A stretch of 64,000 bases of DNA from Flavobacterium tagetis (GTDB lineage Bacteria > Bacteroidota > Bacteroidia > Flavobacteriales > Flavobacteriaceae): NCBI RefSeq assembly GCF_016735615.1, contig NZ_JAERSF010000001.1, forward strand, positions 186,001 to 250,000. Reading direction: 5' to 3'. The notes beneath the pieces were generated by a model. The model saw only the letters and a list, made by a program, of their open reading frames with translations. It was not told the origin of the DNA and searched no databases. Numbering within the stretch: the stretch's first letter is position 1; each line of letters starts with the position of its first letter. The position numbers and the translations under genes are program-made. Below, one piece after another: positions 1 through 64,000 of the stretch.

Positions 1-63
1 TTTGCCTTGCTATTAGGCTTAAACGGAAATGTTTACCAAGAATTACTGGATTATAAAATCTAA
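1..63 (+). CDS. C-terminal end of an unidentified protein (partial)
   Basis: The first 21 codons of the window are open in frame 1 and end with TAA at 61-63. They encode a hydrophobic stretch (FALLLGLNG) and a short tail ending LLDYKI. The stop lies about 90 bases upstream of the initiator tRNA, on the same strand. Only the tail is visible, so no family can be named, and it could also be a chance open frame. Confidence 0.45.
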   Translation, partial: FALLLGLNGNVYQELLDYKI

Positions 64-111
64 GAAAAATCGTCTTTTAGAAAAATTATAAAAAATAAAG
101 TACTAAAATTG

Positions 112-142
112 TTTGCATAACCGTATTTAGTGTGTATCTTTG
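112..142 (+). promoter_or_regulatory. Bacteroidota-type promoter of the initiator tRNA
   Basis: TTTG at 112-115 is followed after 19 bases by TATCTTTG at 135-142. This matches the known Bacteroidota consensus (-33 TTTG, -7 TAnnTTTG). The tRNA starts 13 bases downstream. Confidence 0.75.
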
Positions 143-154
143 CACCCGAAACAT

Positions 155-227
155 CGCGGGATAGAGCAGTAGGCAGCTCGTCGGGCTCATAACCCGAAGG
201 TCACAGGTTCGAGTCCTGTTCCCGCTA
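155..227 (+). tRNA. tRNA-fMet (anticodon CAT), initiator
   Basis: A complete cloverleaf is visible: acceptor 155-161 with 220-226, D arm 164-179, anticodon stem 181-185 with 193-197, anticodon CAT at 188-190, and T arm 203-219 with loop TTCGAGT. Position 1 is C and position 72 is T, an unpaired end that is the hallmark of bacterial initiator tRNA. The anticodon stem has three consecutive G-C pairs (GGG/CCC), also typical of initiators. The discriminator is A227; CCA is not encoded. Confidence 0.96.
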
Positions 228-235
228 CTAAGTAA

Positions 236-267
236 AAACACCACTTGAAAAAGATGGTGTTTTTTTA
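236..267 (+). terminator. Rho-independent terminator of tRNA-fMet
   Basis: Stem AAACACCA (236-243) pairs with TGGTGTTT (255-262) and is followed by a T run. Confidence 0.85.
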
Positions 268-281
268 TTTAAAATCTTGAC

Positions 282-318
282 AGTTCGTCAGACTCATATC
301 CGCCGCCGTGGGCTAAGT
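282..318 (+). pseudogene. Decayed partial copy of tRNA-fMet
   Basis: The sequence from 282 onward resembles the anticodon arm of the intact tRNA (177-200): AG[C/T]TCGTC, then CTCATA, then CCG, with scattered substitutions. It then reads GGCTAAGTAAAA (311-322), close to the 3' end and 3' flank of the intact gene. D arm, T arm and acceptor stem are missing, so it cannot fold as a tRNA. It looks like what is left of a tandem duplicate. Confidence 0.6.
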
Positions 319-352
319 AAAAGAGCTTCAGAAAAATCTGAAGCTCTTTTAT
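319..352. terminator. Strong bidirectional terminator
   Basis: A perfect 13-bp stem (319-331 with 338-350) around loop AAAAAT, ending in a T run on the plus strand and, through the flanking As, on the minus strand. It may close both the tRNA relic and the RiPP operon arriving from the right. Confidence 0.85.
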
Positions 353-447
353 AACTCATTTTAATATTTTAGTTTTAATATAAAAATAAAAGGTAAAAAA
401 ATCAATAGAGTAATCTCTGAAACTTTTCTTGAGGGATTGCAAAAAAA

Positions 448-2640
448 TTAATTTCCTAATTCCAATTGATTTTTAACTAATTTAAAATAATCAGCCTTAT
501 TTTTAACTAATTGCTCATGATTTCCAATCTCGGAAACCTGACCATTTTTAAGAACTATTATCTGATCAGCATTTTTAACAGTACTCAAACGATGTGCTAT
601 AATTAAAACCGTTTTCCCTCTAAAGAATTTTTGCAAATTATTATGAATATTTTTTTCATTTTCAGCATCTAATGCAGATGTTGCTTCATCAAAAAAAATG
701 TAATGTGGATCTTTATAAATAGCTCTAGCAATAAGAATTCTTTGTTTTTGCCCTCCTGACATCCCATTTCCAGAAGCTCCGATTTTGGTTTTATAACCTA
801 ATGGCAAGCTGTCTATAAAATGCTTAATATTTGCGACTTTGGCTGCATTTTCTAATCTTTCCATATTAATTTTCCGATCACCACAAACTATATTTCTTTC
901 TATCGTATCAGAAAATATAAAACCATCCTGCATGACAACTCCACAATTCTCACGCAAATTTTTAGGTGAAAGATTCTTTATATTCTCTGAATTAAATAGC
1001 ACATCTCCTTCTGTTGTTTCATAAAATTTTAATAGCAATTTCATTAAGGTAGTTTTCCCACTTCCACTTGAACCAACTATAGCTGTTATTTTTCCTTCTG
1101 GAATTATAAAATTAATATCCTTTAATACATAAGGAGATTTAGTCCCCTCATATTGAAATGAGACATTTTTCAAAAATATTGCCGAATTCTCGCTCCTAAC
1201 GAAGCATAATTGTCTATGATCTTTCTTTTCTTCTGTCTCATGATTTTGGACTTCATTCAAACGTTCTAAACTTAATTTTGCATCTTGCAATGAACGAAAA
1301 AAACTAACCAATTGACTAACTGGAGAATTCAACTGACCTACTATATAAGAAACACTTAATAATTCTCCTAAAGTCATTTTTCCTTTCACAACCAGAGTAG
1401 CCGCTAAGAAAGTCACAACAATATTTTTTATTTGATTTAAAAAATCAAAACCAGACATTTGAATTTGATCTAGTTTTAAAATTTTAATATTTATTTCAAA
1501 CAATTTTTTCTGAATAATTTCCCATTCATTACGCTTAAAATCTTCAAATTGATTGATTTTCATTTCTGTTACTCCATTGATTATTTCAAATATTGAGTCT
1601 TGATTTTCGCTACGTTGCTGAAATTTTAAGTAGTCTAATATTCTGCGTTTTTTTAACCAATAAAATGACCATGAAACAGAAACAATAGTTAGAAGTAAGT
1701 ATACCGCCAATATTAAAAAATCATAGTACCATAAAACCCCAAAAAAAACAGAAAATGTAATAATTGAAAAAAAAGTTAACAAACTCTGTGAAGTCAAAAA
1801 GTATTCTATTCTTTCGTTATCTTGAATTCTCTGATTAAAATCTCCCATCAATTTTGTTTCAAAAAAAAATATTGGCAACTCCAGTATTTTTTTTAGAAAA
1901 CTCGAGATTATTGTAATGCTTATTTTGGTTCCCATAAATAGCATTAACCAATTTCTAATTATATCAATTATGATTGAACCCAAAAACACTAGTAATTGTG
2001 ACAACAAAATAATACTTATAAAATTTAAGTCTTTTTTGTTTACTCCTTTATCTATTAAGTTTTGAGTAAGAAATGGAAAAATTAATGTTAAAACACTTCC
2101 TGATAAAATCAGGATAAACATATAAGATATTTGTTTTCTGTAAGGCTTTAAATAACCTAAGATATACTTTAAATCTAAATCATCATTCTTTGGTGGTATC
2201 AAGTTAAAAAATAATTCTGAAGGCTGTAAAAACAACAATATACCATCCTTTTCATCAGTGATCCAAGATTTTTTAAAAGTTTCTTCACGCAATTTAATAA
2301 GTCCATGTGCTGGATCGGCAATGTAGAAAGTTCTTTTTTTTGAATATCTATTTTTTGAAATCTTATATAAAACGACAAAATGATTTTGATTCCAATGAAG
2401 TATTACTGGAAATTCTTCTTGTTCTGCTAACAACTCATTAATAGATATTTTTGCTGCAAAACTTTCCAAGCCAATGGCATTTGCCGCTTCAACAATTCCT
2501 AATAAAGAAACTCCTTCACGTGTAATAAAGGAGTTTTTTCTAAGGTATTCTAATCCATATTTTTTACCGTAAAAACTTGTTATCATCGACAAACAAGCTG
2601 GACCACAATCCATCTGGTCTTTTTGTTTAACAAATTTCAT
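448..2640 (-). CDS. Peptidase-C39 ABC exporter of the RiPP operon
   Basis: A 730-residue peptidase-containing ABC transporter. Residues 1-135 are a C39 cysteine peptidase: the nucleophile is Cys12 in the DCGPAC motif, with His87 (NQNHF) and Asp109 (ADP) as the other active-site residues. Residues about 165-450 form the membrane domain. The ATPase follows: Walker A GSSGSGKTT at 523-531, signature MSGGQKQR at 627-634, Walker B with DEATSALD near 651-658. Proteins of this type cut leader peptides after a double glycine while exporting the core across the inner membrane, which matches the GG leaders encoded just upstream. Its ATG overlaps the stop of the maturase gene by one base (TAATG), so translation is probably coupled. 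No HlyD-type adaptor gene is present in this window. Confidence 0.93.
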   Translation of the reverse strand: MKFVKQKDQMDCGPACLSMITSFYGKKYGLEYLRKNSFITREGVSLLGIVEAANAIGLESFAAKISINELLAEQEEFPVILHWNQNHFVVLYKISKNRYSKKRTFYIADPAHGLIKLREETFKKSWITDEKDGILLFLQPSELFFNLIPPKNDDLDLKYILGYLKPYRKQISYMFILILSGSVLTLIFPFLTQNLIDKGVNKKDLNFISIILLSQLLVFLGSIIIDIIRNWLMLFMGTKISITIISSFLKKILELPIFFFETKLMGDFNQRIQDNERIEYFLTSQSLLTFFSIITFSVFFGVLWYYDFLILAVYLLLTIVSVSWSFYWLKKRRILDYLKFQQRSENQDSIFEIINGVTEMKINQFEDFKRNEWEIIQKKLFEINIKILKLDQIQMSGFDFLNQIKNIVVTFLAATLVVKGKMTLGELLSVSYIVGQLNSPVSQLVSFFRSLQDAKLSLERLNEVQNHETEEKKDHRQLCFVRSENSAIFLKNVSFQYEGTKSPYVLKDINFIIPEGKITAIVGSSGSGKTTLMKLLLKFYETTEGDVLFNSENIKNLSPKNLRENCGVVMQDGFIFSDTIERNIVCGDRKINMERLENAAKVANIKHFIDSLPLGYKTKIGASGNGMSGGQKQRILIARAIYKDPHYIFFDEATSALDAENEKNIHNNLQKFFRGKTVLIIAHRLSTVKNADQIIVLKNGQVSEIGNHEQLVKNKADYFKLVKNQLELGN

Positions 2641-3938
2641 TAACTTATTGCGTACATAAATTTATCCTTGATAATTTCGATTTTTTTATTTTCATCAAAG
2701 TTGTGAATACAATATTCTTTACCTTCATGTTCTATTGCTTGTTGTGAACATCCACCATTACAAATAGGCAATATTTTACAACTTAAACATGGTGGATTCT
2801 TAAATTTTGAATTCATTCTTTTTTCATATTTTTCATTCCATTCAATTGTGCCATCTTCATTTAGAACACCTTCCTTTGAAGCAGATTCAAAGTCACGAGC
2901 GGTACATTTGTAAACTTCACCATTGTAATTAATAGTTGCATGATTATTTTTGTCAGCATAACACGAATTGCGTACCGTATCTAGATTTAATCCTTTATAT
3001 ATCGAATTGAATCCTTTTTCTCTAAATAGATTAACAATCTTCTGAACATCATCATTAATATCTTTTTGTTCTTGCCAGACCTCATGAAATGAAAAGTTTA
3101 AATTTTTTTTATCTTCATCAGTTAGAATAATAAAGTCATCAATAATTAAATGTAATTTTTATATTGTTTCCTCAGAAATATTCAATCGTACACTTACTTT
3201 AAATTTATTTTTTAGACACAAATGAATGTTATTCACTATTTCGTCATAAGAGCCTTTTTCTTTAGAAACATATCTAACTTGATTGTGCCTTTCTCTATGT
3301 CCGTCCAATGTAATTTGAAAAAAGCTAACACCATTTATTCTGCAGCTATCTAACATTTCCTGATTAATAAGCAAGCCATTGGTCGTAAAACCAGATGAAA
3401 AATTGATATTTTTCTCTTTCATTTTAGGATAAATATTCTCCAATATTGGCTTAACAGTTTTGTCAAAATACAACAACGGCTCACCGCCAAACCAACTTAA
3501 ATGAAATGTTTCCATTTTTTTTCTTTCGGCAAGAATATTTTCAATTAATTTCACTACAGAAATTAAAGTTGTATTGGTCATCTTAGATGCTTTGATATGA
3601 GTTTCATAACAATACCAGCACTTAAAATTGCAATTCATTGTTGGATTAATCGTAAGCTGATAAAAAGTCTCATTATCAAAATCAAATTTTCTAGATAATT
3701 CTTTTACTTTTTCAATTTCATCTTCATCCTTATCTACTAAGAAACCTTTTTCAATCAGATGTGAATAAAATTCAGGATGGATTTCATTTAACTCTTCAAG
3801 ATTATTTTCTCTTACCGCAGCTAATAAAATTTCATGTAATTCGGGATCCAAAATTGTAAAATCATTAGCAAAAGCATTATATCCGATTTTTCTATCCTCG
3901 TAATTAAAAAATGAATTAAATTGACTATATTTCATCAT
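2640..3938 (-). pseudogene. Radical SAM/SPASM peptide maturase with one in-frame TAA
   Basis: The reading frame has 433 codons but is split by a TAA at 3159-3161 (codon 260). Before the stop are an N-terminal leader-binding-like region and a radical SAM core with Cys103, Cys107 and Cys110 in NCNFKCWYC, followed by WFGGEP. After the stop the same frame continues for 172 codons with a complete SPASM domain: the spacing is C-x13-G-x4-C, then C-x2-C-x5-C-x3-C, then a last Cys, all expected ligands for auxiliary iron-sulfur clusters. Such enzymes crosslink Cys or other residues in RiPP precursors. The frame ends at 2640 within the start codon of the exporter. No ATG gives a sensible restart after the TAA. 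It could be a recent nonsense mutation, a sequencing error, or a readthrough site. The family call is firm; functional status is open. Confidence 0.85.
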
Positions 3939-4003
3939 AATCTTTGAAAAGTTGGTGGTTATAATTCAATAACCACCATTTTTAAATTATTAATTGTATA
4001 CTT

Positions 4004-4198
4004 TTATGTGCATTGTATTTTATTTGTACAATCTCCATTATTACCTGTACAAATTCCATTTAAGCAAGTATCATTAGAATTCTCAGCATCTTTCTGTCCT
4101 CCTTTAATTTTACTTAATTGATCATCAGTAAGTGACGAAAACCCTCCCACAAATTTATCCTTATTAACAATCAGCCATGATTTTTTAAAATTTTCCAT
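4004..4198 (-). CDS. RiPP precursor 4 (GG leader, four-Cys core)
   Basis: A 64-residue precursor. The leader begins MENFKKSW and holds the motif GGFSSLTDDQLSKIKGG, which is shared with two neighbours. Cleavage after KIKGG would release a 30-residue core that starts QKDAE and contains four Cys (TCLNGIC, then GDC and QC). It resembles the GG-leader natural product precursors of Bacteroidota that pair with radical SAM maturases. It is the precursor gene closest to the maturase. The mature structure cannot be predicted from sequence. Confidence 0.85.
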   Translation of the reverse strand: MENFKKSWLIVNKDKFVGGFSSLTDDQLSKIKGGQKDAENSNDTCLNGICTGNNGDCTNKIQCT

Positions 4199-4217
4199 TT
4201 TACTTTATTTTTAGTTA

Positions 4218-4418
4218 TTAACAAGTCCCAGTATTATTACAAACACCTGGATTTCCACTTTTCGTACAATCATTTTCGTTTGTACAAACTGCGTTTGTGT
4301 CAGCAGCATCTCTTTGACCTCCTTTGATTTTCAATATTTGATCGTCACTTAAGGATTCAAAACCTCCATTGAATTTATTGCCGAAGACCTGTAATCTCGC
4401 ATTTTTAAAATTTTCCAT
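4218..4418 (-). CDS. RiPP precursor 3 (GG leader, four-Cys core)
   Basis: A 66-residue precursor. The frame is open upstream to 4448, but the start at 4418 gives MENFKNAR, which matches the start of precursor 4, so it is preferred. The leader contains GGFESLSDDQILKIKGG. The core starts QRDAA and carries four Cys, ending in NNTGTC. Leader identity with precursor 4 is high while the core differs, as expected if one maturase handles several products. Confidence 0.85.
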   Translation of the reverse strand: MENFKNARLQVFGNKFNGGFESLSDDQILKIKGGQRDAADTNAVCTNENDCTKSGNPGVCNNTGTC

Positions 4419-4434
4419 TTTAAGTCTTTTATTA

Positions 4435-4632
4435 TTAACAGCTACCATTTACGCAAGAGCCAACATTAGTTTCTCCTGGACAAGAACCATTTAAACAATT
4501 TGTATTTTGACACTCCGCATCCTTTTGCCCTCCATTAATTTTCCTCATCTGTTCTAACGATAGTGAAGAAAAACCACCTTTTAAAGCAAACTCATTGTTT
4601 CCTTTTGAATAAATTAATTTCGTTTTTTTCAT
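4435..4632 (-). CDS. RiPP precursor 2 (GG leader, five-Cys core)
   Basis: A 65-residue precursor. The leader starts MKKTKLIY and holds GGFSSLSLEQMRKINGG. The core begins QKDAEC and has five Cys, including CLNGSC and a closing CVNGSC that looks like an internal duplication of the same six-residue unit. A CLNGxC unit also occurs in precursor 4. The number of Cys is odd, so at least one would stay free or be used differently. Confidence 0.85.
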   Translation of the reverse strand: MKKTKLIYSKGNNEFALKGGFSSLSLEQMRKINGGQKDAECQNTNCLNGSCPGETNVGSCVNGSC

Positions 4633-4722
4633 TTTTTAATCAGTTTAAATTTATATTTAATAATTACTCACATAGCAACAAATATTTTATATTGTTTTAT
4701 AACAATCAATATTCGTAAGTGA

Positions 4723-4902
4723 CTACGAGCAAATTGTATTTGAATTGTATGAGCAATCGAATTGATTTACATTACATAAATTTTGCTCTTTTTCTTTTAT
4801 ACCTCCCTTAATCTTAATTAATTCTGATGGACTCAAAAAAGAAAAACCTCCTATTAGTATTCCATTCTTTTCAATCAATTTACTTTTTAAATCTTTTTTC
4901 AT
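4723..4902 (-). CDS. RiPP precursor 1 (short, divergent, three-Cys core)
   Basis: A 59-residue precursor with ATG at 4900-4902 and TAG at 4723-4725, short enough to be missed by a length cut-off. It starts MKKDLKSK and keeps the family leader pattern: GGFSFLSPSELIKIKGG. After GG the residue is Ile rather than Gln, and the core begins IKEKE with only three Cys (LC, DC, IC). It is the first precursor after the barrel gene, 29 bases downstream. Leader match and position support a real gene; the divergent core may mean a different product or a decaying copy. Confidence 0.8.
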   Translation of the reverse strand: MKKDLKSKLIEKNGILIGGFSFLSPSELIKIKGGIKEKEQNLCNVNQFDCSYNSNTICS

Positions 4903-4931
4903 AATTTCCTTATTTAATTATTTAATAAAAA

Positions 4932-7307
4932 TTAGTTTGCTCTTTGTATTTCTTCCTGGTTTCCAAGTTTTCGTTGTTTTACACCAATTTTATTACTTCC
5001 AATTTTGTATAATAATGAAAATCTCATACTTTGAGTATCTCTGTATTGCATAAAACTTTGATCAATATTATTTGAAGTGTAACGCATTGTTACTCGGTCA
5101 GATTTCAAAATATTAGTAAGTAGTAATGTTAACTGCAGTTTCTTGTCTAAGTAAAAATGCTTGAACGAAATATCAAGATTGGAAGCTGGAGATTTTTTTA
5201 CTTGCATAGACATTGATTGAAAATCATACCAATAAGCTCCTTCTATAAAAAATGTTTTTGCTTTGTTTGCAGTAAACGTATGGCGAGTTTCAAAACCTCC
5301 CCCTGCTCCTGAACCTGTAGCCTCTATTTCAGGTATATGACTTTTATACTCTACATAATAAAAATAAATACTAGAAACTGTAGACCATCGTTTGTTAAAA
5401 TCAAAATTTATAGATTCATCAAAATTTACTCTATTATAGTCGGCATAATTTTCCCATGTGGCTGTTTGAGTATTATCTAATTGTGGAATGTTAATTTGAC
5501 TAATATTATTTTTACCTATTGTATAACTAGCGGAGCTAGTAAAGATGCTTTTGTAACTATGTTTGATTTCTGCATTGTATACGAAAGATGGTTGTAAAAA
5601 AGGATTACCAAATACGTAACTATTTATGGAACTATATCTTCTCGCTGGATTTACATAATCATATCCTGGTCGATTAATTCTTCTGTTCAATGAAAATGAA
5701 AATGAATTATTTTCATTTACTGTATATGTTGCAAACAATGTTGGAAAAAACTTTGAATAGTTTTTTCGATTAGTTATATTTTCAGTAAGGACGACTCCCT
5801 TAGTTTGTGTGTTTTCGAAACGCAAACCAACTTTAAATTCCCATTTTTTTATTTTTTTGTTTGCTGAAAAATAAACGGCCTGAGTATTTTCTTGATAGTC
5901 GAATTGAGTTTCCTGATTAAAAACATCTTCATTAGCTATATTATCATAAAAAAGAAGATTCACAGCACTATTGGTATTAATAAAACTTAACTTACCTCCA
6001 TATTCATAATTTGCAAAATGACTTGGAATAGTAAAGTCAATTTTACCAGCATAATTTTTTATTTCGAGATTACCTTTATTAATGACATTATTATCCAGAA
6101 TGACATTATTGTCCTGATCAAGAATTATCGAATTGAATGGATTTATTTTGTCATTCTTATAAGTCAAATAATCTAAGTCAAAAGTCATTACTTTACCTTT
6201 ATCATTTAACTTAGTAACTCCATTTACATTTAAAGAAGATCTCGAATAGTCTATTTCAGAATTACCATTTGAAGCATAGATATTTTCCAGATCGCCTGTT
6301 TCTTTATTAGTCACAATAGAGTTACTGTAATCATAAATTGTCGGTTTATTTATCGCCCCAATGTATTGTACTCCAAGAGTGGTTTTATCTGTTACTTTAT
6401 AATTAAAAATAATTGTAGGTGTAATGAATGCTGTATTATTCACATTGTTTAAATACACATTCCAGAAGGATGACGGATAATTATATGTAATATAGTTGTC
6501 ATAAAGTGTTTTTGATTTATTAAATCCTAAATCGGCTAAAAAACTAATTCTCTTTTTTTGAAATGAAAAATTTGCTCCCATAATATCTGAAAAATATGTT
6601 GCTTGCTTCATTGTATTTCTCAGTGTCATGTTCCAACTATCATTTTTAGGCCTTTTTAATTTAATATTAATCAAACCACTATTCCCTTCTGCATCATACT
6701 TCGCCGGGGGAGTTGTAATGATTTCTATAGATTTTATATTGTCTGATGCAATTGATTTCAAGTAATTCACAAGATCCTCTCCAGAAAGCTGAATTAATCT
6801 GTCGTCTACCATCAATCCGACACCACTTTTACCTACCATAGAAACAGTTTCATTTTGTACGCGAATTCCGGGAGCAACTTTTAGTGCATCCAAAGCATCA
6901 CTGCCAGATGTGGCAACACTATTTTCTACATTAAAAACAAGTCTATCAACTTTTCGTTCAATAAGTTTTTTTTGAGATTTTACCATAACTTCATTTAACA
7001 TTTGTCTATTATCCATTATTCCAATAAATCCTAAATCAATATTATGATCGAGATTTATTTTTTTTCTCCATAAAAAAGCATCAAATTGTTTTATTTCCAA
7101 AATATAAGTCCCTGCATATGCATATAATATAAATTCTCCATTCCTATTAGTCATTTCACTTTTTATAGGAATTGAATCTTTGGTAACCAACAAAACTTCA
7201 GCTAGCTCAATGGGATTATTTTTAAAATCCACTACTTTTCCACTTATTTTTATTTGTGCGAACAAAGCTGAGCTATAAAAAAAAACAATCACTAATAATC
7301 TTATCAT
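4932..7307 (-). CDS. Outer-membrane beta-barrel protein heading the RiPP operon
   Basis: A 791-residue protein with a signal peptide (cut near LFAQ), a carboxypeptidase-regulatory-like beta-sandwich (about residues 20-95, starting ISGKVVDFKNN), a TonB-receptor plug-like region (about 105-220, with NSGLINIKLK) and a long beta-barrel rich in aromatic, Asn and Ser residues. This layout fits the OMP_b-brl_3 family of Bacteroidota, which look like TonB-dependent receptors but are often of unknown substrate. It is the first gene of the operon, 29 bases before precursor 1. It might export the peptide across the outer membrane, take it up, or serve in immunity; the sequence does not decide between these. 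C-terminal residues are polar (EEIQRAN). Confidence 0.85.
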   Translation of the reverse strand: MIRLLVIVFFYSSALFAQIKISGKVVDFKNNPIELAEVLLVTKDSIPIKSEMTNRNGEFILYAYAGTYILEIKQFDAFLWRKKINLDHNIDLGFIGIMDNRQMLNEVMVKSQKKLIERKVDRLVFNVENSVATSGSDALDALKVAPGIRVQNETVSMVGKSGVGLMVDDRLIQLSGEDLVNYLKSIASDNIKSIEIITTPPAKYDAEGNSGLINIKLKRPKNDSWNMTLRNTMKQATYFSDIMGANFSFQKKRISFLADLGFNKSKTLYDNYITYNYPSSFWNVYLNNVNNTAFITPTIIFNYKVTDKTTLGVQYIGAINKPTIYDYSNSIVTNKETGDLENIYASNGNSEIDYSRSSLNVNGVTKLNDKGKVMTFDLDYLTYKNDKINPFNSIILDQDNNVILDNNVINKGNLEIKNYAGKIDFTIPSHFANYEYGGKLSFINTNSAVNLLFYDNIANEDVFNQETQFDYQENTQAVYFSANKKIKKWEFKVGLRFENTQTKGVVLTENITNRKNYSKFFPTLFATYTVNENNSFSFSLNRRINRPGYDYVNPARRYSSINSYVFGNPFLQPSFVYNAEIKHSYKSIFTSSASYTIGKNNISQINIPQLDNTQTATWENYADYNRVNFDESINFDFNKRWSTVSSIYFYYVEYKSHIPEIEATGSGAGGGFETRHTFTANKAKTFFIEGAYWYDFQSMSMQVKKSPASNLDISFKHFYLDKKLQLTLLLTNILKSDRVTMRYTSNNIDQSFMQYRDTQSMRFSLLYKIGSNKIGVKQRKLGNQEEIQRAN

Positions 7308-7550
7308 ATATAATACAAATTAAGCCTTATTGGCATATATAATTACAGGCAGGTGTAGGAGCTAATCTTAAAAATTTCCATTTATCACATACTAATAATC
7401 AATTAAAAAGTAAGAATAATTTTATATTTTTCAAATATCTGGGTAAATTATCAAAATTTAGTTGTCATATTTAGAATAAAAAATTCCCATTCAATTTCAA
7501 AAAAAATAAGATTTTTCTTGTATTTTTATAATTATTTTAACTTTAGATTC

Positions 7551-7868
7551 ATGAATATCGGAGAAAACATTCGGAAGTATAGAAGAGAAAAAGATCTTAA
7601 AGCAGAGCAAATTTTTGAAGAGATAGGAATTAGTCAATCCACTTATTCGAAAATTGAAAACAATAGATGCAAAGTTGACATCGCTACTTTAATAAAAATA
7701 GCGTCAGTACTCAATATTGACGTCGTTGAATTATTGAGTATACCCAAAAAACCTGCAAAATATGATGAGTTAAATCTTTTAATAAAAACTCTGGAAGACA
7801 AAATAGTTTTACTGAAAGAACAGAACTTTTTATTGAAAGAAGAAATAGAAATACTTAAAAAAAAGTAG
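7551..7868 (+). CDS. XRE-family HTH regulator with C-terminal coiled coil
   Basis: A 105-residue protein with the start at 7551 (MNIGENIRK), chosen because the helix-turn-helix begins at once. The HTH spans about residues 5-62 (SQSTYSKIENNRCKV is the recognition region) and is followed by a Leu/Glu/Lys-rich coiled coil (about 72-104) that probably dimerises. It is divergent from the RiPP operon, separated by 243 bases, so it is a likely local regulator. Direct control of the operon is inferred from position only. Confidence 0.85.
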   Translation: MNIGENIRKYRREKDLKAEQIFEEIGISQSTYSKIENNRCKVDIATLIKIASVLNIDVVELLSIPKKPAKYDELNLLIKTLEDKIVLLKEQNFLLKEEIEILKKK

Positions 7869-7954
7869 TTTGCTGACCACACTTATATATATATATGATA
7901 ACTCACACAAAGCTACCTTATTTAATTAGACACATTTGAAGTATCATATTTTCC

Positions 7955-8221
7955 TTAAACTGTAGTATTATTACAGCTGTAAATGTTTTTTGATACTGAT
8001 GCAATTGTAAATTGAGATTTTCTATTGATTTTTTCTTTCTTCTCAATATTTAAATATCCATAAAAATCAGAGAAAATAATTTGTCCTGATTTAGAAATTA
8101 ACACACTGCCATTAAATAGGTTATTTTTAGCCAGTGTTGAAAAGAAATCTTTTATCTCTTGTCCTGAAACACTACTTGTAAAAAGCAATGCTGTAAAATA
8201 AACAACGATTTGTTTTTTCAT
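7955..8221 (-). pseudogene. Frameshifted N-terminal fragment of a serine hydrolase
   Basis: The 88-codon frame has a signal peptide (ending VSGQ) and the start of a beta-lactamase-type serine hydrolase: GSVLISKSGQIIF, then the nucleophile motif SVSK. Right after SVSKN the frame changes to unrelated residues and stops. In another frame, starting at the six-A run, the sequence reads FTAVIILQF, which is what follows SxxK in this family, then stops too. So there is a one-base indel and a missing C-terminal part (a full protein is usually over 300 residues). A tetranucleotide repeat sits just before the start codon. It is very unlikely to be active. Confidence 0.8.
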
Positions 8222-8223
8222 TT

Positions 8224-8279
<56 letters not shown>

Positions 8280-8381
8280 ATTTTTAAACGAAAATAACAA
8301 AAGATTACTACTACAATTCTTTTTTTTTAATATATTATTACTATACATTTCAAACTAAAACAGAATCGAACCACTAAAAAC

Positions 8382-8414
8382 AAAAAAAACTTCAGATTTT
8401 TCTGAAGCTTTTTA
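8382..8414 (-). terminator. Terminator of the NTF2-like gene
   Basis: Stem CTTCAGA (8390-8396) pairs with TCTGAAG (8401-8407); on the minus strand it ends in a run of Ts. The stem sequence is nearly the same as those at 319-352 and 11331-11360. Confidence 0.8.
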
Positions 8415-8472
8415 CATTCGTTTGTGTTCATTAGCAGAACGCTTTTACAGTCGAGGAAAATATATCTGATTT

Positions 8473-8850
8473 CTAACTTTTTTCCAGTTCTGTTTCAGTA
8501 TGCATCACACATGCCCACTTATTATTTTCTTTAATCCAAGTAGAAGTACAAACACATTTAATTGGTGCTTTTTGACTTTGATCTACTATCTCAAAATCGA
8601 GACGATATCCTATTATGGCAGTATTTTCGGCTATTAGACTTTCTTTTACATCATAGATGTTCAGCACTTTTATTTTATTGGTCTGTCCAGAGTCAAACAT
8701 ATTTTTGAAATCAGCTTCGCTGATACTTTGAATACCGTTTTTTCCGGCAACTATGCAAGGAAACAGCGTCAGATTTCTTACCGTTTCATAGTTATTATTT
8801 TCAACTCCGTGCCAGTATTTTTTTTCCAATTCTATAATTTGTCCTTCCAT
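8473..8850 (-). CDS. NTF2-like (DUF4440/SnoaL-type) protein
   Basis: A 125-residue protein with the pattern of the NTF2-like fold: an N-terminal helix (IIELEKKYWHGVENNN), then alternating strands ending in CVCTSTWIKENNKWACVMH. DUF4440 proteins share the closing W-x5-W-x3-H-type motif. Members range from small-molecule enzymes to binding proteins, so no reaction can be assigned. It has its own terminator at 8382-8414 and no operon partner. Confidence 0.7.
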   Translation of the reverse strand: MEGQIIELEKKYWHGVENNNYETVRNLTLFPCIVAGKNGIQSISEADFKNMFDSGQTNKIKVLNIYDVKESLIAENTAIIGYRLDFEIVDQSQKAPIKCVCTSTWIKENNKWACVMHTETELEKS

Positions 8851-8943
8851 ATTATCTCGTTGTTAATTAGACTTTTCACAAATTTCACATTAATATTGAA
8901 TTAAAACTCCTCTTTTAACATAGATTTAATTCAAGCTTCTTAT

Positions 8944-9744
8944 TTATAAATCTGGTTTTGGCCCTTTTGAAATGATGGATCTCATTACCCCAGGAAACCA
9001 TCTTTGCAACCATACAGCTAATTTTCCATGACCTGTAAAAATGTAATTTCTCTTTCGTTTCAAAATAGCCTCTACCATCACTTTTGCAGCTTTATCAGTT
9101 GGCCACATTAAATTTGACGGTCGTGGATCTTGTTGTTCAGGATGCCAAATTCCGTCATTATCAGTTCGCGCAATCTCCGAGACCACAAATCCGGGATGAA
9201 CCGTAGTGCAGCTCACACCTGTGCCCATTAATTCAACCTGCAAAGTTTGACCAATAGAGTTTACAGCAGCTTTTGAAGCACCGTATGCACCCACATTAGG
9301 ATTAGGAAGATAAGCGCCAACACTTCCAACTAAACCAATTCTTCCTTTGTTTTTCTTTAAATGTGGCAGTGCATATTTTACTGTTAGAGCTAATCCAGTC
9401 ACATTGCCTTGCAATTGCCTATTCCAATCTTTGGCTGTTAGGTTTTCTATACTTCCGAAAACGCCAAAACCAGCATTGGCTACAACCACATCCAAACTCC
9501 CCCATTCTTTAATGATTTGTTGGACTGCGTTTTCAATAGAGGTGTCTTCCATTATGTCACACGGAATTACCAATGCTAGTCCACCTGATTGCCTAATCTC
9601 GTCAGCAACTTCATCCAACAGTTCTTTACGCCTTGCAGAAAGGACAACTTTATATCCTAATCTTGCGCATTCAAGAGCCATCGATTTTCCAATGCCAGAT
9701 GAAGCGCCAGTTATCCATATTACGTCTTCTTTTGCTTTTGTCAT
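8944..9744 (-). CDS. Short-chain dehydrogenase/reductase (SDR)
   Basis: A 266-residue protein from MTKAKED. The frame is open to 9768, with other ATGs at 9759 and 9768; the chosen start places the nucleotide-binding motif at the usual distance from the N terminus. Visible motifs are TGASSGIG (dinucleotide binding), NAGFG, the catalytic Ser in GSVGAYLP, and YGASK (Tyr and Lys of the active site). SDRs of this class oxidise or reduce alcohols and ketones with NAD(P)(H). The substrate is not predictable. It stands alone on the minus strand, divergent from the GNAT gene at 9894. Confidence 0.88.
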   Translation of the reverse strand: MTKAKEDVIWITGASSGIGKSMALECARLGYKVVLSARRKELLDEVADEIRQSGGLALVIPCDIMEDTSIENAVQQIIKEWGSLDVVVANAGFGVFGSIENLTAKDWNRQLQGNVTGLALTVKYALPHLKKNKGRIGLVGSVGAYLPNPNVGAYGASKAAVNSIGQTLQVELMGTGVSCTTVHPGFVVSEIARTDNDGIWHPEQQDPRPSNLMWPTDKAAKVMVEAILKRKRNYIFTGHGKLAVWLQRWFPGVMRSIISKGPKPDL

Positions 9745-9893
9745 TTTTACTACACTCATTTCAAACATCTAATTTATTCATTATAAACCAGATAAACAAA
9801 ATAAAGACTTTTCATAATCGCATATTCACGAGCTGTAAGTTTACCTTATTTATTTCTCTAAATTCGATATATTTACAAAGAAAATCCAAATCA

Positions 9894-10394
9894 ATGCGCA
9901 CTATCTATCAAAGCCCAAAAATAATTATTCGCGAATTTTTACCTCGAGAGAAGCAGACATTCTTAGACCTTTTTAAAGACGAACAGGTTACCCAATATCT
10001 TCCTGAAACTTCGCCTGAACGATATGTCGAAATGTTTAACGAATTGCTGGAAAATTATGAAAAGAAAAATCTCAGCAGATGGGCAATATTTAGTGCTATA
10101 GACAATGATTTTATAGGAATGTGTGTTGCACGTGTTTTTGCGCACAACACAAACCAGATAGAAATCGGATATGTATTAAGCCGAAACTACTGGGGAAAAG
10201 GTATTGCTACAGAAGTATGTAAGGCTCTCACGCAGTATAGTTTTGCAAATACAGATACCAAAGAAGTTGTAGCTATAACAGATCTTGACAACACAGGATC
10301 GCAAAATGTATTGCAAAAAGTTGGATTTGAACGATTAAGCAATTTGATAAGAAATCAAGAAGAGCTAGCTTATTTTAAGATAGAAAAGGTGTAA
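9894..10394 (+). CDS. GNAT acetyltransferase (RimJ/RimL type)
   Basis: A 166-residue N-acetyltransferase. The ATG at 9894 was preferred to the longer open frame because the family start (MRTIYQSPKIIIREF) is there. The acetyl-CoA loop appears as YWGKGIATEVCKAL, followed by LDNTGSQNVLQKVGFER, which is the hallmark of the RimJ/RimL branch. Members acetylate ribosomal protein N termini or small amines; the target here is unknown. It converges on the second GNAT gene, which starts 6 bases after its stop on the other strand. Confidence 0.87.
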   Translation: MRTIYQSPKIIIREFLPREKQTFLDLFKDEQVTQYLPETSPERYVEMFNELLENYEKKNLSRWAIFSAIDNDFIGMCVARVFAHNTNQIEIGYVLSRNYWGKGIATEVCKALTQYSFANTDTKEVVAITDLDNTGSQNVLQKVGFERLSNLIRNQEELAYFKIEKV

Positions 10395-10400
10395 TTCACT

Positions 10401-10832
10401 TTATAATTTCATGTCAAATATTTTTTGTTCTTTGGTTTCATTGAAACCAATTTTAGAATAAAAAATATGAGTTTCTTTTCGAACTGTGTTGCACCTCACC
10501 CTTATTTTAGTGCTATTTTTGGAGTTCGCCCATTCGATTACTTTTTCAACTAAAATTTTACCAATTCCGTTTCTTCGGTAATTTTCATCTACTACTAGAC
10601 CTCCAATTTCTACAAAAGAATCAGATTCAACCCGCAGAGAATAAAAGCCGTGAATCCAGCCAACAATATTCTCATTATAAATACATACAAAAATACTATT
10701 GTCTGTATTTTTTAAAATTTCCGAAAGTCGACTATGCATTTTTTCAATTGTTGATTCATAACCTAATTGATTGGATAGCTTGCTTATAAATTCAACATCA
10801 TTTAATTCTGCTTGTCTTAAAAAAAATTCCAT
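10401..10832 (-). CDS. GNAT acetyltransferase
   Basis: A 143-residue protein from MEFFLRQAEL; the frame is open to 10856, but the internal ATG gives the normal GNAT start. The acetyl-CoA binding segment is YRRNGIGKILVEKVIEWA, and the C-terminal FYSKIGF is typical. Substrate unknown. It is convergent with the RimJ-type gene, with only 6 bases between stops, and no separate terminator is visible. Confidence 0.85.
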   Translation of the reverse strand: MEFFLRQAELNDVEFISKLSNQLGYESTIEKMHSRLSEILKNTDNSIFVCIYNENIVGWIHGFYSLRVESDSFVEIGGLVVDENYRRNGIGKILVEKVIEWANSKNSTKIRVRCNTVRKETHIFYSKIGFNETKEQKIFDMKL

Positions 10833-11246
10833 ACTTATAAATTTAATACCTTGCATTATGATGATTTATAACGAAATTAAATCCATTCCTTGAATTTGCA
10901 AAATAATCTACTGCACAATTGGCAAATAATCTTTTAAGGAAGATTTTATCAATTCAGTAAGAAAGCTTGTCTTTATAATTTAAAAAAGTTATAAAAATAT
11001 TCTTTCAAAAATAAAATTACTCAATATTTTCAAAAATATTTTTCTCTTAAAAGAACAAGCATTTTCTACACGTACACACAAAACAATCAATTATCAATCA
11101 AATAAATACAACTTCATTAACTCAGTTACAGAAGTAATATTGATGGTTCAAAATGATTTTCATTCAAAAAAAATCAAAAAGTTTTTTCCAAAATGCTTTG
11201 TACATCTCAAAAATAGTTGCATTTTTGCACCCGCAATAGCAAAGCA
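10833..11246. other. Gene-less stretch before tRNA-Glu
   Basis: About 410 AT-rich bases with no supported gene. It includes a symmetric AT stretch near 11021-11045 and the tRNA promoter at its right end. No repeat or RNA fold was recognised in the rest. Confidence 0.5.
11197..11227 (+). promoter_or_regulatory. Promoter of tRNA-Glu
   Basis: TTTG at 11197-11200 and CATTTTTG at 11220-11227 are spaced by 19 bases, the same spacing as for tRNA-fMet. The -7 box departs from TAnnTTTG at its first base only. Confidence 0.6.
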
Positions 11247-11318
11247 GGTCCGTTCGTCTATCGGTTAGGACGCCAGGTTTTCATCCTGGTAAGGGGGGTT
11301 CGATTCCCCCACGGACTA
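11247..11318 (+). tRNA. tRNA-Glu (anticodon TTC)
   Basis: Acceptor GGTCCGT (11247-11253) pairs with ACGGACT (11311-11317), with a G-T first pair. The anticodon stem is CCAGG/CCTGG (11273-11277 with 11285-11289) around loop TTTTCAT, giving anticodon TTC. The T arm is GGGGG TTCGATT CCCCC. CCA is not encoded. Confidence 0.95.
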
Positions 11319-11330
11319 CTTACTAAGACA

Positions 11331-11360
11331 AAAGCTTCAGAGAAATCTGGAGCTTTTTTT
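11331..11360 (+). terminator. Terminator of tRNA-Glu
   Basis: Stem AAAGCTTCAG (11331-11340) pairs with CTGGAGCTTT (11347-11356), followed by Ts. Confidence 0.85.
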
Positions 11361-11423
11361 GTTTATATTTACTCCGTTAAATGTTTTAAAAAAGACAATC
11401 AAAAAATCAACCCAAATCTTAAA

Positions 11424-12623
11424 ATGAAACACAAATTAATAGCCCTTTTATTTGTATTCGCCTCTGCAAATATGTTTGGACAAGCGCCCGACAGCAAAAC
11501 TAATTATACCAACAGCAAATTACCCGCAGAAGAAGCTGTTACTAATAAATCTTTAAAACCATTAAAAAAAATCTCTTTAGACGACACCTCCATTTTAGTT
11601 TACGATTACGATGGTTCTCTTTTTTCTTGGGATTTAGAAGTAGAAAGTATTGTTTGGACAGTAAAAGCTTCGGATGCTCATACTGAAATGTGCGCTAATA
11701 AAATAACGATTCATGACGGAGTGGTATATATTCCGTTTATTAATGGCGAAATTTATGCCGTAGATAATGGCACCGGAACTATTTTCTGGAAATCTAGATT
11801 AGGAAACATCACAGACCAGATTGTTTTAAAAGATCAGACTCCGATTATAGCTAATGGAAAACTTTTTATAACTGCTCAAAATCAAAATCAGAGCAGTAAT
11901 TTATACGCTTTAGATCTAAAAGATGGAAGTTTAGCTTGGAACTACAAATTAGACACTCCAAACAACGATATTGAGCCATTGTTTTTTGACAATAAAATCT
12001 TTACTCAAAGCGGAACAAATGTTTATTGTTTTGAAGCTAATACTGGTAAGTTGCTTTACCAAAAAAGCTTTGACGAAACCATGACCGGAAAACCTGTTAC
12101 CGATGGCGAAAGTGTTTTTATTGCTGGCGACAAAAATTGGCTGTATGCTTTAAAACCAAACAGCTTAGATGTTTTATGGCAGTTTAAGATAGACGAAAAC
12201 CAAAACAATGTGAAAGAGCGTATAGTATGTCACGACAAAAAACTATACTTTGCAGCACAAGGTCCTGAAGTTTCCTCAATTTATGCTGTCGATTCTAAAA
12301 AAGGAACTCAGCTTTGGAAAACAGATTTTAAAGGCGATAATGTCCAATACATCGTTAAAGAAGTAGATAATCTTTGGGGATATACTCTTAACAAAAAACT
12401 TTTTGAATTGGATTTATCTAATGGCGAAATAGCTTTTGAAGAAAAACTGACTACGTTGCCAATTTCAAATATTGAATTTCCTGCCGATGACAACTTACTT
12501 TACTATTATTGCGATGCAGGCTTAATTCAGTTTGATTTAAAAGAAAAAGACGAAAACGTATACTACATGCGAACTTCGCTTAAAGATGATCCTTACAGCG
12601 CTTATTTAAAGATTATTCGATAA
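11424..12623 (+). CDS. Secreted PQQ-type beta-propeller protein
   Basis: A 399-residue protein starting at MKHKL; the longer open frame upstream runs through the tRNA and is rejected. A signal peptide is cut after NMFGQ. The rest is built of repeated blades with the PQQ-like pattern of hydrophobic strands, G-x-x-x-W and D-x-G motifs: DYDGSLFSWDLE, DNGTGTIFWKSR, DLKDGSLAWNYK and SKKGTQLWKTD. No catalytic residues of a quinoprotein dehydrogenase were seen, so it is more likely a periplasmic or surface scaffold similar in fold to BamB. No cargo domain for type IX secretion is visible at the C terminus. Confidence 0.8.
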   Translation: MKHKLIALLFVFASANMFGQAPDSKTNYTNSKLPAEEAVTNKSLKPLKKISLDDTSILVYDYDGSLFSWDLEVESIVWTVKASDAHTEMCANKITIHDGVVYIPFINGEIYAVDNGTGTIFWKSRLGNITDQIVLKDQTPIIANGKLFITAQNQNQSSNLYALDLKDGSLAWNYKLDTPNNDIEPLFFDNKIFTQSGTNVYCFEANTGKLLYQKSFDETMTGKPVTDGESVFIAGDKNWLYALKPNSLDVLWQFKIDENQNNVKERIVCHDKKLYFAAQGPEVSSIYAVDSKKGTQLWKTDFKGDNVQYIVKEVDNLWGYTLNKKLFELDLSNGEIAFEEKLTTLPISNIEFPADDNLLYYYCDAGLIQFDLKEKDENVYYMRTSLKDDPYSAYLKIIR

Positions 12624-12624
12624 T

Positions 12625-12668
12625 AAAAAAAGAAGCTTTTTCACTTAATGAAGAAGCTTCTTTTTTTT
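12625..12668 (+). terminator. Terminator of the propeller gene
   Basis: A 14-bp stem (12625-12638 with 12654-12667) containing GAAGCTT, with a T run at the end. Confidence 0.85.
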
Positions 12669-12688
12669 GTTACTCTTTTGAGAAAAAT

Positions 12689-12994
12689 TTATGCTCTAAA
12701 CAAAGCATATTTATTGTAGTTATACAAGACTTTATCATAAGGAACATAAAGCGAAACTATTTTCTCTGACGATTCATTGAATGTGATTCCGTTGTGTTTC
12801 CTGAACAAGTAGATTTCTCTTAAGCAATTAGAAAGACTTTGGTGAATTTCACTTGTAAAAGTTGGCAGTTTTTTGTCGCCCACCAAAAGATCGATCTGAT
12901 AGTTTGAACTGCTTTTTGACAAATTGTTTCCAATAATTCTAATTGTAAAAGTAGTTGGTTTTCCGTACTGTTCACCTTGATATTGTAGTGTCAT
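12689..12994 (-). CDS. Hypothetical protein
   Basis: A 101-residue soluble protein starting MTLQYQGEQYGKP with no signal peptide, membrane segment or motif I recognise. It is rich in polar residues and alternates short strands (TFTIRIIGNNL, YQIDLLVGDKKLP) with a helix near the middle. Codon use looks like that of the neighbours. It converges on the propeller gene and shares the terminator region between them. Function unknown. Confidence 0.65.
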   Translation of the reverse strand: MTLQYQGEQYGKPTTFTIRIIGNNLSKSSSNYQIDLLVGDKKLPTFTSEIHQSLSNCLREIYLFRKHNGITFNESSEKIVSLYVPYDKVLYNYNKYALFRA

Positions 12995-13152
12995 GATTTC
13001 TTCTTATTAAGTAATTAGTAATACCGCTGATTAATTCGGTTTTTGGTTCTCCGGATACTTTTTATTAAAGTTATAAAAATTTAGACAAACATAAAAAATT
13101 CAATTCTAAATTAAATGTTATATTTTTAAAAGACGAAACCTCTAGAAACCAT

Positions 13153-13177
13153 AAAACCGTAACACAGTTACGGTTTT
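13153..13177. terminator. Perfect 11-bp hairpin between genes
   Basis: AAAACCGTAAC (13153-13163) pairs perfectly with GTTACGGTTTT (13167-13177) around a 3-base loop. Both sides end in A or T tracts, so it could terminate transcription from either strand; the LRR gene stops just to its right and reads toward it on the minus strand. Confidence 0.65.
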
Positions 13178-13257
13178 GGCAATTAACTAAATATATTTAA
13201 TCAACTTGTTTAACGAGTGTAAAATTCATTCATAAGCATCGATTAATTTTGGGTAAA

Positions 13258-14100
13258 CTATTGTAATTTATTTTCTTGGTTTATTTCTAATAAAAACGGA
13301 TTTCCATTTTCGTCTATCATTGTCACATTTAAAGCATCCAATAAAGCTATCTTTTTTGAAACTTCTCCTGTAAATTTATTATATGAAAGATTCAATTCTT
13401 CCAAATTGCTAAGCTTTTCAATTTCCTGCGGAATATCTCCTGTAAAATCGTTATTAAACAAACTAAAATTCTGCAATGCATTCCAATTAATAATTTCGTT
13501 TGTCAAATTTCCTGACAACTTATTATCGTTTAAAAGCAAGATCTTTAATCCCGAAATTTTATAAATAGAAACAGGAAGTTTTCCATTAATCTCGTTATTA
13601 AAAACAGCTAAAATTTCTAGCTGATTCAGTTTTCCAATCTCCGACGGAAGCTCTCCTGAAATAGTATTCATAAAAAGCTCCAAATCTTTCAATTTTCCCA
13701 ATTGGCAAATAGAAGCCGGAATTACACCAGACAATTTGTTGTTGGCAACATTCAGCAATTCCAATTCTTTCAGATTAAAAATCGACGAAGACAAGCTTCC
13801 TTCAATTTTATTCTTTTCCAGATTGAGAGATTCTAAATTTACAAGATCATACAGCGCTTCAGGCAATTCTCCTTGCAGATTATTGTCTGCTAAATTCAAC
13901 GCAACTACTTTTCCATTTTCAACTTTAACTCCGTACCAGGTAGAAACAGACAAACTTAAGTCCCACTTCTTTTTCCATTGCAAACCATTTGTTGCATGAT
14001 ACAATTTTGTAAGTGCCTCTTTTTCTTTATCAGAAACGGTATCTGCCAAAACACTTAGCGAAAAAGCAAATACTAAAGAAAAGGTTATTAAAATTTTCAT
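13258..14100 (-). CDS. Secreted leucine-rich repeat protein
   Basis: A 280-residue protein from MKILITF; the open frame begins earlier, but this start gives a clean signal peptide (cut near LSVLA). After a short cap with a W-x-x-x-W-type motif (LQWKKKWDLS) come about eight repeats of roughly 24 residues with L-x-x-L-x-L-x-x-N-x-(L/I)-x-G-x-(L/I)-P, the plant-type LRR pattern (for example NKLSGVIPASICQLGKL). Such proteins bind other proteins on the outside of the cell. There is no clear type IX sorting domain at the end, so it may stay periplasmic. It has no operon partner. Confidence 0.85.
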   Translation of the reverse strand: MKILITFSLVFAFSLSVLADTVSDKEKEALTKLYHATNGLQWKKKWDLSLSVSTWYGVKVENGKVVALNLADNNLQGELPEALYDLVNLESLNLEKNKIEGSLSSSIFNLKELELLNVANNKLSGVIPASICQLGKLKDLELFMNTISGELPSEIGKLNQLEILAVFNNEINGKLPVSIYKISGLKILLLNDNKLSGNLTNEIINWNALQNFSLFNNDFTGDIPQEIEKLSNLEELNLSYNKFTGEVSKKIALLDALNVTMIDENGNPFLLEINQENKLQ

Positions 14101-14279
14101 AACAGATTTGGGATTTGTTACTAGCGTAAAATTATACAATTCACAGCTATAATACACTAAATATCGGCAAACTGTTGAAAAATTTTTTATTTGTAGGATT
14201 AATACCTCTTTTTATATTTTTCAGAAACCTACCCCTTTTTTAATTACATTTGAACAACTAATTCTAAAAACCTCATATC

Positions 14280-14768
14280 ATGCAAATTAACTTCGCCGCT
14301 TTATTCATTGCAGCCATTGTCACACTCGTAACCGGTTTTATCTGGTACAGCCCAAAAGTATTCGGAACTATCTGGATGAAAGAAAATAATCTTACTCAAG
14401 AAGAGTTAAGAAAAGGAAATATGCTTAAAATATTCGGACTAACGTACGTATTTTCCCTAATGATCACTATGACTTTAATGTCTTTAACGATTCATCAGTC
14501 TGGCGCAATCGGAATGGTTGGCGGACCGCCTTTAATGGATAGTGCAAAACCTTCATTTGCTGCTTTTATGGCAGATTACGGAATGGCATACAGAACTTTT
14601 AAACATGGTGCGCTTCATGGTTTTATGTCAGGACTATTTTTCGCATTTCCGTTAATCGGAATCAACGGCTTATTCGAAAGAAAATCTTGGAAATATATTT
14701 TCATTCATGCTGGATATTGGATTCTTACCTTAACTCTTATGGGCGGAATCATTTGTGGATTTGCTTAA
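14280..14768 (+). CDS. DUF1761 integral membrane protein
   Basis: A 162-residue protein with four predicted membrane spans (about residues 5-22, 50-72, 110-130 and 140-160). The motif GFIWYSPKVFGTIWMKE near the start is characteristic of the DUF1761 family. Function is unknown in the family. It stands alone and is followed by a strong terminator. Confidence 0.82.
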   Translation: MQINFAALFIAAIVTLVTGFIWYSPKVFGTIWMKENNLTQEELRKGNMLKIFGLTYVFSLMITMTLMSLTIHQSGAIGMVGGPPLMDSAKPSFAAFMADYGMAYRTFKHGALHGFMSGLFFAFPLIGINGLFERKSWKYIFIHAGYWILTLTLMGGIICGFA

Positions 14769-14780
14769 TATCACTAATAA

Positions 14781-14817
14781 AAAACCCGTTTGATAAACTT
14801 ACTTCAAACGGGTTTTT
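14781..14817 (+). terminator. Terminator of the DUF1761 gene
   Basis: AAAACCCGTTTGA (14781-14793) pairs with TCAAACGGGTTTT (14804-14816), then more Ts. Confidence 0.88.
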
Positions 14818-14887
14818 CTTAATAATAACTTAAAGCAGATAAGTTATTACAAATATTATCTAATTTTGAAGAAATTAGCTCACTCTT

Positions 14888-16033
14888 TTGAATACAACAT
14901 ATTCTTTCCAGATTTACAAAAGCGCATCTTTATTGCCTGTAGAATGGAACTCGCTTGCAGCAAATAACATCTTTTTGACTCGAGAATATCTCGAAGTGCT
15001 GGAAAACTCTTGTCCAGTAAATATGACTTGTCATTTCATTGCACTTTTTGAAGAGGAAAAATTAATCGGAATTGTGTTAACACAGTTCTTATTTGCAGAG
15101 AAACTAGAATCTTTTGGAGAACGTGACAAATGCTTAAAAACTTCGGTACGCAATTTTGCCTTAAAAAATTTCGCTTCTCACGTTTTATTTGTTGGGAATA
15201 ATATGCTTACAGGACAAAATGCTTTTATTTTTGACAAGAACATCAAAGAATCAAAAGCGATTAAAACACTTCATAAAGCAATTAATCAGTTAAAAAAAGA
15301 TCTGAAAGAAAGCGGAAAAAAAGTTCACATAACCAGCATAAAAGATTTTACAGCAAAAGAAATAGAACCGCTTCGAGCTGAATTTAAAAACAATTACACC
15401 TTTTCGACCCAACCCAACATGATTTTCAACATCAAAGAAAGCTGGAAAACCGAACAGAATTACATCGATGCCTTGTCAAAAAAATACCGTGATCAATACA
15501 AACGCGCACGAAAAAAATCGGAAGGAATTATAAAACAGCAAATGTCACTTTCCGACATCAGACAATATGAAGATATTATTTATGACCTCTATTTTCATGT
15601 TGCCAAAAATGCACCTTTCAACACCTTTTTCTTAGCTCGCAACCATTTTAGTTTTTTTAAAGAAATAATGGGAGACAACTTTCTTCTATATGGTTATTTC
15701 TTAGATGAAAAACTAATTGGTTTCAATACTTTAATCAAAAATGGCAACGTAATGGACACCTATTTTTTAGGTTACGACGAAAGCATTCAACGAGAAAAAA
15801 TGCTGTATTTAAATATGCTCTACGACATGATTGCATATTCTATCAAGAAAGGCTTCCGTGAAATTGTCTTTGCCAGAACTGCTCTCGAAATCAAAAGTTC
15901 CGTTGGCGCAAAACCTGTAAAAATGTATGGTTTAATTACGCATAGCAACGCTTTAATTAATCATAATATTTCCAGATTTTTTAATTATTTGGAACCCAAA
16001 ACAGAATGGCAAGAACGCAATCCGTTTAAATAA
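14888..16033 (+). CDS. GNAT/FemAB-like acyltransferase
   Basis: A 381-residue soluble protein. The start codon is TTG at 14888; an in-frame TAG lies just upstream at 14876-14878 and no ATG is close. The C-terminal half (about 190-360) has a GNAT-like pattern, including YRDQYKRARKKSEGI followed by LLYGYFLDEKLIGFNTLI and a long helix. The double-domain length is like FemAB-type or GNAT_6-type acyltransferases. The substrate is not evident. It converges on the lipid kinase gene with 3 bases between stops. Confidence 0.6.
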   Translation: MNTTYSFQIYKSASLLPVEWNSLAANNIFLTREYLEVLENSCPVNMTCHFIALFEEEKLIGIVLTQFLFAEKLESFGERDKCLKTSVRNFALKNFASHVLFVGNNMLTGQNAFIFDKNIKESKAIKTLHKAINQLKKDLKESGKKVHITSIKDFTAKEIEPLRAEFKNNYTFSTQPNMIFNIKESWKTEQNYIDALSKKYRDQYKRARKKSEGIIKQQMSLSDIRQYEDIIYDLYFHVAKNAPFNTFFLARNHFSFFKEIMGDNFLLYGYFLDEKLIGFNTLIKNGNVMDTYFLGYDESIQREKMLYLNMLYDMIAYSIKKGFREIVFARTALEIKSSVGAKPVKMYGLITHSNALINHNISRFFNYLEPKTEWQERNPFK

Positions 16034-16036
16034 AAC

Positions 16037-16906
16037 TTACGGAACCGCAATTTTCATCTGCTTATGCAGAATATCGATTTCCAATGAAGTCTGGGCGCCG
16101 CAATATTCTCCATCAATTTGAAAATTAACGGGATAATCAGTTTTAATTTCTGCTTTATTCGTTGAAATAATTACGATATCCTCAGAGTCAATAGGCATAT
16201 TTCCGGTAATTATTTTTCCGATTAGAAGCAGATCAAGACTTTTCAAAATCACCAGCTCAAACTTTCCATCATTCATAGCGCCATTCGGATTGATGATTAC
16301 ACCCGTTCCATATTTCTGCGAATTGGCAATTACAATCATTCTCGCAACATGCTGTACCGTTTTATTATTTGCTGAAATTGTTGCCACAAAAGGCTCTTCA
16401 GATTCTTTAAGCGTCGTAAAAGCTTGGAGCGCGTAACCCCAAAATCCTCGAACATCACTTTGCTCATAGTTTTTAACCAGATTGGCATTTAAACCAAGGT
16501 CGCTTAAATGAATGCTTTTTTTGCCGTTGATGCAAATCATATCCATTTCTATATAGTGATGTAAAAAGGCTATTTTAAGGTTCTCCTCTATCCCATCTGG
16601 AAGATTCAAGTCTACCGAAAGTCCGTTTGCAGAACCTGCAGGCAAAATCCCGATTATAACATCTTGATCTTCCATGGCTTCTGCAACCATTTTTATCGTT
16701 CCGTCACCTCCTGCCACAACAATACGTTCTGGCTCAGATTCATCATATAAAGATTGTATCGTCCTTAAATCATTTTTTCCTGTAGTTTCATACACTTCCA
16801 AATCAAAATGATTGGTTGCCGCAAACTCTTCGACAGCATCAATCAAATCAGATTTATCTAAGTCTCCAGAAATAGGATTTACAACAAATAGAATATTCTT
16901 TTTCAA
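16037..16906 (-). CDS. Diacylglycerol/lipid kinase (YegS/DgkB family)
   Basis: A 289-residue kinase with FVVNPISG at the N terminus, the catalytic GGDGT loop (VVAGGDGTIKMV) and LPAGSANGL. The family phosphorylates diacylglycerol or related lipids at the inner membrane. The start is TTG at 16904-16906, giving MKKNILFVVNP; no ATG is suitably placed. It is divergent from an App1-type phosphatase gene with a 61-base gap, so the two probably share a regulatory region. Confidence 0.88.
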   Translation of the reverse strand: MKKNILFVVNPISGDLDKSDLIDAVEEFAATNHFDLEVYETTGKNDLRTIQSLYDESEPERIVVAGGDGTIKMVAEAMEDQDVIIGILPAGSANGLSVDLNLPDGIEENLKIAFLHHYIEMDMICINGKKSIHLSDLGLNANLVKNYEQSDVRGFWGYALQAFTTLKESEEPFVATISANNKTVQHVARMIVIANSQKYGTGVIINPNGAMNDGKFELVILKSLDLLLIGKIITGNMPIDSEDIVIISTNKAEIKTDYPVNFQIDGEYCGAQTSLEIDILHKQMKIAVP

Positions 16907-16967
16907 AATTTTATCTTTAAAATCAATTAAATTAAGTAAATTACAGTTACATAAATATACGTAATTA

Positions 16968-17930
16968 ATGAAACCAATTCTACAATTATATCGCGGTTAT
17001 GCAAATGAACAAGAGCTAATTGTAATGGGGCACGTTTTAAAAAGGGAAAACAAATACAATTTTGAGAAAAGGAAATTAAAAAATGCTACTTCTATTCTTC
17101 GATTGTTCAGAATAAAAACCATTAAAAATTTTGATGTTTACCTTCACTACAATAATGAAGTAATTCACACCAAAACACTTGACGACGGTTACTTTAACTT
17201 CTGTATTCCGCTAGAAAAAGAAACTCACTTTGGATGGATGTCCTATGAAGTAAGTATAAAATACCGTAACGAAACCACAACTTGCAAAGGCAGTTTTATA
17301 AGACCACACAAAGGAAAACTCGGAATCATATCTGATATTGACGATACTTTTCTGATTTCACATACCAATAACTTCTTTCGAAAACTTTATATTCTATTAT
17401 TTAAAAATGTAAACGACCGTAAAGTTTTTAATGATGTTGTACCGCATTATCAAGCTTTAAGTTCTGCGGGAAGAGATAATGTAGAAGAAGTAAATGCATT
17501 TTTTTACATCTCTAGCAGTGAATGGAATTTATACCGATTTATTGCCAAATTCACGCAAATTAACAAACTCCCAAAAGCTGTTTTTCTCCTAAAAGATATC
17601 AAACGTGGCATTACCGATTTCTTTATGAGCGGAAGAGGAAATCACGATCATAAATATGAAAAAATCAAACATGTTGTTGAGTTTTATCCAACACTTAAAT
17701 ATGTTTTAATGGGTGATGATTCTCAGCACGATCCAAAACTCTACGAAAGAATCTGCAAAATATTTCCCGTGACTGTAGTTGCCGTGTATATAAGACAAAC
17801 TGGAAAATCTCCTAAAAAAGAAGTCCAAAAGATTTTAAAAAATCTGGAAAGCATAAATGTTTCGGTGTGCTATTTTAAAGAAAGTAGCAAAGCGATAGAA
17901 CATTCTAGATCTATTGGGATTATTAAGTAG
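16968..17930 (+). CDS. App1-type phosphatase (DUF2183)
   Basis: A 320-residue protein with the App1 signature GIISDIDDTFLISH, in which the Asp residues of DIDDT are the expected catalytic pair of a HAD-like phosphatase. Later motifs are FFYISSSEWNLY and VLMGDDSQHDPKLY, both usual for the family. The characterised yeast member is a Mg-dependent phosphatidate phosphatase. Together with the divergent lipid kinase it could interconvert diacylglycerol and phosphatidate; that link is inference from position. Confidence 0.85.
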   Translation: MKPILQLYRGYANEQELIVMGHVLKRENKYNFEKRKLKNATSILRLFRIKTIKNFDVYLHYNNEVIHTKTLDDGYFNFCIPLEKETHFGWMSYEVSIKYRNETTTCKGSFIRPHKGKLGIISDIDDTFLISHTNNFFRKLYILLFKNVNDRKVFNDVVPHYQALSSAGRDNVEEVNAFFYISSSEWNLYRFIAKFTQINKLPKAVFLLKDIKRGITDFFMSGRGNHDHKYEKIKHVVEFYPTLKYVLMGDDSQHDPKLYERICKIFPVTVVAVYIRQTGKSPKKEVQKILKNLESINVSVCYFKESSKAIEHSRSIGIIK

Positions 17931-18271
17931 TTTTTAAAACTTAAATAATTTGGGCGAGACAACATTAGAAAAAGTGGGCCAACATACTTTGTCTTTATTT
18001 GCCCACTTTCTCTAATGCTGTCGGGCTGTACGCGCTACTTCGGTAGCTTGCTCCCATCCCTCTCGCGACCAATCTTTGTCGAGCTACTTACGAAGATCCC
18101 TCCTTCCTTGGAATGACATACTCTGTGAAAAATGAGCAACTTTCATCAGCCTAGATTGATCCTAAAAAATAGATTAGCTCCTGAAAATCAAAAAACCTTT
18201 ATCAAAGTTTGAAACTTTGACAAAGGTTTACATATATTTTCGAGTAATGTGACTGTGACCGAGACTATAGA
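17931..18271. repeat. Structured intergenic repeat
   Basis: A 22-bp near-perfect inverted repeat (17958-17979 with 18001-18022, two G-T mismatches) contains AAAGTGGGC/GCCCACTTT. It is followed by GCTAC-TTCG-GTAGC at 18034-18047, a stem with a UUCG-type tetraloop, and a GC-richer stretch to about 18120. The base composition differs from the surroundings and the stretch codes for nothing clear. It looks like a dispersed repetitive element. Confidence 0.6.
18193..18231 (-). terminator. Terminator of the ABC-F gene
   Basis: AAACCTTT-A-TCAAAGTTT (18193-18210) pairs with AAACTTTGA-C-AAAGGTTT (18212-18229); on the minus strand it is followed by Ts. Confidence 0.8.
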
Positions 18272-20191
18272 CTAAGCATTCATCCCTTCAATATCTTCTG
18301 AGACAACTTCCCAATCAATTAATAATTGCTCTAAATCTTGTTTCTTTTTATTGTAAGCCGTAAAAAATGAAGCGTCTTCGATGTGTTTATCATAATTAGT
18401 TTCAAGCATTTTATCGTCATGCTGGATCTGTTTTTCTAATTGCTGAATCTGACTTTCAATTTTACTTAATTTGTTCTGAAGTGCTTTTCCTTTCTTCTGA
18501 TCTTCATAAGATACTTTGGCAACTTCTTTTTCTTTTGGAGCTTCCTTTTTCACCACATCTTTTTTCTCCACTTCGCGCATATTTTCAAGATTGCGTTGTT
18601 CTAAGAAAAAGTTGATGTCTCCAAGATATTCTTTAATTTTTTGATCTTTAAATTCGTACACTATATTTGACATTCCTTGAAGAAAATCCCTGTCGTGAGA
18701 AACTAATAATAAAGTTCCGCCAAATTTTTGAAGCGCCGCTTTTAAAACATTTTTAGATTTAATATCTAAGTGGTTCGTAGGCTCATCCATCAGCAACACG
18801 TTGATTGGCTGTAATAACAATTTACAAAGTGCCAAACGGTTACGTTCTCCTCCAGAAAGGACTTTTACTTTTTTCTCAACATCATCTCCGCGGAATAAAA
18901 ACGAACCCAACATATCACGAACTTTCATTCGGTTTGTATCGGTTGCCGCATCTTCCATTGTTTGAAGCAAAGTAATTTCTCCATCTAAATATTCAGCTTG
19001 ATTTTGAGCAAAATACCCTAATTGCACATTATGCCCTAATTTGATATTTCCTTGGTATTCAAATTCGTTTACTAGCGCTTTAATGAAAGTCGATTTTCCT
19101 TGTCCGTTTTGTCCAACAAAAGCAATTTTACTTCCTCTTTCAACCAACAAACTAATATCTTTAAGAATCGTTTTGTCTCCGTAAGCTTTTGTTACATGTT
19201 CAGCTTCAATAACTACTTTTCCTGGTTCTTTAGAAACTGGGAAAGAGATATTCATTACCGAATTATCATCTTCATCTACTTCAATTCTTTCTACTTTATC
19301 TAATTTTTTAATCAACGATTGCGCCATTGAAGCTTTTGAAGCCTTTGCACGGAATTTCTCGATTAATTTTTCTGTTTCTTCAATCTTCTTCTGCTGATTC
19401 TTTTGAGTAGCCAATTGCTTCTCGCGAATTTCATGACGAAGCTCTAAATACTGAGTATATGGCTTATTGAAATCGTATGCTTTTCCTAACGAAATTTCGA
19501 TTGTTCTATTCGTCACATTATCCAAAAACATTTTATCGTGCGATACAATTACCACAACTCCAGGATAATTGCGAAGGAAATTCTCCAACCAAATGATACT
19601 TTCAATATCTAAGTGATTGGTTGGCTCATCTAGAAGCAATACATCATTAGACTGCAATAAAAGTTTTGCCAACTCAATACGCATTCTCCATCCTCCAGAA
19701 AAAGTCTCGGTTTGGTTATTAAAAACTTCTCTTTTAAAACCTAAACCTAAAAGGATTTTTTCTGTATCTCCCACATAATTATATCCACCAAGAAGATCAA
19801 AACGATGTGTGTAATCAGACAAATCTTCTATAATCTGCCCATATTCTTCACTTTCATAGTCGGTTCTTGTAACCAATTGATGATTGATTTCTTCTAGTTT
19901 TTTCTCTACAGCTTTAATTTCTGTAAAAGCCTCATACGCTTCTTCCAAAACGGTTCTTCCATGTTCAAAATCAATATCCTGACGCAAGAATCCCATTTTT
20001 ATATCTTTCTCTTGAGAAATTACTCCAGAATCAGGTTTAAAATCTCCAGCTAACATTTTTAGCATTGTAGATTTACCTGCCCCGTTTTTACCAACAAGAC
20101 CTACGCGGTCGCCGGCACCCAAACGAAAAGTAACTTCTTCAAATAAATAGGTTCCTCCAAAAGAAACGGAAAGATTGTGTATATTAAGCAT
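18272..20191 (-). CDS. ABC-F family ATPase
   Basis: A 639-residue protein with two ATP-binding domains and no membrane segment: Walker A GKNGAGKST in the first and GQNGQGKST in the second, signatures TFSGGWRMR and LSGGERNR, Walker B LLDEPTNHLD and LMDEPTNHLD. The DEPTNHLD motif in both halves, the linker rich in charged residues and a C-terminal coiled coil (about 545-630) are typical of ABC-F proteins such as Uup or EttA, which act on ribosomes or in DNA repair. The subgroup is not certain. It is followed by its own terminator. Confidence 0.92.
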   Translation of the reverse strand: MLNIHNLSVSFGGTYLFEEVTFRLGAGDRVGLVGKNGAGKSTMLKMLAGDFKPDSGVISQEKDIKMGFLRQDIDFEHGRTVLEEAYEAFTEIKAVEKKLEEINHQLVTRTDYESEEYGQIIEDLSDYTHRFDLLGGYNYVGDTEKILLGLGFKREVFNNQTETFSGGWRMRIELAKLLLQSNDVLLLDEPTNHLDIESIIWLENFLRNYPGVVVIVSHDKMFLDNVTNRTIEISLGKAYDFNKPYTQYLELRHEIREKQLATQKNQQKKIEETEKLIEKFRAKASKASMAQSLIKKLDKVERIEVDEDDNSVMNISFPVSKEPGKVVIEAEHVTKAYGDKTILKDISLLVERGSKIAFVGQNGQGKSTFIKALVNEFEYQGNIKLGHNVQLGYFAQNQAEYLDGEITLLQTMEDAATDTNRMKVRDMLGSFLFRGDDVEKKVKVLSGGERNRLALCKLLLQPINVLLMDEPTNHLDIKSKNVLKAALQKFGGTLLLVSHDRDFLQGMSNIVYEFKDQKIKEYLGDINFFLEQRNLENMREVEKKDVVKKEAPKEKEVAKVSYEDQKKGKALQNKLSKIESQIQQLEKQIQHDDKMLETNYDKHIEDASFFTAYNKKKQDLEQLLIDWEVVSEDIEGMNA

Positions 20192-20628
20192 AATGTATTG
20201 CTGTAAATGTAAAGGCTAGAAAACCTTTTTTATTCATTAAATAAATAAACTGTAAAAAGACAAATATCCTGTTACAATTTTGAAAGTGCAAAAGTATAAC
20301 TTTTAATTGAAGTTTTTATACTGAAAAACAATAGCTTTTGTAATATTCAAAAACTAAAAGCCTTGTTTAATTCAGAACTTTCCTTATTTAGTTAAGCCAA
20401 AAAACAATTGCATTGAGAATATATCTTTTTTGCATTTTAGAAAAAAGAAAAATTGTCATGGCAAACATTTTACTCAAAATCAAATCAGCATAAGCTGTAA
20501 GTTTTTATCCTGATTTAGTAGCTTAAAGCCTCAAAATACTTTATATTTGCTTTAAATAATTACTCCCATTCACACTGGTATCCAAATACAATCGAGGTGA
20601 ATTGAAAGACTATAAAATTTACTTAAAA
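20192..20628. other. Gene-less stretch before the DUF983 gene
   Basis: About 435 bases. It has a candidate -7 box TATATTTG (20542-20549) for the DUF983 gene and a tiny open frame of 11 codons (20458-20493, MANILLKIKSA) without support. Nothing else was recognised. Confidence 0.45.
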
Positions 20629-21012
20629 ATGTTCAAAAGAGGCTCCAAACTAAATAGCATAATAACAGGAAGTTGTCCAAAATGCCAAAAAGAAAGCATG
20701 TATGAAGACACAAATCCGCTTCATTTAAGTAAAGTTCTCAAAATGAATGAGCATTGCAGCCACTGCGGCTTTAAATACCAGATTGAACCTTCATTCTTTT
20801 ATGGTGCCATGTATGTTAGTTATGCCCTAAATGTAGCTGTAGGTGTTGCTGCATTTATTGTTTCATTTGTTTTTTTTAACACCACAATAGAGCAGTCATT
20901 TTTGGCAATTATTATAACACTGGTTCTTTTATTTCCATTTGTTTTGCGGCTTTCAAGAAACTTATATATTAATATGTTTGTTTCTTACGATCCTAATGCT
21001 GGCAAAAAGTAA
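20629..21012 (+). CDS. DUF983 membrane protein with zinc-ribbon-like motif
   Basis: A 127-residue protein. The frame opens at a TTG (20602), but the ATG at 20629 (MFKRGSKLNS) fits the family. It has two CxxC pairs (CPKC and CSHC), then two membrane spans (about residues 60-85 and 88-112). The DUF983 family is common in Bacteroidota and has no established role. The last 20 bases overlap the convergent FAD oxidoreductase gene. Confidence 0.8.
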   Translation: MFKRGSKLNSIITGSCPKCQKESMYEDTNPLHLSKVLKMNEHCSHCGFKYQIEPSFFYGAMYVSYALNVAVGVAAFIVSFVFFNTTIEQSFLAIIITLVLLFPFVLRLSRNLYINMFVSYDPNAGKK

Positions 21013-22066
21013 GGCCTTTCAAATATCTTTTATGGAATCGTTTAATGTCAGCTTCTCTGTCTAGCGGAACATTATTCTCGATATGATCGTATAATGCTTT
21101 CGCCATTGCCGGACCAAGCATTACACCGCGTGTTCCCAAACCGTTAAGAATATGCAGAGACTTATGTTCTTCATGCGTTCCAAGCAAAGGTCGTCGATCT
21201 GCAACCGTTGGGCGGACTCCAGCAAAGTGTTTTACTATTTCAAAATCGCAATTAATAATTTCTTTAATACGCTCCAAAAGCTCTTGCTTGCCTTCTTCTG
21301 TAGGCTCAGCAGTTTTATCATGCCAATTGTAAGTTGCCCCAACTTTGAATAGATCGTTGCCTAGAGGCAAAATAAAAACGCTTGTATTTACAATTACATC
21401 TAGATTCAAATCTGGTGCTTTTATAATAAACAATTCCCCTTTTGTCCCATCTAGCGGAAGATAGTTAAAGAAAGGATTTTTATGCATTCCAAAGCCTTCA
21501 GCAAAAATGATATGGCGAGCCTGAATATTTTTATATCGAATTTCTGAATCTAAAAATTCAATGTGACTAAAATCAAAAGATTCTTCTCTCAACAAATCAT
21601 TCTCAAGTAAATATTGCCTATACACATCTAGCAATAAAGCAGTATCAACATATCCTGTATGCAAAACTTCACCGTAGTCGAATGGAGAGTCGATGCTTTT
21701 ATATTTTTTTGAAATTAATTTAGTAGACAAAAAAGGAGCTAGATTTATTTTATCTGAAGCTGCAAACCAATTGTTCTGCTCTTCAATTGAAAAGAACTTT
21801 CTTAAAACTGGCATTTTAAAGTTGAATTTCTCTTTGAGCTTCTCTTCTACTTTATCATAAAACTCGTTCATCAATACAAGTTGCTCTTTTGCATTCCAGA
21901 CTTCACTAAAGCGCTTTAATATTACAGGATTATACAAACCGCCAGCAATTCTAGAGGAATTCTGAGATTTGTCATCTAAAAGTAAAATTGATTTGTTGTT
22001 CTTAAGGGCGACTTCGGCAAAAGAAATTCCAGCCAATCCAGATCCGACAATTAAATAATCAAGCAT
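20993..22066 (-). CDS. FAD-dependent oxidoreductase (DAO family)
   Basis: A 357-residue protein with the FAD-binding motif GSGLAG near the N terminus (LIVGSGLAGISFAE). The C-terminal HFAGVRPTVADRRPLLG and NGLGTRGVMLGP motifs are those of glycine oxidase-like and D-amino-acid oxidase-like enzymes, which oxidise amines. The substrate is not known. It overlaps the end of the DUF983 gene by 20 bases and is separated from gldO by a terminator. Confidence 0.86.
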   Translation of the reverse strand: MLDYLIVGSGLAGISFAEVALKNNKSILLLDDKSQNSSRIAGGLYNPVILKRFSEVWNAKEQLVLMNEFYDKVEEKLKEKFNFKMPVLRKFFSIEEQNNWFAASDKINLAPFLSTKLISKKYKSIDSPFDYGEVLHTGYVDTALLLDVYRQYLLENDLLREESFDFSHIEFLDSEIRYKNIQARHIIFAEGFGMHKNPFFNYLPLDGTKGELFIIKAPDLNLDVIVNTSVFILPLGNDLFKVGATYNWHDKTAEPTEEGKQELLERIKEIINCDFEIVKHFAGVRPTVADRRPLLGTHEEHKSLHILNGLGTRGVMLGPAMAKALYDHIENNVPLDREADIKRFHKRYLKGLTFCQH

Positions 22067-22085
22067 TGTAGTATATAAATAAAAT

Positions 22086-22121
22086 AAAAAAACTCTTATT
22101 ACAAAGGTAGCAAGAGTTTTT
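22086..22121 (-). terminator. Terminator of gldO
   Basis: AAAACTCTT pairs with AAGAGTTTT, extended by an imperfect inner stem. It is similar to the terminator after gldN at 23255-23292, with CAAAGGTAG in the loop region. Confidence 0.8.
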
Positions 22122-22141
22122 CTTATTATGAGTTTATCGAC

Positions 22142-23134
22142 TTAGTAATTCCACATATCTTCCTCAAAATTACGAATCTTCTCTTTCACTCTTTCAGATT
22201 CTAACAATTGACTTTGCGCATTGTCTCTAATATAATCTTTAATTTCACGATCACCATACACATTTTCCTCTTTATATATTACAGAATTAAAACGTCTCGA
22301 ATTCAAGATTTGATCAAATGAAATTGGCAATGCCGAATTTTGATCGTTGAAAGCTTTTCCTTCATGTAACACCTCACGGGCATTTGGAAAGAAGACCCAA
22401 AAGAGTTCAATATAATCCTTTTCATCACTATTCATAGTATATACATCAGGGGTTATAGGACAAATTCCAAGTAAACGATATTTTAAATCACTTTGTCTCT
22501 TATCAAAATACCAAAAACCTTTAATCTTATACATACTCACATCTGCAGCCGTTAAATCCTGTTTCAAGATATATTCAGCAGGGACCGTTCTTGTTGGCCC
22601 TACTGTCTGGTCTACATAAGTAACTTTTTTATTCTTACCTGTACCCGTAACGACTTTCTTCTTAACAACACGAGTCCTATAATCATCAGGATACTGATTG
22701 ATTAGCTCTCGCCCAGCATCTGTTGTATCAACACGCGATAAAGCACCTTGAATATCTTTTAAAGACTTTTTTGTATTGAAATAACTATCAGTATAAACTT
22801 CAGTAATTTTGCCACTTCTAATACCCTTCGTTAAAATATCATAAAGTGAGCGCCTATCTGGGCCTATGTTAGCAGTATCTACTGGAAAATATAATGGAAA
22901 ATTGATTTTTTCATTTAAATCGATAATTTCCCAAACCATTTTTCCCATCAAAACATCACGATCATCGACATAACCATATGCTAATGGTTTATCGTTATCA
23001 GATATCATTTGGGCTGCCGTCCTAACTCCAATCTGATCAGCGGTTTTGGCATTAAGTAAATTAGACTGAGCATTAGAAGACAAGCCTCCAAGAACAGTAA
23101 CAATAGCAACTAATAAATTTCTTACTTTCATCAT
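22142..23134 (-). CDS. gldO: Gliding/T9SS protein GldO (paralogue of GldN)
   Basis: A 330-residue periplasmic protein with a signal peptide (cut near SNAQS). It is about 80 percent identical by eye to the GldN encoded next to it, with the same ends (RNFEEDMWNY versus RNFEQDMWNY). In Flavobacterium johnsoniae GldO can partly replace GldN in the type IX secretion core complex. The second copy differs by small substitutions spread over the length, so both look functional. It lies last in the gldKLMNO set and has its own terminator, and the gap from gldN also contains a terminator, so its expression may differ. Confidence 0.9.
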   Translation of the reverse strand: MMKVRNLLVAIVTVLGGLSSNAQSNLLNAKTADQIGVRTAAQMISDNDKPLAYGYVDDRDVLMGKMVWEIIDLNEKINFPLYFPVDTANIGPDRRSLYDILTKGIRSGKITEVYTDSYFNTKKSLKDIQGALSRVDTTDAGRELINQYPDDYRTRVVKKKVVTGTGKNKKVTYVDQTVGPTRTVPAEYILKQDLTAADVSMYKIKGFWYFDKRQSDLKYRLLGICPITPDVYTMNSDEKDYIELFWVFFPNAREVLHEGKAFNDQNSALPISFDQILNSRRFNSVIYKEENVYGDREIKDYIRDNAQSQLLESERVKEKIRNFEEDMWNY

Positions 23135-23254
23135 GATAATTTTTTACAAGACATTAAACGAAATTTTATTATAAATATTGTTATTTTTCTTACATAAATA
23201 TAAATTAATTAACCTAATCCTATTCAGACGGGTGTTTATTAATTTATGGACATA

Positions 23255-23292
23255 AAAAAAACTCTTACTACAAAGGTAGTAAGAGTTTTTTA
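23255..23292 (-). terminator. Terminator after gldN
   Basis: A perfect 15-bp stem (23257-23271 with 23276-23290), loop AAAG, followed by T-rich sequence on the minus strand. It separates gldN from gldO. Confidence 0.88.
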
Positions 23293-23313
23293 ATTATTAT
23301 ACTATGTATCAAC

Positions 23314-24303
23314 TTAGTAGTTCCACATATCTTGCTCGAAGTTGCGAATTTTTTCTTTCACTCTCTCAGATTCTAACAACTGATTTTGTGCATTGTCTTT
23401 CATGTAATCACTAATAGCTCTGTCTCCATAAAGATTTTCTTCTTTGTAAACCACAGCATTAAAGCGTCTAGAATTTAAAATCTGATCAAATGAGATTGGA
23501 AGAGCTGAATTGTTGTCGTTGAAAGCTTTTGCTTCATGCAATGCTTCTCTTGCATTTGGGAAGAATATCCAAAACAATTCAATATAATCCTTTTCATCAC
23601 TATTCATGGTATAAACGTCTGGAGTTACTGGACAAAGTCCAAGTAAACGATATTTCAATTCACTTTGACGTTTATCAAAATACCAGTAACCTTTAATTTT
23701 ATACTGAGTAACATCTGCAGCAGTTAAATCTTGTTTCAAAATATATTCAGCAGGAACCGTTCTTGTTGGTCCAACTGTTTCTTCAACGTAAGAAACCGAT
23801 TTGTTTTTACCTTTACCAGAAACTACTTTTTTCTTCACAACACGTGATTTGTAGTCATCTGGATATTGGTTGATCAACTCTCTTCCTGCATCTGTTGTAT
23901 CAATACGAGACAATGATCCTTCGATGTCTTTCATAGATTTTTTAGTGTTAAAATAACTGTCAGTATACACTTCAGTGATTTTTCCACTTTTAATAGCTTT
24001 AGTTAAAACGTCATAAAGAGAACGTCTGTTAGGACCAATATTAGCTGTATCTACCGGAAAATACATTGGAAAGTTAATTTTTTCATTTAAATCAATGATT
24101 TCCCATGTTGTTTTTCCCATCAAGATATCTCTATCATCTACATAACCATAAGCCAAAGGCTTATCATTATCAGATATCAATTGAGCAGGAGTTTTAAGTC
24201 CAATCTGATCAGGAGTCTTTGCATTAAGCAAATTAGATTGCGCATTAGAAGCAAAACCTCCAGCGATAGAAACAATAGCTATTAAAAAATTTCTTACTTT
24301 CAT
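23314..24303 (-). CDS. gldN: Gliding/T9SS protein GldN
   Basis: A 329-residue periplasmic protein with a signal peptide (cut near SNAQS), starting MKVRNFL. The body (PLAYGYVDDRDILMGK, then PMYFPVDTANIG) is that of GldN/PorN. GldN forms a periplasmic ring with the lipoprotein GldK, which is associated with the outer membrane, and couples to the GldL-GldM motor in type IX secretion and gliding. It follows gldM by 44 bases and is the fourth gene of the operon. Confidence 0.95.
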   Translation of the reverse strand: MKVRNFLIAIVSIAGGFASNAQSNLLNAKTPDQIGLKTPAQLISDNDKPLAYGYVDDRDILMGKTTWEIIDLNEKINFPMYFPVDTANIGPNRRSLYDVLTKAIKSGKITEVYTDSYFNTKKSMKDIEGSLSRIDTTDAGRELINQYPDDYKSRVVKKKVVSGKGKNKSVSYVEETVGPTRTVPAEYILKQDLTAADVTQYKIKGYWYFDKRQSELKYRLLGLCPVTPDVYTMNSDEKDYIELFWIFFPNAREALHEAKAFNDNNSALPISFDQILNSRRFNAVVYKEENLYGDRAISDYMKDNAQNQLLESERVKEKIRNFEQDMWNY

Positions 24304-24347
24304 CGTGGTATCGTTATAAGATATTGAATGTAGTTGACACTACTTTA

Positions 24348-25889
24348 TTATTGTATTTCGTAAATTACAGGAGCAGTTCTTGGCAATAAATAACTACCAG
24401 CTCCAACAAGTTTAGTTTTAATTTCAGAAATAGTAACTTGGTCTCCTTTACCTGCTCTTGAAAGTACTTGTTTACATTGTGCATTCATTTTGTTTCCTGA
24501 AACAACAACTGTAGGCTGTCCAGCAATTTTCATATTGAATCCAACAACATCTAAACCAACTTCAAAATCAAAATCAAGAAGTTTAGCTCCAATAGTAGCA
24601 ATCTCTAAGTTAGATTTAGGACCTTTAACAACTCCCATCTCACCTCTAATTGTTCCTGTTGGACCAGGAATACCTTTAATTCTGAATGTTTTCTTATCAG
24701 TTACTTTATCACCGTTTGGTAAAGTACCAGTTACAGAAATTGTAGTTTCAGTACCTTGACCTGGGCTCATGTTATATTTTCCTGGTTTTCCAGCAGAAGA
24801 TAAACCTGGAGCACTTGCAACAATTTTGTTAGCATCAACACCAGCAAAAGATACAGAGATTGGGTTAACAACTCCTCTATACACAACGTTCATTTTATCT
24901 GCAGAAATTGTAGCAGCGTTTGGTCTTGGAACTACAACGTATTTACCAGAGAATTTTAAAGGAATATTTTTTCCATCCTCTAAGAAAGTAAATTGTCCGT
25001 TGATGTCTTGTTCTCCAACTCCACCAGCAGTTAAAGAGATAACAGCTTGTCCGTTAACAATTTGTCCAGGACCTTGGAAAGAAGTTGGTGTAGTGTTTTC
25101 GTCATAACGACCTAAAACAACTTTACCAGTAACTTTTTCTCCTTGGAAATAAGCATTTTTATCTAAAACAACGATTGCTTGGTAGTTGCTGTAAGAAGCA
25201 GCAGCAACTGCAGCTTTACCTAATGCACTGTTGTAAACGTCAGTTTCAACTTTTTTAACGTCATTTTGCCAAGCTGAAAGTTTTGCAGCTGTAGCAATTG
25301 CAGGAAATCCTTTAAAGTGGTACGCTAAGTATTTTTCTTTAAGCCCTTCTTTATTTTTAACATCAGAAACATCAAATTTCTTTTCAACCTCTGCAATAAT
25401 TGCAGCGTATTTTTTGTCTGTTCCTAAAGCCGCTTTGATATCAGCTTTATATTTTTCGATTTTAGAGATAATTTCGTTACCTTTTTTAGTGTAACCGTCT
25501 CCTGTAAACCAGTCGTCGATATTATCTCCTCTATCCATAGACTCATAAGGCATTTTTCCAGTTGCTTTATCAACTTCAAAACCTTTAACTGCCTGAGCTT
25601 TTAGAGTAGCTATATAATCATAAAAATCTTTTGTAATTGTTTCAACTTTGTGAGCTGTTACTGCAGCAATAGCAAATTCTCCTTTTGCCTCAGCAGCTTT
25701 TTGATCTAAAGAGCTTAATAAACCAGCGTTTGACTCTGTAGAACTAGTGTTTGCACCTTCGAATTTTTCATTCATCAAACCAAAAGCAGAAATTACTTCT
25801 TTTGATACGTTCATTGCTAACATTGCGATGAAAACCAGGTACATCAGGTTAATCATCTTCTGTCTAGGGGTTAATTTTCCTCCTGCCAT
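24348..25889 (-). CDS. gldM: T9SS/gliding motor protein GldM
   Basis: A 513-residue protein: one membrane span near the N terminus (MINLMYLVFIAMLAMNVSKEV, about residues 11-31), then a long periplasmic part. GldM dimers have four periplasmic domains and transmit proton-driven motion from the inner membrane to GldK/GldN. The sequence ends PVIYEIQ and the usual length is about 510-520, so it appears complete. It is 52 bases downstream of gldL. Confidence 0.96.
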   Translation of the reverse strand: MAGGKLTPRQKMINLMYLVFIAMLAMNVSKEVISAFGLMNEKFEGANTSSTESNAGLLSSLDQKAAEAKGEFAIAAVTAHKVETITKDFYDYIATLKAQAVKGFEVDKATGKMPYESMDRGDNIDDWFTGDGYTKKGNEIISKIEKYKADIKAALGTDKKYAAIIAEVEKKFDVSDVKNKEGLKEKYLAYHFKGFPAIATAAKLSAWQNDVKKVETDVYNSALGKAAVAAASYSNYQAIVVLDKNAYFQGEKVTGKVVLGRYDENTTPTSFQGPGQIVNGQAVISLTAGGVGEQDINGQFTFLEDGKNIPLKFSGKYVVVPRPNAATISADKMNVVYRGVVNPISVSFAGVDANKIVASAPGLSSAGKPGKYNMSPGQGTETTISVTGTLPNGDKVTDKKTFRIKGIPGPTGTIRGEMGVVKGPKSNLEIATIGAKLLDFDFEVGLDVVGFNMKIAGQPTVVVSGNKMNAQCKQVLSRAGKGDQVTISEIKTKLVGAGSYLLPRTAPVIYEIQ

Positions 25890-25941
25890 TTTTTTCTAAT
25901 TAGTTCTTTATTAATAAATTTAATATTTAGTTAAAAACTAA

Positions 25942-26589
25942 TTATCCTTTGTTACTCATTGCAGAAAGCATACCACCGTAAACGCTGTTTAAAGAAGCGA
26001 TGTTTGCAGTCATTGATGCCATTTGTTCTTTTAATTTAGAAGCGTTTTCAGCGATTTCTTTGTTAGCTTCAGCATTTCTAGAAGCGCTTTCTAATTGAAC
26101 TTTATATAAACTGTTTAATGATTCCATTTGAGCAGCAGCAACAGATAATTCTTCAGAATATTTCTTTTGACCTGCGATTGAATCTACAGTTGGAGCAATT
26201 CCTTTAGCAGCAGATTCGAAGTTTTTGATGCTGTTTCCTAAACTTGACATTAATTCACCGTCAATTTTAGCTTCTTTTAATAATGTGTCTAATTTTTGAG
26301 ATAATAATCCTTGAGCGTCAGTTGGAGTTTCAGCTTTAGCTTTTTTCTCTCTAGCTTGTCCATTAGCTAATTCTGGGTAAACTAGAGTCCAATCTAGTTC
26401 TTCTTCAACTGGTTCGAAAGCAGAAAGCGCGAAAATTAAAGCCTCAGTAACTAATCCTACTGAAAGCATAACTGTACCTGTTAAAGGTCCAATCTCAAAG
26501 TGAGTAATTTTGAATAACGCTCCAACGATTACCACTGCCGCTCCCATACCATAAGCGAAATTCATTGCTTTTTTACTTAATAATGCCAT
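25942..26589 (-). CDS. gldL: T9SS/gliding motor protein GldL
   Basis: A 215-residue inner-membrane protein with two N-terminal spans (about residues 9-28 and 34-55); the Glu in the second span (VTEALIFAL) is the residue family work links to the proton path. The C-terminal cytoplasmic region is helical and coiled-coil rich (about 95-210). GldL pentamers surround a GldM dimer and power type IX secretion and gliding. It lies between gldK and gldM. Confidence 0.95.
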   Translation of the reverse strand: MALLSKKAMNFAYGMGAAVVIVGALFKITHFEIGPLTGTVMLSVGLVTEALIFALSAFEPVEEELDWTLVYPELANGQAREKKAKAETPTDAQGLLSQKLDTLLKEAKIDGELMSSLGNSIKNFESAAKGIAPTVDSIAGQKKYSEELSVAAAQMESLNSLYKVQLESASRNAEANKEIAENASKLKEQMASMTANIASLNSVYGGMLSAMSNKG

Positions 26590-26644
26590 AATACTTTTTT
26601 TTTAGGTTTAAAATAGATTTGTTGGATATTGAATTAATTATAAA

Positions 26645-28039
26645 TTACTTTTTTCTGTTTCCTGTAACTTGAGTACCCATGTAATCTTGTACAGTTCTGA
26701 ATCCGATGTAACTTCTAGCAGAATCAGCATATTCGTGGTCACGAGTGCTTACCTGTAGGAAATAAGCAACATCTTTCCAAGAACCTCCACGAACTACTTT
26801 TCTTTGATTTTTACCATCGATAACGTTTGGATTCATTGTTGATACATACTCGTAAGCGTTTGGATTATAAGCTGAATCTGTCCACTCAGAAACGTTTCCT
26901 GCCATATTGTATAATCCGTAACCATTCACATCGTATGATTTAGCTTCAACTGTATAAAGAGCTTCGTCAGCAGCATAATCTCCTCTACTTGGTTTGAAGT
27001 TTGCTAAGAAACAACCTCTATCACTCTTAGTGTAAGGACCTCCCCATGGGTAAGTTGCAGACTCCAGACCTCCTCTAGCAGCATACTCCCATTCCGCCTC
27101 AGTAGGTAATCTGAAAGCATTTACTAAGTCACGTCCTTTTTTCTTAGATTTAATGTAGCTGTTTTTGTTTAAAGTTCTCCATGCACAGAATGCTTTAGCT
27201 TGTTTCCAAGTTACACCAACTACTGGATAATCTCCGTAAGCCTTATGCCAGAAATAATCATTATGCATTGGCTCATTATATGAATAAGCAAAATCTTTAA
27301 TCCAAACTGCAGTATCAGGATAAACATTTACCTGCTCAGTTTTTACGAAGTCGCTTCTTTTTCCAACTTTTGCTTTTGCAGCAGCTTGAATATCCATCCA
27401 AGAATAACGGAATTTTAATTTATTTACATCAATTGTTCTTAAACCATTATATGATTCTTCAATTGGCAAATACATAGAATCCATTACTTCAGCGTAATAC
27501 TCATCTGGATATGCTTTAGTATCTTTAATTAACTTAACTTTTCTGTTTAATTTTCTTCCAGCATACGGATCATCTTTTGTACCAACACTATAGTAGTTAT
27601 CGTACATATATTTATCATAAGCCGTCATTTTTTCTGGATCAGAATCGTTAAAAGCGTAGTCAGCAATGCTTCCTGCTTTTTTACCTTTTCCATCAGTAGC
27701 TTTTTGCCCTGTTTCGTCTGCTAAAATTGCTAAACGAACTCTCATTGTAGAGTCTTTTACCCACTCCACAAATTGACGATACTCACTATTTGTAATCTCA
27801 GTTTCATCCATGTAAAATGAACGAACAGTTACAGTTTTAGTTGGAGCATCTTCTACGTTAGCTAAATCAGCATCTGATTTACCCATAATAAAAGATCCAC
27901 CCGGAACTAATGTCATTCCATAAGGCTTCTCAGGATGCCATTTCCCTCCAGTAACACCGACTAATTCACCTTTGTCACCAGACTTACCACAGCCGATTAC
28001 TAGTGTTAACATTGCTGCAAATGCAATAAACTTCTTCAT
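26645..28039 (-). CDS. gldK: Gliding/T9SS lipoprotein GldK
   Basis: A 464-residue lipoprotein: the signal ends LVIGC, where Cys17 is the lipidated residue. The rest is a formylglycine-generating-enzyme-like (FGE-sulfatase) fold: MTLVPGGSFIMG, TNSEYRQFV, LPTEAEWEYAARGG, and ending RGGSWKDVA and IGFRTV. GldK/PorK lines the periplasmic face of the outer membrane and forms rings with GldN. It is the first gene of the gld operon. The gap to the ureohydrolase-fold gene is 262 bases with no further gene. Confidence 0.96.
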   Translation of the reverse strand: MKKFIAFAAMLTLVIGCGKSGDKGELVGVTGGKWHPEKPYGMTLVPGGSFIMGKSDADLANVEDAPTKTVTVRSFYMDETEITNSEYRQFVEWVKDSTMRVRLAILADETGQKATDGKGKKAGSIADYAFNDSDPEKMTAYDKYMYDNYYSVGTKDDPYAGRKLNRKVKLIKDTKAYPDEYYAEVMDSMYLPIEESYNGLRTIDVNKLKFRYSWMDIQAAAKAKVGKRSDFVKTEQVNVYPDTAVWIKDFAYSYNEPMHNDYFWHKAYGDYPVVGVTWKQAKAFCAWRTLNKNSYIKSKKKGRDLVNAFRLPTEAEWEYAARGGLESATYPWGGPYTKSDRGCFLANFKPSRGDYAADEALYTVEAKSYDVNGYGLYNMAGNVSEWTDSAYNPNAYEYVSTMNPNVIDGKNQRKVVRGGSWKDVAYFLQVSTRDHEYADSARSYIGFRTVQDYMGTQVTGNRKK

Positions 28040-28301
28040 ATAAATTTGGGATTATCTATTCATTATTAAAAGTCCGTAAACGTATTTATTATTTATCTAA
28101 AAAACAATACTACTTGCGAATTTATTTTATCGTTCAAAAATAATGTTAAATAAAATAAAAAAAAAATATTTTATCGACAAACTGTAGCAAAAAATCGATG
28201 TAAAACGTTAATTTTTATATTATATAAATATTTTCTTACTAATTTATTTTAACCCTTTTAAACAGGTTTTAAAAACTTAAGAATTCACTTAATTTTTTGA
28301 T

Positions 28302-29453
28302 CTATAAAGCATTTTTTCGTTGTGCTTTCCACCATCTTTCCGGCAATTCTTGATTGCAAGCCGACAAATATTCGTCGTAAGAACATGGTAATAACGTATT
28401 TCTTTTCAATTTATTGCTGCCGTTTGATTCAAATGGAATTTCTATCCACCAACGGTCAGTTTTATCACTTTTATAGAATATCAATTCTTCATCATCTAGC
28501 GGAACAATATACTTCAAATAGTTTGCTCGGCTTCCAAATGGATATTCTTTTGAACGATAATGATACCCCTCAATAAAATACCATACAATCTGAGCAATAA
28601 TAACCGATTCGGCTAATGTGCTATTATGATTAAATACCCCAAAAGAAGAAACTTTATCGCTAATACCAGCATATCTAGCTAAAGCACAAACCTCTTTTCC
28701 ATTAAATCCGTTTGGCTCAAAAGTAACCATATTTCCTGAAGCAGAAGACTTTACAGAATTCAAATCTATACTAACCAAGTCTGCATCTCTAAAAACAGGC
28801 TCAGCCAAAGTAATTTTATTAGAAATTTCGCCTAATCGATAAGCATCAAAAAACAGCTTCTGGATCAAATCGATTTCTTCTTGCGAATTGTAATAAGTCT
28901 GATATCCTATATTACAGTAGTTAAAAAGGTTATTTGGCTCGTCTATAATAATCTTTGTTAAGTATGAATTAGCAGAAACTGACTCATTTTCCTTACCAAA
29001 ATCAAATTTATTATCTACTGCAACCAAATTTACCATCTGCTCCAAATCATCATAAGCGCGATACAAAGCATAGGTCAAATCCTGAGAACCTCCCAGAACT
29101 ATAGGAATGACTTTATTCTTAATTAATGTAGCCGTAACTTTCTTTAATGCATAATAAGTATCTTCTACTGAATCGCCCGCAAGAATATCACCTAGGTCTG
29201 CAATGGAAGCATCCCAGTTACCAGGAAACATACTATAAAGCTTTTTACGCGTAGCAGAAAGATTAACTTCGTTAATCATATTAATGTTGGTACGGTCTTC
29301 TAAAACACCAATTATAGCAATATTAATCTGCGCAATATCAGGAAACTGATCTTGGGTATGAAAGACAACTTTGCTTCCAAGCTCTTGTGAAGACAGTGCG
29401 CCGACGAATTTTACAATTCCGTCATTAACTGGTTCTAGAAAATCAAATTCCAT
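28302..29453 (-). CDS. Ureohydrolase-fold protein lacking metal ligands
   Basis: A 383-residue protein of the arginase/formimidoylglutamase fold. The three metal-binding motifs are in place but changed: GGxH is GGSQ (Gln124), DAHxD is DNKFD (147-151, His replaced by Lys149), and DxD is DLN (230-232, second Asp replaced by Asn). Three of six ligands are lost, so a manganese hydrolase reaction is improbable. Genomic tools often call such proteins formimidoylglutamase. The position between topA and gldK on the same strand suggests a retained structural or binding role, perhaps linked to type IX secretion, but that is inference. Confidence 0.8.
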   Translation of the reverse strand: MEFDFLEPVNDGIVKFVGALSSQELGSKVVFHTQDQFPDIAQINIAIIGVLEDRTNINMINEVNLSATRKKLYSMFPGNWDASIADLGDILAGDSVEDTYYALKKVTATLIKNKVIPIVLGGSQDLTYALYRAYDDLEQMVNLVAVDNKFDFGKENESVSANSYLTKIIIDEPNNLFNYCNIGYQTYYNSQEEIDLIQKLFFDAYRLGEISNKITLAEPVFRDADLVSIDLNSVKSSASGNMVTFEPNGFNGKEVCALARYAGISDKVSSFGVFNHNSTLAESVIIAQIVWYFIEGYHYRSKEYPFGSRANYLKYIVPLDDEELIFYKSDKTDRWWIEIPFESNGSNKLKRNTLLPCSYDEYLSACNQELPERWWKAQRKNAL

Positions 29454-29459
29454 TTATAC

Positions 29460-31976
29460 TTATTTCTTTTTAGCAGCCGTTTTTTTAGCTGGAGCTTTTT
29501 TAGCCGTTGTTGTTTTTTTAGCAGCCGTTTTCTTTGCTGGTGTTTTTGCCGCGATCATTTCTTGAACTTGAGCCAATGTTAATTTTGTTGCATCAACATC
29601 TTTACTCAATTCAATTTTGATTTTTCCTTTTAGAATTACAGAACGTCCCCAACGAGCTTTTTCTACTACAATTCCTTCTTCTTCCCAGTTATGAATAACT
29701 TTGTCAATATTTTTCTGAAGTTTTTCTTCAATCAGTTCTTCAACATCAGATTGAGAAAGGTTATCAAAATTGTATTTTTTGTTTACGTTTATAAAAAGTC
29801 CGTTCCATTTAATGAATGGTCCAAAACGTCCCACTCCTTTTTGAACAGCTTCTCCTTTGTAAACTGCAATTGGCGCATCAGCAAGTGCTTTTTCGTCAAT
29901 TAATTCCTGAGCTCTTTCTTTCGAAACATTAAGCGGATCTTCTCCTCTTGGCAATGAAATAAAAACACTTCCGTGACGAACATAAGGTCCGTAACGTCCA
30001 TTATTTACTTCAACTTCTTCTCCTTTATATTCTCCTAAACTTTTTGGAAGCAAGAATAAATTCAAAGCTTCTTCAAGTGTAATGTTTCCAATATTTTGAT
30101 CAGCCATTAAGCTGGCAAACTTTTTATCTTCATCGTCTGCTTCTCCAATTTGAGCCATTGGTCCAAATTTTCCTAAACGAACAGAAACTTGTCTTCCGTC
30201 AGCATCTTTTCCTAAGATTCTTTCTCCACTTTCACGTTCTGCATTTGCCTCAACCTCTTTTACATTTGGATGAAACTGATTGTAGAAATCTTGCATCATT
30301 TTTGCCCAGTCAATATTTCCTTCGGCAATTTCGTCGAAATCCTGCTCTACTTTTGCAGTGAAATTGTAATCTAAAATGTTTCCGAAATTCTTTACCAAGA
30401 AATCAGTTACAATTGTCCCGATATCTGTTGGAACTAATTTTCCTTTATCAGAACCTGTATTTTCTTTTAACACTTTTTCGCCAACTTTACTGTTTTGCAA
30501 AGTAAGCTGTGTATAATTACGTTCTACACCTTCAAGAGTTCCTTTTTCAACATAATTTCTATTGATAATTGTAGAAATAGTCGGTGCATATGTAGATGGA
30601 CGCCCAATTCCAAGTTCCTCTAGTTTTTTAACCAAAGATGCCTCTGTGTAACGTGCAGGCGGTCTTGAATATCGTTCTGTGGCTGTAATATAGTTATTAG
30701 CCAGTTTTTCGTTTACTTTTAAAGCCGGAAGCATACCTTCTTGCTCTTCCTCGTCGTCATCATGTCCTTCTAAGTATACTTTTAAGAAACCTTCAAAAAG
30801 CAATACTTCTCCTGAAGCTGTAAAAATTTCATCATGATTATCTGCTTCAATTTTTACGTTTGTTCTTTCCAACTGCGCATCACTCATCTGAGATGCCAAA
30901 GTTCTTTTCCAGATCAAATCGTATAAACGAGCTTGGTCACGGTCGATATTTACGGTGTGACGAGACATATCTGTTGGACGAATTGCTTCGTGCGCTTCTT
31001 GAGCTCCTTTGTTCTTATTTGCAAAAACTCTCGGCTTAGAGAATTCTTTTCCGTAAGATTTGATAATTTCTGCCTGTGCAGCATCCATCGCTTCCTTAGA
31101 AAGGTTCACAGAGTCGGTTCTCATATAAGTGATAAGTCCCGCTTCGTATAAGCGCTGTGCTAACTGCATGGTGATTCCAACTGGCAAATATAATTTTCTT
31201 GCTGCTTCCTGCTGTAACGTAGAAGTTGTAAAAGGTGCTGTTGGAGATTTTTTGGTAGGTTTAGTTTCTAAATCGGCTACCTTATATTTAGAACCGATAT
31301 TTTGATTTAAGAAATCTTCGGCTTCTTTTTTAGTATTAAAGTTTTTCGGAAGTTTTGCTTTGAAAGCTTTTCCTGCTTCGTTTACAAATTCTGCAACAAT
31401 TGAATATGTTGCAACTGCATTAAAACTTTGTATTTCGCGTTCTCTCTCTACAATCAAACGTACAGAAACCGACTGTACACGACCTGCTGAAAGTCCGCCT
31501 TTGATTTTTCTCCATAAAACAGGAGATAATTCATAACCTACTAAACGATCCAGCACACGACGTGCTTGTTGCGCATTTACTAAGTTATAATCAATTTCTC
31601 TTGGATTATCAATTGCTTTAAGAATTGCAGATTTTGTAATCTCGTGAAAAACAATACGTTTGGTTTTTTTTGTGTCTAACTTTAATTCTTCCGCCAAGTG
31701 CCATGAAATAGCCTCTCCCTCGCGGTCCTCATCGGATGCTAACCAAACCGTTTCGGCATTCTTAGAAAGTGATTTAAGTTTCGTTACCAAGGCTTTTTTA
31801 TCCGGAGAAACTTCATATTTTGGTTTAAAACCATTTTCTACATCTACTCCTATTTCCTTTGATGGTAAGTCTGCTATGTGACCATAACTTGACTCCACCT
31901 GAAAATCACTCCCGAGGAATTTCTCGATCGTTTTCGCCTTTGCAGGTGACTCCACTATTACTAAATTCTTTGCCAT
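29460..31976 (-). CDS. topA: DNA topoisomerase I (type IA)
   Basis: An 838-residue enzyme starting MAKNLVIVESPAKAK; the open frame extends seven codons further, but this is the family start. The TOPRIM domain holds ESPAKAKTIEKFLG and ASDEDREGEAISWH; the active-site Tyr lies in ITYMRTDSV. C-terminal zinc-finger-like and winged repeats follow (FGPMAQIG, YGPYVRHG, FGPFIKWNG), then a 30-residue Lys/Ala/Thr tail with repeated AKK and PAKK units, which should bind DNA. It relaxes negative supercoils by cutting one strand. It is 6 bases from the ureohydrolase-fold gene, so the two are likely co-transcribed. Confidence 0.96.
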   Translation of the reverse strand: MAKNLVIVESPAKAKTIEKFLGSDFQVESSYGHIADLPSKEIGVDVENGFKPKYEVSPDKKALVTKLKSLSKNAETVWLASDEDREGEAISWHLAEELKLDTKKTKRIVFHEITKSAILKAIDNPREIDYNLVNAQQARRVLDRLVGYELSPVLWRKIKGGLSAGRVQSVSVRLIVEREREIQSFNAVATYSIVAEFVNEAGKAFKAKLPKNFNTKKEAEDFLNQNIGSKYKVADLETKPTKKSPTAPFTTSTLQQEAARKLYLPVGITMQLAQRLYEAGLITYMRTDSVNLSKEAMDAAQAEIIKSYGKEFSKPRVFANKNKGAQEAHEAIRPTDMSRHTVNIDRDQARLYDLIWKRTLASQMSDAQLERTNVKIEADNHDEIFTASGEVLLFEGFLKVYLEGHDDDEEEQEGMLPALKVNEKLANNYITATERYSRPPARYTEASLVKKLEELGIGRPSTYAPTISTIINRNYVEKGTLEGVERNYTQLTLQNSKVGEKVLKENTGSDKGKLVPTDIGTIVTDFLVKNFGNILDYNFTAKVEQDFDEIAEGNIDWAKMMQDFYNQFHPNVKEVEANAERESGERILGKDADGRQVSVRLGKFGPMAQIGEADDEDKKFASLMADQNIGNITLEEALNLFLLPKSLGEYKGEEVEVNNGRYGPYVRHGSVFISLPRGEDPLNVSKERAQELIDEKALADAPIAVYKGEAVQKGVGRFGPFIKWNGLFINVNKKYNFDNLSQSDVEELIEEKLQKNIDKVIHNWEEEGIVVEKARWGRSVILKGKIKIELSKDVDATKLTLAQVQEMIAAKTPAKKTAAKKTTTAKKAPAKKTAAKKK

Positions 31977-32160
31977 TGCTCTATTTTTCTGCAACAAAAG
32001 TATTTATTTTTTTTAAATATTAACCTTACGAATGCATTTTTGAAGTATTTTGATATTATGAAACTTAAAATTGCAGATTTATCTGTAATAATCTCGATAA
32101 TATATATAGGTATAACTTTTAGTGATTTCTGACCGAGAAATGTGCTTTTTGAAACCATAA

Positions 32161-32312
32161 TTCCTAGCCCAGATTGAAACGGATTGCCCGGAGTAAAAAA
32201 AGCAAAAGTTTCTTGTTGGAAAAAAGCGACCAACGGAAGCTCTTTTTGCAACATTAGAAACTTTGCTTTTTTTATGAGGACAAGTAGTGGAAAGCTGGAA
32301 ATAGCTTCTAAA
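32161..32312 (+). repeat. Structured intergenic element between topA and miaB
   Basis: A GC-richer block begins TAGCCCAGATTGAAACGG and ends AGTGGAAAGCTGGAAATAGC. Inside, TAAAAAAAGCAAA(A)GTTTCT (32194-32213) pairs with AGAAACTTTGCTTTTTTTA (32256-32274), around GCGACCAACGGAAGC. From memory, blocks with these ends and this centre recur in Flavobacterium genomes, so I treat it as a dispersed element. The rest of the 31977-32472 gap holds the divergent promoters and no supported gene. Confidence 0.55.
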
Positions 32313-32422
32313 TAATTATGAATTGTTAATTGTTAATTTCTCTTATATTTTTCCTGACTAAAGTCTGCAAATGAATCCTCTATCAATAATTCTCAAAACA
32401 TTGTTAATTCTTTATCTGACAT

Positions 32423-32455
32423 CTTGTCATATTCGTTTCAATTACGCTATCTTTG
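32423..32455 (+). promoter_or_regulatory. Promoter of miaB
   Basis: CTTG at 32423-32426 and TATCTTTG at 32448-32455, spaced by 21 bases, 18 bases before the ATG of miaB. Confidence 0.65.
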
Positions 32456-32472
32456 CACTTTGAATTTTTACA

Positions 32473-33918
32473 ATGGAAAAGATTATTGAAGAAAGCAAAC
32501 AGGGCGAAAGTCTTGTTTTGGAAAATAAACCTGAGAATACTAAAAAACTATTTATAGAAAGTTACGGCTGTGCGATGAATTTTTCGGACAGTGAAGTCGT
32601 GGCTTCCATTTTGTCTGACGGAGGATATAACACAACTTCAGTTCTTGAAGAAGCTGATTTGGTTTTGGTAAACACCTGTTCTATTCGTGACAAAGCTGAA
32701 CAAACAATTCGTAAGCGTTTAGAGAAATACAACGCAGTAAAACGTACGAATCCGAAAATGAAAGTGGGTGTTTTGGGCTGTATGGCTGAGCGTTTGAAAA
32801 GTCAGTTTTTGGAAGAAGAGAAAATAGTTGATCTTGTTGTTGGTCCTGATGCTTACAAAGATCTTCCGAATTTATTGGCAGAAGTTGAAGAAGGACGTGA
32901 CGCCATTAATGTAATTTTATCAAAAGAAGAAACTTACGGAGATATTTCGCCAGTTCGTTTAATGAGTAACGGAATCACAGCTTTGGTTTCAATTACTCGC
33001 GGTTGCGATAACATGTGTACGTTCTGTGTTGTGCCTTTTACGAGAGGACGTGAGCGTAGCCGTGAACCTCAAAGTATCATGAATGAAATTCAGGATTTAT
33101 GGAATAATGGCTATAAGGAAGTTACACTTTTAGGTCAAAACGTTGACAGCTATCTTTGGTACGGTGGTGGTTTGAAAAAAGATTTTGTAAACGCTTCTGA
33201 AATGCAAAAAGCAACTGCAGTAGATTTCGATCAATTGCTTGAAATGGTTGCTGCTGGTTTTCCCAAAATGCGTATTCGATTTTCGACTTCAAATCCGCAG
33301 GATATGCATGAGAGTATTTTACATGTTATTGCGAAATATTCAAACATTTGTAAACATATTCACTTGCCAGTTCAGTCTGGAAGTAACCGAATTTTGAAAG
33401 AAATGAATCGTCTGCATTCTCGTGAAGAATACATGGCTTTGATTGACAAAATTAGAGCTATTGTTCCAGATGCTTCGATTTCACAAGATATGATTGCTGG
33501 TTTCCCAACCGAAACTGAAGAAGATCATCAAGATACAATGAGCTTAATGGAATATGTAAAATATAATTTTGGTTATATGTATTCGTATTCTGAACGTCCT
33601 GGAACTTTGGCTGGAAGAAAAATGAAGGATGATGTTGAAGAAGAGACCAAAGCCAGAAGATTGCAAGAAATTGTCGATTTACAGCAAAAGCACGCTTGGT
33701 TTAGAAGTGAGGAATTTGTTGGTAAAACAGTTGAAGTTTTAGTAGAAAAAGTTTCTAAGAAGTCTAAAGACGAATTCTCTGGAAGAAACTCGCAAAGCAT
33801 AACGGTAGTTTTTCCAAAAGAGAATTATAAAATTGGAGATTTCGTAAACGTAAAAATTACAAGCTGTACAAGTGGAACTTTAAAAGGTGAAGCGGTTGGG
33901 CTTAGCAGCATGAATTAA
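32473..33918 (+). CDS. miaB: tRNA 2-methylthioadenosine synthase MiaB
   Basis: A 481-residue methylthiotransferase. The N-terminal domain begins ESYGCAMNFSDSE, with Cys residues for the auxiliary cluster (GCAMN, NTCSIRD, LGCMAE). The radical SAM motif is RGCDNMCTFCVVPF. A TRAM domain closes the protein (about residues 415-478). MiaB adds the 2-methylthio group to isopentenyl-A37 of tRNAs reading UNN codons. It is followed by a GxxExxY gene that interrupts the usual junction with the sigma-54 activator gene. Confidence 0.96.
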   Translation: MEKIIEESKQGESLVLENKPENTKKLFIESYGCAMNFSDSEVVASILSDGGYNTTSVLEEADLVLVNTCSIRDKAEQTIRKRLEKYNAVKRTNPKMKVGVLGCMAERLKSQFLEEEKIVDLVVGPDAYKDLPNLLAEVEEGRDAINVILSKEETYGDISPVRLMSNGITALVSITRGCDNMCTFCVVPFTRGRERSREPQSIMNEIQDLWNNGYKEVTLLGQNVDSYLWYGGGLKKDFVNASEMQKATAVDFDQLLEMVAAGFPKMRIRFSTSNPQDMHESILHVIAKYSNICKHIHLPVQSGSNRILKEMNRLHSREEYMALIDKIRAIVPDASISQDMIAGFPTETEEDHQDTMSLMEYVKYNFGYMYSYSERPGTLAGRKMKDDVEEETKARRLQEIVDLQQKHAWFRSEEFVGKTVEVLVEKVSKKSKDEFSGRNSQSITVVFPKENYKIGDFVNVKITSCTSGTLKGEAVGLSSMN

Positions 33919-33925
33919 GTTTTTT

Positions 33926-33950
33926 TTTTGCCACAGATTAAAAGGATTAA
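33926..33950 (+). repeat. Left inverted repeat of the GxxExxY cassette
   Basis: A 25-bp sequence beginning TTTTGCCACAGATTAAAA. Its reverse complement is found at 34396-34420 with one mismatch. Confidence 0.85.
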
Positions 33951-34008
33951 AAAGATTTTTTTTTAATATTTTTCTTACTTTTAATTTTGTACCAAAATTA
34001 AAATACTT

Positions 34009-34380
34009 ATGCAACATTATAGAGAAAAAGATACTTACAAGATTATTGGAATCTGCATGGAAGTGCACCGAAATCTTGGCCCAGGATTATTAGAAGTCGT
34101 TTACAAAGATGCTTTAGAATTAGAGTTTAAAGAAAATAATATTCCTTTTGAAAGAGAAAAGGAATATTCAATTGAATATAAGGGAACTATTTTACCTCAT
34201 AAATTTTATGCAGATTTTATTATTGATGAAGACATTGTTTTAGAGGTAAAAGCAATTAAAGAATTTTCAAATGAACATATTGCTCAGATTTTAAATTACA
34301 TAAAACTATCAGACTCAGAAGTAGGATTGCTTGTAAATTTTCAAACAAAATCTCTACAATATAAAAGATATATTTTATAA
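34009..34380 (+). CDS. GxxExxY protein (PD-(D/E)XK-like)
   Basis: A 123-residue protein. The name motif is GLLEVVY (G-x-x-E-x-x-Y) in NLGPGLLEVVYKDAL. A nuclease-like core follows: FYADFIID then IVLEVKAIKEF, that is D...ExK as in PD-(D/E)XK enzymes, and AQILNYIKLS. No function has been shown for the family; mispredictions as metal transport proteins are common. It sits between two 25-bp inverted repeats and splits miaB from the sigma-54 activator gene, which points to insertion as a unit. Confidence 0.85.
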   Translation: MQHYREKDTYKIIGICMEVHRNLGPGLLEVVYKDALELEFKENNIPFEREKEYSIEYKGTILPHKFYADFIIDEDIVLEVKAIKEFSNEHIAQILNYIKLSDSEVGLLVNFQTKSLQYKRYIL

Positions 34381-34395
34381 TTTAGGTAATCTGTG

Positions 34396-34420
34396 TTAAT
34401 CATTTTAATCTGTGGCAAAA
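34396..34420 (-). repeat. Right inverted repeat of the GxxExxY cassette
   Basis: Reverse complement of 33926-33950 in 24 of 25 bases. The repeat stands 13 bases before the ATG of the sigma-54 activator gene. Confidence 0.85.
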
Positions 34421-34433
34421 GAAAAAAATATAC

Positions 34434-35693
34434 ATGGAAACAGTTCAAGCAATAAAACAGCGATTTGAGATTATTGGAAATGATCCGAAATTAAATCGTG
34501 CTATCGAAAAAGCCATTCAGGTTGCTCCAACTGATATTTCGGTTATGGTAACTGGGGAAAGTGGTGTTGGTAAAGAAAATATTCCTAGAATTATACATTC
34601 ACTTTCGCACAGAAAGCATGGAAAATATATTGCCGTAAACTGTGGCGCAATTCCAGAAGGAACTATTGACAGTGAACTTTTCGGACACGAAAAAGGAGCT
34701 TTTACAGGCGCAACAAGCACTCGTGAAGGTTATTTTGAAGTGGCAGACGGCGGAACAATCTTTCTTGACGAGGTTGGAGAATTACCATTAACAACTCAAG
34801 TAAGATTACTTCGTGTTTTAGAAAATGGTGAATTTATAAAAGTAGGTTCGTCTCAAGTTCAGAAAACCAATGTGAGAATTGTTGCGGCAACAAACGTGAA
34901 TTTATTTAATGCTATTGAAAAAGGTAAATTCCGTGAAGATTTATATTATCGTTTAAGTACTGTTGAAATTACTTTACCTCCTTTAAGAGAAAGAAACGAC
35001 GATATTCATTTGTTATTCAGAAAATTTGTAGCCGATTTTGCTCATAAATACAAAATGCCACCGCTAAGACTAGATGATGATGCTGTTCAGCTTTTACAAA
35101 AATTCAGATGGAGCGGAAATATTCGTCAGCTTCGAAATGTGGCAGAACAGATTTCTGTTTTAGAAACCAATCGTGATATTAGTCTTGCTACTTTACAATC
35201 TTACTTGCCAGCCGAAGGAAGCAATCTGCCTTCTGTTATTAACGACAGCAAAAAAGAAAGTGACTTTAGCACAGAAAGAGACATTTTGTACAAAGTGCTT
35301 TTTGACATGAGAAGCGACTTGAACGATTTGAAAAAACTGACTTTAGAATTGATGAAAAATGGAACTTCTAAAGTACAAGATATTAATCCGAATCTAATTC
35401 AGAAAATATACGGAAATCAGCAAAACGACAGCGAAATTGATTTTGAAGAAGAACCAAGAACAGCTGTTATGACAACGCCTTCTGTTCGAGAAGACAATTA
35501 TCAAATGCAGGATGACAATTACTTGTTTGCTGAAACTATCGAAGAAGAAGAAATTTTGCGTTTGGAACAAAAAGAAATCGAAATGATCAAAAAATCATTA
35601 GAAAAAAACAAAGGAAAACGTAAAGCAGCTGCAGATGAATTGGGTATTTCTGAAAGAACTTTATACCGTAAAATCAAACAATTCGATCTATAA
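34434..35693 (+). CDS. Sigma-54-dependent activator without receiver domain
   Basis: A 419-residue AAA+ regulator. The ATPase domain covers about residues 10-245: Walker A GESGVGKEN, the sigma-54 contact loop EKGAFTGATS, Walker B GGTIFLDEVGE. A Fis-type helix-turn-helix ends the protein (GKRKAAADELGISERTLYRKI). There is no N-terminal receiver or sensor domain, so control must come from another protein, a ligand at another site, or expression level. The family opens promoters of sigma-54 RNA polymerase. The next genes, lptE and the TPR gene, lie close behind on the same strand. Confidence 0.92.
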   Translation: METVQAIKQRFEIIGNDPKLNRAIEKAIQVAPTDISVMVTGESGVGKENIPRIIHSLSHRKHGKYIAVNCGAIPEGTIDSELFGHEKGAFTGATSTREGYFEVADGGTIFLDEVGELPLTTQVRLLRVLENGEFIKVGSSQVQKTNVRIVAATNVNLFNAIEKGKFREDLYYRLSTVEITLPPLRERNDDIHLLFRKFVADFAHKYKMPPLRLDDDAVQLLQKFRWSGNIRQLRNVAEQISVLETNRDISLATLQSYLPAEGSNLPSVINDSKKESDFSTERDILYKVLFDMRSDLNDLKKLTLELMKNGTSKVQDINPNLIQKIYGNQQNDSEIDFEEEPRTAVMTTPSVREDNYQMQDDNYLFAETIEEEEILRLEQKEIEMIKKSLEKNKGKRKAAADELGISERTLYRKIKQFDL

Positions 35694-35795
35694 AAATAAT
35701 TAAATTACAATTTCTAAATTCCAAATCCCAATCATTATATTTGACCACAATTGGAATTTGAAACTTTAAACATTGGATTTTTTCCAATATACATT

Positions 35796-36299
35796 ATGAA
35801 AAAAATATATTCTCTTTTCGCCTTATTAAGCCTTTTTATGTTGAGTGGCTGTTCTGTTTATAATTTTACAGGAACTGGAAAAATTGATGCAAAAACATTT
35901 CAAGTTAACTTTTTTCAAAACAATGCAGACTTAATTGAACCAGGAATCGATAGAACTTTTACATTGGCTTTACAGGATTTGATAATGAATCAGACTAACT
36001 TAAACTTAGTTAGCAATAGCGGTGATTTAGTTTATGAAGGTGAAATTACAGACTACCGAATAACTCCGATGACAGCAACTGCAGATCAGCAAGCTGCACA
36101 AAACCGTTTATCGATTCGTGTCAATGTTCGTTTCACAAACAAAAGAAAAGAAACTGATGATTTTGAAAAATCTTTTGAATTCTATTATGATTTCCCTGGA
36201 CGAGACCTTCCAACAGGATCTGTTTTAAACGAAGCTATCAGAGTAATTTTTGAGAGAATCACCCAAGACATCTTTAATCAATCATTGGCAAAATGGTAA
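35796..36299 (+). CDS. lptE: LPS-assembly lipoprotein LptE
   Basis: A 167-residue lipoprotein from MKKIYSLF, chosen over the longer frame because the signal peptide starts there. The lipobox is MLSGC, with Cys as the lipidated residue. The next residues, VYNFTGTGKI, are typical of the LptE/RlpB-like family of Bacteroidota. LptE plugs the LptD barrel that inserts lipopolysaccharide into the outer leaflet. The ATG is 102 bases after the sigma-54 activator. Confidence 0.88.
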   Translation: MKKIYSLFALLSLFMLSGCSVYNFTGTGKIDAKTFQVNFFQNNADLIEPGIDRTFTLALQDLIMNQTNLNLVSNSGDLVYEGEITDYRITPMTATADQQAAQNRLSIRVNVRFTNKRKETDDFEKSFEFYYDFPGRDLPTGSVLNEAIRVIFERITQDIFNQSLAKW

Positions 36300-36397
36300 T
36301 TTTACCTGTTTGTTTAATCGTAAAACCGTTTAATCGATAAAACAACCAAAAACAAATAAACTATTAAACAATTAACCGATAAAACAAAAAATAAATA

Positions 36398-38131
36398 ATG
36401 AACGTTAGCGATTATACCTACTTAATGAACAAACCCGATGCTATTACAGAAAAGCAGGCGGACGCATTAGGAAGTGTTTTGAATGAATTTCCGTATTTTC
36501 AAAGTGCACGCGCATTGCGATTAAAAGGGCTTTACAATCAGAACAGTTTTAAGTATAATTATGCTTTGAAAGTTACCGCAGCATATACAGCTGATCGTTC
36601 TGTTTTATTTGATTTTATAACTTCTGAGGCTTTCACTTCTATTCAAAATGATTTTTACGAACAAAAACTGAGAGATCTTCTAGAAATTACTGTTTTTGAC
36701 AGTGAAATTATTTCATCAGAGCAAATTCAGAAAGCAATTGAAATAAAAACCGACATTGAAGAACAGCCTGTTTCAGATGCAATTAAAGATGTACAAGCCA
36801 CTTCTGCTGAAACGTCTTCGGTTATAGAATCTGTAAAAATTGAAGAAATTGTAAAAGCTGAAGAACCTATACAAACTGAAGAAATAAAACTTCAAGAACC
36901 TATAGTAGTTATTGAAGAGCCTAAAAAGTTTCCAGAAATAGATCCTTCTATTTTTCTAGCAATAAAAGAAGCGCATTCTGTTACTTTTGAAAAACCAATA
37001 ATAAAAGAAGAGCCAAAACAACTTCCAGAAATAGATCTTTCTATTTTTGCTGCAATAAAAGAAGCACAAACTGTAACTTTTGAAAAGCCTGTAGTAGAAG
37101 AAATAGAACAGAAAATTGAGTCTGTTGAATCTAATATTTCTAATGATGTAGAAGAAGTTGAAACAACTCTACTTTCAGAATCAGTACAAACTGAGGAATC
37201 TAAAATTGACCGTATAGAAAACTCTATTTTAAGTTCTATAAAAGTTGCTGAAACTCCTTCTGTGCCTATACCTGAATCTATAATTGCAGTTGAAGAGCAT
37301 AAATTTGATCGTATTGAAAATTCTATTTTAAGCTCAATTAAAGAATCAGAAGCCGCAACTGCCGAACAACCTTCAAAAACTGAAGAAATAAAAGCTGAGC
37401 CTATTACAGAAGATCCTGTTCTAAATTCGACCGAAGAAGACGAAGATGACAGCGTTATCGAAGAAATGATTATTCCTGAATTTAAAATGAATTCTGTTGA
37501 ACGATCTATTCTTTCTTCAATCAAAGAAGCTGAAACAAAAACGCCTGAAGAACCAAAAGAAGAGATTCTCGAAGTTTTGCAATCTGAGGATAAAGAAGAA
37601 GAGCAAATCATAGAAGAAAATGAACAACCGATTGAAGAAATAATCGAAGAAGAAGAGCCTAATGAACCCGCAAAGACAGCCGCAGAACATTTAGAAATCG
37701 GAAAACCTTTGGATTTTTCTCTTAGCGAAAAACATTCGTTCCAAGAATGGTTGCAATTATCTAGAACAGAACCTATTGACCGCTCAAACGAAATTTCTCC
37801 AGAAGAACAAGCTAAAATTGAAGCTGCGAAAGAAGAAGAGAGACAAAAAAAGGCTGAAATTATCGATAAATTTATCGAAAACAATCCAAAAATCTCTCCA
37901 ATAAAACCTGGCAACAGTGCTCCAGCAGTTCAAATTGAGACCTCTGTAGAAGACAATTCGTATTTAATGACGGAGACTTTGGCTAGAGTTTATCTGGAAC
38001 AAAAGAAATATACAAAAGCAATTCAAGCATATGAAATATTAATTTTGAAATATCCAGAAAAAATTACTTTCTTTGCAGACCGCATATCGGATATAAAGAT
38101 TTTACAACAAAATAACAATAACAATAATTAA
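36398..38131 (+). CDS. Glu-rich TPR protein with internal repeats
   Basis: A 577-residue protein in three parts. Residues 1-110 form a helical N-terminal domain (MNVSDYTYLMNKPDAIT). The middle (about 110-450) is acidic and low in complexity; it holds two tandem copies of a unit with PEID.SIF.AIKEA..VTFEKP and three copies of RIENSILSSIKE.E or its close relative. The C-terminal end (about 530-575) has a TPR-like motif (YLEQKKYTKAIQAYEILILKYP). It begins 98 bases after lptE and ends 3 bases before secG. The family has no known role that I recognise; a scaffold in envelope assembly is only a guess. Confidence 0.75.
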   Translation: MNVSDYTYLMNKPDAITEKQADALGSVLNEFPYFQSARALRLKGLYNQNSFKYNYALKVTAAYTADRSVLFDFITSEAFTSIQNDFYEQKLRDLLEITVFDSEIISSEQIQKAIEIKTDIEEQPVSDAIKDVQATSAETSSVIESVKIEEIVKAEEPIQTEEIKLQEPIVVIEEPKKFPEIDPSIFLAIKEAHSVTFEKPIIKEEPKQLPEIDLSIFAAIKEAQTVTFEKPVVEEIEQKIESVESNISNDVEEVETTLLSESVQTEESKIDRIENSILSSIKVAETPSVPIPESIIAVEEHKFDRIENSILSSIKESEAATAEQPSKTEEIKAEPITEDPVLNSTEEDEDDSVIEEMIIPEFKMNSVERSILSSIKEAETKTPEEPKEEILEVLQSEDKEEEQIIEENEQPIEEIIEEEEPNEPAKTAAEHLEIGKPLDFSLSEKHSFQEWLQLSRTEPIDRSNEISPEEQAKIEAAKEEERQKKAEIIDKFIENNPKISPIKPGNSAPAVQIETSVEDNSYLMTETLARVYLEQKKYTKAIQAYEILILKYPEKITFFADRISDIKILQQNNNNNN

Positions 38132-38134
38132 GTA

Positions 38135-38479
38135 ATGAGCACATTTTCAATTTTTTTAGTTTTAATTACAATAGTTTGTTTTCTATTGATCATCGTTATC
38201 ATGGTACAAAACCCTAAAGGAGGCGGATTGTCGTCTACTATCAGTGGAACTCAAATGTTAGGTGGAGTACAAAAAACAACTGACTTTTTAGATAAAAGTA
38301 CTTGGACTTTAGCTACTGTTTTAATTGTGCTAATTTTACTTTCAAGCTTAAGCTTCTCTGGATCTTTAAGCGATACAGAATCTAAAATTATTGACAAAAC
38401 TGAAGCTCCTGTAAATGCACCTGCAGCTCCAGCGCAAGGAACTACACCAGCTCCTGCAACTCCAGCACCAGCTAAATAA
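38135..38479 (+). CDS. secG: Preprotein translocase subunit SecG
   Basis: A 114-residue membrane protein with two spans (about residues 2-22 and 54-74) and the SecG signature QNPKGGGLSSTISGTQMLGG. The tail is rich in Pro and Ala (APAAPAQGTTPAPATPAPAK), longer than in model bacteria. It helps SecYE move proteins across the inner membrane. It starts 3 bases after the TPR gene and is closed by a terminator. Confidence 0.93.
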   Translation: MSTFSIFLVLITIVCFLLIIVIMVQNPKGGGLSSTISGTQMLGGVQKTTDFLDKSTWTLATVLIVLILLSSLSFSGSLSDTESKIIDKTEAPVNAPAAPAQGTTPAPATPAPAK

Positions 38480-38500
38480 TAGAAGCTCTATATAAAATTT

Positions 38501-38532
38501 AATGCCAGCCTGTCAAAGCTGGCATTTTTTTT
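38501..38532 (+). terminator. Terminator of the lptE-secG operon
   Basis: AATGCCAGC (38501-38509) pairs with GCTGGCATT (38518-38526), followed by Ts. Confidence 0.88.
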
Positions 38533-38622
38533 AAGAAATAATGTCAGTTTTTCTAGCATGGCACAGTTTCTGGAAGTTTATAGAACAGAAAAAAATCGTA
38601 TAACTTATAATAATATAAAATC

Positions 38623-38898
38623 ATGGCTTTAAACATTAAACCGCTTTCAGACCGCGTACTTATTGAGCCTGTTGCAGCTGAAACTAAAACTGCCTCAGGT
38701 ATTTTTATTCCAGATACTGCCAAAGAGAAACCACAAAAAGGAACTGTAGTTGCAGTAGGAAACGGAACTAAAGATCATACAATGACTGTAAAAGTTGGTG
38801 ATACTGTTCTTTACGGAAAATATGCAGGTACTGAATTAAAATTAGAAGGCACTGATTATCTAATCATGCGCGAGGATGATATTTTAGCGATTATCTAA
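38623..38898 (+). CDS. groES: Co-chaperonin GroES
   Basis: A 91-residue protein with the family motifs [26 protein letters not shown] and the C-terminal [14 protein letters not shown]. It forms the seven-membered lid of GroEL. The start is [11 protein letters not shown]. The gap to groEL is 75 bases, so the two form an operon. A CIRCE operator was looked for and not found. Confidence 0.97.
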
Positions 38899-38961
38899 AA
38901 ATATTGTATTAAGTACGAAGTACTAAGAACTTCATTTAACTTGAAACAAATCAAACTTTAA

Positions 38962-40605
<1,644 letters not shown>

Positions 40606-40626
40606 TTCATTCTCTTCTTAAAACTT

Positions 40627-40660
40627 AAAAGCGCTGGATTTTTATCTGGCGCTTTTTTTT
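40627..40660 (+). terminator. Terminator of groES-groEL
   Basis: A 13-bp stem with two G-T pairs (40627-40639 with 40644-40656), loop TTTT, then Ts. Confidence 0.85.
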
Positions 40661-40850
40661 GATAGCCACGAATTCACAAATTATATTTTCAATTCTGTGT
40701 GTTTATTTTTTTTGCCACAGATTAAAAAGATTATCACAGATTATAATTCTTTTAATCTGTGTAATCTGTGGCTAGTAAAAATATAGCTAAAGATTATAAA
40801 ATAATTCGTGAATTCGTGGCTAATCTCCTCAGTCAAGTCGTGGCTATCTT
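40661..40850. repeat. Nested inverted repeats without a gene
   Basis: GCCACGAATTCAC (40665-40677) pairs with GTGAATTCGTGGC near 40808-40820. Inside, GCCACAGATTA (40714-40724) pairs with TAATCTGTGGC near 40762-40772, with extra copies of the AATCTGTG motif. The inner arms are the same motif that bounds the GxxExxY gene at 33926 and 34396. No open frame lies between the arms, so it looks like a gene-less relative of that cassette. Confidence 0.75.
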
Positions 40851-40923
40851 TTTTATTTAACATTCTCTTTTTCTTTAAAAAATCTGTTATCTATACCTTT
40901 GCGGTTCTATTTAAAATTGCACA

Positions 40924-42123
40924 ATGAGAAAATTCACAACTCACTTTTTATCTTTTACATTTTTACTTCTTACTACTTTTTTACAAGCCCAAAATAGCAA
41001 AAACAATTACGTAGTTTTAGTTTCTATGGATGGTTTTCGCTGGGATTATGGGAAGATGTATAATCTTCCTAATCTGAAACAAATTGAGAAAGAGGGCGTT
41101 CATGCTAAATCAATGAAACCTTCTTATCCGAGTAAAACCTTCCCGAATCATTATTCAATTGTAACGGGGCTTTATCCAGATCATCACGGAATTATTAATA
41201 ATGTTTTTTATGATGCTTCTTTGAATCAGTCTTTTTCATTATCAAGCAATGCAAAAAATGATTCGAGATTTTATGGCGGAAATCCGATTTGGAATTTAGC
41301 TGAACAGCAAGGCGTAAAAACAGCCTCTTTCTTTTGGCCAGGTTCTGATATTGACAAAAGAAACCCAAGTTATTTCAAAAATTATGATGGCAAGATTCCG
41401 TATGGAGCAAGAATTGATACCGTTATGAAATGGCTGCAGCTTCCAGAAAAACAGCGTCCTCATTTGGTGACTTTATATTTCGACGAACCAGATCATACCG
41501 GGCATAATTTTGGTCCGCTTTCTCCAAAAACTGAAAAAACAGTGATCAAAATGGATTCAATTATTGGAGAAATATCTAGAAGACTAGATCAATTGCCTAT
41601 TGGAAAAAAAATCAATTTGATTATTGTTTCAGACCACGGAATGGCCACTATTAGCAATGATAAAAAAGTAGCGGTGTTAGATTATTTAAAACCAGAATGG
41701 TTAGGTTATAAAGACGTAATTAACCCTATTATGAGTTTACAGGCAAAACCAGGCTATCAAGATTCTATTTCAAATGCTTTGAAAAAAGTGCCTCATATTA
41801 AATTTTGGAAATCGACTGAAGTCCCAAAAAGATTGCATTATGGAACAAATCCTCGTGTCCATGATTTTGTTATTGAAGCTGATAAAGGCTGGAGTTTAGT
41901 AAGCAAAGAAAGCACGCATATAAATGGAGGAACGCATGGCTATGACAATGAAGAAAAAGATATGCATGCCATCTTTTATGCAAAAGGTCCAGCTTTTAAA
42001 GTCAATAAAAAAGTAAAAACGTTTCAGAATGTTTCAGTTTATCCTTTAATTGCTCATATTTTAGGTTTACAAGTGGGAGAAATTGACGGAAAGTTTAGCG
42101 ACGTAAAATCGATGCTTCGTTAA
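40924..42123 (+). CDS. Secreted alkaline-phosphatase-superfamily phosphodiesterase
   Basis: A 399-residue protein with a signal peptide (cut near LQAQ). It belongs to the nucleotide pyrophosphatase/phosphodiesterase branch: metal-binding Asp in SMDGFRWDYG, nucleophile Thr in SKTFPNHY, then DEPDHTGHNFGP, VSDHGMAT and GTHGYDN, all metal ligands. The family cleaves nucleotides, phosphodiesters or phospholipid head groups outside the cytoplasm. Substrate choice cannot be read here. A weak TACCTTTG box stands at 40894-40901. Confidence 0.9.
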   Translation: MRKFTTHFLSFTFLLLTTFLQAQNSKNNYVVLVSMDGFRWDYGKMYNLPNLKQIEKEGVHAKSMKPSYPSKTFPNHYSIVTGLYPDHHGIINNVFYDASLNQSFSLSSNAKNDSRFYGGNPIWNLAEQQGVKTASFFWPGSDIDKRNPSYFKNYDGKIPYGARIDTVMKWLQLPEKQRPHLVTLYFDEPDHTGHNFGPLSPKTEKTVIKMDSIIGEISRRLDQLPIGKKINLIIVSDHGMATISNDKKVAVLDYLKPEWLGYKDVINPIMSLQAKPGYQDSISNALKKVPHIKFWKSTEVPKRLHYGTNPRVHDFVIEADKGWSLVSKESTHINGGTHGYDNEEKDMHAIFYAKGPAFKVNKKVKTFQNVSVYPLIAHILGLQVGEIDGKFSDVKSMLR

Positions 42124-42171
42124 TTAGATAATCTGGCAATTAGAAAATTTGCTAAGGGATTGAATGTCAAC

Positions 42172-42225
42172 CTGAGCGAAGTCGAAGGGCGCTCCAATTG
42201 GCACGTGGGCTTCGACTCCGCTCAG
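42172..42225. repeat. Inverted repeat of the CTTCGACT type
   Basis: CTGAGCGAAGTCGAAG (42172-42187) and CTTCGACTCCGCTCAG (42210-42225) form a 16-bp stem with one mismatch. A single arm of the same sequence recurs at 55281-55296. Confidence 0.8.
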
Positions 42226-42248
42226 CCTGACAAACCTATAAATGCAAC

Positions 42249-42288
42249 AAACCCGACAGGTTTTAAAAAACTGTCGGGTTTATTTTTT
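42249..42288 (+). terminator. Terminator after the phosphodiesterase gene
   Basis: AAACCCGACAG (42249-42259) pairs with CTGTCGGGTTT (42271-42281), then Ts. It lies past the CTTCGACT repeat. Confidence 0.85.
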
Positions 42289-42384
42289 GATATACATTGC
42301 GTAGATGCACTGCAGCGCATCTCTACAGAAAATCGATTTGAATTAATTCACAATTAATAATTCACAATTAACAATTAACAATTA

Positions 42385-43914
42385 TCAAGACACCACCTTA
42401 TAAGTAGGATCTTCAATAACATTAACTTTAATAACAGCATCAGCATTTTTTAATAATTGTCTGCAATCGGCGCTTAAATGCTGCAACTCAACTGTTTTAT
42501 TTATCTGATTGTACTTTTTAGTAATATTACTTAAAGCTTCAATTGCTGACATATCAGAAACACGACTTTCTTTAAAATCAATAATAATATGATCAGGATC
42601 GTTCTGGATATCAAATTTTTCTAAAAAAGCAGTAGTTGAGCCAAAGAATAATGGTCCGAAAATTTCGTAATGTTTTATTCCGTTTTCGTCAATATAGTGT
42701 CTTGCGCGAATTCTTTTGGCACTTTCCCAAGCAAAAACCAAAGCCGAAATAATTACCCCAATTAAAACTGCTAAAGCCAGATTATGCAATACAATTGTAA
42801 TTAAAGCTACTAGAATTCCAACAAAAATATCATGTTTTGGCATTTTGTTTATAATCCTGAAACTTGCCCATTCAAAAGTAGTAATGGCTACCATCATCAT
42901 AACCCCTACCAATGCTGCCATTGGCAATTTTCCAATTACGGGTGCACCAAAAAGAATAATCATTAAAATAGTCAAAGCGCCAATAATTCCCGCAAGTCTG
43001 GCTCTAGAACCAGCTCCAAGATTTACCAAAGTCTGTGCAATCATTGGACACCCTCCCATTCCGTAGAAAAAACCGTTTAAAATGTTTGAACTTCCTTGTG
43101 CAATACATTCTCTATTACTGTTTCCTCTTGTTCCTGTAATTTCATCAACCAAATTCAGCGTAAGCAAACCTTCTGTCAAACCAACAGCGGCAACAATTAC
43201 CGAATACGGAAATATCACTTTTAAAGTTTCGAAAGAAAATGGAATATTCGGAATATGAAATGGAGGAAATCCACCTTGAACCGAAGCAATATCTTCAACC
43301 GTTTTGGTTTCGATATTAAAAACAATTACGATTGCAAAAACGACCATAATAGCGACTAAAGATGCTGGAACGGCTTTTGTAATCTTCGGAAAAATTAAAA
43401 CTATAGCAATTGTTAAAGCAACTAGACCTAACATAATATATAATGGAGTTCCTTGAAGCCAAGAAACCTGTCCATTGACAACGGTTTTAAACTGTTCCAG
43501 TTGCGACATAAAAATTACAACAGCCAAACCATTTACAAAACCAAACATTACAGGCTGAGGAACTAATCGAATAAACTTTCCAAGTTTAAAAAGTCCTATA
43601 CAAATCTGAACAACACCGCCAAGAGCGACGGCAGCAAAAACATATTCAATTCCGTGCGATTTCATTAAAGCGATCAAAACAATTACCGTTGCTCCCGCTC
43701 CGCCCGAAATCATTCCCGGTCTTCCGCCAAAAATAGCAGTGACTAATCCTGCAATAAAAGCGGCATATAAACCAACTAATGGTGGAAATCCAGCCAAAAT
43801 AGCAAACGACAACGATTCTGGAATCATGGTCATTGCTACAGTTAAACCTGCTAAAATTTCGTTTTTATAATTAACTTTCTGGCTAAAATCGAAGAGTTGG
43901 AATGCTTTTTTCAT
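42385..43914 (-). CDS. SulP-family anion transporter with STAS domain
   Basis: A 509-residue membrane protein. The SulP core (about residues 15-390) has ten or more spans and the motifs AMTMIPESLSFAILAG, FGGRPGMISGGAGATV and GMGGCPMIAQT. A STAS domain ends it (about 410-505; IIDFKESRVSDMSAIEAL). SulP members carry sulfate, bicarbonate or other anions; which one is unknown here. It stands alone, with no carbonic anhydrase gene beside it. Confidence 0.9.
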   Translation of the reverse strand: MKKAFQLFDFSQKVNYKNEILAGLTVAMTMIPESLSFAILAGFPPLVGLYAAFIAGLVTAIFGGRPGMISGGAGATVIVLIALMKSHGIEYVFAAVALGGVVQICIGLFKLGKFIRLVPQPVMFGFVNGLAVVIFMSQLEQFKTVVNGQVSWLQGTPLYIMLGLVALTIAIVLIFPKITKAVPASLVAIMVVFAIVIVFNIETKTVEDIASVQGGFPPFHIPNIPFSFETLKVIFPYSVIVAAVGLTEGLLTLNLVDEITGTRGNSNRECIAQGSSNILNGFFYGMGGCPMIAQTLVNLGAGSRARLAGIIGALTILMIILFGAPVIGKLPMAALVGVMMMVAITTFEWASFRIINKMPKHDIFVGILVALITIVLHNLALAVLIGVIISALVFAWESAKRIRARHYIDENGIKHYEIFGPLFFGSTTAFLEKFDIQNDPDHIIIDFKESRVSDMSAIEALSNITKKYNQINKTVELQHLSADCRQLLKNADAVIKVNVIEDPTYKVVS

Positions 43915-44161
43915 GGCGTAAAATTAGAAAAATAATACGCAAAAGAACAGACCTTTTAGCTGATAAAAAGGTATTAGAAAAACAGTTCAAAAAAAACAGT
44001 TCAATCAGACTAACTGTTCGAGAAGAAAAAGAAAAATAGAAAGTATAAAACTTAACATTCCAGATTTATTTTAAAAATTAGAATTATTACACAAAATACT
44101 TACAAAAAATACAAACACGTTAGCGTATTTACACCTGTTTTTTAGAAATAAAAAATGCAAT

Positions 44162-44407
44162 TTATTCTAATCGTACACAAGTAAAGCCTAAACCGTACAA
44201 ATGACTAACAACTTTATCATATTGCAAATCAAAACCTTCTACTCTTAAAATCTTGTCGCAATCCTCCAAATCAAAATTAATTTTACAATCTGGAAACTGA
44301 TTTTGCATCATTGTTATAATATAATCTCGATCAGATTCTTTCTGGACATTTGTTTTAAAAATTTCCACAATCTTCTCTGCTTCTTGTAATTCTTTAAACT
44401 GGTACAT
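44162..44407 (-). CDS. Hypothetical small protein
   Basis: An 81-residue soluble protein starting MYQFKELQEAEK. It shows a helix, strand, helix, strand pattern (IVEIFKTN, DYIITMMQNQF, CKINFDLEDC, ILRVEGF, VVSHLYGLGFTCVRL), perhaps an alpha/beta ferredoxin-like fold. No family was recognised. It lies alone on the minus strand before the LytS gene. Confidence 0.65.
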   Translation of the reverse strand: MYQFKELQEAEKIVEIFKTNVQKESDRDYIITMMQNQFPDCKINFDLEDCDKILRVEGFDLQYDKVVSHLYGLGFTCVRLE

Positions 44408-44577
44408 TTTTATTTTTTATTAAAAAGATTATAGAAACTCAAGCTCAAAAATAATAGAGAAATCCTTATTTTAATAGCAATTTTATATCAATGGCGTATG
44501 ATTTATTCGAATGGCGTTGGTATAAATTATTCTTGATAAATGCTTACAAACTATAGGATTATATTATTTTTGCCGCT

Positions 44578-45573
44578 ATGACAATTGCAAAAATCTACCA
44601 GAATTTTTTTCTACGAAACTTAATCGTAAATACACTTGTTTATTTGGTTATTTTGGCCTGTATTTACGACGAAATAAGACTCGATGGGCATAGCTGGTCT
44701 TATATTCTCAGTAAAATTGCTATGGGATATTTCCCTTGTATTGTCTGGATTACGGTTTTTAATATCTGTATCATTAATCCTTTTTTATTCCACAAAAGGT
44801 TTAAGATCTTTTTTACACTTCTTGCCATTTATTGGACTGGTTTTTACTTTTTTATGAATTGGTTTTTTCCGCTTGTCGGATTAGGAAATTTAAAAACTCT
44901 TCAAATTGTATCACTTATCATAAATGGCTGTTTTTTCTATTTTCTGCATATTGTAATCAGTAAAAAAATGAGTCAGGCCGATAAAGATATTATGAATTTT
45001 AAGTCGGAGCTTTCATTTTTAAAACAGCAGCTGAATCCGCATTTTTTACTAAATGCCATGAATAATCTTTACGGAGAAGCCTTGGCAGAACCAGAAAAAG
45101 TTCCAGACAGAATCCTGAATCTCTCAGACTTGCTGCGCTACCAGATCGAAGCTTCAAAAAAAGATTTTGTTTTAATGCAGGAAGAAATTGCTTTTATTAA
45201 AAAATATATTGAATACTATACGTTTAGAAACGAAAGACTCGCTGTAACGCAAAATATTGAAGGAGTGCATGATCAAATCGAAATCCCGCCTTTGTTCTTT
45301 TTGCCCTTGGTAGAAAATGCAGTAAAGTTTTCTGCCGAAACGGCCAAACCATTTATTAATCTGGATTTGAAAGTAAATTGCCGAAGTTTATGTTTTACTC
45401 TTAAAAACAATTGTTTAGATACAGAATCACGGCTTTCGAGTACAGGAATCGGAATTGAAAACCTAAAAAGACGTTTGGAAGTATATGGTTTAAAACACAC
45501 TTTAAGCTGTAAAAAAGAAAAAAATATGTTTGTTGTAAAATTGAGTATATGGCACTTACCTACCGCTGTCTGA
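44578..45573 (+). CDS. LytS-type sensor histidine kinase
   Basis: A 331-residue inner-membrane protein. Four spans occupy about residues 10-130. The His_kinase domain then shows the H box LKQQLNPHFLLNAMNNLYGE with the phospho-accepting His, and an ATP-binding region ending TGIGIENLKRRLEVYG. This is the LytS/YehU class. There is no extracytoplasmic sensing domain beyond the membrane part, so the signal is probably sensed in the membrane. It overlaps the regulator gene by 25 bases, so the two are translated together. Confidence 0.9.
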   Translation: MTIAKIYQNFFLRNLIVNTLVYLVILACIYDEIRLDGHSWSYILSKIAMGYFPCIVWITVFNICIINPFLFHKRFKIFFTLLAIYWTGFYFFMNWFFPLVGLGNLKTLQIVSLIINGCFFYFLHIVISKKMSQADKDIMNFKSELSFLKQQLNPHFLLNAMNNLYGEALAEPEKVPDRILNLSDLLRYQIEASKKDFVLMQEEIAFIKKYIEYYTFRNERLAVTQNIEGVHDQIEIPPLFFLPLVENAVKFSAETAKPFINLDLKVNCRSLCFTLKNNCLDTESRLSSTGIGIENLKRRLEVYGLKHTLSCKKEKNMFVVKLSIWHLPTAV

Positions 45574-46262
45574 TAATCGATGATGAATCGCCGGCACATA
45601 AAGCCTTGATTTCGCACATCTCCAAATTTGACGAACTGGAACATTCCGGAAGCGCATTTAATGGTATGGAAGCCATAAAACTGCTTAACGAAAACCAATA
45701 TGATATTATTTTTCTTGACATTAATATGCCTGTCATTTCTGGTGTAGAATTGATGGAACTGCAACCCAAACGTCCGCTTACAATTGTAACAACGGCTTAT
45801 TCCGATTATGCACTTTCAGCCTACCAAAACGATGCTATTGATTATCTTTTAAAACCGATTTCGTTTGATAAATTCTCAAAGGCGATAGAAAAAGCTAAAA
45901 CGTATCATTCAGGAAATAATCTTAAAAAAGAAAACAGCGACGACGAAAAAGTACTTTCTTACCGTTCCAACGGACAAGCAATTGAAACACCTCTTTCTGA
46001 TATTTTGTATATCGAAAGTTTAGGAAATTATATGAAATTGTACAACTGCAAATTAAAATCTCCGATTGTCATTTACGGTTCTCTTGCCAGTGTAAGTGCT
46101 GAAATTGATTGTACGCACTTTATACAAGTACATCGGTCTTTTATAGTAAATACGACTAAAATTTCTGCCATTACTGCTAAAAATCTTACTATGTCTAATG
46201 GCGATGTTATTCCTGTGGGAAGGAAGTATCAAATTTTGCTAAATAATCTTTCGATTAGATAA
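45549..46262 (+). CDS. LytTR-type response regulator
   Basis: A 237-residue protein: a receiver domain (1-120) with the phospho-accepting Asp in IIFLDINMPV and the conserved Lys in LLKPISF, and a LytTR DNA-binding domain (about 140-235; IETPLSDILYIESLGNYMKLY, cut by motif, then FIQVHRSFIVN). It is the partner of the kinase whose end it overlaps. Targets cannot be read from the sequence; such proteins bind direct repeats upstream of their genes. Confidence 0.92.
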   Translation: MALTYRCLIIDDESPAHKALISHISKFDELEHSGSAFNGMEAIKLLNENQYDIIFLDINMPVISGVELMELQPKRPLTIVTTAYSDYALSAYQNDAIDYLLKPISFDKFSKAIEKAKTYHSGNNLKKENSDDEKVLSYRSNGQAIETPLSDILYIESLGNYMKLYNCKLKSPIVIYGSLASVSAEIDCTHFIQVHRSFIVNTTKISAITAKNLTMSNGDVIPVGRKYQILLNNLSIR

Positions 46263-46585
46263 TTTGTCAATTTGGACAATTAGATAATTTTTGAAAAGCT
46301 CATCTTTTTTATGTTGGGCTTTTTCTATTAAATCATTTTTATACAAATGAAAAGCTTCTTTTTTTGCTCAATCCTAATGCACCATAAAAACTCCATATTC
46401 CCAATAATTACTGGTATTTCAAACTCTAAAAATCATTATTTTAATTTGTTTTAAATCTACAGCGACTACCCTATTTCTTTATTTTGTTAATTATTTTCTT
46501 AAAAAAAATGACGAACCAAGCAACTTTTCCTACTTAATTATTTAAATTCGCCAAATAAGCAATCCCCTAAGCTATTTATAAACCA
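46263..46585. other. Gene-less stretch after the two-component pair
   Basis: About 320 AT-rich bases. A weak hairpin AAAAGCTCA with TTGGGCTTTT (about 46293-46322) may end the operon. Nothing else was recognised. Confidence 0.45.
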
Positions 46586-47050
46586 ATGACCATTTTTAAT
46601 TTCTTTAAAAGATCTACTACAAAATGCCCGAGATGCCTTGGAAAAAGATTTGTTGATTGGGATGATATCCGCCGTTTAAACCGTCAATTAAAATGGAGTC
46701 CTGCGCCATGCGCGTACTGCGATGCAACAGGAAGAGTCCCCAAAGAAATGCTTTCGAAAGTTGCTGTAGATTGCATGTACCTGACCATAGACTTGCCAGA
46801 ATCTGTAATCGAAAAAATAAAAGAAGGCGATCTACAAACGATTGAAAAAGGAAAACAGCGCGAACTTTTTGTAGATCATCTTATACAATATACAGAGCAT
46901 CATTATCTTGCTCAAAATCTAGATGCCGAAAGCATTGCTAATTTATATTTGGAATACGAGGCAGAAAAAGCTCCTTTTGCTGTTACCAAAGAAGAATTAA
47001 TAAAATATATTCAAGGTGTAATCGAACTTAAAAAAACGGTATTACAATAA
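46586..47050 (+). CDS. Protein with paired CxxC motifs (zinc-ribbon-like)
   Basis: A 154-residue protein. The N-terminal half carries CPRCLGKRFVDWDD and PCAYCDATGRV, two CxxC pairs spaced like the DnaJ-type zinc finger. The rest is helical (residues 60-150) with no known motif. No family was recognised beyond the metal site. It stands alone. Confidence 0.7.
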   Translation: MTIFNFFKRSTTKCPRCLGKRFVDWDDIRRLNRQLKWSPAPCAYCDATGRVPKEMLSKVAVDCMYLTIDLPESVIEKIKEGDLQTIEKGKQRELFVDHLIQYTEHHYLAQNLDAESIANLYLEYEAEKAPFAVTKEELIKYIQGVIELKKTVLQ

Positions 47051-47397
47051 CCTTTGCAACTCAATTACTCAAAATCTTTGACCATTTACAAAAACAGGTA
47101 AAAACACCTATAGCCGCTCTATTATTTTGTTCTAATATTGTTATGAATAATTTTTAGTTTAGGCAAGGTTTTCTAATAGAGAGCTTTTTAATTTTTTGTC
47201 ACTTTTTTTTTGGAACAGAAAGTGGAATTTCAAATCGCTGGTACCGATTGGAAATTTCACTTTTTTTTGTTCGTCATCCTGAGGAACTTTAAATTCTCTG
47301 TCTCTTTACCTCTTTATACCTTTGTATCTCTACACCTTTTCCCCTAAGAAAAAAGCAGTATTTTTGCGTTCTGTAAAAGCCACGAAATTAAGTCCGC
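47051..47397. other. Gene-less stretch with hairpin and repeat
   Basis: A 17-bp stem with two mismatches (47221-47237 with 47246-47262) ends in eight Ts and is a likely terminator. It is followed by a TCGTCATCCTGAGGAAC motif (47271-47287), possibly a dispersed repeat. A -7-like box TATTTTTG lies at 47359-47366 before the DUF3754 gene. Confidence 0.6.
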
Positions 47398-48642
47398 ATG
47401 ACTAGAGAACATTATATTCCATTTAACAAAGAATTTTTACTGGAACAGCAAATCGCAACATTTGCTGAAGATTCACAAAAAATTAGTGATTTTAAAAAGC
47501 TGTTCGAAATCATCGAACATTATTATCATTACGAGTCTTTTAATCTTAACAGAAATCTAAAACAGCATTACGCTCTCTATGATCCAGATTTAAGTGAAAA
47601 AGAGCGTGAGCAATTTATCAATAAAAGCAATTTCCCAATTTTTAAAGAAACGTTGCTTAAAGTTCTAGAACGCGGCAATTACTACAGAATCAACCAAAAA
47701 GCGTTAAACGATGCTTTTAACGAATCTGATTTGATTGGATTGAATCTTTCTATTGATTTTAATGCCTTTAAAGATTTCGAACTTTATGCACGAGGCCATC
47801 ATAAAGCAAAAGAAAAAATCAAAAAATATTTCTTCTGGACCAAAGAAGTCGAAATTGAATATTATGATCGTGTCTTAATTTACCTCAATTACAGCGAAGC
47901 TGATTATCTAAAAGAAAAGAAAGTCAAATTAGGTAAAATGCCAATCGATCCGGGTTCAATTGCATTGAAAATATTCAAACGCGTTCCTAAAAACGATCTT
48001 GAAACTATTTTTCCAAATGCCATTCCTAAAATGTCTCTTAAGGATAAATTGCTGCTTTGGGTTCCTGGTGTTTTTGGTGGACTTTCGTTATTGAGCGCCA
48101 AGGTGATTCCAGCCTTGATCAATATGTACGACGCGTATCAAACTGGCGAAACAATCGATTTACTAAACAGTAAAACTTCTTTAAATCAAGGTTTAATAGC
48201 ACTTGGAATTTTAGGAGCATATTGCTTTCGTCAATACAATAATTTCATAAATAAGAAAATCAGGTATTCTAAAACGCTTTCTGATAGTTTGTATTTTAAA
48301 AATATCGGAAACAACAGCGGTGCGTTTTATTCTTTATTAAATTCTTCTGAAGAAGAAGCTTTAAAAGAAACTATTCTTGCTTATACATTTTTACACGAAA
48401 GTAAAAAATCCTTAACCACTGAAGAGCTAGACAATCAAATTGAATCTTGGTTTAAAACCAAACTAAATGCCGATTTGGATTTTGATGTAAACGATGCTTT
48501 ATTAAAGCTAAAAAGCATTGGTTTAGGAATCGAAACTAATGGAAAATGGAACGTGATTCCGCTCAATGAAGCGCTTATTGCCATTGATGAACTTTGGGAT
48601 AATGTTTTTCAGTACAATCAGAAAGCTAATGCTCTAAAATAA
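47398..48642 (+). CDS. DUF3754/TMEM143-like membrane protein
   Basis: A 414-residue protein. Residues 1-220 are soluble; two membrane spans follow (about 223-245 and 262-280). The sequence shows the DUF3754 hallmarks LNLSIDFNAFKDFELYARG and FKRVPKNDLETIFP, and the region after the spans. No function is known for the family; mammalian TMEM143 is mitochondrial. It is 6 bases from the DUF2199 gene, so they form an operon. Confidence 0.78.
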   Translation: MTREHYIPFNKEFLLEQQIATFAEDSQKISDFKKLFEIIEHYYHYESFNLNRNLKQHYALYDPDLSEKEREQFINKSNFPIFKETLLKVLERGNYYRINQKALNDAFNESDLIGLNLSIDFNAFKDFELYARGHHKAKEKIKKYFFWTKEVEIEYYDRVLIYLNYSEADYLKEKKVKLGKMPIDPGSIALKIFKRVPKNDLETIFPNAIPKMSLKDKLLLWVPGVFGGLSLLSAKVIPALINMYDAYQTGETIDLLNSKTSLNQGLIALGILGAYCFRQYNNFINKKIRYSKTLSDSLYFKNIGNNSGAFYSLLNSSEEEALKETILAYTFLHESKKSLTTEELDNQIESWFKTKLNADLDFDVNDALLKLKSIGLGIETNGKWNVIPLNEALIAIDELWDNVFQYNQKANALK

Positions 48643-48648
48643 TTAAAA

Positions 48649-49164
48649 ATGTATACTTACAAATGTTCCTGCTGCGGAGAAGTTTTTGATCAAATGCCTT
48701 TGTGTTTTGGAAACGAATTTCCTGCTTATTATTTTACAATTCCACCCGAAGAAAGAGAACAAAGAATTGAATATGGAGGAAGCTGGTGTTATGTCGATGA
48801 AGAACATTTTTTTCATCGTGGCAGATTAACCATTCCTATTATTGATTATCACGAAGATTTGGTTTTTAATGTATGGACTACAATAAGCGAAGATAATTTT
48901 TGCCTACGAATGGATTTATGGAAAGATCCAAATCGAATAAATCAAGAGCCCTATTTTGGTTGGATGCAGACTGACGTTCCCACTTACGGCAAAACTATAT
49001 CTCTAAAATCAATCGCCATTGAACAAGGTTTAGGATTGATTCCTGAAATAAAACTGATTGAAGAAAATCATCCTTTAACTTTAGATCAGGAAAACGGAAT
49101 CACATTAGAAAAAGCCATTTCGATTGTAGATGAAATAATGAAAATACAGCACGGTAAAAGCTAA
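48649..49164 (+). CDS. DUF2199 protein
   Basis: A 171-residue protein that starts with a CxxC pair (YKCSCCGEVFDQMP) and holds CYVDEEHFFHRGRLTIPI and FVW-type segments typical of DUF2199. No role is known. The gap from the DUF3754 gene is 6 bases and the Mpo1-like gene follows after 47 bases. Confidence 0.8.
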   Translation: MYTYKCSCCGEVFDQMPLCFGNEFPAYYFTIPPEEREQRIEYGGSWCYVDEEHFFHRGRLTIPIIDYHEDLVFNVWTTISEDNFCLRMDLWKDPNRINQEPYFGWMQTDVPTYGKTISLKSIAIEQGLGLIPEIKLIEENHPLTLDQENGITLEKAISIVDEIMKIQHGKS

Positions 49165-49211
49165 AAGAAATTTTATTAGATTTACGCATCTAACCTTTAA
49201 AACCACAAGCA

Positions 49212-49676
49212 ATGAGAACATTAGACCAATGGTTTGCTGAATATGCTGTAAGTCATCAGAACCCAACCAACAAGGCGATTCATTACATTTGCGTTCCCGC
49301 GATTTTCTTTTCTATCGTAGGTTTACTTATGAGTATTCCAACCAGGATTATTGCTAATACTCTAAACCTAAATTTGCCTATTATTGAAAATTGGGCTTTT
49401 ATAATTTTACTTTTTGTTCTTGTTTTTTACATTAGATTATCCGTTTCTATGGCACTAAAAATTGCTGTATTCTCTGGAATCTGTTTAGTTATCAATTATT
49501 ATATCGGACAAATTGTACCGTTGTGGGCATTCTCAATTGGCGTTTTTGTTATTGCTTGGATAGGACAGTTTTATGGTCATAATATTGAAGGCAAAAAACC
49601 TTCTTTCTTAAAAGATCTTCAATTTTTATTGATTGGCCCTGCTTGGGTTGTTGAGAATTTGTTTTCGAAGAAGTAA
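49212..49676 (+). CDS. DUF962/Mpo1-like membrane protein
   Basis: A 154-residue protein with three or four spans. The start RTLDQWFAEYAVSHQNPTNK and the later WIGQFYGHNIEGKKPSF carry the His residues conserved in the DUF962 family; yeast Mpo1 is an iron-dependent dioxygenase acting on 2-hydroxy fatty acids. Bacterial homologues are uncharacterised. It closes the operon that starts with the DUF3754 gene. Confidence 0.83.
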   Translation: MRTLDQWFAEYAVSHQNPTNKAIHYICVPAIFFSIVGLLMSIPTRIIANTLNLNLPIIENWAFIILLFVLVFYIRLSVSMALKIAVFSGICLVINYYIGQIVPLWAFSIGVFVIAWIGQFYGHNIEGKKPSFLKDLQFLLIGPAWVVENLFSKK

Positions 49677-49783
49677 ACTTGTCCATTTTCAAAATGATAT
49701 TGCATTAGTGACAAATAATTAAACATAAGTATTCTCTTATTTTTAAAATAAAAATGTACTTTTGACATACCAAAAACAAAATC

Positions 49784-50290
49784 ATGATACAGTTAATCTG
49801 GGGAATACTAAACGTTTCACTGTTTTTAGGGCTTATTATTTTTTGCGCAAAAAAAGCAACTGAAATTCGTAAAAAAGTGGGTTTGTCCGTTGCCATTCTC
49901 TTTTCTTTTTTTGCTTTATCTTTTATCACAAGACCAAGCAATGAACAAAAAGATAAAAAATTTGAATTTGAAAATAGGGAAACCGAAAAACAATCTTTAA
50001 ATCGCAATACCTATCTTTCAAAAATTACCCTTGAAGATGACTTATGTACAAAATTTGAATTGAATGTAATTTGTGATGGTGAAAATGCGCGTTCAGCATT
50101 AATTCAGAGAACTGGATTTATGGGTGGCACAGAATGGTCTACACTTTATATTAATATCAATAAAACAGAAAAGAAAAATACCTTCCAATATCAGGCTGGA
50201 GGAACTAGAAAATGGATACTTCTTGGTATAGAAATATATTCAGAGTATAAAGAATTTAGCGGAATGAGCGAATTTAAACCTGCTTTCTAA
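49784..50290 (+). CDS. Hypothetical membrane-anchored protein
   Basis: A 168-residue protein with two hydrophobic segments near the N terminus (LIWGILNVSLFLGLIIFCAK, and a second at about 31-47), then a soluble part that resembles an immunoglobulin-like or beta-rich domain (LNVICDGENARSALIQRTG, LYININKTEKK). No family was recognised. A -7-like box TACTTTTG stands at 49757-49764. A terminator follows at 50325-50362. Confidence 0.6.
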   Translation: MIQLIWGILNVSLFLGLIIFCAKKATEIRKKVGLSVAILFSFFALSFITRPSNEQKDKKFEFENRETEKQSLNRNTYLSKITLEDDLCTKFELNVICDGENARSALIQRTGFMGGTEWSTLYININKTEKKNTFQYQAGGTRKWILLGIEIYSEYKEFSGMSEFKPAF

Positions 50291-50324
50291 CGTTCTTTAA
50301 ATCCTAAATCAATTCTAAAAAAAT

Positions 50325-50362
50325 AAAGGACAAAGAAGAATTTTATCTTTTTTGTCCTTTTC
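50325..50362 (+). terminator. Terminator of the 49784 gene
   Basis: AAAGGACAAA (50325-50334) pairs with TTTGTCCTTT (50351-50360). Confidence 0.8.
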
Positions 50363-50411
50363 ATTTTTAAAAACATTTAAAACTGTTCACATCAAAACAA
50401 ATCAACATCAA

Positions 50412-51273
50412 ATGAAAAAAGTTTTTACATTTATTACAATTTCAATCTTAATTTCTGCCTGTAAAAAAACTGAAAATAATGCCACTTCTACCATTTCAAA
50501 AATAAAAACTGATAGTGTTGCACTTAACCACTCAGCATCAGTAGCCGCATCAGATTCCGAAGCTCTTTTAGATTTATTCACCAAAAGAAAAAAAGAAATA
50601 GTTTTAAAATTAAAATCTATTTCTGCCGAAGAGTCCAACGCTTTGTATGAAAAGTATTTTGAAGAAAACAGTACCTTATTACAAGAAATAGCAGGAAAAG
50701 AATCTCCCGTATTAGATAGATTTTATAATGAAGACGAAGCTGATAAAAAAGCTGTTAAACTTTTAGGTGAGAAACTTTCCAAACATCAATTACAGTTTTG
50801 GGAAATTGGAGAAGGCTATGTAGAAATAGAACCTTTACATGATTTCTACTATACTATTTTCAAAGATTACATAACTAGCGATTACAAAGATTATCTGTAC
50901 TTAAAAAGCGAAGAAAACAAAACGTTATATTCTGCAGATGCTGGACTTGTGATCTCTTTTAAAGATCTAGGCGACAGAGTAATTTCTTGGGGAAAACTTT
51001 ATGACCAAATACCCAAATTCAAAACTGATTGAATCTGTAAAAGATGAATACAAAAATTACCAAATGGATTATCTAATTGGCCAGGATAATACGCCAACCG
51101 CAGAACGAGCAACAGATGAGACATATATTTATCCTGAAAACATTCAGGAATTTAACCGATTCATGAAAAAATATCCAAAAAGCCCTACTGCTCCTCTAAT
51201 TAACTTGTTTATGGAAAACTTTAAGACTGAAAATATTTCGGATTTATTAAGAGCTGAACAAGATAAATTGTAA
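50412..51273 (+). pseudogene. Frameshifted lipoprotein gene (two overlapping frames)
   Basis: The first part (50412-51032) encodes a lipoprotein with lipobox ISAC and a helical body. It stops shortly after WGKLYDQ. A second frame (51001-51273) starts inside it and reads TKYPNSKLIESVKDEYKNYQ, then NTPTAER and further conserved-looking helices. Joining the frames at one site (removing one base near 51004-51008) gives WGKLYDKYPNSKL, which reads as one protein of about 286 residues. The likely cause is a one-base insertion, or a sequencing error. No domain name is offered for the whole; the helical repeats are like those in other Bacteroidota lipoproteins of unknown role. Confidence 0.65.
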
Positions 51274-51623
51274 AATTTTAATTGAAAAATAAGTTTAACC
51301 TTTAGAATCTGAAATTTGAGAATCTGGCAACGGTCATTATTTATAGTATTCTCTTTGTATTTTCTGTTTATTACATTTTTGAAAATTCTAAAAAGCAACC
51401 AAAGTAAATTGTAAGCTTGCGAGAAAAGCGTAGAAATATCTATAATTTAGAAAGTGCATTCCTTTAATAATTAAAAGAATGCGCTTTTATTTTTTGACCG
51501 TGACGGTACAAAGTTCTATTTATTTGTAGATAATTTAAAACTAGAAATACTTCATTCTAAAATTAAACTGCAAACCAATTCCCGAAAGGGAGAATGAGAT
51601 ATTAAATGACAATTTCATAATTA
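51274..51623. other. Gene-less stretch with hairpin and tRNA-like relic
   Basis: AAAGTGCATTC (51451-51461) pairs with GAATGCGCTTT (51477-51487). It is followed by TTTTTTGACCGTGACGGTAC at 51491-51510, then AAAGTTC. The same arrangement (hairpin, TGACC, TTC) is seen at 52635-52702 and at the tRNA-Arg gene. Confidence 0.55.
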
Positions 51624-52565
51624 TCACAGCAACTTTATTGGTATATAAATATCTATAATATGATGATTTTCGGGATGCGATTTAGGATCGTTTAAATGAC
51701 TTAAAAAGAAATTTCTGTTATCTGGCTGATATCCATTTTCTTCAAACCATACTTCATAAATATAATTCCATGTTTTAAAGCATTCAGACATTGGCGCTTC
51801 TTTGTGGAAAATAGCATACAATCCGCCACTTATCGTTGTATTCCCAATTATACCTTCTCCAACTATTTTTTCAGGAACAGACAAACAAACATCTGCTTGA
51901 AGCATTCCTTCTAAATTAGCATTACTTCTATAAACAGTTAATGCTTTTGTTTCAGGAAAATTTACCAAATTTCTTGGGGAAGCCCAGCTAAAAAGCTGTT
52001 TAAACATATCTTCAAATGTTTCACTATCATGTTTGTGAATATTCAGATTTCGAATGTAAATAACGTTAAATGCATCCAGTTTTTTGATTTCAAAATCAAG
52101 TTTCATAGTTTCACTCATTTCAATATTTTTTAAATTATTTAATTTGAGTGCAAGATAGTTTTCGATTTCAGACTGCATTTTACCAATATTGCTATCTATT
52201 ATACCAATATTGCTATTTTTATGTAACTTTCGCCATTCACTGGGAGTTACATGTTTAACTTCACGGAAAGCTCTTGAGAAAGACGAAATACTTAAGAAAC
52301 CACATTCAGATGCTATTTCGCTAATTGTTTTGGAAGGATTGTTCATTAAGAAAAATAAGGCTCGTTCAATTTTTGCATTTTTAATAAAATCATTAATTCT
52401 TGTTCCTGTTACTGACTTAAAAATTCTATGAAAATGAAATTTTGAAAAATTCGAAAGAACAGCCAATTTCTCTAAAGAAAGTTCTTCATGAAGGTTCTCT
52501 TTAATATAATCTATACTCTTATTAATTCTAAAATAATACTCTTTAATAGACTCTTCTTTTGTCAT
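51624..52565 (-). CDS. AraC-family regulator with GyrI-like domain
   Basis: A 313-residue protein from MTKEESIKEY; the earlier start would be TTG. Two helix-turn-helix motifs occupy about residues 10-115 (LSLEKLAVLSNFSKFHFHRIF, cut by motif, and ISEIASECGFLSISSFSRAFR). A GyrI-like effector domain follows (about 155-310). Such proteins bind small hydrophobic ligands and control efflux or stress genes. No target lies beside it. The gene is bracketed by tRNA-like relics. Confidence 0.88.
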   Translation of the reverse strand: MTKEESIKEYYFRINKSIDYIKENLHEELSLEKLAVLSNFSKFHFHRIFKSVTGTRINDFIKNAKIERALFFLMNNPSKTISEIASECGFLSISSFSRAFREVKHVTPSEWRKLHKNSNIGIIDSNIGKMQSEIENYLALKLNNLKNIEMSETMKLDFEIKKLDAFNVIYIRNLNIHKHDSETFEDMFKQLFSWASPRNLVNFPETKALTVYRSNANLEGMLQADVCLSVPEKIVGEGIIGNTTISGGLYAIFHKEAPMSECFKTWNYIYEVWFEENGYQPDNRNFFLSHLNDPKSHPENHHIIDIYIPIKLL

Positions 52566-53004
52566 GCTTTTGGATCTATGATATTGTTTCAACTAAAGAT
52601 TCCTTGATGTGTAAAATAATATTGTAACCAAAGTTAAGAATGTATTTATACATTCTTAGGCTTTCAAATTTTATGGTGACCTTGACGATACATAATTCGA
52701 ATCTTTTGTTCGAAGACTTAAAGATTCTAAATGAGATTTAACTCTTTTTATTTTATAATTGGTTTAAGAAAATTATTTTAATATACTTATTTAATATAAA
52801 GCAAGATGTGTCTAAAATGAATACTCTTATGAAAATTAGTTCTATTTTAGCAATTATAATAAACGACTTAATAACTTGATTCTTGCTAAGATAAAATGGT
52901 TAAGGCTGCTGTTTTATAAAATGTATAAGCAAGTAGTTGATTAGCTTACAATGAATCAGTCAATCGTTTTTCAGAAAAAAAGTTAGTTATAATTTTAAGA
53001 AAAT
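52566..53004. other. Gene-less stretch with perfect hairpin and tRNA-like relic
   Basis: A perfect 11-bp inverted repeat TAAGAATGTAT with ATACATTCTTA (52635-52658) is followed by GGCTTT and then TTTTATGGTGACC (52670-52682) and ATTCGAATC near 52695-52703. This mirrors the terminator and 3' end of tRNA-Arg at 54541-54612. The rest up to 53004 holds nothing recognised. Confidence 0.6.
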
Positions 53005-54387
53005 ATGCTATATCCTATTAAACGCAACAACATCTATGGTTTTATTAATGAAAAAGGCGAAATAATTATTGAGCCTAAATTTAACTATACTCGAGATTTT
53101 TCAAATCAAGTTTGTGTTGTTTCAAATAATTTACAAGAGACTAATTTTGAATATGATGGAAAAATTTATTTTTACTCAACTTCAACAATTATTAATAGTA
53201 ATGGAGATATATTATTCCCGTTTAAAAAATATTTAACAATTGATAAATATTCTGATGATGTAGCTTTTTGTTATAATGAAAAAATAAAGAGGCATGGTGT
53301 TATCGATAAAAATGGTGAAGAAATAATTCCATTTATTTTCTCAACTTCTGAAATTGAATATTCGTTATTTTCTGATGGTCTTGCAAGGATAAAAAGAGAT
53401 GGAAAATATGGTTTTATTAATAAAAACAACGAGGTTGTAATCCCATTTGATTATGATAAAGCAAGTAATTTTCATAATGGTTATTCACTTGTGAAAATCA
53501 AAAACAAAGATTTTTTAATAAATAAAAACGGAGAAATATACAAAACAAAACATAGTGTAATTTCAGCGTTTTATGAAGATCGAGCAATTGTTAAATTAAA
53601 AAACAAATATGGGTTTATTAATAAAAATAATGAGCTTGTTATCGATTATTTATATGATAGAATAGTAGGTATTTTTAATGAAGGACATTGTTTGGTGAAA
53701 ATCGGAGAAAAATATGGGCTAATTAATACATCAGGAGAGACGATAATTGAATTTAAATTTGATGAAGTAAGATGGATCGGTAATGGTGTTTTCCCTGCCA
53801 AAATTGGTAAAAAATGGACCTTAATCAATTTCAAAGGTGAGATGAAATTTGAGCCAAAATTTGAATTCATAAATGATTTTAATAAATTCAATGAAAATAT
53901 TGACTATTTTGATGCTAAACTTACAAGAGCCGAATTTAATAAAGAGGATTATTATATAGATACTTATGGTAATTTAATCTCGAAAATTAAAACTACAGAA
54001 AGAGAAGTTATATATACCGAATTAATTGAACTTCTATGTAAAAGTCCTGAACAAAAACAAGTTTGGGATAAAGCTGAATGGAGTTATGATGGTTTTTCTA
54101 TTACTAAGAAGGGAGCTATAAAACCATTTTATTTTATTTTGAAATGGTTTAAGAATAATAATTTATTAACAGATGAAGGTATAGATGCCTACAATGATAA
54201 GAACAATTTAGAAATAGGACTTTACCGATCTATGTTTAAGAAAAATGCGGCCGGTTTTTTAGATTACTTTTATGATTATTGGTATGAAAAACAACATATT
54301 GCTAATTATCAGATCGATCCTGATTTAAAATTTGAAGAGGACGAAAATATTGGGAAATATTGGGAATTTTACAAGCAAAATTTCTAA
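53005..54387 (+). CDS. WG-repeat protein with extra C-terminal domain
   Basis: A 460-residue protein. Residues 1-310 are built of about seven WG-type repeats, each with YGFIN then a turn and (V/I)I(E/P)(P/F) such as YGFINEKGEIIIEPKF and YGFINKNNEVVIPF. Residues 330-460 form a separate helical domain, including VWDKAEWSYDGFSITKKG, that I cannot name. WG proteins are thought to bind ligands or proteins, with no known reaction. No signal peptide is seen, so it acts in the cytoplasm. It sits between relics of the tRNA 3' end. Confidence 0.82.
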   Translation: MLYPIKRNNIYGFINEKGEIIIEPKFNYTRDFSNQVCVVSNNLQETNFEYDGKIYFYSTSTIINSNGDILFPFKKYLTIDKYSDDVAFCYNEKIKRHGVIDKNGEEIIPFIFSTSEIEYSLFSDGLARIKRDGKYGFINKNNEVVIPFDYDKASNFHNGYSLVKIKNKDFLINKNGEIYKTKHSVISAFYEDRAIVKLKNKYGFINKNNELVIDYLYDRIVGIFNEGHCLVKIGEKYGLINTSGETIIEFKFDEVRWIGNGVFPAKIGKKWTLINFKGEMKFEPKFEFINDFNKFNENIDYFDAKLTRAEFNKEDYYIDTYGNLISKIKTTEREVIYTELIELLCKSPEQKQVWDKAEWSYDGFSITKKGAIKPFYFILKWFKNNNLLTDEGIDAYNDKNNLEIGLYRSMFKKNAAGFLDYFYDYWYEKQHIANYQIDPDLKFEEDENIGKYWEFYKQNF

Positions 54388-54454
54388 TTAAGCTCTCTTT
54401 ACAGAATTCAAATTGAATCTTATTTAACTGCCCGCTAGATATCGAAGAATTGAA

Positions 54455-54477
54455 GATCCCTGACGGAGTTCGAATCC
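54455..54477 (-). other. Possible relic of a tRNA 3' end
   Basis: GATCCCTGACGGAGTTCGAATC resembles the T arm and 3' stem of a tRNA read on the minus strand (the intact gene has GACCCC...GGGGTTCGAACC). No cloverleaf can be built around it. Confidence 0.4.
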
Positions 54478-54537
54478 AAATTGCTTGTAGGCATTGACTT
54501 TATAAAATGAAGGGAAATTTTAAAATTTATCGAACCA

Positions 54538-54575
54538 TAAAAAAAGCCTAAGAATCAATACTCTTAGGCTTTTGT
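54538..54575 (-). terminator. Terminator of tRNA-Arg
   Basis: AAAAGCCTAAGA (54542-54553) pairs with TCTTAGGCTTTT (54562-54573), ending in Ts on the minus strand. Confidence 0.85.
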
Positions 54576-54583
54576 TTTTATAG

Positions 54584-54657
54584 TGACCCCGGAGGGGTTC
54601 GAACCCCCAACCCTCAGAGCCGAAATCTGATATTCTATCCAGTTGAACTACGAGGTC
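54584..54657 (-). tRNA. tRNA-Arg (anticodon TCG)
   Basis: Read on the minus strand the acceptor GACCTCG pairs with CGGGGTC (one T-G pair). The anticodon stem is TCAGA/TCTGA around TTTCGGC, with TCG complementary to plus-strand bases 54621-54623. The T arm is GGGGG TTCGAAC CCCTC-like. CCA is not encoded. Confidence 0.94.
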
Positions 54658-54683
54658 AAAAAATATTTAAATTTCAATTTTTA

Positions 54684-54723
54684 AAATTCCAAATTCCAAG
54701 TTTAGTATTGGAATTTGGAATTT
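54684..54723. repeat. Perfect 16-bp inverted repeat after yqeY
   Basis: AAATTCCAAATTCCAA (54684-54699) pairs perfectly with TTGGAATTTGGAATTT (54708-54723). Further copies of TTGGAATTT follow to about 54770. It could terminate the division cluster transcript on the minus strand. Confidence 0.7.
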
Positions 54724-54777
54724 CTATATTGAGATTTCCAATTTGGAATTTGGATTTTCTTTATTGGAATTTAAAAA

Positions 54778-55227
54778 TTACGAAAGTAATTTTTTCACAA
54801 TTGTAGAAATGGTTTTTCCTTCAGCAGTTCCACCTAATTGAGCAGATGCTAATCCCATAACTTTACCCATTGAAGCAATTCCAGAAGCTCCTGTTTCAGC
54901 AATGATTTTTGCTACTACAGCTTCTACTTCTTCTTCGCTCAATTGAGCTGGCAAAAACTTCTCGATTACAGCAACTTGAGCCAATTCTGGTTCTGCTAAA
55001 TCTGGACGGTTTTGCTCTGTAAAGATTCTTGCGCTTTCTTTACGAGTTTTAACCAATCTCTGAAGTAATTTAATTTCATCCTCTTCAGATAAATCTTCTT
55101 TAGATCCTGAAGCTGTAGATGCTAATAATAATTCTGATTTTACAGCTCTTAAAGCTTCTAAAGCTACTGTATCTTTCGCTTTCATGGCGTTTTTAATTTC
55201 GTCCATGATTTGTGTTTGTAAACTCAT
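54778..55227 (-). CDS. GatB/YqeY-domain protein
   Basis: A 149-residue protein with the YqeY pattern: LQTQIMDEIKNAMKAKD at the start, then EEDEIKLLQRLVKTRKES, and FLPAQLSEEEVEAVV ending GKTISTIVKKLLS. The domain is the tRNA-binding tail of GatB found alone. Its role is unclear, though it follows ftsZ in many Bacteroidota. The gap to ftsZ contains a CTTCGACT-type repeat and a terminator. Confidence 0.88.
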   Translation of the reverse strand: MSLQTQIMDEIKNAMKAKDTVALEALRAVKSELLLASTASGSKEDLSEEDEIKLLQRLVKTRKESARIFTEQNRPDLAEPELAQVAVIEKFLPAQLSEEEVEAVVAKIIAETGASGIASMGKVMGLASAQLGGTAEGKTISTIVKKLLS

Positions 55228-55278
55228 GTTATATTTTATTTGAATAAGCTATTGCTTATTATTGATGTATTAATTTGG

Positions 55279-55302
55279 CCCTTCGACTTCGCTCAGGGTG
55301 AC
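55279..55302. repeat. CTTCGACT-type repeat arm
   Basis: CCCTTCGACTTCGCTCAGGG is a partial palindrome and has the same core as the inverted repeat at 42172-42225. Confidence 0.7.
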
Positions 55303-55370
55303 AATAAGATTCACTTTAAAAACCTATTTAGGAAGTCAAATTTTGAAATTCTGTGCGAAGATAAAAAAAA

Positions 55371-55403
55371 TAACCCGAAAATTAAATCCAATTTTCGGGT
55401 TAC
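55371..55403 (-). terminator. Terminator after ftsZ
   Basis: AACCCGAAAATT (55372-55383) pairs perfectly with AATTTTCGGGTT (55390-55401). Confidence 0.85.
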
Positions 55404-55424
55404 CCTATATTATGATTCTAAAAA

Positions 55425-57413
55425 TTAATCTACGTTATCGTGCAAAAATGAATTGTTTGAACGTAATTGCAAATCATTATTACTGTCTGTTCCAACAGAG
55501 ATTCTAGAATTTGTATTATTAGACTGAGAATTAGACAAATCTATTCCTAATCTCTTGTAAGCTGGCTCTTTTTCCAACTCATCGATTCTAGAAACATTGT
55601 TATGGAATTTATAGTTAAATTCTTTTAGTTTCTTTCTTCTTTCTTCTGCTCTTAAACGCAATGTTTCTTCAATAGTTAATTCTAAAGGAGAAACTTCAGA
55701 AGTTGTTGAAATATCAGGTTGACTTGCAAAATCAGGTCTTGCTTTCAACGTGATGTTTAATTCCTCTGGAATTGTAGGTTCAACTACTTTTTCAACTGGT
55801 TTAGAGGCCAATAAATCATTTTCAACTTCCATATATTCTTCTAGAGAATATTTAATAATTCCGTTGTCTGAAACTTCAGTTACCGGAACAAATTGTACTG
55901 GATCGTTTACTTTAATATCACGGGTTTCATTTGTCAATTCAAACAGAACTCTGTTATCTTCAATAACTGGCTCTCTTCTTACAGGCTCTTGCTTAAACAA
56001 AGGAAGATCAAAAGAGAAAGTTGTTTGTTCTTCTTTTTCAAACACTCTTTGCTGTTGTACTGGCTGTATTGGCTGTTGTTGCTGCACTTGCTGAACAGCT
56101 GGTGTTTCAGGTGCAGAAATTGTAAAATCAATATCTGTAATTGGCGAAACAATTTCGAAAGTTACATCTAAATTTTTGATAAACTCAGACATCACCACTA
56201 ACTCTTCCTGATTAATTGCTGGAGCAACAGCTTGTGCAGTTGGAGTAAATGTTTCATCATCGTCAATTAAATCAAAAACAACTTTATCTTCTACTTTTGC
56301 TGTTGGTGTATCAACAGTTAGGTCGAAAGAAGCAAGCGGTTTATTGGTTAAATTATGAACACTTCTTTGCTCATCTTCTAACGTATGAATGATTTTCTTT
56401 GGTTCTGTATTTACAATTTCATTTTGTTGTTCTACATCAAAACCTGTAGCAATAATAGTTACTGCAATAGCTTCTCCAAGAGTTTCGTCTTCACCAACTC
56501 CCATAATAATATTTGCATTGTAACCAGCTTCATCTTGAATGTGATCGTTGATTTCTCCAATTTCATCTAGAGTAATCTCATTAGTTCCAGAAACGATAAG
56601 CAACAATACGTTTTTGGCACCCGTAATTTTATTGTCATTTAACAACGGAGAATCTAACGCTGAAACAATAGCATCTTTAGCTCTGTTGTCACCTTCAGCC
56701 ACAGAAGATCCCATGATCGCAGTTCCACTGTTAGCCAAAACAGTTTTCGCGTCACGTAAATCGATATTCTGAGTATAGTGGTGCGTAATTACTTCGGCAA
56801 TACCTCTAGAGGCTGTTGCCAAAACTTCATCCGCTTTAGAGAATCCAGCTTTAAAACCAAGATTTCCGTATACTTCTCTTAATTTATTATTGTTGATTAC
56901 AATTAAAGAATCTACTTGCTTACGCAATTTCTCAATTCCAATAATTGCCTGCTCCTGACGCACTTTCCCTTCAAATTGAAACGGAATCGTCACGATACCA
57001 ACTGTTAATATTTCTCTTTCTTTTGCTAATTGAGCAATTACCGGAGCTGCACCAGTTCCAGTTCCTCCACCCATACCAGCAGTGATAAATACCATCTTAG
57101 TATTTTTATCCAACATTTTTTCAATATCCGAAATACTTTCGATTGCCGACTGCTGTCCAACGTCTGGATTTGCTCCTGCTCCTAATCCTTCAGTCAAATT
57201 AACTCCTAACTGAATCTTATTTGGCACTGAACTATTTTGAAGCGCTTGCGAATCGGTATTACAAACGATAAAATCCACGCCTTTAATACCTTGTTTGAAC
57301 ATGTGGTTAATTGCGTTACTTCCGCCTCCACCTACACCTATTACTTTGATTACATTTGATTGATTTTTTGGTAAATCAAATGAAATACTTCCAAATTCTG
57401 AGTTGCTCATCAT
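55425..57413 (-). CDS. ftsZ: Cell division GTPase FtsZ
   Basis: A 662-residue tubulin homologue. The GTPase core takes residues 1-330: [12 protein letters not shown], the tubulin signature [10 protein letters not shown], and [14 protein letters not shown]. The remaining about 330 residues are a long low-complexity tail with Gln-rich tracts ([15 protein letters not shown]) and ending [11 protein letters not shown]. Most FtsZ proteins are near 380-400 residues, so the tail is unusually long, though flavobacterial FtsZ often has one. It forms the division ring at midcell. It starts with two ATGs and lies 79 bases after ftsA. Confidence 0.96.
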
Positions 57414-57492
57414 CTTTTTGGTTTTTTGAAATTCTTATTAAGTACATTTTTTACTTCTTGACTTGGGGCAAGAAATAATCCTTCTCTTTTTA

Positions 57493-58899
57493 TTATTCTG
57501 CGTTGTCTAAAAATTCTTTGATTTTGTCGACATATCGATCAAAAAATGATCTTCTTATTTTTGTTTCGGTAGATTCATTTTTAGGAATCCTTTGACTTAC
57601 GGTTTCTCTAGATTCTTCAATGGTTTCTACTTTTTCAACGTAGTTTTCTTCAACTTCGTATCGCTGCACTGGCGGAGCAGTTCTGTAAACAACTTTTGGC
57701 TGTTCTTGAACCATTTCCAATCTAACAGCACTTTGCGAACTGTTTTCGATACTGTTCATTACTAATCCTACTGCAGTTGCAAATAACGGACTAGAGATTT
57801 CTTCACTAGAGTTTCCTGCTAAATGCTCGTTCGGATAACCAATTCTAGTATCCATTCCTGTAATGTATTCTACCAGCTGTTTGATATGCTTTAATTGCGC
57901 ACCTCCACCTGTTAATACAATTCCAGCGATTAATTTTTTACGAGGATCTTCATGCCCATAAGCTTTAATCTCTGCAAAAACTTGTTCTACAATTTCCACT
58001 ACTCTTGCATGGATAATTTTAGATAAGTTTTTAAGTGAAATTTCTTTTGGCTCTCTTCCTCTCAAACCTGGGATAGAAACAATTTCGTTGTCTTTATTTT
58101 CACCAGGCCAAGCAGATCCGAATTTTATTTTTAAAAGCTCAGCTTGTTTTTCAATAATCGAACATCCTTCTTTGATGTCATCTGTAATTACGTTTCCTCC
58201 AAAAGGAATTACAGCTGTATGACGAATGATACCATCTTTGAAAATAGCTAAATCTGTTGTTCCGCCTCCAATATCGATAAGCGCAACACCAGCTTCTTTT
58301 TCTTCCTGACTTAAAACAGCATCAGCCGAAGCTAATGGCTCTAATGTTAATCCAGACAATTCAATTCCTGAGCTCTGAATACATCTTCCCACGTTTCTGA
58401 TTGAAGATGCCTGTCCAACTACAACGTGAAAACTAGATTCTAATCTTCCGCCGTACATTCCGATTGGCTCTTTAATTTCAGACTGTCCGTCAATTTTAAA
58501 TTCCTGCGGTAAAACATGAATTATTTCTTCTCCCGGTAACATGGCAAGTTTATTCACCTGATCAATTAGGAGCTGAATATCTTTTTCTCCAATTACTTCT
58601 TCTGGATTATTTCTGCTGATATAATCAGTATGTTGAATACTTCTGATGTGCTGTCCGGCAATACCCACAACTACATCTTTTATTTTGTATCCTGAATTAT
58701 TTTCTGCTTCAACTATAGCCTGCTGTATAGACTGAATCGTCTGCGTAATGTTGTTTACTACTCCTCTGGCAACACCCAAACTTTTGGATTTGCCAATGCC
58801 CAAAATCTCCAACTTACCATATTCATTTTTTTTGCCAATCATGGCAACGATTTTGGTTGTTCCAATATCTAGACCTACTGCAATGTTATCTTTTTCCAT
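57493..58899 (-). CDS. ftsA: Cell division protein FtsA
   Basis: A 468-residue actin-like protein. The nucleotide-binding motifs VGLDIGTTKIVAMIG and IDIGGGTTDLAIFKDG are present, as is the IVLTGGGAQLKHI motif. The C terminus (about 395-468) is long and charged and ends FDRYVDKIKEFLDNAE, which fits an amphipathic membrane anchor. FtsA tethers FtsZ to the membrane. It is 6 bases from ftsQ. Confidence 0.95.
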   Translation of the reverse strand: MEKDNIAVGLDIGTTKIVAMIGKKNEYGKLEILGIGKSKSLGVARGVVNNITQTIQSIQQAIVEAENNSGYKIKDVVVGIAGQHIRSIQHTDYISRNNPEEVIGEKDIQLLIDQVNKLAMLPGEEIIHVLPQEFKIDGQSEIKEPIGMYGGRLESSFHVVVGQASSIRNVGRCIQSSGIELSGLTLEPLASADAVLSQEEKEAGVALIDIGGGTTDLAIFKDGIIRHTAVIPFGGNVITDDIKEGCSIIEKQAELLKIKFGSAWPGENKDNEIVSIPGLRGREPKEISLKNLSKIIHARVVEIVEQVFAEIKAYGHEDPRKKLIAGIVLTGGGAQLKHIKQLVEYITGMDTRIGYPNEHLAGNSSEEISSPLFATAVGLVMNSIENSSQSAVRLEMVQEQPKVVYRTAPPVQRYEVEENYVEKVETIEESRETVSQRIPKNESTETKIRRSFFDRYVDKIKEFLDNAE

Positions 58900-58905
58900 T
58901 TTCTA

Positions 58906-59628
58906 TTATTTAGTGCAAACTACTTGTTCCGTAAACCTAAGGTCAATTTTTTTGTATTTGTATAACGAACTATCTAAAACTGCTTTTTGAAAGAAGGCTT
59001 TATAGTTTCTAAATTTCTTATCAACATTCATCGTTCTGCCAAAATCTATGAAGTAATCATAGTTACGATTAAACATTTTTAAGCTTCCATTCGGCATAAT
59101 CTCTATAGCAATGATGTTTTTTTTCAAAAACGCATCGTCATAAATTGTGCGAAATAAAGCTGCTAAATCTTCGTTATTTTTTTCATTTATTGCCCCTGAA
59201 ACAAGAGGAACTCGCGCAGTGAAATTGTCCGACAAGGGCATTTCATTACCCTCATAGTCAATATAAAAAGAAGCGCCGCCATCATAAACTCTTGCTATGG
59301 GCGTCTTCTGTTTTACTACTGCTTTTAGAACTCCATCAATACTTACAAAAACATTTGACTTCTCAATCATGTCTTGCGTATCGAGGGTTTTCTCTATCTT
59401 ATTCAAATCTAGTTCATCTTTTCTAATACTGGAAGCGTCTCTTTTATTTTCTATCAACAATTTATTAACCGTTTCCGGCTTCACAAAAAGCGTATTTTCT
59501 CCTACAAAAACGACCATAGATTTTTTCAATTTTCGATCGCCATTTCGATGCTGTGCGAAAGAATATAGAAAAAGAACTAGTCCGAAAATAAGTACTAATC
59601 TAATATTTGCCCAATTAAATATTTTCAT
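58906..59628 (-). CDS. ftsQ: Cell division protein FtsQ
   Basis: A 240-residue protein with one N-terminal membrane span (about residues 8-24) followed by a periplasmic POTRA/FtsQ-like part (FVSIDGVLKAVVKQ, then IARVYDGGASFYID). The family is divergent, but position between murC and ftsA supports the call. FtsQ links early and late divisome parts. Its start overlaps the end of murC by 14 bases. Confidence 0.85.
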   Translation of the reverse strand: MKIFNWANIRLVLIFGLVLFLYSFAQHRNGDRKLKKSMVVFVGENTLFVKPETVNKLLIENKRDASSIRKDELDLNKIEKTLDTQDMIEKSNVFVSIDGVLKAVVKQKTPIARVYDGGASFYIDYEGNEMPLSDNFTARVPLVSGAINEKNNEDLAALFRTIYDDAFLKKNIIAIEIMPNGSLKMFNRNYDYFIDFGRTMNVDKKFRNYKAFFQKAVLDSSLYKYKKIDLRFTEQVVCTK

Positions 59629-60964
59629 TTAAAATCTTTTTAATTGACGGAACCATTTCTCCCAGATCACCAGCTCCAATTGTTACAATAATAGGTGCAT
59701 CACTGGCTTTGATTTCACCTAATAAATCTTCTTTTGCAACAATTTTTTTGTTCGAATTTGTCATTTTACCCAAAAGCCACTCAGAAGTCACTCCTTCCAT
59801 CGGAAGCTCTCTTGCAGGGTAAATATCCATCAAAAACACTTCGTCAAACTGAGACAAACTTTCTGCAAATCCGTCAACGAAATCTCTTGTTCTGCTGAAC
59901 AAATGCGGTTGGAAAATCGCCAAAACTTTACGTCTTGGATACAATTCTCTAACTGCCTGATGAACAGCATTTATTTCTGTTGGATGATGTGCATAATCAT
60001 CAATATATACTAAATTTTCGCTCTTAATCTGATACGAAAAACGTCTTCTAATTCCGTTGAATGAAGCAATGGCTTTTGCAATAGAATCGGTTGGGGTGCC
60101 GTAAGTTTTAGCCATTGCAATAGCCATCAATCCATTCATTAAATTGTGTTTTCCAGGCAATCCGAAACGTAAATCTTTCATAATTTCTGACGGCGTTTGC
60201 ACGTCAAAAACATAAGCCCCATCTTCAATACGAACGTTATAAGCCTTATATACAGCATCTTCATTTATAGCACATTGAACCCCGTCTAAAGGCAATTCTT
60301 TGGTAATGAAGAGATTATTTTTATCTTCAACTTTTGAAGCAAATTCTCTAAACGAAGCTTGAATTGCATCGCTAGTTCCATAAATATCCAAGTGATCCGC
60401 ATCCATAGAAGTTACGCAAGCAATATTTGGATGCAAATGCAGGAATGACCTATCAAATTCATCTGCTTCTACAACCGTCACAGTTTTACCGCTTCCTATA
60501 AGATTTGAATTATAGTTTTCTACAATTCCTCCAATAAAAGCTGTAACATCGGCACCGCTTTGAAATAAAATATGTCCAAGAATACTTGATGTTGTTGTTT
60601 TACCATGTGTTCCAGCAACTGCAAAACAAAAAGTGTCTTTTGTAATGATGCCAAGAACTTCAGCACGTTTTTTAACCTCGTAATTTCTTTCAATAAAATA
60701 ATTCCATTCTGAATGTGTTTTTGGAACTGCCGGCGTATAAATTACCAATGTATTCTCTACATAATAATCACTCGGAATTAAATTTATATTATCTTCAAAA
60801 TGAATATCAATACCACTTTCAATCAATTCACTAGTCAGCATAGAAGGCGATTTGTCGTAGCCTGAAACTTGTTTTCCAATAAACTTGAAATAACGAGCTA
60901 AAGCACTCATTCCGATGCCTCCGATACCAATAAAATAAACGTTTTGTATTTGATTTAAATTCAT
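59615..60964 (-). CDS. murC: UDP-N-acetylmuramate--L-alanine ligase
   Basis: A 449-residue ligase with FIGIGGIGMSALA at the start, the ATP-binding loop GTHGKTTTSS, and GKHNLMNGLMAIA, plus DDYAHHPTEI in the catalytic part. It adds L-Ala to UDP-MurNAc, the first amino acid of the peptidoglycan stem. It is complete in length. The gap to murG (53 bases) holds a GCTTTAAGC-type repeated motif at 60973-61003. Confidence 0.96.
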   Translation of the reverse strand: MNLNQIQNVYFIGIGGIGMSALARYFKFIGKQVSGYDKSPSMLTSELIESGIDIHFEDNINLIPSDYYVENTLVIYTPAVPKTHSEWNYFIERNYEVKKRAEVLGIITKDTFCFAVAGTHGKTTTSSILGHILFQSGADVTAFIGGIVENYNSNLIGSGKTVTVVEADEFDRSFLHLHPNIACVTSMDADHLDIYGTSDAIQASFREFASKVEDKNNLFITKELPLDGVQCAINEDAVYKAYNVRIEDGAYVFDVQTPSEIMKDLRFGLPGKHNLMNGLMAIAMAKTYGTPTDSIAKAIASFNGIRRRFSYQIKSENLVYIDDYAHHPTEINAVHQAVRELYPRRKVLAIFQPHLFSRTRDFVDGFAESLSQFDEVFLMDIYPARELPMEGVTSEWLLGKMTNSNKKIVAKEDLLGEIKASDAPIIVTIGAGDLGEMVPSIKKILNENI

Positions 60965-60972
60965 TTTTATTT

Positions 60973-61003
60973 GCTTTAAGCTGTAAGCTTTAGGCTTTAA
61001 GCC
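60973..61003. repeat. Short GCTTTAAG repeat between murC and murG
   Basis: The 31-base stretch contains GCTTTAAG, TAAGCTTTAGG and GCTTTAAGCC, three imperfect copies of one motif, partly palindromic. Confidence 0.6.
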
Positions 61004-61017
61004 TTCTACTTTACTTA

Positions 61018-62106
61018 TTATTTAATTAACTTGACAATCTCTGATACAATATCTTGTGTTGCTCTTGGTTTTGCCAGTTTTTTAATATTATCACTTAATT
61101 GTTTCTGTTTTCCAGAATCTTTCAGCAGCGCTTCAAAAACAATGCTAAACTGACTGTCAAGCTCAGATTCTTTCAACAAAATTGCACCTTTTTCATCTAC
61201 AATTGCCTGTGCATTTTTAGTTTGATGATCCTCAGCTACATTAGGCGATGGAATAAAAATCACTGGTTTTCCAACAATACATAATTCTGACACCGAAGAA
61301 GCACCTGCACGTGAAATTATGACATCTGATGCAGCGTAAACAAAATCCATTCTTTCAATAAAATCAACCACTTTTACATTTGGCTGATTGTATTTTTTGT
61401 ATTCTTCAAAATATAATTTCCCACATTGCCAGATTACCTGCACATCTTGCGAAAGAAAATTTTGCAATTCTTTTTCAATTAACTGATTGATTCTTCTTGC
61501 TCCTAAACTTCCTCCAAGAACCAACAATGTTTTCTTATTTGGATCTAAACCATAGAAAGCAATTGCTTCTTCACGTTTACTTTCAATATCAATCAAATCT
61601 TGACGAACTGGATTCCCTGTTAAAACAATTTTTTCTTTTGGAAAAAAACGCTCTAAATTTTCATAAGCCACACAAATTGCATTTGCTTTCTTGCTCAACA
61701 ATTTGTTTGTAATTCCTGGATAAGAATTCTGCTCCTGAACAACCGTTGGAATTCCTGCCGAACCTGCCGCTTGCAATAAAGGGCCGCTGGCAAAACCACC
61801 CGTACCGATTACCACATTGGGCTTAAACTTTTTAATTATCCTTTTTGATTCCAATAAACTGCTTGCCAGCTTAAGCGGAAACATTAAATTTTGTAATGTC
61901 AATTTTCGCTGTAAACCAGCAATCCAAAGACCTTTTATTTCGTAACCTGCCTGAGGCACTTTCTGCATTTCCATTTTATCTCTGGCACCTACAAAAAGAA
62001 ATTCTGCATCAGGAAATTGTAATTTTAATTCATTTGCAATTGCAATCGCAGGATAGATGTGCCCTCCTGTTCCTCCTCCGCTAAGTATGAATTTATACTT
62101 TGTCAT
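61018..62106 (-). CDS. murG: UDP-GlcNAc transferase MurG
   Basis: A 362-residue glycosyltransferase. Motifs: [45 protein letters not shown] and [17 protein letters not shown]. It adds GlcNAc to lipid I at the inner membrane to make lipid II. It lies between ftsW and murC, as in most dcw clusters. Confidence 0.96.
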
Positions 62107-62151
62107 CTGTCTAAAAATTACAACTTTTTAAAAAATTTTTATATTTTAATC

Positions 62152-63462
62152 TTATTTGTTTAAAACCGCATTCATCGGATTTCTTGAATTGTCTTCTATC
62201 GAATACATTGCCTCTTCTTCATATATTTCATCTGCTGGTAAATCCTCTTCTGCCATTTCTTTATCTATCAATCGCTGTAAGGCTTCTTTTCGTTTTTCTC
62301 TCTCCAATTTATCCTCAGCAATTTCTTCTTCTTTTCTTGTTACACTAATGATAATTCCAAGTCCAAGACAGGTCATCCAAATCGAACTTCCCCCGCTACT
62401 TATCAACGGAAGTGTCTGCCCTGTAACTGGCAATAATTCTACCGCAACCGCCATATTGATCATTGCTTGAAATATCATCGGAAACCCAACACCAACGACA
62501 ACTAATTTTCCAAACACTGTAGGAGCTTTATGCGAAGCAATTACAAATCGGAACAATAACAACAAATACAGAATAACAATTGAAACTCCTCCAACCAAAC
62601 CGTATTCTTCTACAATAATGGCATAAATAAAATCGGAAGAAGATTGCGGTAAAAAGTTCTTCTGAACACTTTTTCCTGGACCTAATCCACCTAATTTTCC
62701 AGATGCAATTGCAATTTTTGCTTTCTCAATCTGATAATCATCTTCGTCTGGTTTGTCTGTTGTAAAATTCGTAATACGACTTTCCCAAGTTGAAACCCTG
62801 CTGAAGAATCTTGAATCTGGAAAAGCTTTTGCCACTAAAAGGAAAAATGCTAACATTGCGACTCCTGAACCAATGATAAAAGCAATATATTTTAATGGAT
62901 ATTTACCAATAAATGTCAGCATCAAAACCATTGCAAAAATTAACGCCGTAGTCGAAAAGTTTGCTGGAAGAATTAATACTAATGTGATAAATACTGGAAC
63001 CCAAAGCTGAATCAACGAGGTCTGAAATGGCTCATTTTCTTCTTTAGTCTTTGACAAATAACGCGCTACATAAATAAACAAAACAATAGATGCCAATGTT
63101 GATGTCTGAAACGTAATTCCGATAAAGGGAACCTGAATCCAACGGCTAGCGTTTGCGCCAGCAATAACAGTTCCTTTTAAAAGCGTATAAAGCAGTAAAA
63201 TCCAAACCACTGGAAGCGCAATCTTCGAAATGGCTCTAAAATAGTGATACGGAACTCTATGCACCCAGTAAATAATTAAGAATCCGATACAAATATGTGC
63301 CAGATGTTTTACCAAATACCCTAATGTATTTCCTGTCCCGTGCCCAATATAAGCCAAATTACTACTCGCACTAAAAACAGGCATAAACGAAAACAACGCC
63401 AATAAGGCCACAAATGACCATATTACCCTATCTCCTTTTAGTTTGTTTACTAATTGCTTCAT
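62152..63462 (-). CDS. ftsW: Lipid II polymerase FtsW (SEDS family)
   Basis: A 436-residue membrane protein with ten predicted spans. Family motifs seen are FLPQSSSDFIYAIIVEEYG and LPLISSGGSSIWMTCLGLG. The C-terminal cytoplasmic tail is long and charged (KLEREKRKEALQR). FtsW polymerises glycan strands at the septum together with a class B penicillin-binding protein. An inserted four-helix-bundle gene separates it from murD. Confidence 0.94.
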   Translation of the reverse strand: MKQLVNKLKGDRVIWSFVALLALFSFMPVFSASSNLAYIGHGTGNTLGYLVKHLAHICIGFLIIYWVHRVPYHYFRAISKIALPVVWILLLYTLLKGTVIAGANASRWIQVPFIGITFQTSTLASIVLFIYVARYLSKTKEENEPFQTSLIQLWVPVFITLVLILPANFSTTALIFAMVLMLTFIGKYPLKYIAFIIGSGVAMLAFFLLVAKAFPDSRFFSRVSTWESRITNFTTDKPDEDDYQIEKAKIAIASGKLGGLGPGKSVQKNFLPQSSSDFIYAIIVEEYGLVGGVSIVILYLLLLFRFVIASHKAPTVFGKLVVVGVGFPMIFQAMINMAVAVELLPVTGQTLPLISSGGSSIWMTCLGLGIIISVTRKEEEIAEDKLEREKRKEALQRLIDKEMAEEDLPADEIYEEEAMYSIEDNSRNPMNAVLNK

Positions 63463-63470
63463 TGTAGATT

Positions 63471-63500
63471 TCTGATTTTAGATTTTAGATTATTTTCCCA
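63471..63500 (+). repeat. Left inverted repeat beside the four-helix-bundle gene
   Basis: AGATTTTAGATTATTTTCC (63480-63498) matches, inverted, GG-AAACAATCTAAAATCT at 63904-63921, with one substitution and one gap. Confidence 0.6.
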
Positions 63501-63512
63501 AACCTTCGGTTT

Positions 63513-63872
63513 TTATTGATTGATTCTTTTATTTACTGTTTTTAAACTACTCACAAAAATTGCTGTTAATTCATTTGCTTCTTTTAACAACGTTTCTAAT
63601 TCCTCTTTAGCAATCCACATTTTTTCTTTTATAATTTCTAACCAAAACAAAGTTTCATCTGCTTCTTCTAAAACTATGTTCATTTTAGAAATAAATTCTT
63701 TATCACTTCGAGCTCTGCATACCGCTCGATAATTCGCACCGACTGATGTTCCACTTCTCACTATTTGACTTGCAATAGATCTAATCACATTGCTATTTGG
63801 AAGCTTCTCAGCTAAATCAATTACCATCAAAGAGAATCTCTTTGTTCTCACCTTCATTTCATTCGTCGTCAT
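63513..63872 (-). CDS. Four-helix-bundle (S23-type) protein
   Basis: A 119-residue protein from MTTNEMKVRT (the longer start at 63878 is TTG). Four amphipathic helices are visible. Markers of the S23/avd-like family are LPNSNVIRSIASQIVRSGTS, GANYRAVCRARSDKEFISKM and ADETLFWLEIIKE. Members are found inside 23S rRNA intervening sequences and as free genes; the role is unknown in most. It sits between imperfect inverted repeats in the middle of the dcw cluster. Confidence 0.87.
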   Translation of the reverse strand: MTTNEMKVRTKRFSLMVIDLAEKLPNSNVIRSIASQIVRSGTSVGANYRAVCRARSDKEFISKMNIVLEEADETLFWLEIIKEKMWIAKEELETLLKEANELTAIFVSSLKTVNKRINQ

Positions 63873-63903
63873 ATTCAAAAGAACTTATTTGAGTTCAAAG
63901 ATT

Positions 63904-63940
63904 GGAAACAATCTAAAATCTGAACTCTAAAATCTAAAAT
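63904..63940 (-). repeat. Right inverted repeat beside the four-helix-bundle gene
   Basis: AATCTAAAATCT (63910-63921) is the inverse of 63480-63491; a second AATCTAAAAT copy follows at 63931. It directly precedes the murD stop. Confidence 0.6.
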
Positions 63941-64000
63941 TATAAATTGTGTACCGCTTGCTTAAATTGTTTTCCACGGTCTTCGTAGTTTTCGAACAAA
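63940..64000 (-). CDS. murD: C-terminal end of MurD (partial)
   Basis: The last codons of a minus-strand gene read LFENYEDRGKQFKQAVHNL and then TAA (63940-63942). The tail FENYEDRGKQFK is the usual end of MurD (UDP-MurNAc-L-Ala:D-Glu ligase) in this phylum, and murD precedes ftsW in the dcw cluster. The rest lies past the window edge. Confidence 0.82.
   Translation of the reverse strand, partial: LFENYEDRGKQFKQAVHNL

Follow-up and report, generated by a model that had tools for sequence, protein, structure and literature searches.

A Flavobacterium operon for candidate Asn-Cys thioether peptides, with a C39 exporter and a TonB-dependent-transporter-type barrel

Several described systems each share part of their make-up with the locus reported here. 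In the streptococcal NxxcA/NxxcB system, which gives a beta-thioether ranthipeptide, a radical SAM enzyme carries a SPASM domain and Asn lies upstream of Cys; according to the accessible text of PMC8326336, NxxcA contains one thioether, joining Cys23 to the beta-carbon of Asn20. The Bacteroidales RiPP clusters in the accessible part of PMC10352776 combine precursors with a Gly-Gly (GG) motif, radical SAM enzymes, a C39 exporter and an outer-membrane protein. In 4 of 9 of these clusters a PCAT and an OMP were found but no MFP, three of these four with a radical SAM enzyme, and the four carry either YcaO (three) or LanM (one). The word 'TonB' is absent from the main text as accessible, and the question of how the outer membrane is crossed is raised in that paper as well. 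In graspetide loci the modifying enzyme is an ATP-grasp protein; the accessible portion of PMC8939145 includes pfam14905 (cluster 163) among the families of ATP-grasp loci, together with a TonB-receptor-related cluster (146) predicted to serve export. Finally, Oar of Myxococcus xanthus is a TonB-dependent transporter with a CarboxypepD_reg domain that is needed for PopC secretion, its substrate being a protease (accessible text of PMC6434023).

The locus was observed in a window of 64,000 nucleotides, namely positions 186001-250000 of contig NZ_JAERSF010000001.1 in the 5.1-Mb genome of Flavobacterium tagetis. It comprises seven genes, all on the minus strand, at 448..7307 of the window, where six or seven co-directional genes had been predicted. 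In order of transcription these encode an outer-membrane barrel, four short precursors, a radical SAM/SPASM enzyme and a C39-ABC exporter. The barrel gene (4932..7307, minus strand; 791 aa) stands at the head of the operon, as had been proposed, and matches PF14905 at 264 bits (cut-off 27). The original prediction had also regarded such a barrel-led set as unfamiliar. This part stands less well, since the combination of a radical SAM enzyme, a C39 exporter and an outer-membrane protein is not new in itself (accessible part of PMC10352776) and pfam14905 is known from graspetide loci (accessible portion of PMC8939145). The likeness to NxxcA/NxxcB is one of description, not of NxxcB sequence: NxxcA has one ring with a spacing of 3, whereas several Asn-Cys pairs with spacings of 3-5 are predicted here, and, unlike that system, the operon has GG leaders with a C39 exporter, an outer-membrane barrel and a home in Bacteroidota. 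It also differs from the four Bacteroidales clusters in their YcaO or LanM, and from the graspetide loci, with which it shares pfam14905, in their ATP-grasp enzyme. Oar has the same set of TonB-transporter and CarboxypepD_reg domains as the corresponding barrel of Flavobacterium anhuiense, a comparison that is not based on sequence, and its protease substrate is unlike the peptide predicted here.

With a probability of about 0.5, we read the locus as a RiPP operon with an Asn-Cys-linking maturase, C39 export and an outward-working barrel, the enzyme probably being inactive in this strain. The SPASM maturase would join the sulfur of each core Cys to an Asn three to five residues upstream, and the repeats in the cores would then yield small rings in series, one per Asn-Cys pair. 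Removal of the leader behind the second Gly-Gly and export of the peptide would fall to the C39 exporter, and the TonB-dependent-transporter-type barrel would likely carry the peptide over the outer membrane.

The same set of genes recurs in other Bacteroidota. Two samples were used, 199 genomes of the genus and 395 of the phylum (class), both including the own genome. Three other genomes of the genus have frames with GG and Cys, and in each of them barrel, maturase and exporter adjoin one another. Named genomes were then scanned with an alignment of the three intact genus maturases as the query, and the best 80 of 130 confirmed relatives, chosen by maturase similarity alone, were taken as loci (in 26 of the 80 a contig end truncates the locus). 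Among these best 80 of 130, a same-strand barrel was located upstream in 62, a same-strand C39 exporter downstream in 73, and both, in the order of the window, in 58. When any nearby position on the same strand was accepted, barrels were detected in 69 of the best 80 and C39 exporters in 76, which leaves 11 without a same-strand barrel. Since PF14905 genes are few per genome (10 in the own 5.1-Mb genome; 63 in 25 class genomes, own included), chance adjacency of a barrel is low.

Precursor frames were sought by a strict rule (40-120 aa, a Gly-Gly with at least two Cys behind it, at most 3.2 kb upstream, outside large frames). They were present in 72 of the best 80 of 130 loci (136 frames; 8 loci had none) and on the opposite strand in 0/80, while control stretches of equal length gave 1/62 loci far upstream and 3/65 far downstream. 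A first, loose rule was rejected as too lax: it found 153 frames in 77/80 loci, but also frames on the opposite strand in 19/74. The original prediction had asked whether precursors, barrel, maturase and exporter co-occur, and had named as its refutation precursors that never adjoin these genes. With strict precursors in 72 of the 80 loci and all three large genes in order in 58, it survived this comparison. Eight clusters of neighbouring genes were found in at least six loci. Three are the maturase, the exporter and the barrel; the others, namely LanB, HlyD, a protein of unknown type, an AraC/TPR regulator and a histidine kinase, were each assigned by scanning one to three members.

The maturase gene occupies 2640..3938 of the minus strand and is interrupted. 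A SPASM-type radical SAM enzyme had been predicted, which holds for the domains, both above cut-off: Radical_SAM (PF04055) at 66 bits (cut-off 29.5) in the N-terminal piece and SPASM (TIGR04085) at 46.6 bits (cut-off 27) in the C-terminal part. It does not hold for the frame, which on translation is split by an in-frame TAA at 3159..3161. The stop leaves an N-terminal piece (3162-3938) of 259 residues, with the radical SAM core and without SPASM, while the remaining 172 codons (2640-3158; searched on 2643-3155) continue behind it in the same frame, their first ATG, GTG or TTG being at 2816. The CX3CX2C motif (CNFKCWYC) and the SPASM domain are thus present in two pieces in the window and in a single intact frame in the relatives. 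A search of the genome at E up to 0.001 found no second SPASM enzyme able to replace the broken one.

Four intact relatives were compared with NCBIfam, and six families were matched at E up to 1e-30. TIGR04463 (rSAM_vs_C_rich) reached 159-169 bits against a cut-off of 525 and the PapB family (NF047865) 113-121 against 340; the CefB, Clo7bot, FlmE/OhkG and geopeptide maturase families were also far under cut-off. The SCIFF maturase profile TIGR03974 gave 74 bits (cut-off 425) with the N-terminal piece of the window alone and, at E up to 1e-30, no match to the four intact relatives. For the window itself, the named radical SAM RiPP families were rejected, with profiles under cut-off (N-terminal piece, best 25 of 73 families). 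The maturase thus appears to lie outside the named families that it matched. By sequence, the closest solved maturase is 5wgg (E 2.9e-16), which we take to be CteB, and 628 database proteins match the N-terminal piece at E up to 1e-60. Relatives P0009, P0059 and P0097 are among proteins of Flavobacterium psychrophilum, Riemerella anatipestifer and Ornithobacterium rhinotracheale.

Three intact relatives of the maturase occur in the genus sample, and that of F. anhuiense is 95% identical to the N-terminal piece, with dN/dS values of 0.035 before the stop and 0.029 behind it. With intact relatives and a dN/dS near 0.03 to either side of the TAA, the gene was under strong constraint and the break is very recent, or else the stop is an error of sequencing or assembly; as the sequence stands, the maturase of this strain is likely inactive. 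The wider alternative, in which the whole locus is a decaying relic no longer used in this strain, stands at even odds in our judgement. It draws on the TAA, on the absence of any other SPASM gene at E up to 0.001 and on dN/dS for the first precursor, P1, of 0.78. Against it, the stop could be a sequencing error, and the low dN/dS around the stop, with the other genes open and constrained, means that any loss is recent. In the comparison with F. anhuiense, the remaining dN/dS values were 0.22 for the barrel, 0.048 for P2, 0.26 for P3, 0.055 for P4 and 0.084 for the exporter. Purifying selection on the small frames, by which the original prediction was to be judged, is thus supported for P2, P3 and P4, all well under 1, but not for P1.

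At the distal end of the operon, the exporter gene (448..2640, minus strand; 730 aa) encodes the C39 exporter that had been foreseen: the peptidase domain PF03412 scores 114 bits (cut-off 22), and PF00664 (94 bits) and PF00005 (107 bits) are likewise above cut-off. An HlyD-like gene within 7 kb was not found in 64 of the best 80 of 130 loci, and 52 of the best 80 have a same-strand barrel and C39 exporter with no HlyD. Elsewhere in the own genome, C39 exporters are encoded at three further loci. Each of these adjoins an HlyD_3 protein, and no PF14905 gene was found in the 18 kb around it; in one of the three the C39 start is disrupted.

The barrel protein shows a signal-peptide-like start, an N-terminal domain (about 19-98), a plug (about 116-223) and a barrel (224-770). 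By profile, PF13620 (22.9 bits, cut-off 32.3) and Plug (16.1, cut-off 23.9) remain under cut-off, and CarboxypepD_reg is above cut-off in the F. anhuiense barrel and not in that of the window. An AlphaFold2 model from a 49-row alignment (pLDDT 85.3, pTM 0.74) has a plug inside a large beta-barrel, the hallmark of TonB-dependent transporters. The best PDB matches by Foldseek and VIA-align 2, a comparison that scarcely probes the N-terminal domain, are TonB-dependent transporters, including importers of siderophores, heme, copper and B12. The model therefore suggests a barrel of the TonB-dependent transporter type. A TonB-box-like LxEVx[VI], a loose pattern, precedes the plug in 26 of 49 barrels. 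In a FastTree phylogeny of barrels, 5 label changes were counted against 30.3 in shuffles. A single dedicated clade of operon barrels was recovered only in part, as two paralogues of the own genome fall inside it; no RiPP genes were recognised around these two.

TonB-dependent transporters are known mainly as importers, siderophores and methanobactin being among their substrates. The proposal of an outward gate draws on the 64 of the best 80 of 130 loci in which a search for an HlyD partner gave none, on the HlyD_3 proteins beside the barrel-free C39 loci of the own genome, and on Oar, whose domain set is that of the F. anhuiense barrel and which is required for secretion. It does not simply replace HlyD, since 15 of the 16 loci with HlyD keep a barrel. 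The same retention, together with the importers among the fold matches and the capacity of Cys-rich peptides to bind metals, favours a different role after the same maturation, in which the barrel would be a receptor that takes the secreted peptide up again, for instance as a metal carrier or a signal. We consider this rather unlikely: no metal gene occurs among the eight neighbour clusters found in at least six loci, an Asn-Cys linkage would consume the thiols, and most loci would be left without an identified exit route. An outward barrel remains our preferred reading, although the direction is its weakest step: exit is scarcely more probable than uptake or protection.

Upstream of the maturase, the four precursor frames on the minus strand are P1 (4723..4902; 59 aa, 3 Cys; leader GGFSFL...KIKGG), P2 (4435..4632; 65 aa, 5 Cys), P3 (4218..4418; 66 aa from the ATG at 4418, or 76 aa if translation began at the ATG further upstream, at 4448; 4 Cys) and P4 (4004..4198; 64 aa, 4 Cys). 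The shared leader with GGFxxL and KI(K/N)GG, and the order of 3, 5, 4 and 4 Cys, were as originally described. For P4 the database gave a single relative, a hypothetical protein of F. anhuiense. Canonical GG leaders have a hydrophobic residue at -12, E, Q or D at -8 and hydrophobic residues at -7 and -4. Each of the four window precursors has two Gly-Gly sites and hence two candidate cleavage points; all four of these features precede the second site in all four precursors, against one of four at the first, and cleavage would accordingly be expected at KI(K/N)GG. In the loose set, 74 of 135 precursors with a Gly-Gly before the first Cys have one such site only, and Phe directly follows the first site in 114 of 135, by which GGF may be an enzyme-recognition motif in precursors of the window type.

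A profile of the leaders, as had been suggested, matched in 3 of the 199 genus genomes. All 8 matches lie in these operons and are also rows of the profile, and no orphan precursors were found outside the three operons in the 199 genomes at E up to 0.001. At E up to 1e-4, the own genome was the only one matched among the 395 of the class. The profile missed a fourth genus genome (G098), whose precursors differ, and reached no independent loci, so that the search adds specificity and not reach. The class I lanthipeptide leader profile NF038153 (cut-off 22) gave 15.5 bits for P4 and 10.3 for P2, with P1 and P3 not among the matches listed. A lanthipeptide was rejected for the window, as this profile stays under cut-off and no LanB or LanC gene is among the operon proteins; so was a graspetide, as no ATP-grasp ligase is present among them.

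The arrangement of Asn and Cys in the cores was analysed next to these leaders. Cores were taken from the loose precursor set and, where possible, began behind the last Gly-Gly that precedes the first Cys; cores without Gly-Gly were dropped from the count over all loci, and those with fewer than two Cys from the one-to-one and end counts. In the shuffles, Cys were kept in place, and the one-to-one count uses each Asn once at -3 to -5 of a Cys. Over all loci (143 cores), Asn occurs at -3 to -5 for 376 of 519 Cys, above every shuffle (194.9 +- 9.7), although this and the other shuffle comparisons are not probabilities because related sequences are not independent. Counted one-to-one, 14 of the 16 Cys of the window have their own Asn (shuffles 8.0 +- 1.6), as do 191 of 230 in the window's maturase clade minus the window (98.6 +- 5.7), and with one precursor per locus the clade gives 80 of 99 (42.5 +- 3.9). 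Loci outside the clade, one precursor each, gave 95 of 154 (47.4 +- 4.7) with different best offsets.

Within the clade, the strongest combination of residue and offset is Asn at -4, with Asn at +2 next; the latter is this same residue counted from the Cys before it (CTNxGTC). Enrichment is also seen for Thr at +1 and for Gly at -2. In the four cores of the window alone, where counts are tiny, residues other than Asn score higher. Downstream, at +3 to +5, the excess of Asn is much smaller over all loci (208/519 vs 166.3 +- 9.1) and absent in the window (7/16 vs 5.8). The core ends favour an Asn that precedes its Cys: of 54 clade cores, 49 have an Asn upstream of the last Cys and 7 have one downstream of it, although the short tail behind it (median 2 residues in the clade) alone leaves little space for a downstream Asn. 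The first Cys has an upstream Asn in 39 of 54 clade cores and one at -3 to -5 in two of the four window cores. Core classes, which we set by patterns of our own, agree with the maturase tree (26 changes vs 47.9 in shuffles), and other clades carry different cores, such as NNCxGxNC, KCxC and CACAC, so that a single Asn rule fails for the family as a whole.

An Asn three to five residues before Cys corresponds to the geometry of the NxxC beta-thioether, from which serial Asn-Cys thioether rings are predicted; by this analogy the bond would be a thioether, placed at the beta-carbon. A product with alpha-carbon thioethers, as in sactipeptides, or with plain disulfides would compete with this prediction, and we regard it as unlikely. 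SPASM enzymes also form alpha-thioethers (accessible text of PMC8326336), 38 of the 54 clade cores have an even number of Cys, and two other C39 clusters of the own genome contain VKOR proteins and small Cys-containing peptides. Disulfides, however, would leave the spacing of Asn to Cys unexplained, the window has cores with 3 and 5 Cys, and no VKOR gene is among the operon proteins. The two clusters (L134, C1:838001-856000; L135, C1:936001-954000) each hold a C39 exporter, HlyD, a VKOR protein of about 520 aa and the small peptides.

The distribution of the operon is patchy, with the maturase in 4 of the 199 genus genomes, own included, and in 3 of the 395 of the phylum sample. Its closest named relative is in F. 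anhuiense RCM74. The operon genes are 77-94% identical in DNA between the two, and for the sequences that flank the operon in F. anhuiense the own genome offers nothing close (best 66-76% over 66-511 bases), which would fit a transfer of the operon as a unit between genomes. The label of one locus (L026) is Beijerinckiaceae, perhaps because its contig was mis-binned. The barrel dN/dS of 0.22 conceals a contrast between a diverged N-terminal domain and a nearly identical plug and barrel: against the F. anhuiense barrel (L011 6530-8938), the N-terminal domain shows 48 differences in 80 residues, the plug 6 in 108 and the barrel 35 in 547, and the N-terminal domain was likely swapped between close relatives. 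A self-protection or decoy role for the barrel, with the peptide as a bacteriocin against the TonB-dependent transporter of rivals, would suit the several different cores per operon, the patchy occurrence and the lack of another immunity candidate among the operon proteins scanned, but seems quite improbable, as it is the N-terminal domain that differs and the surface loops of this one pair show no arms race.

A description of this family was not recognised in the openly accessible literature searched, and neither the Asn-Cys code nor the breadth of the barrel-maturase-exporter unit was found in the accessible text of PMC8939145, PMC10352776, PMC8326336 and PMC6434023. The most far-reaching version of our reading, multi-ring Asn-Cys beta-thioether peptides throughout Bacteroidota, made by a maturase of an unnamed family and released in two steps by C39 and an Oar-like, TonB-driven exit that would be new for such peptides, is decidedly doubtful as a whole. 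We know of no peptide operon of which Oar is part. With the Asn-Cys pattern, a guess from a single operon becomes a testable sequence rule that states which Asn joins which Cys; if true, it would add to the thioether RiPPs a large maturase family with predictable products. The barrel, for its part, makes a neglected question testable, namely by what route Bacteroidota bring GG-leader peptides through the outer membrane where HlyD is not encoded nearby.

Variants of the operon were also observed. Same-strand genes of the LanB cluster, of whose 17 members 3 were scanned, occur in 13 of the best 80 of 130 related loci and not in the window. In L028, L031, L043, L045, L048, L052 and others, HlyD, a LanB-type dehydratase and a protein of about 290 aa (without a Pfam match in the L028 copy) lie between maturase and exporter or behind them. 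Such operons with an added LanB could possibly give double-modified peptides. One neighbour cluster, common to ten of the 80 loci, corresponds to an AraC/TPR regulator in F. anhuiense (one member scanned), and a histidine kinase cluster is found near the operon in L016, L035, L049, L054, L058 and L089, with a LytTR response regulator in several (L016 scanned).

At the borders of the operon in the window, a Bacteroidota -33/-7 promoter, sought upstream of the barrel by a consensus, was not found. Beyond the exporter, a perfect 14-bp inverted repeat with a T run (319..350) forms a terminator-like end. A tRNA-Met lies directly behind the operon (155-301 region), with a short imperfect partial copy at about 281-301; this remnant was not convincing as an integration site (local score 22 vs a shuffled maximum of 21). 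On the other side, an HTH_3 (XRE-type) regulator gene (7551-7868) is divergent from the operon, and about 12 TGAT units at 8231-8278, possibly a phase-variable repeat, immediately precede the start of a short frame on the minus strand (7955-8221).
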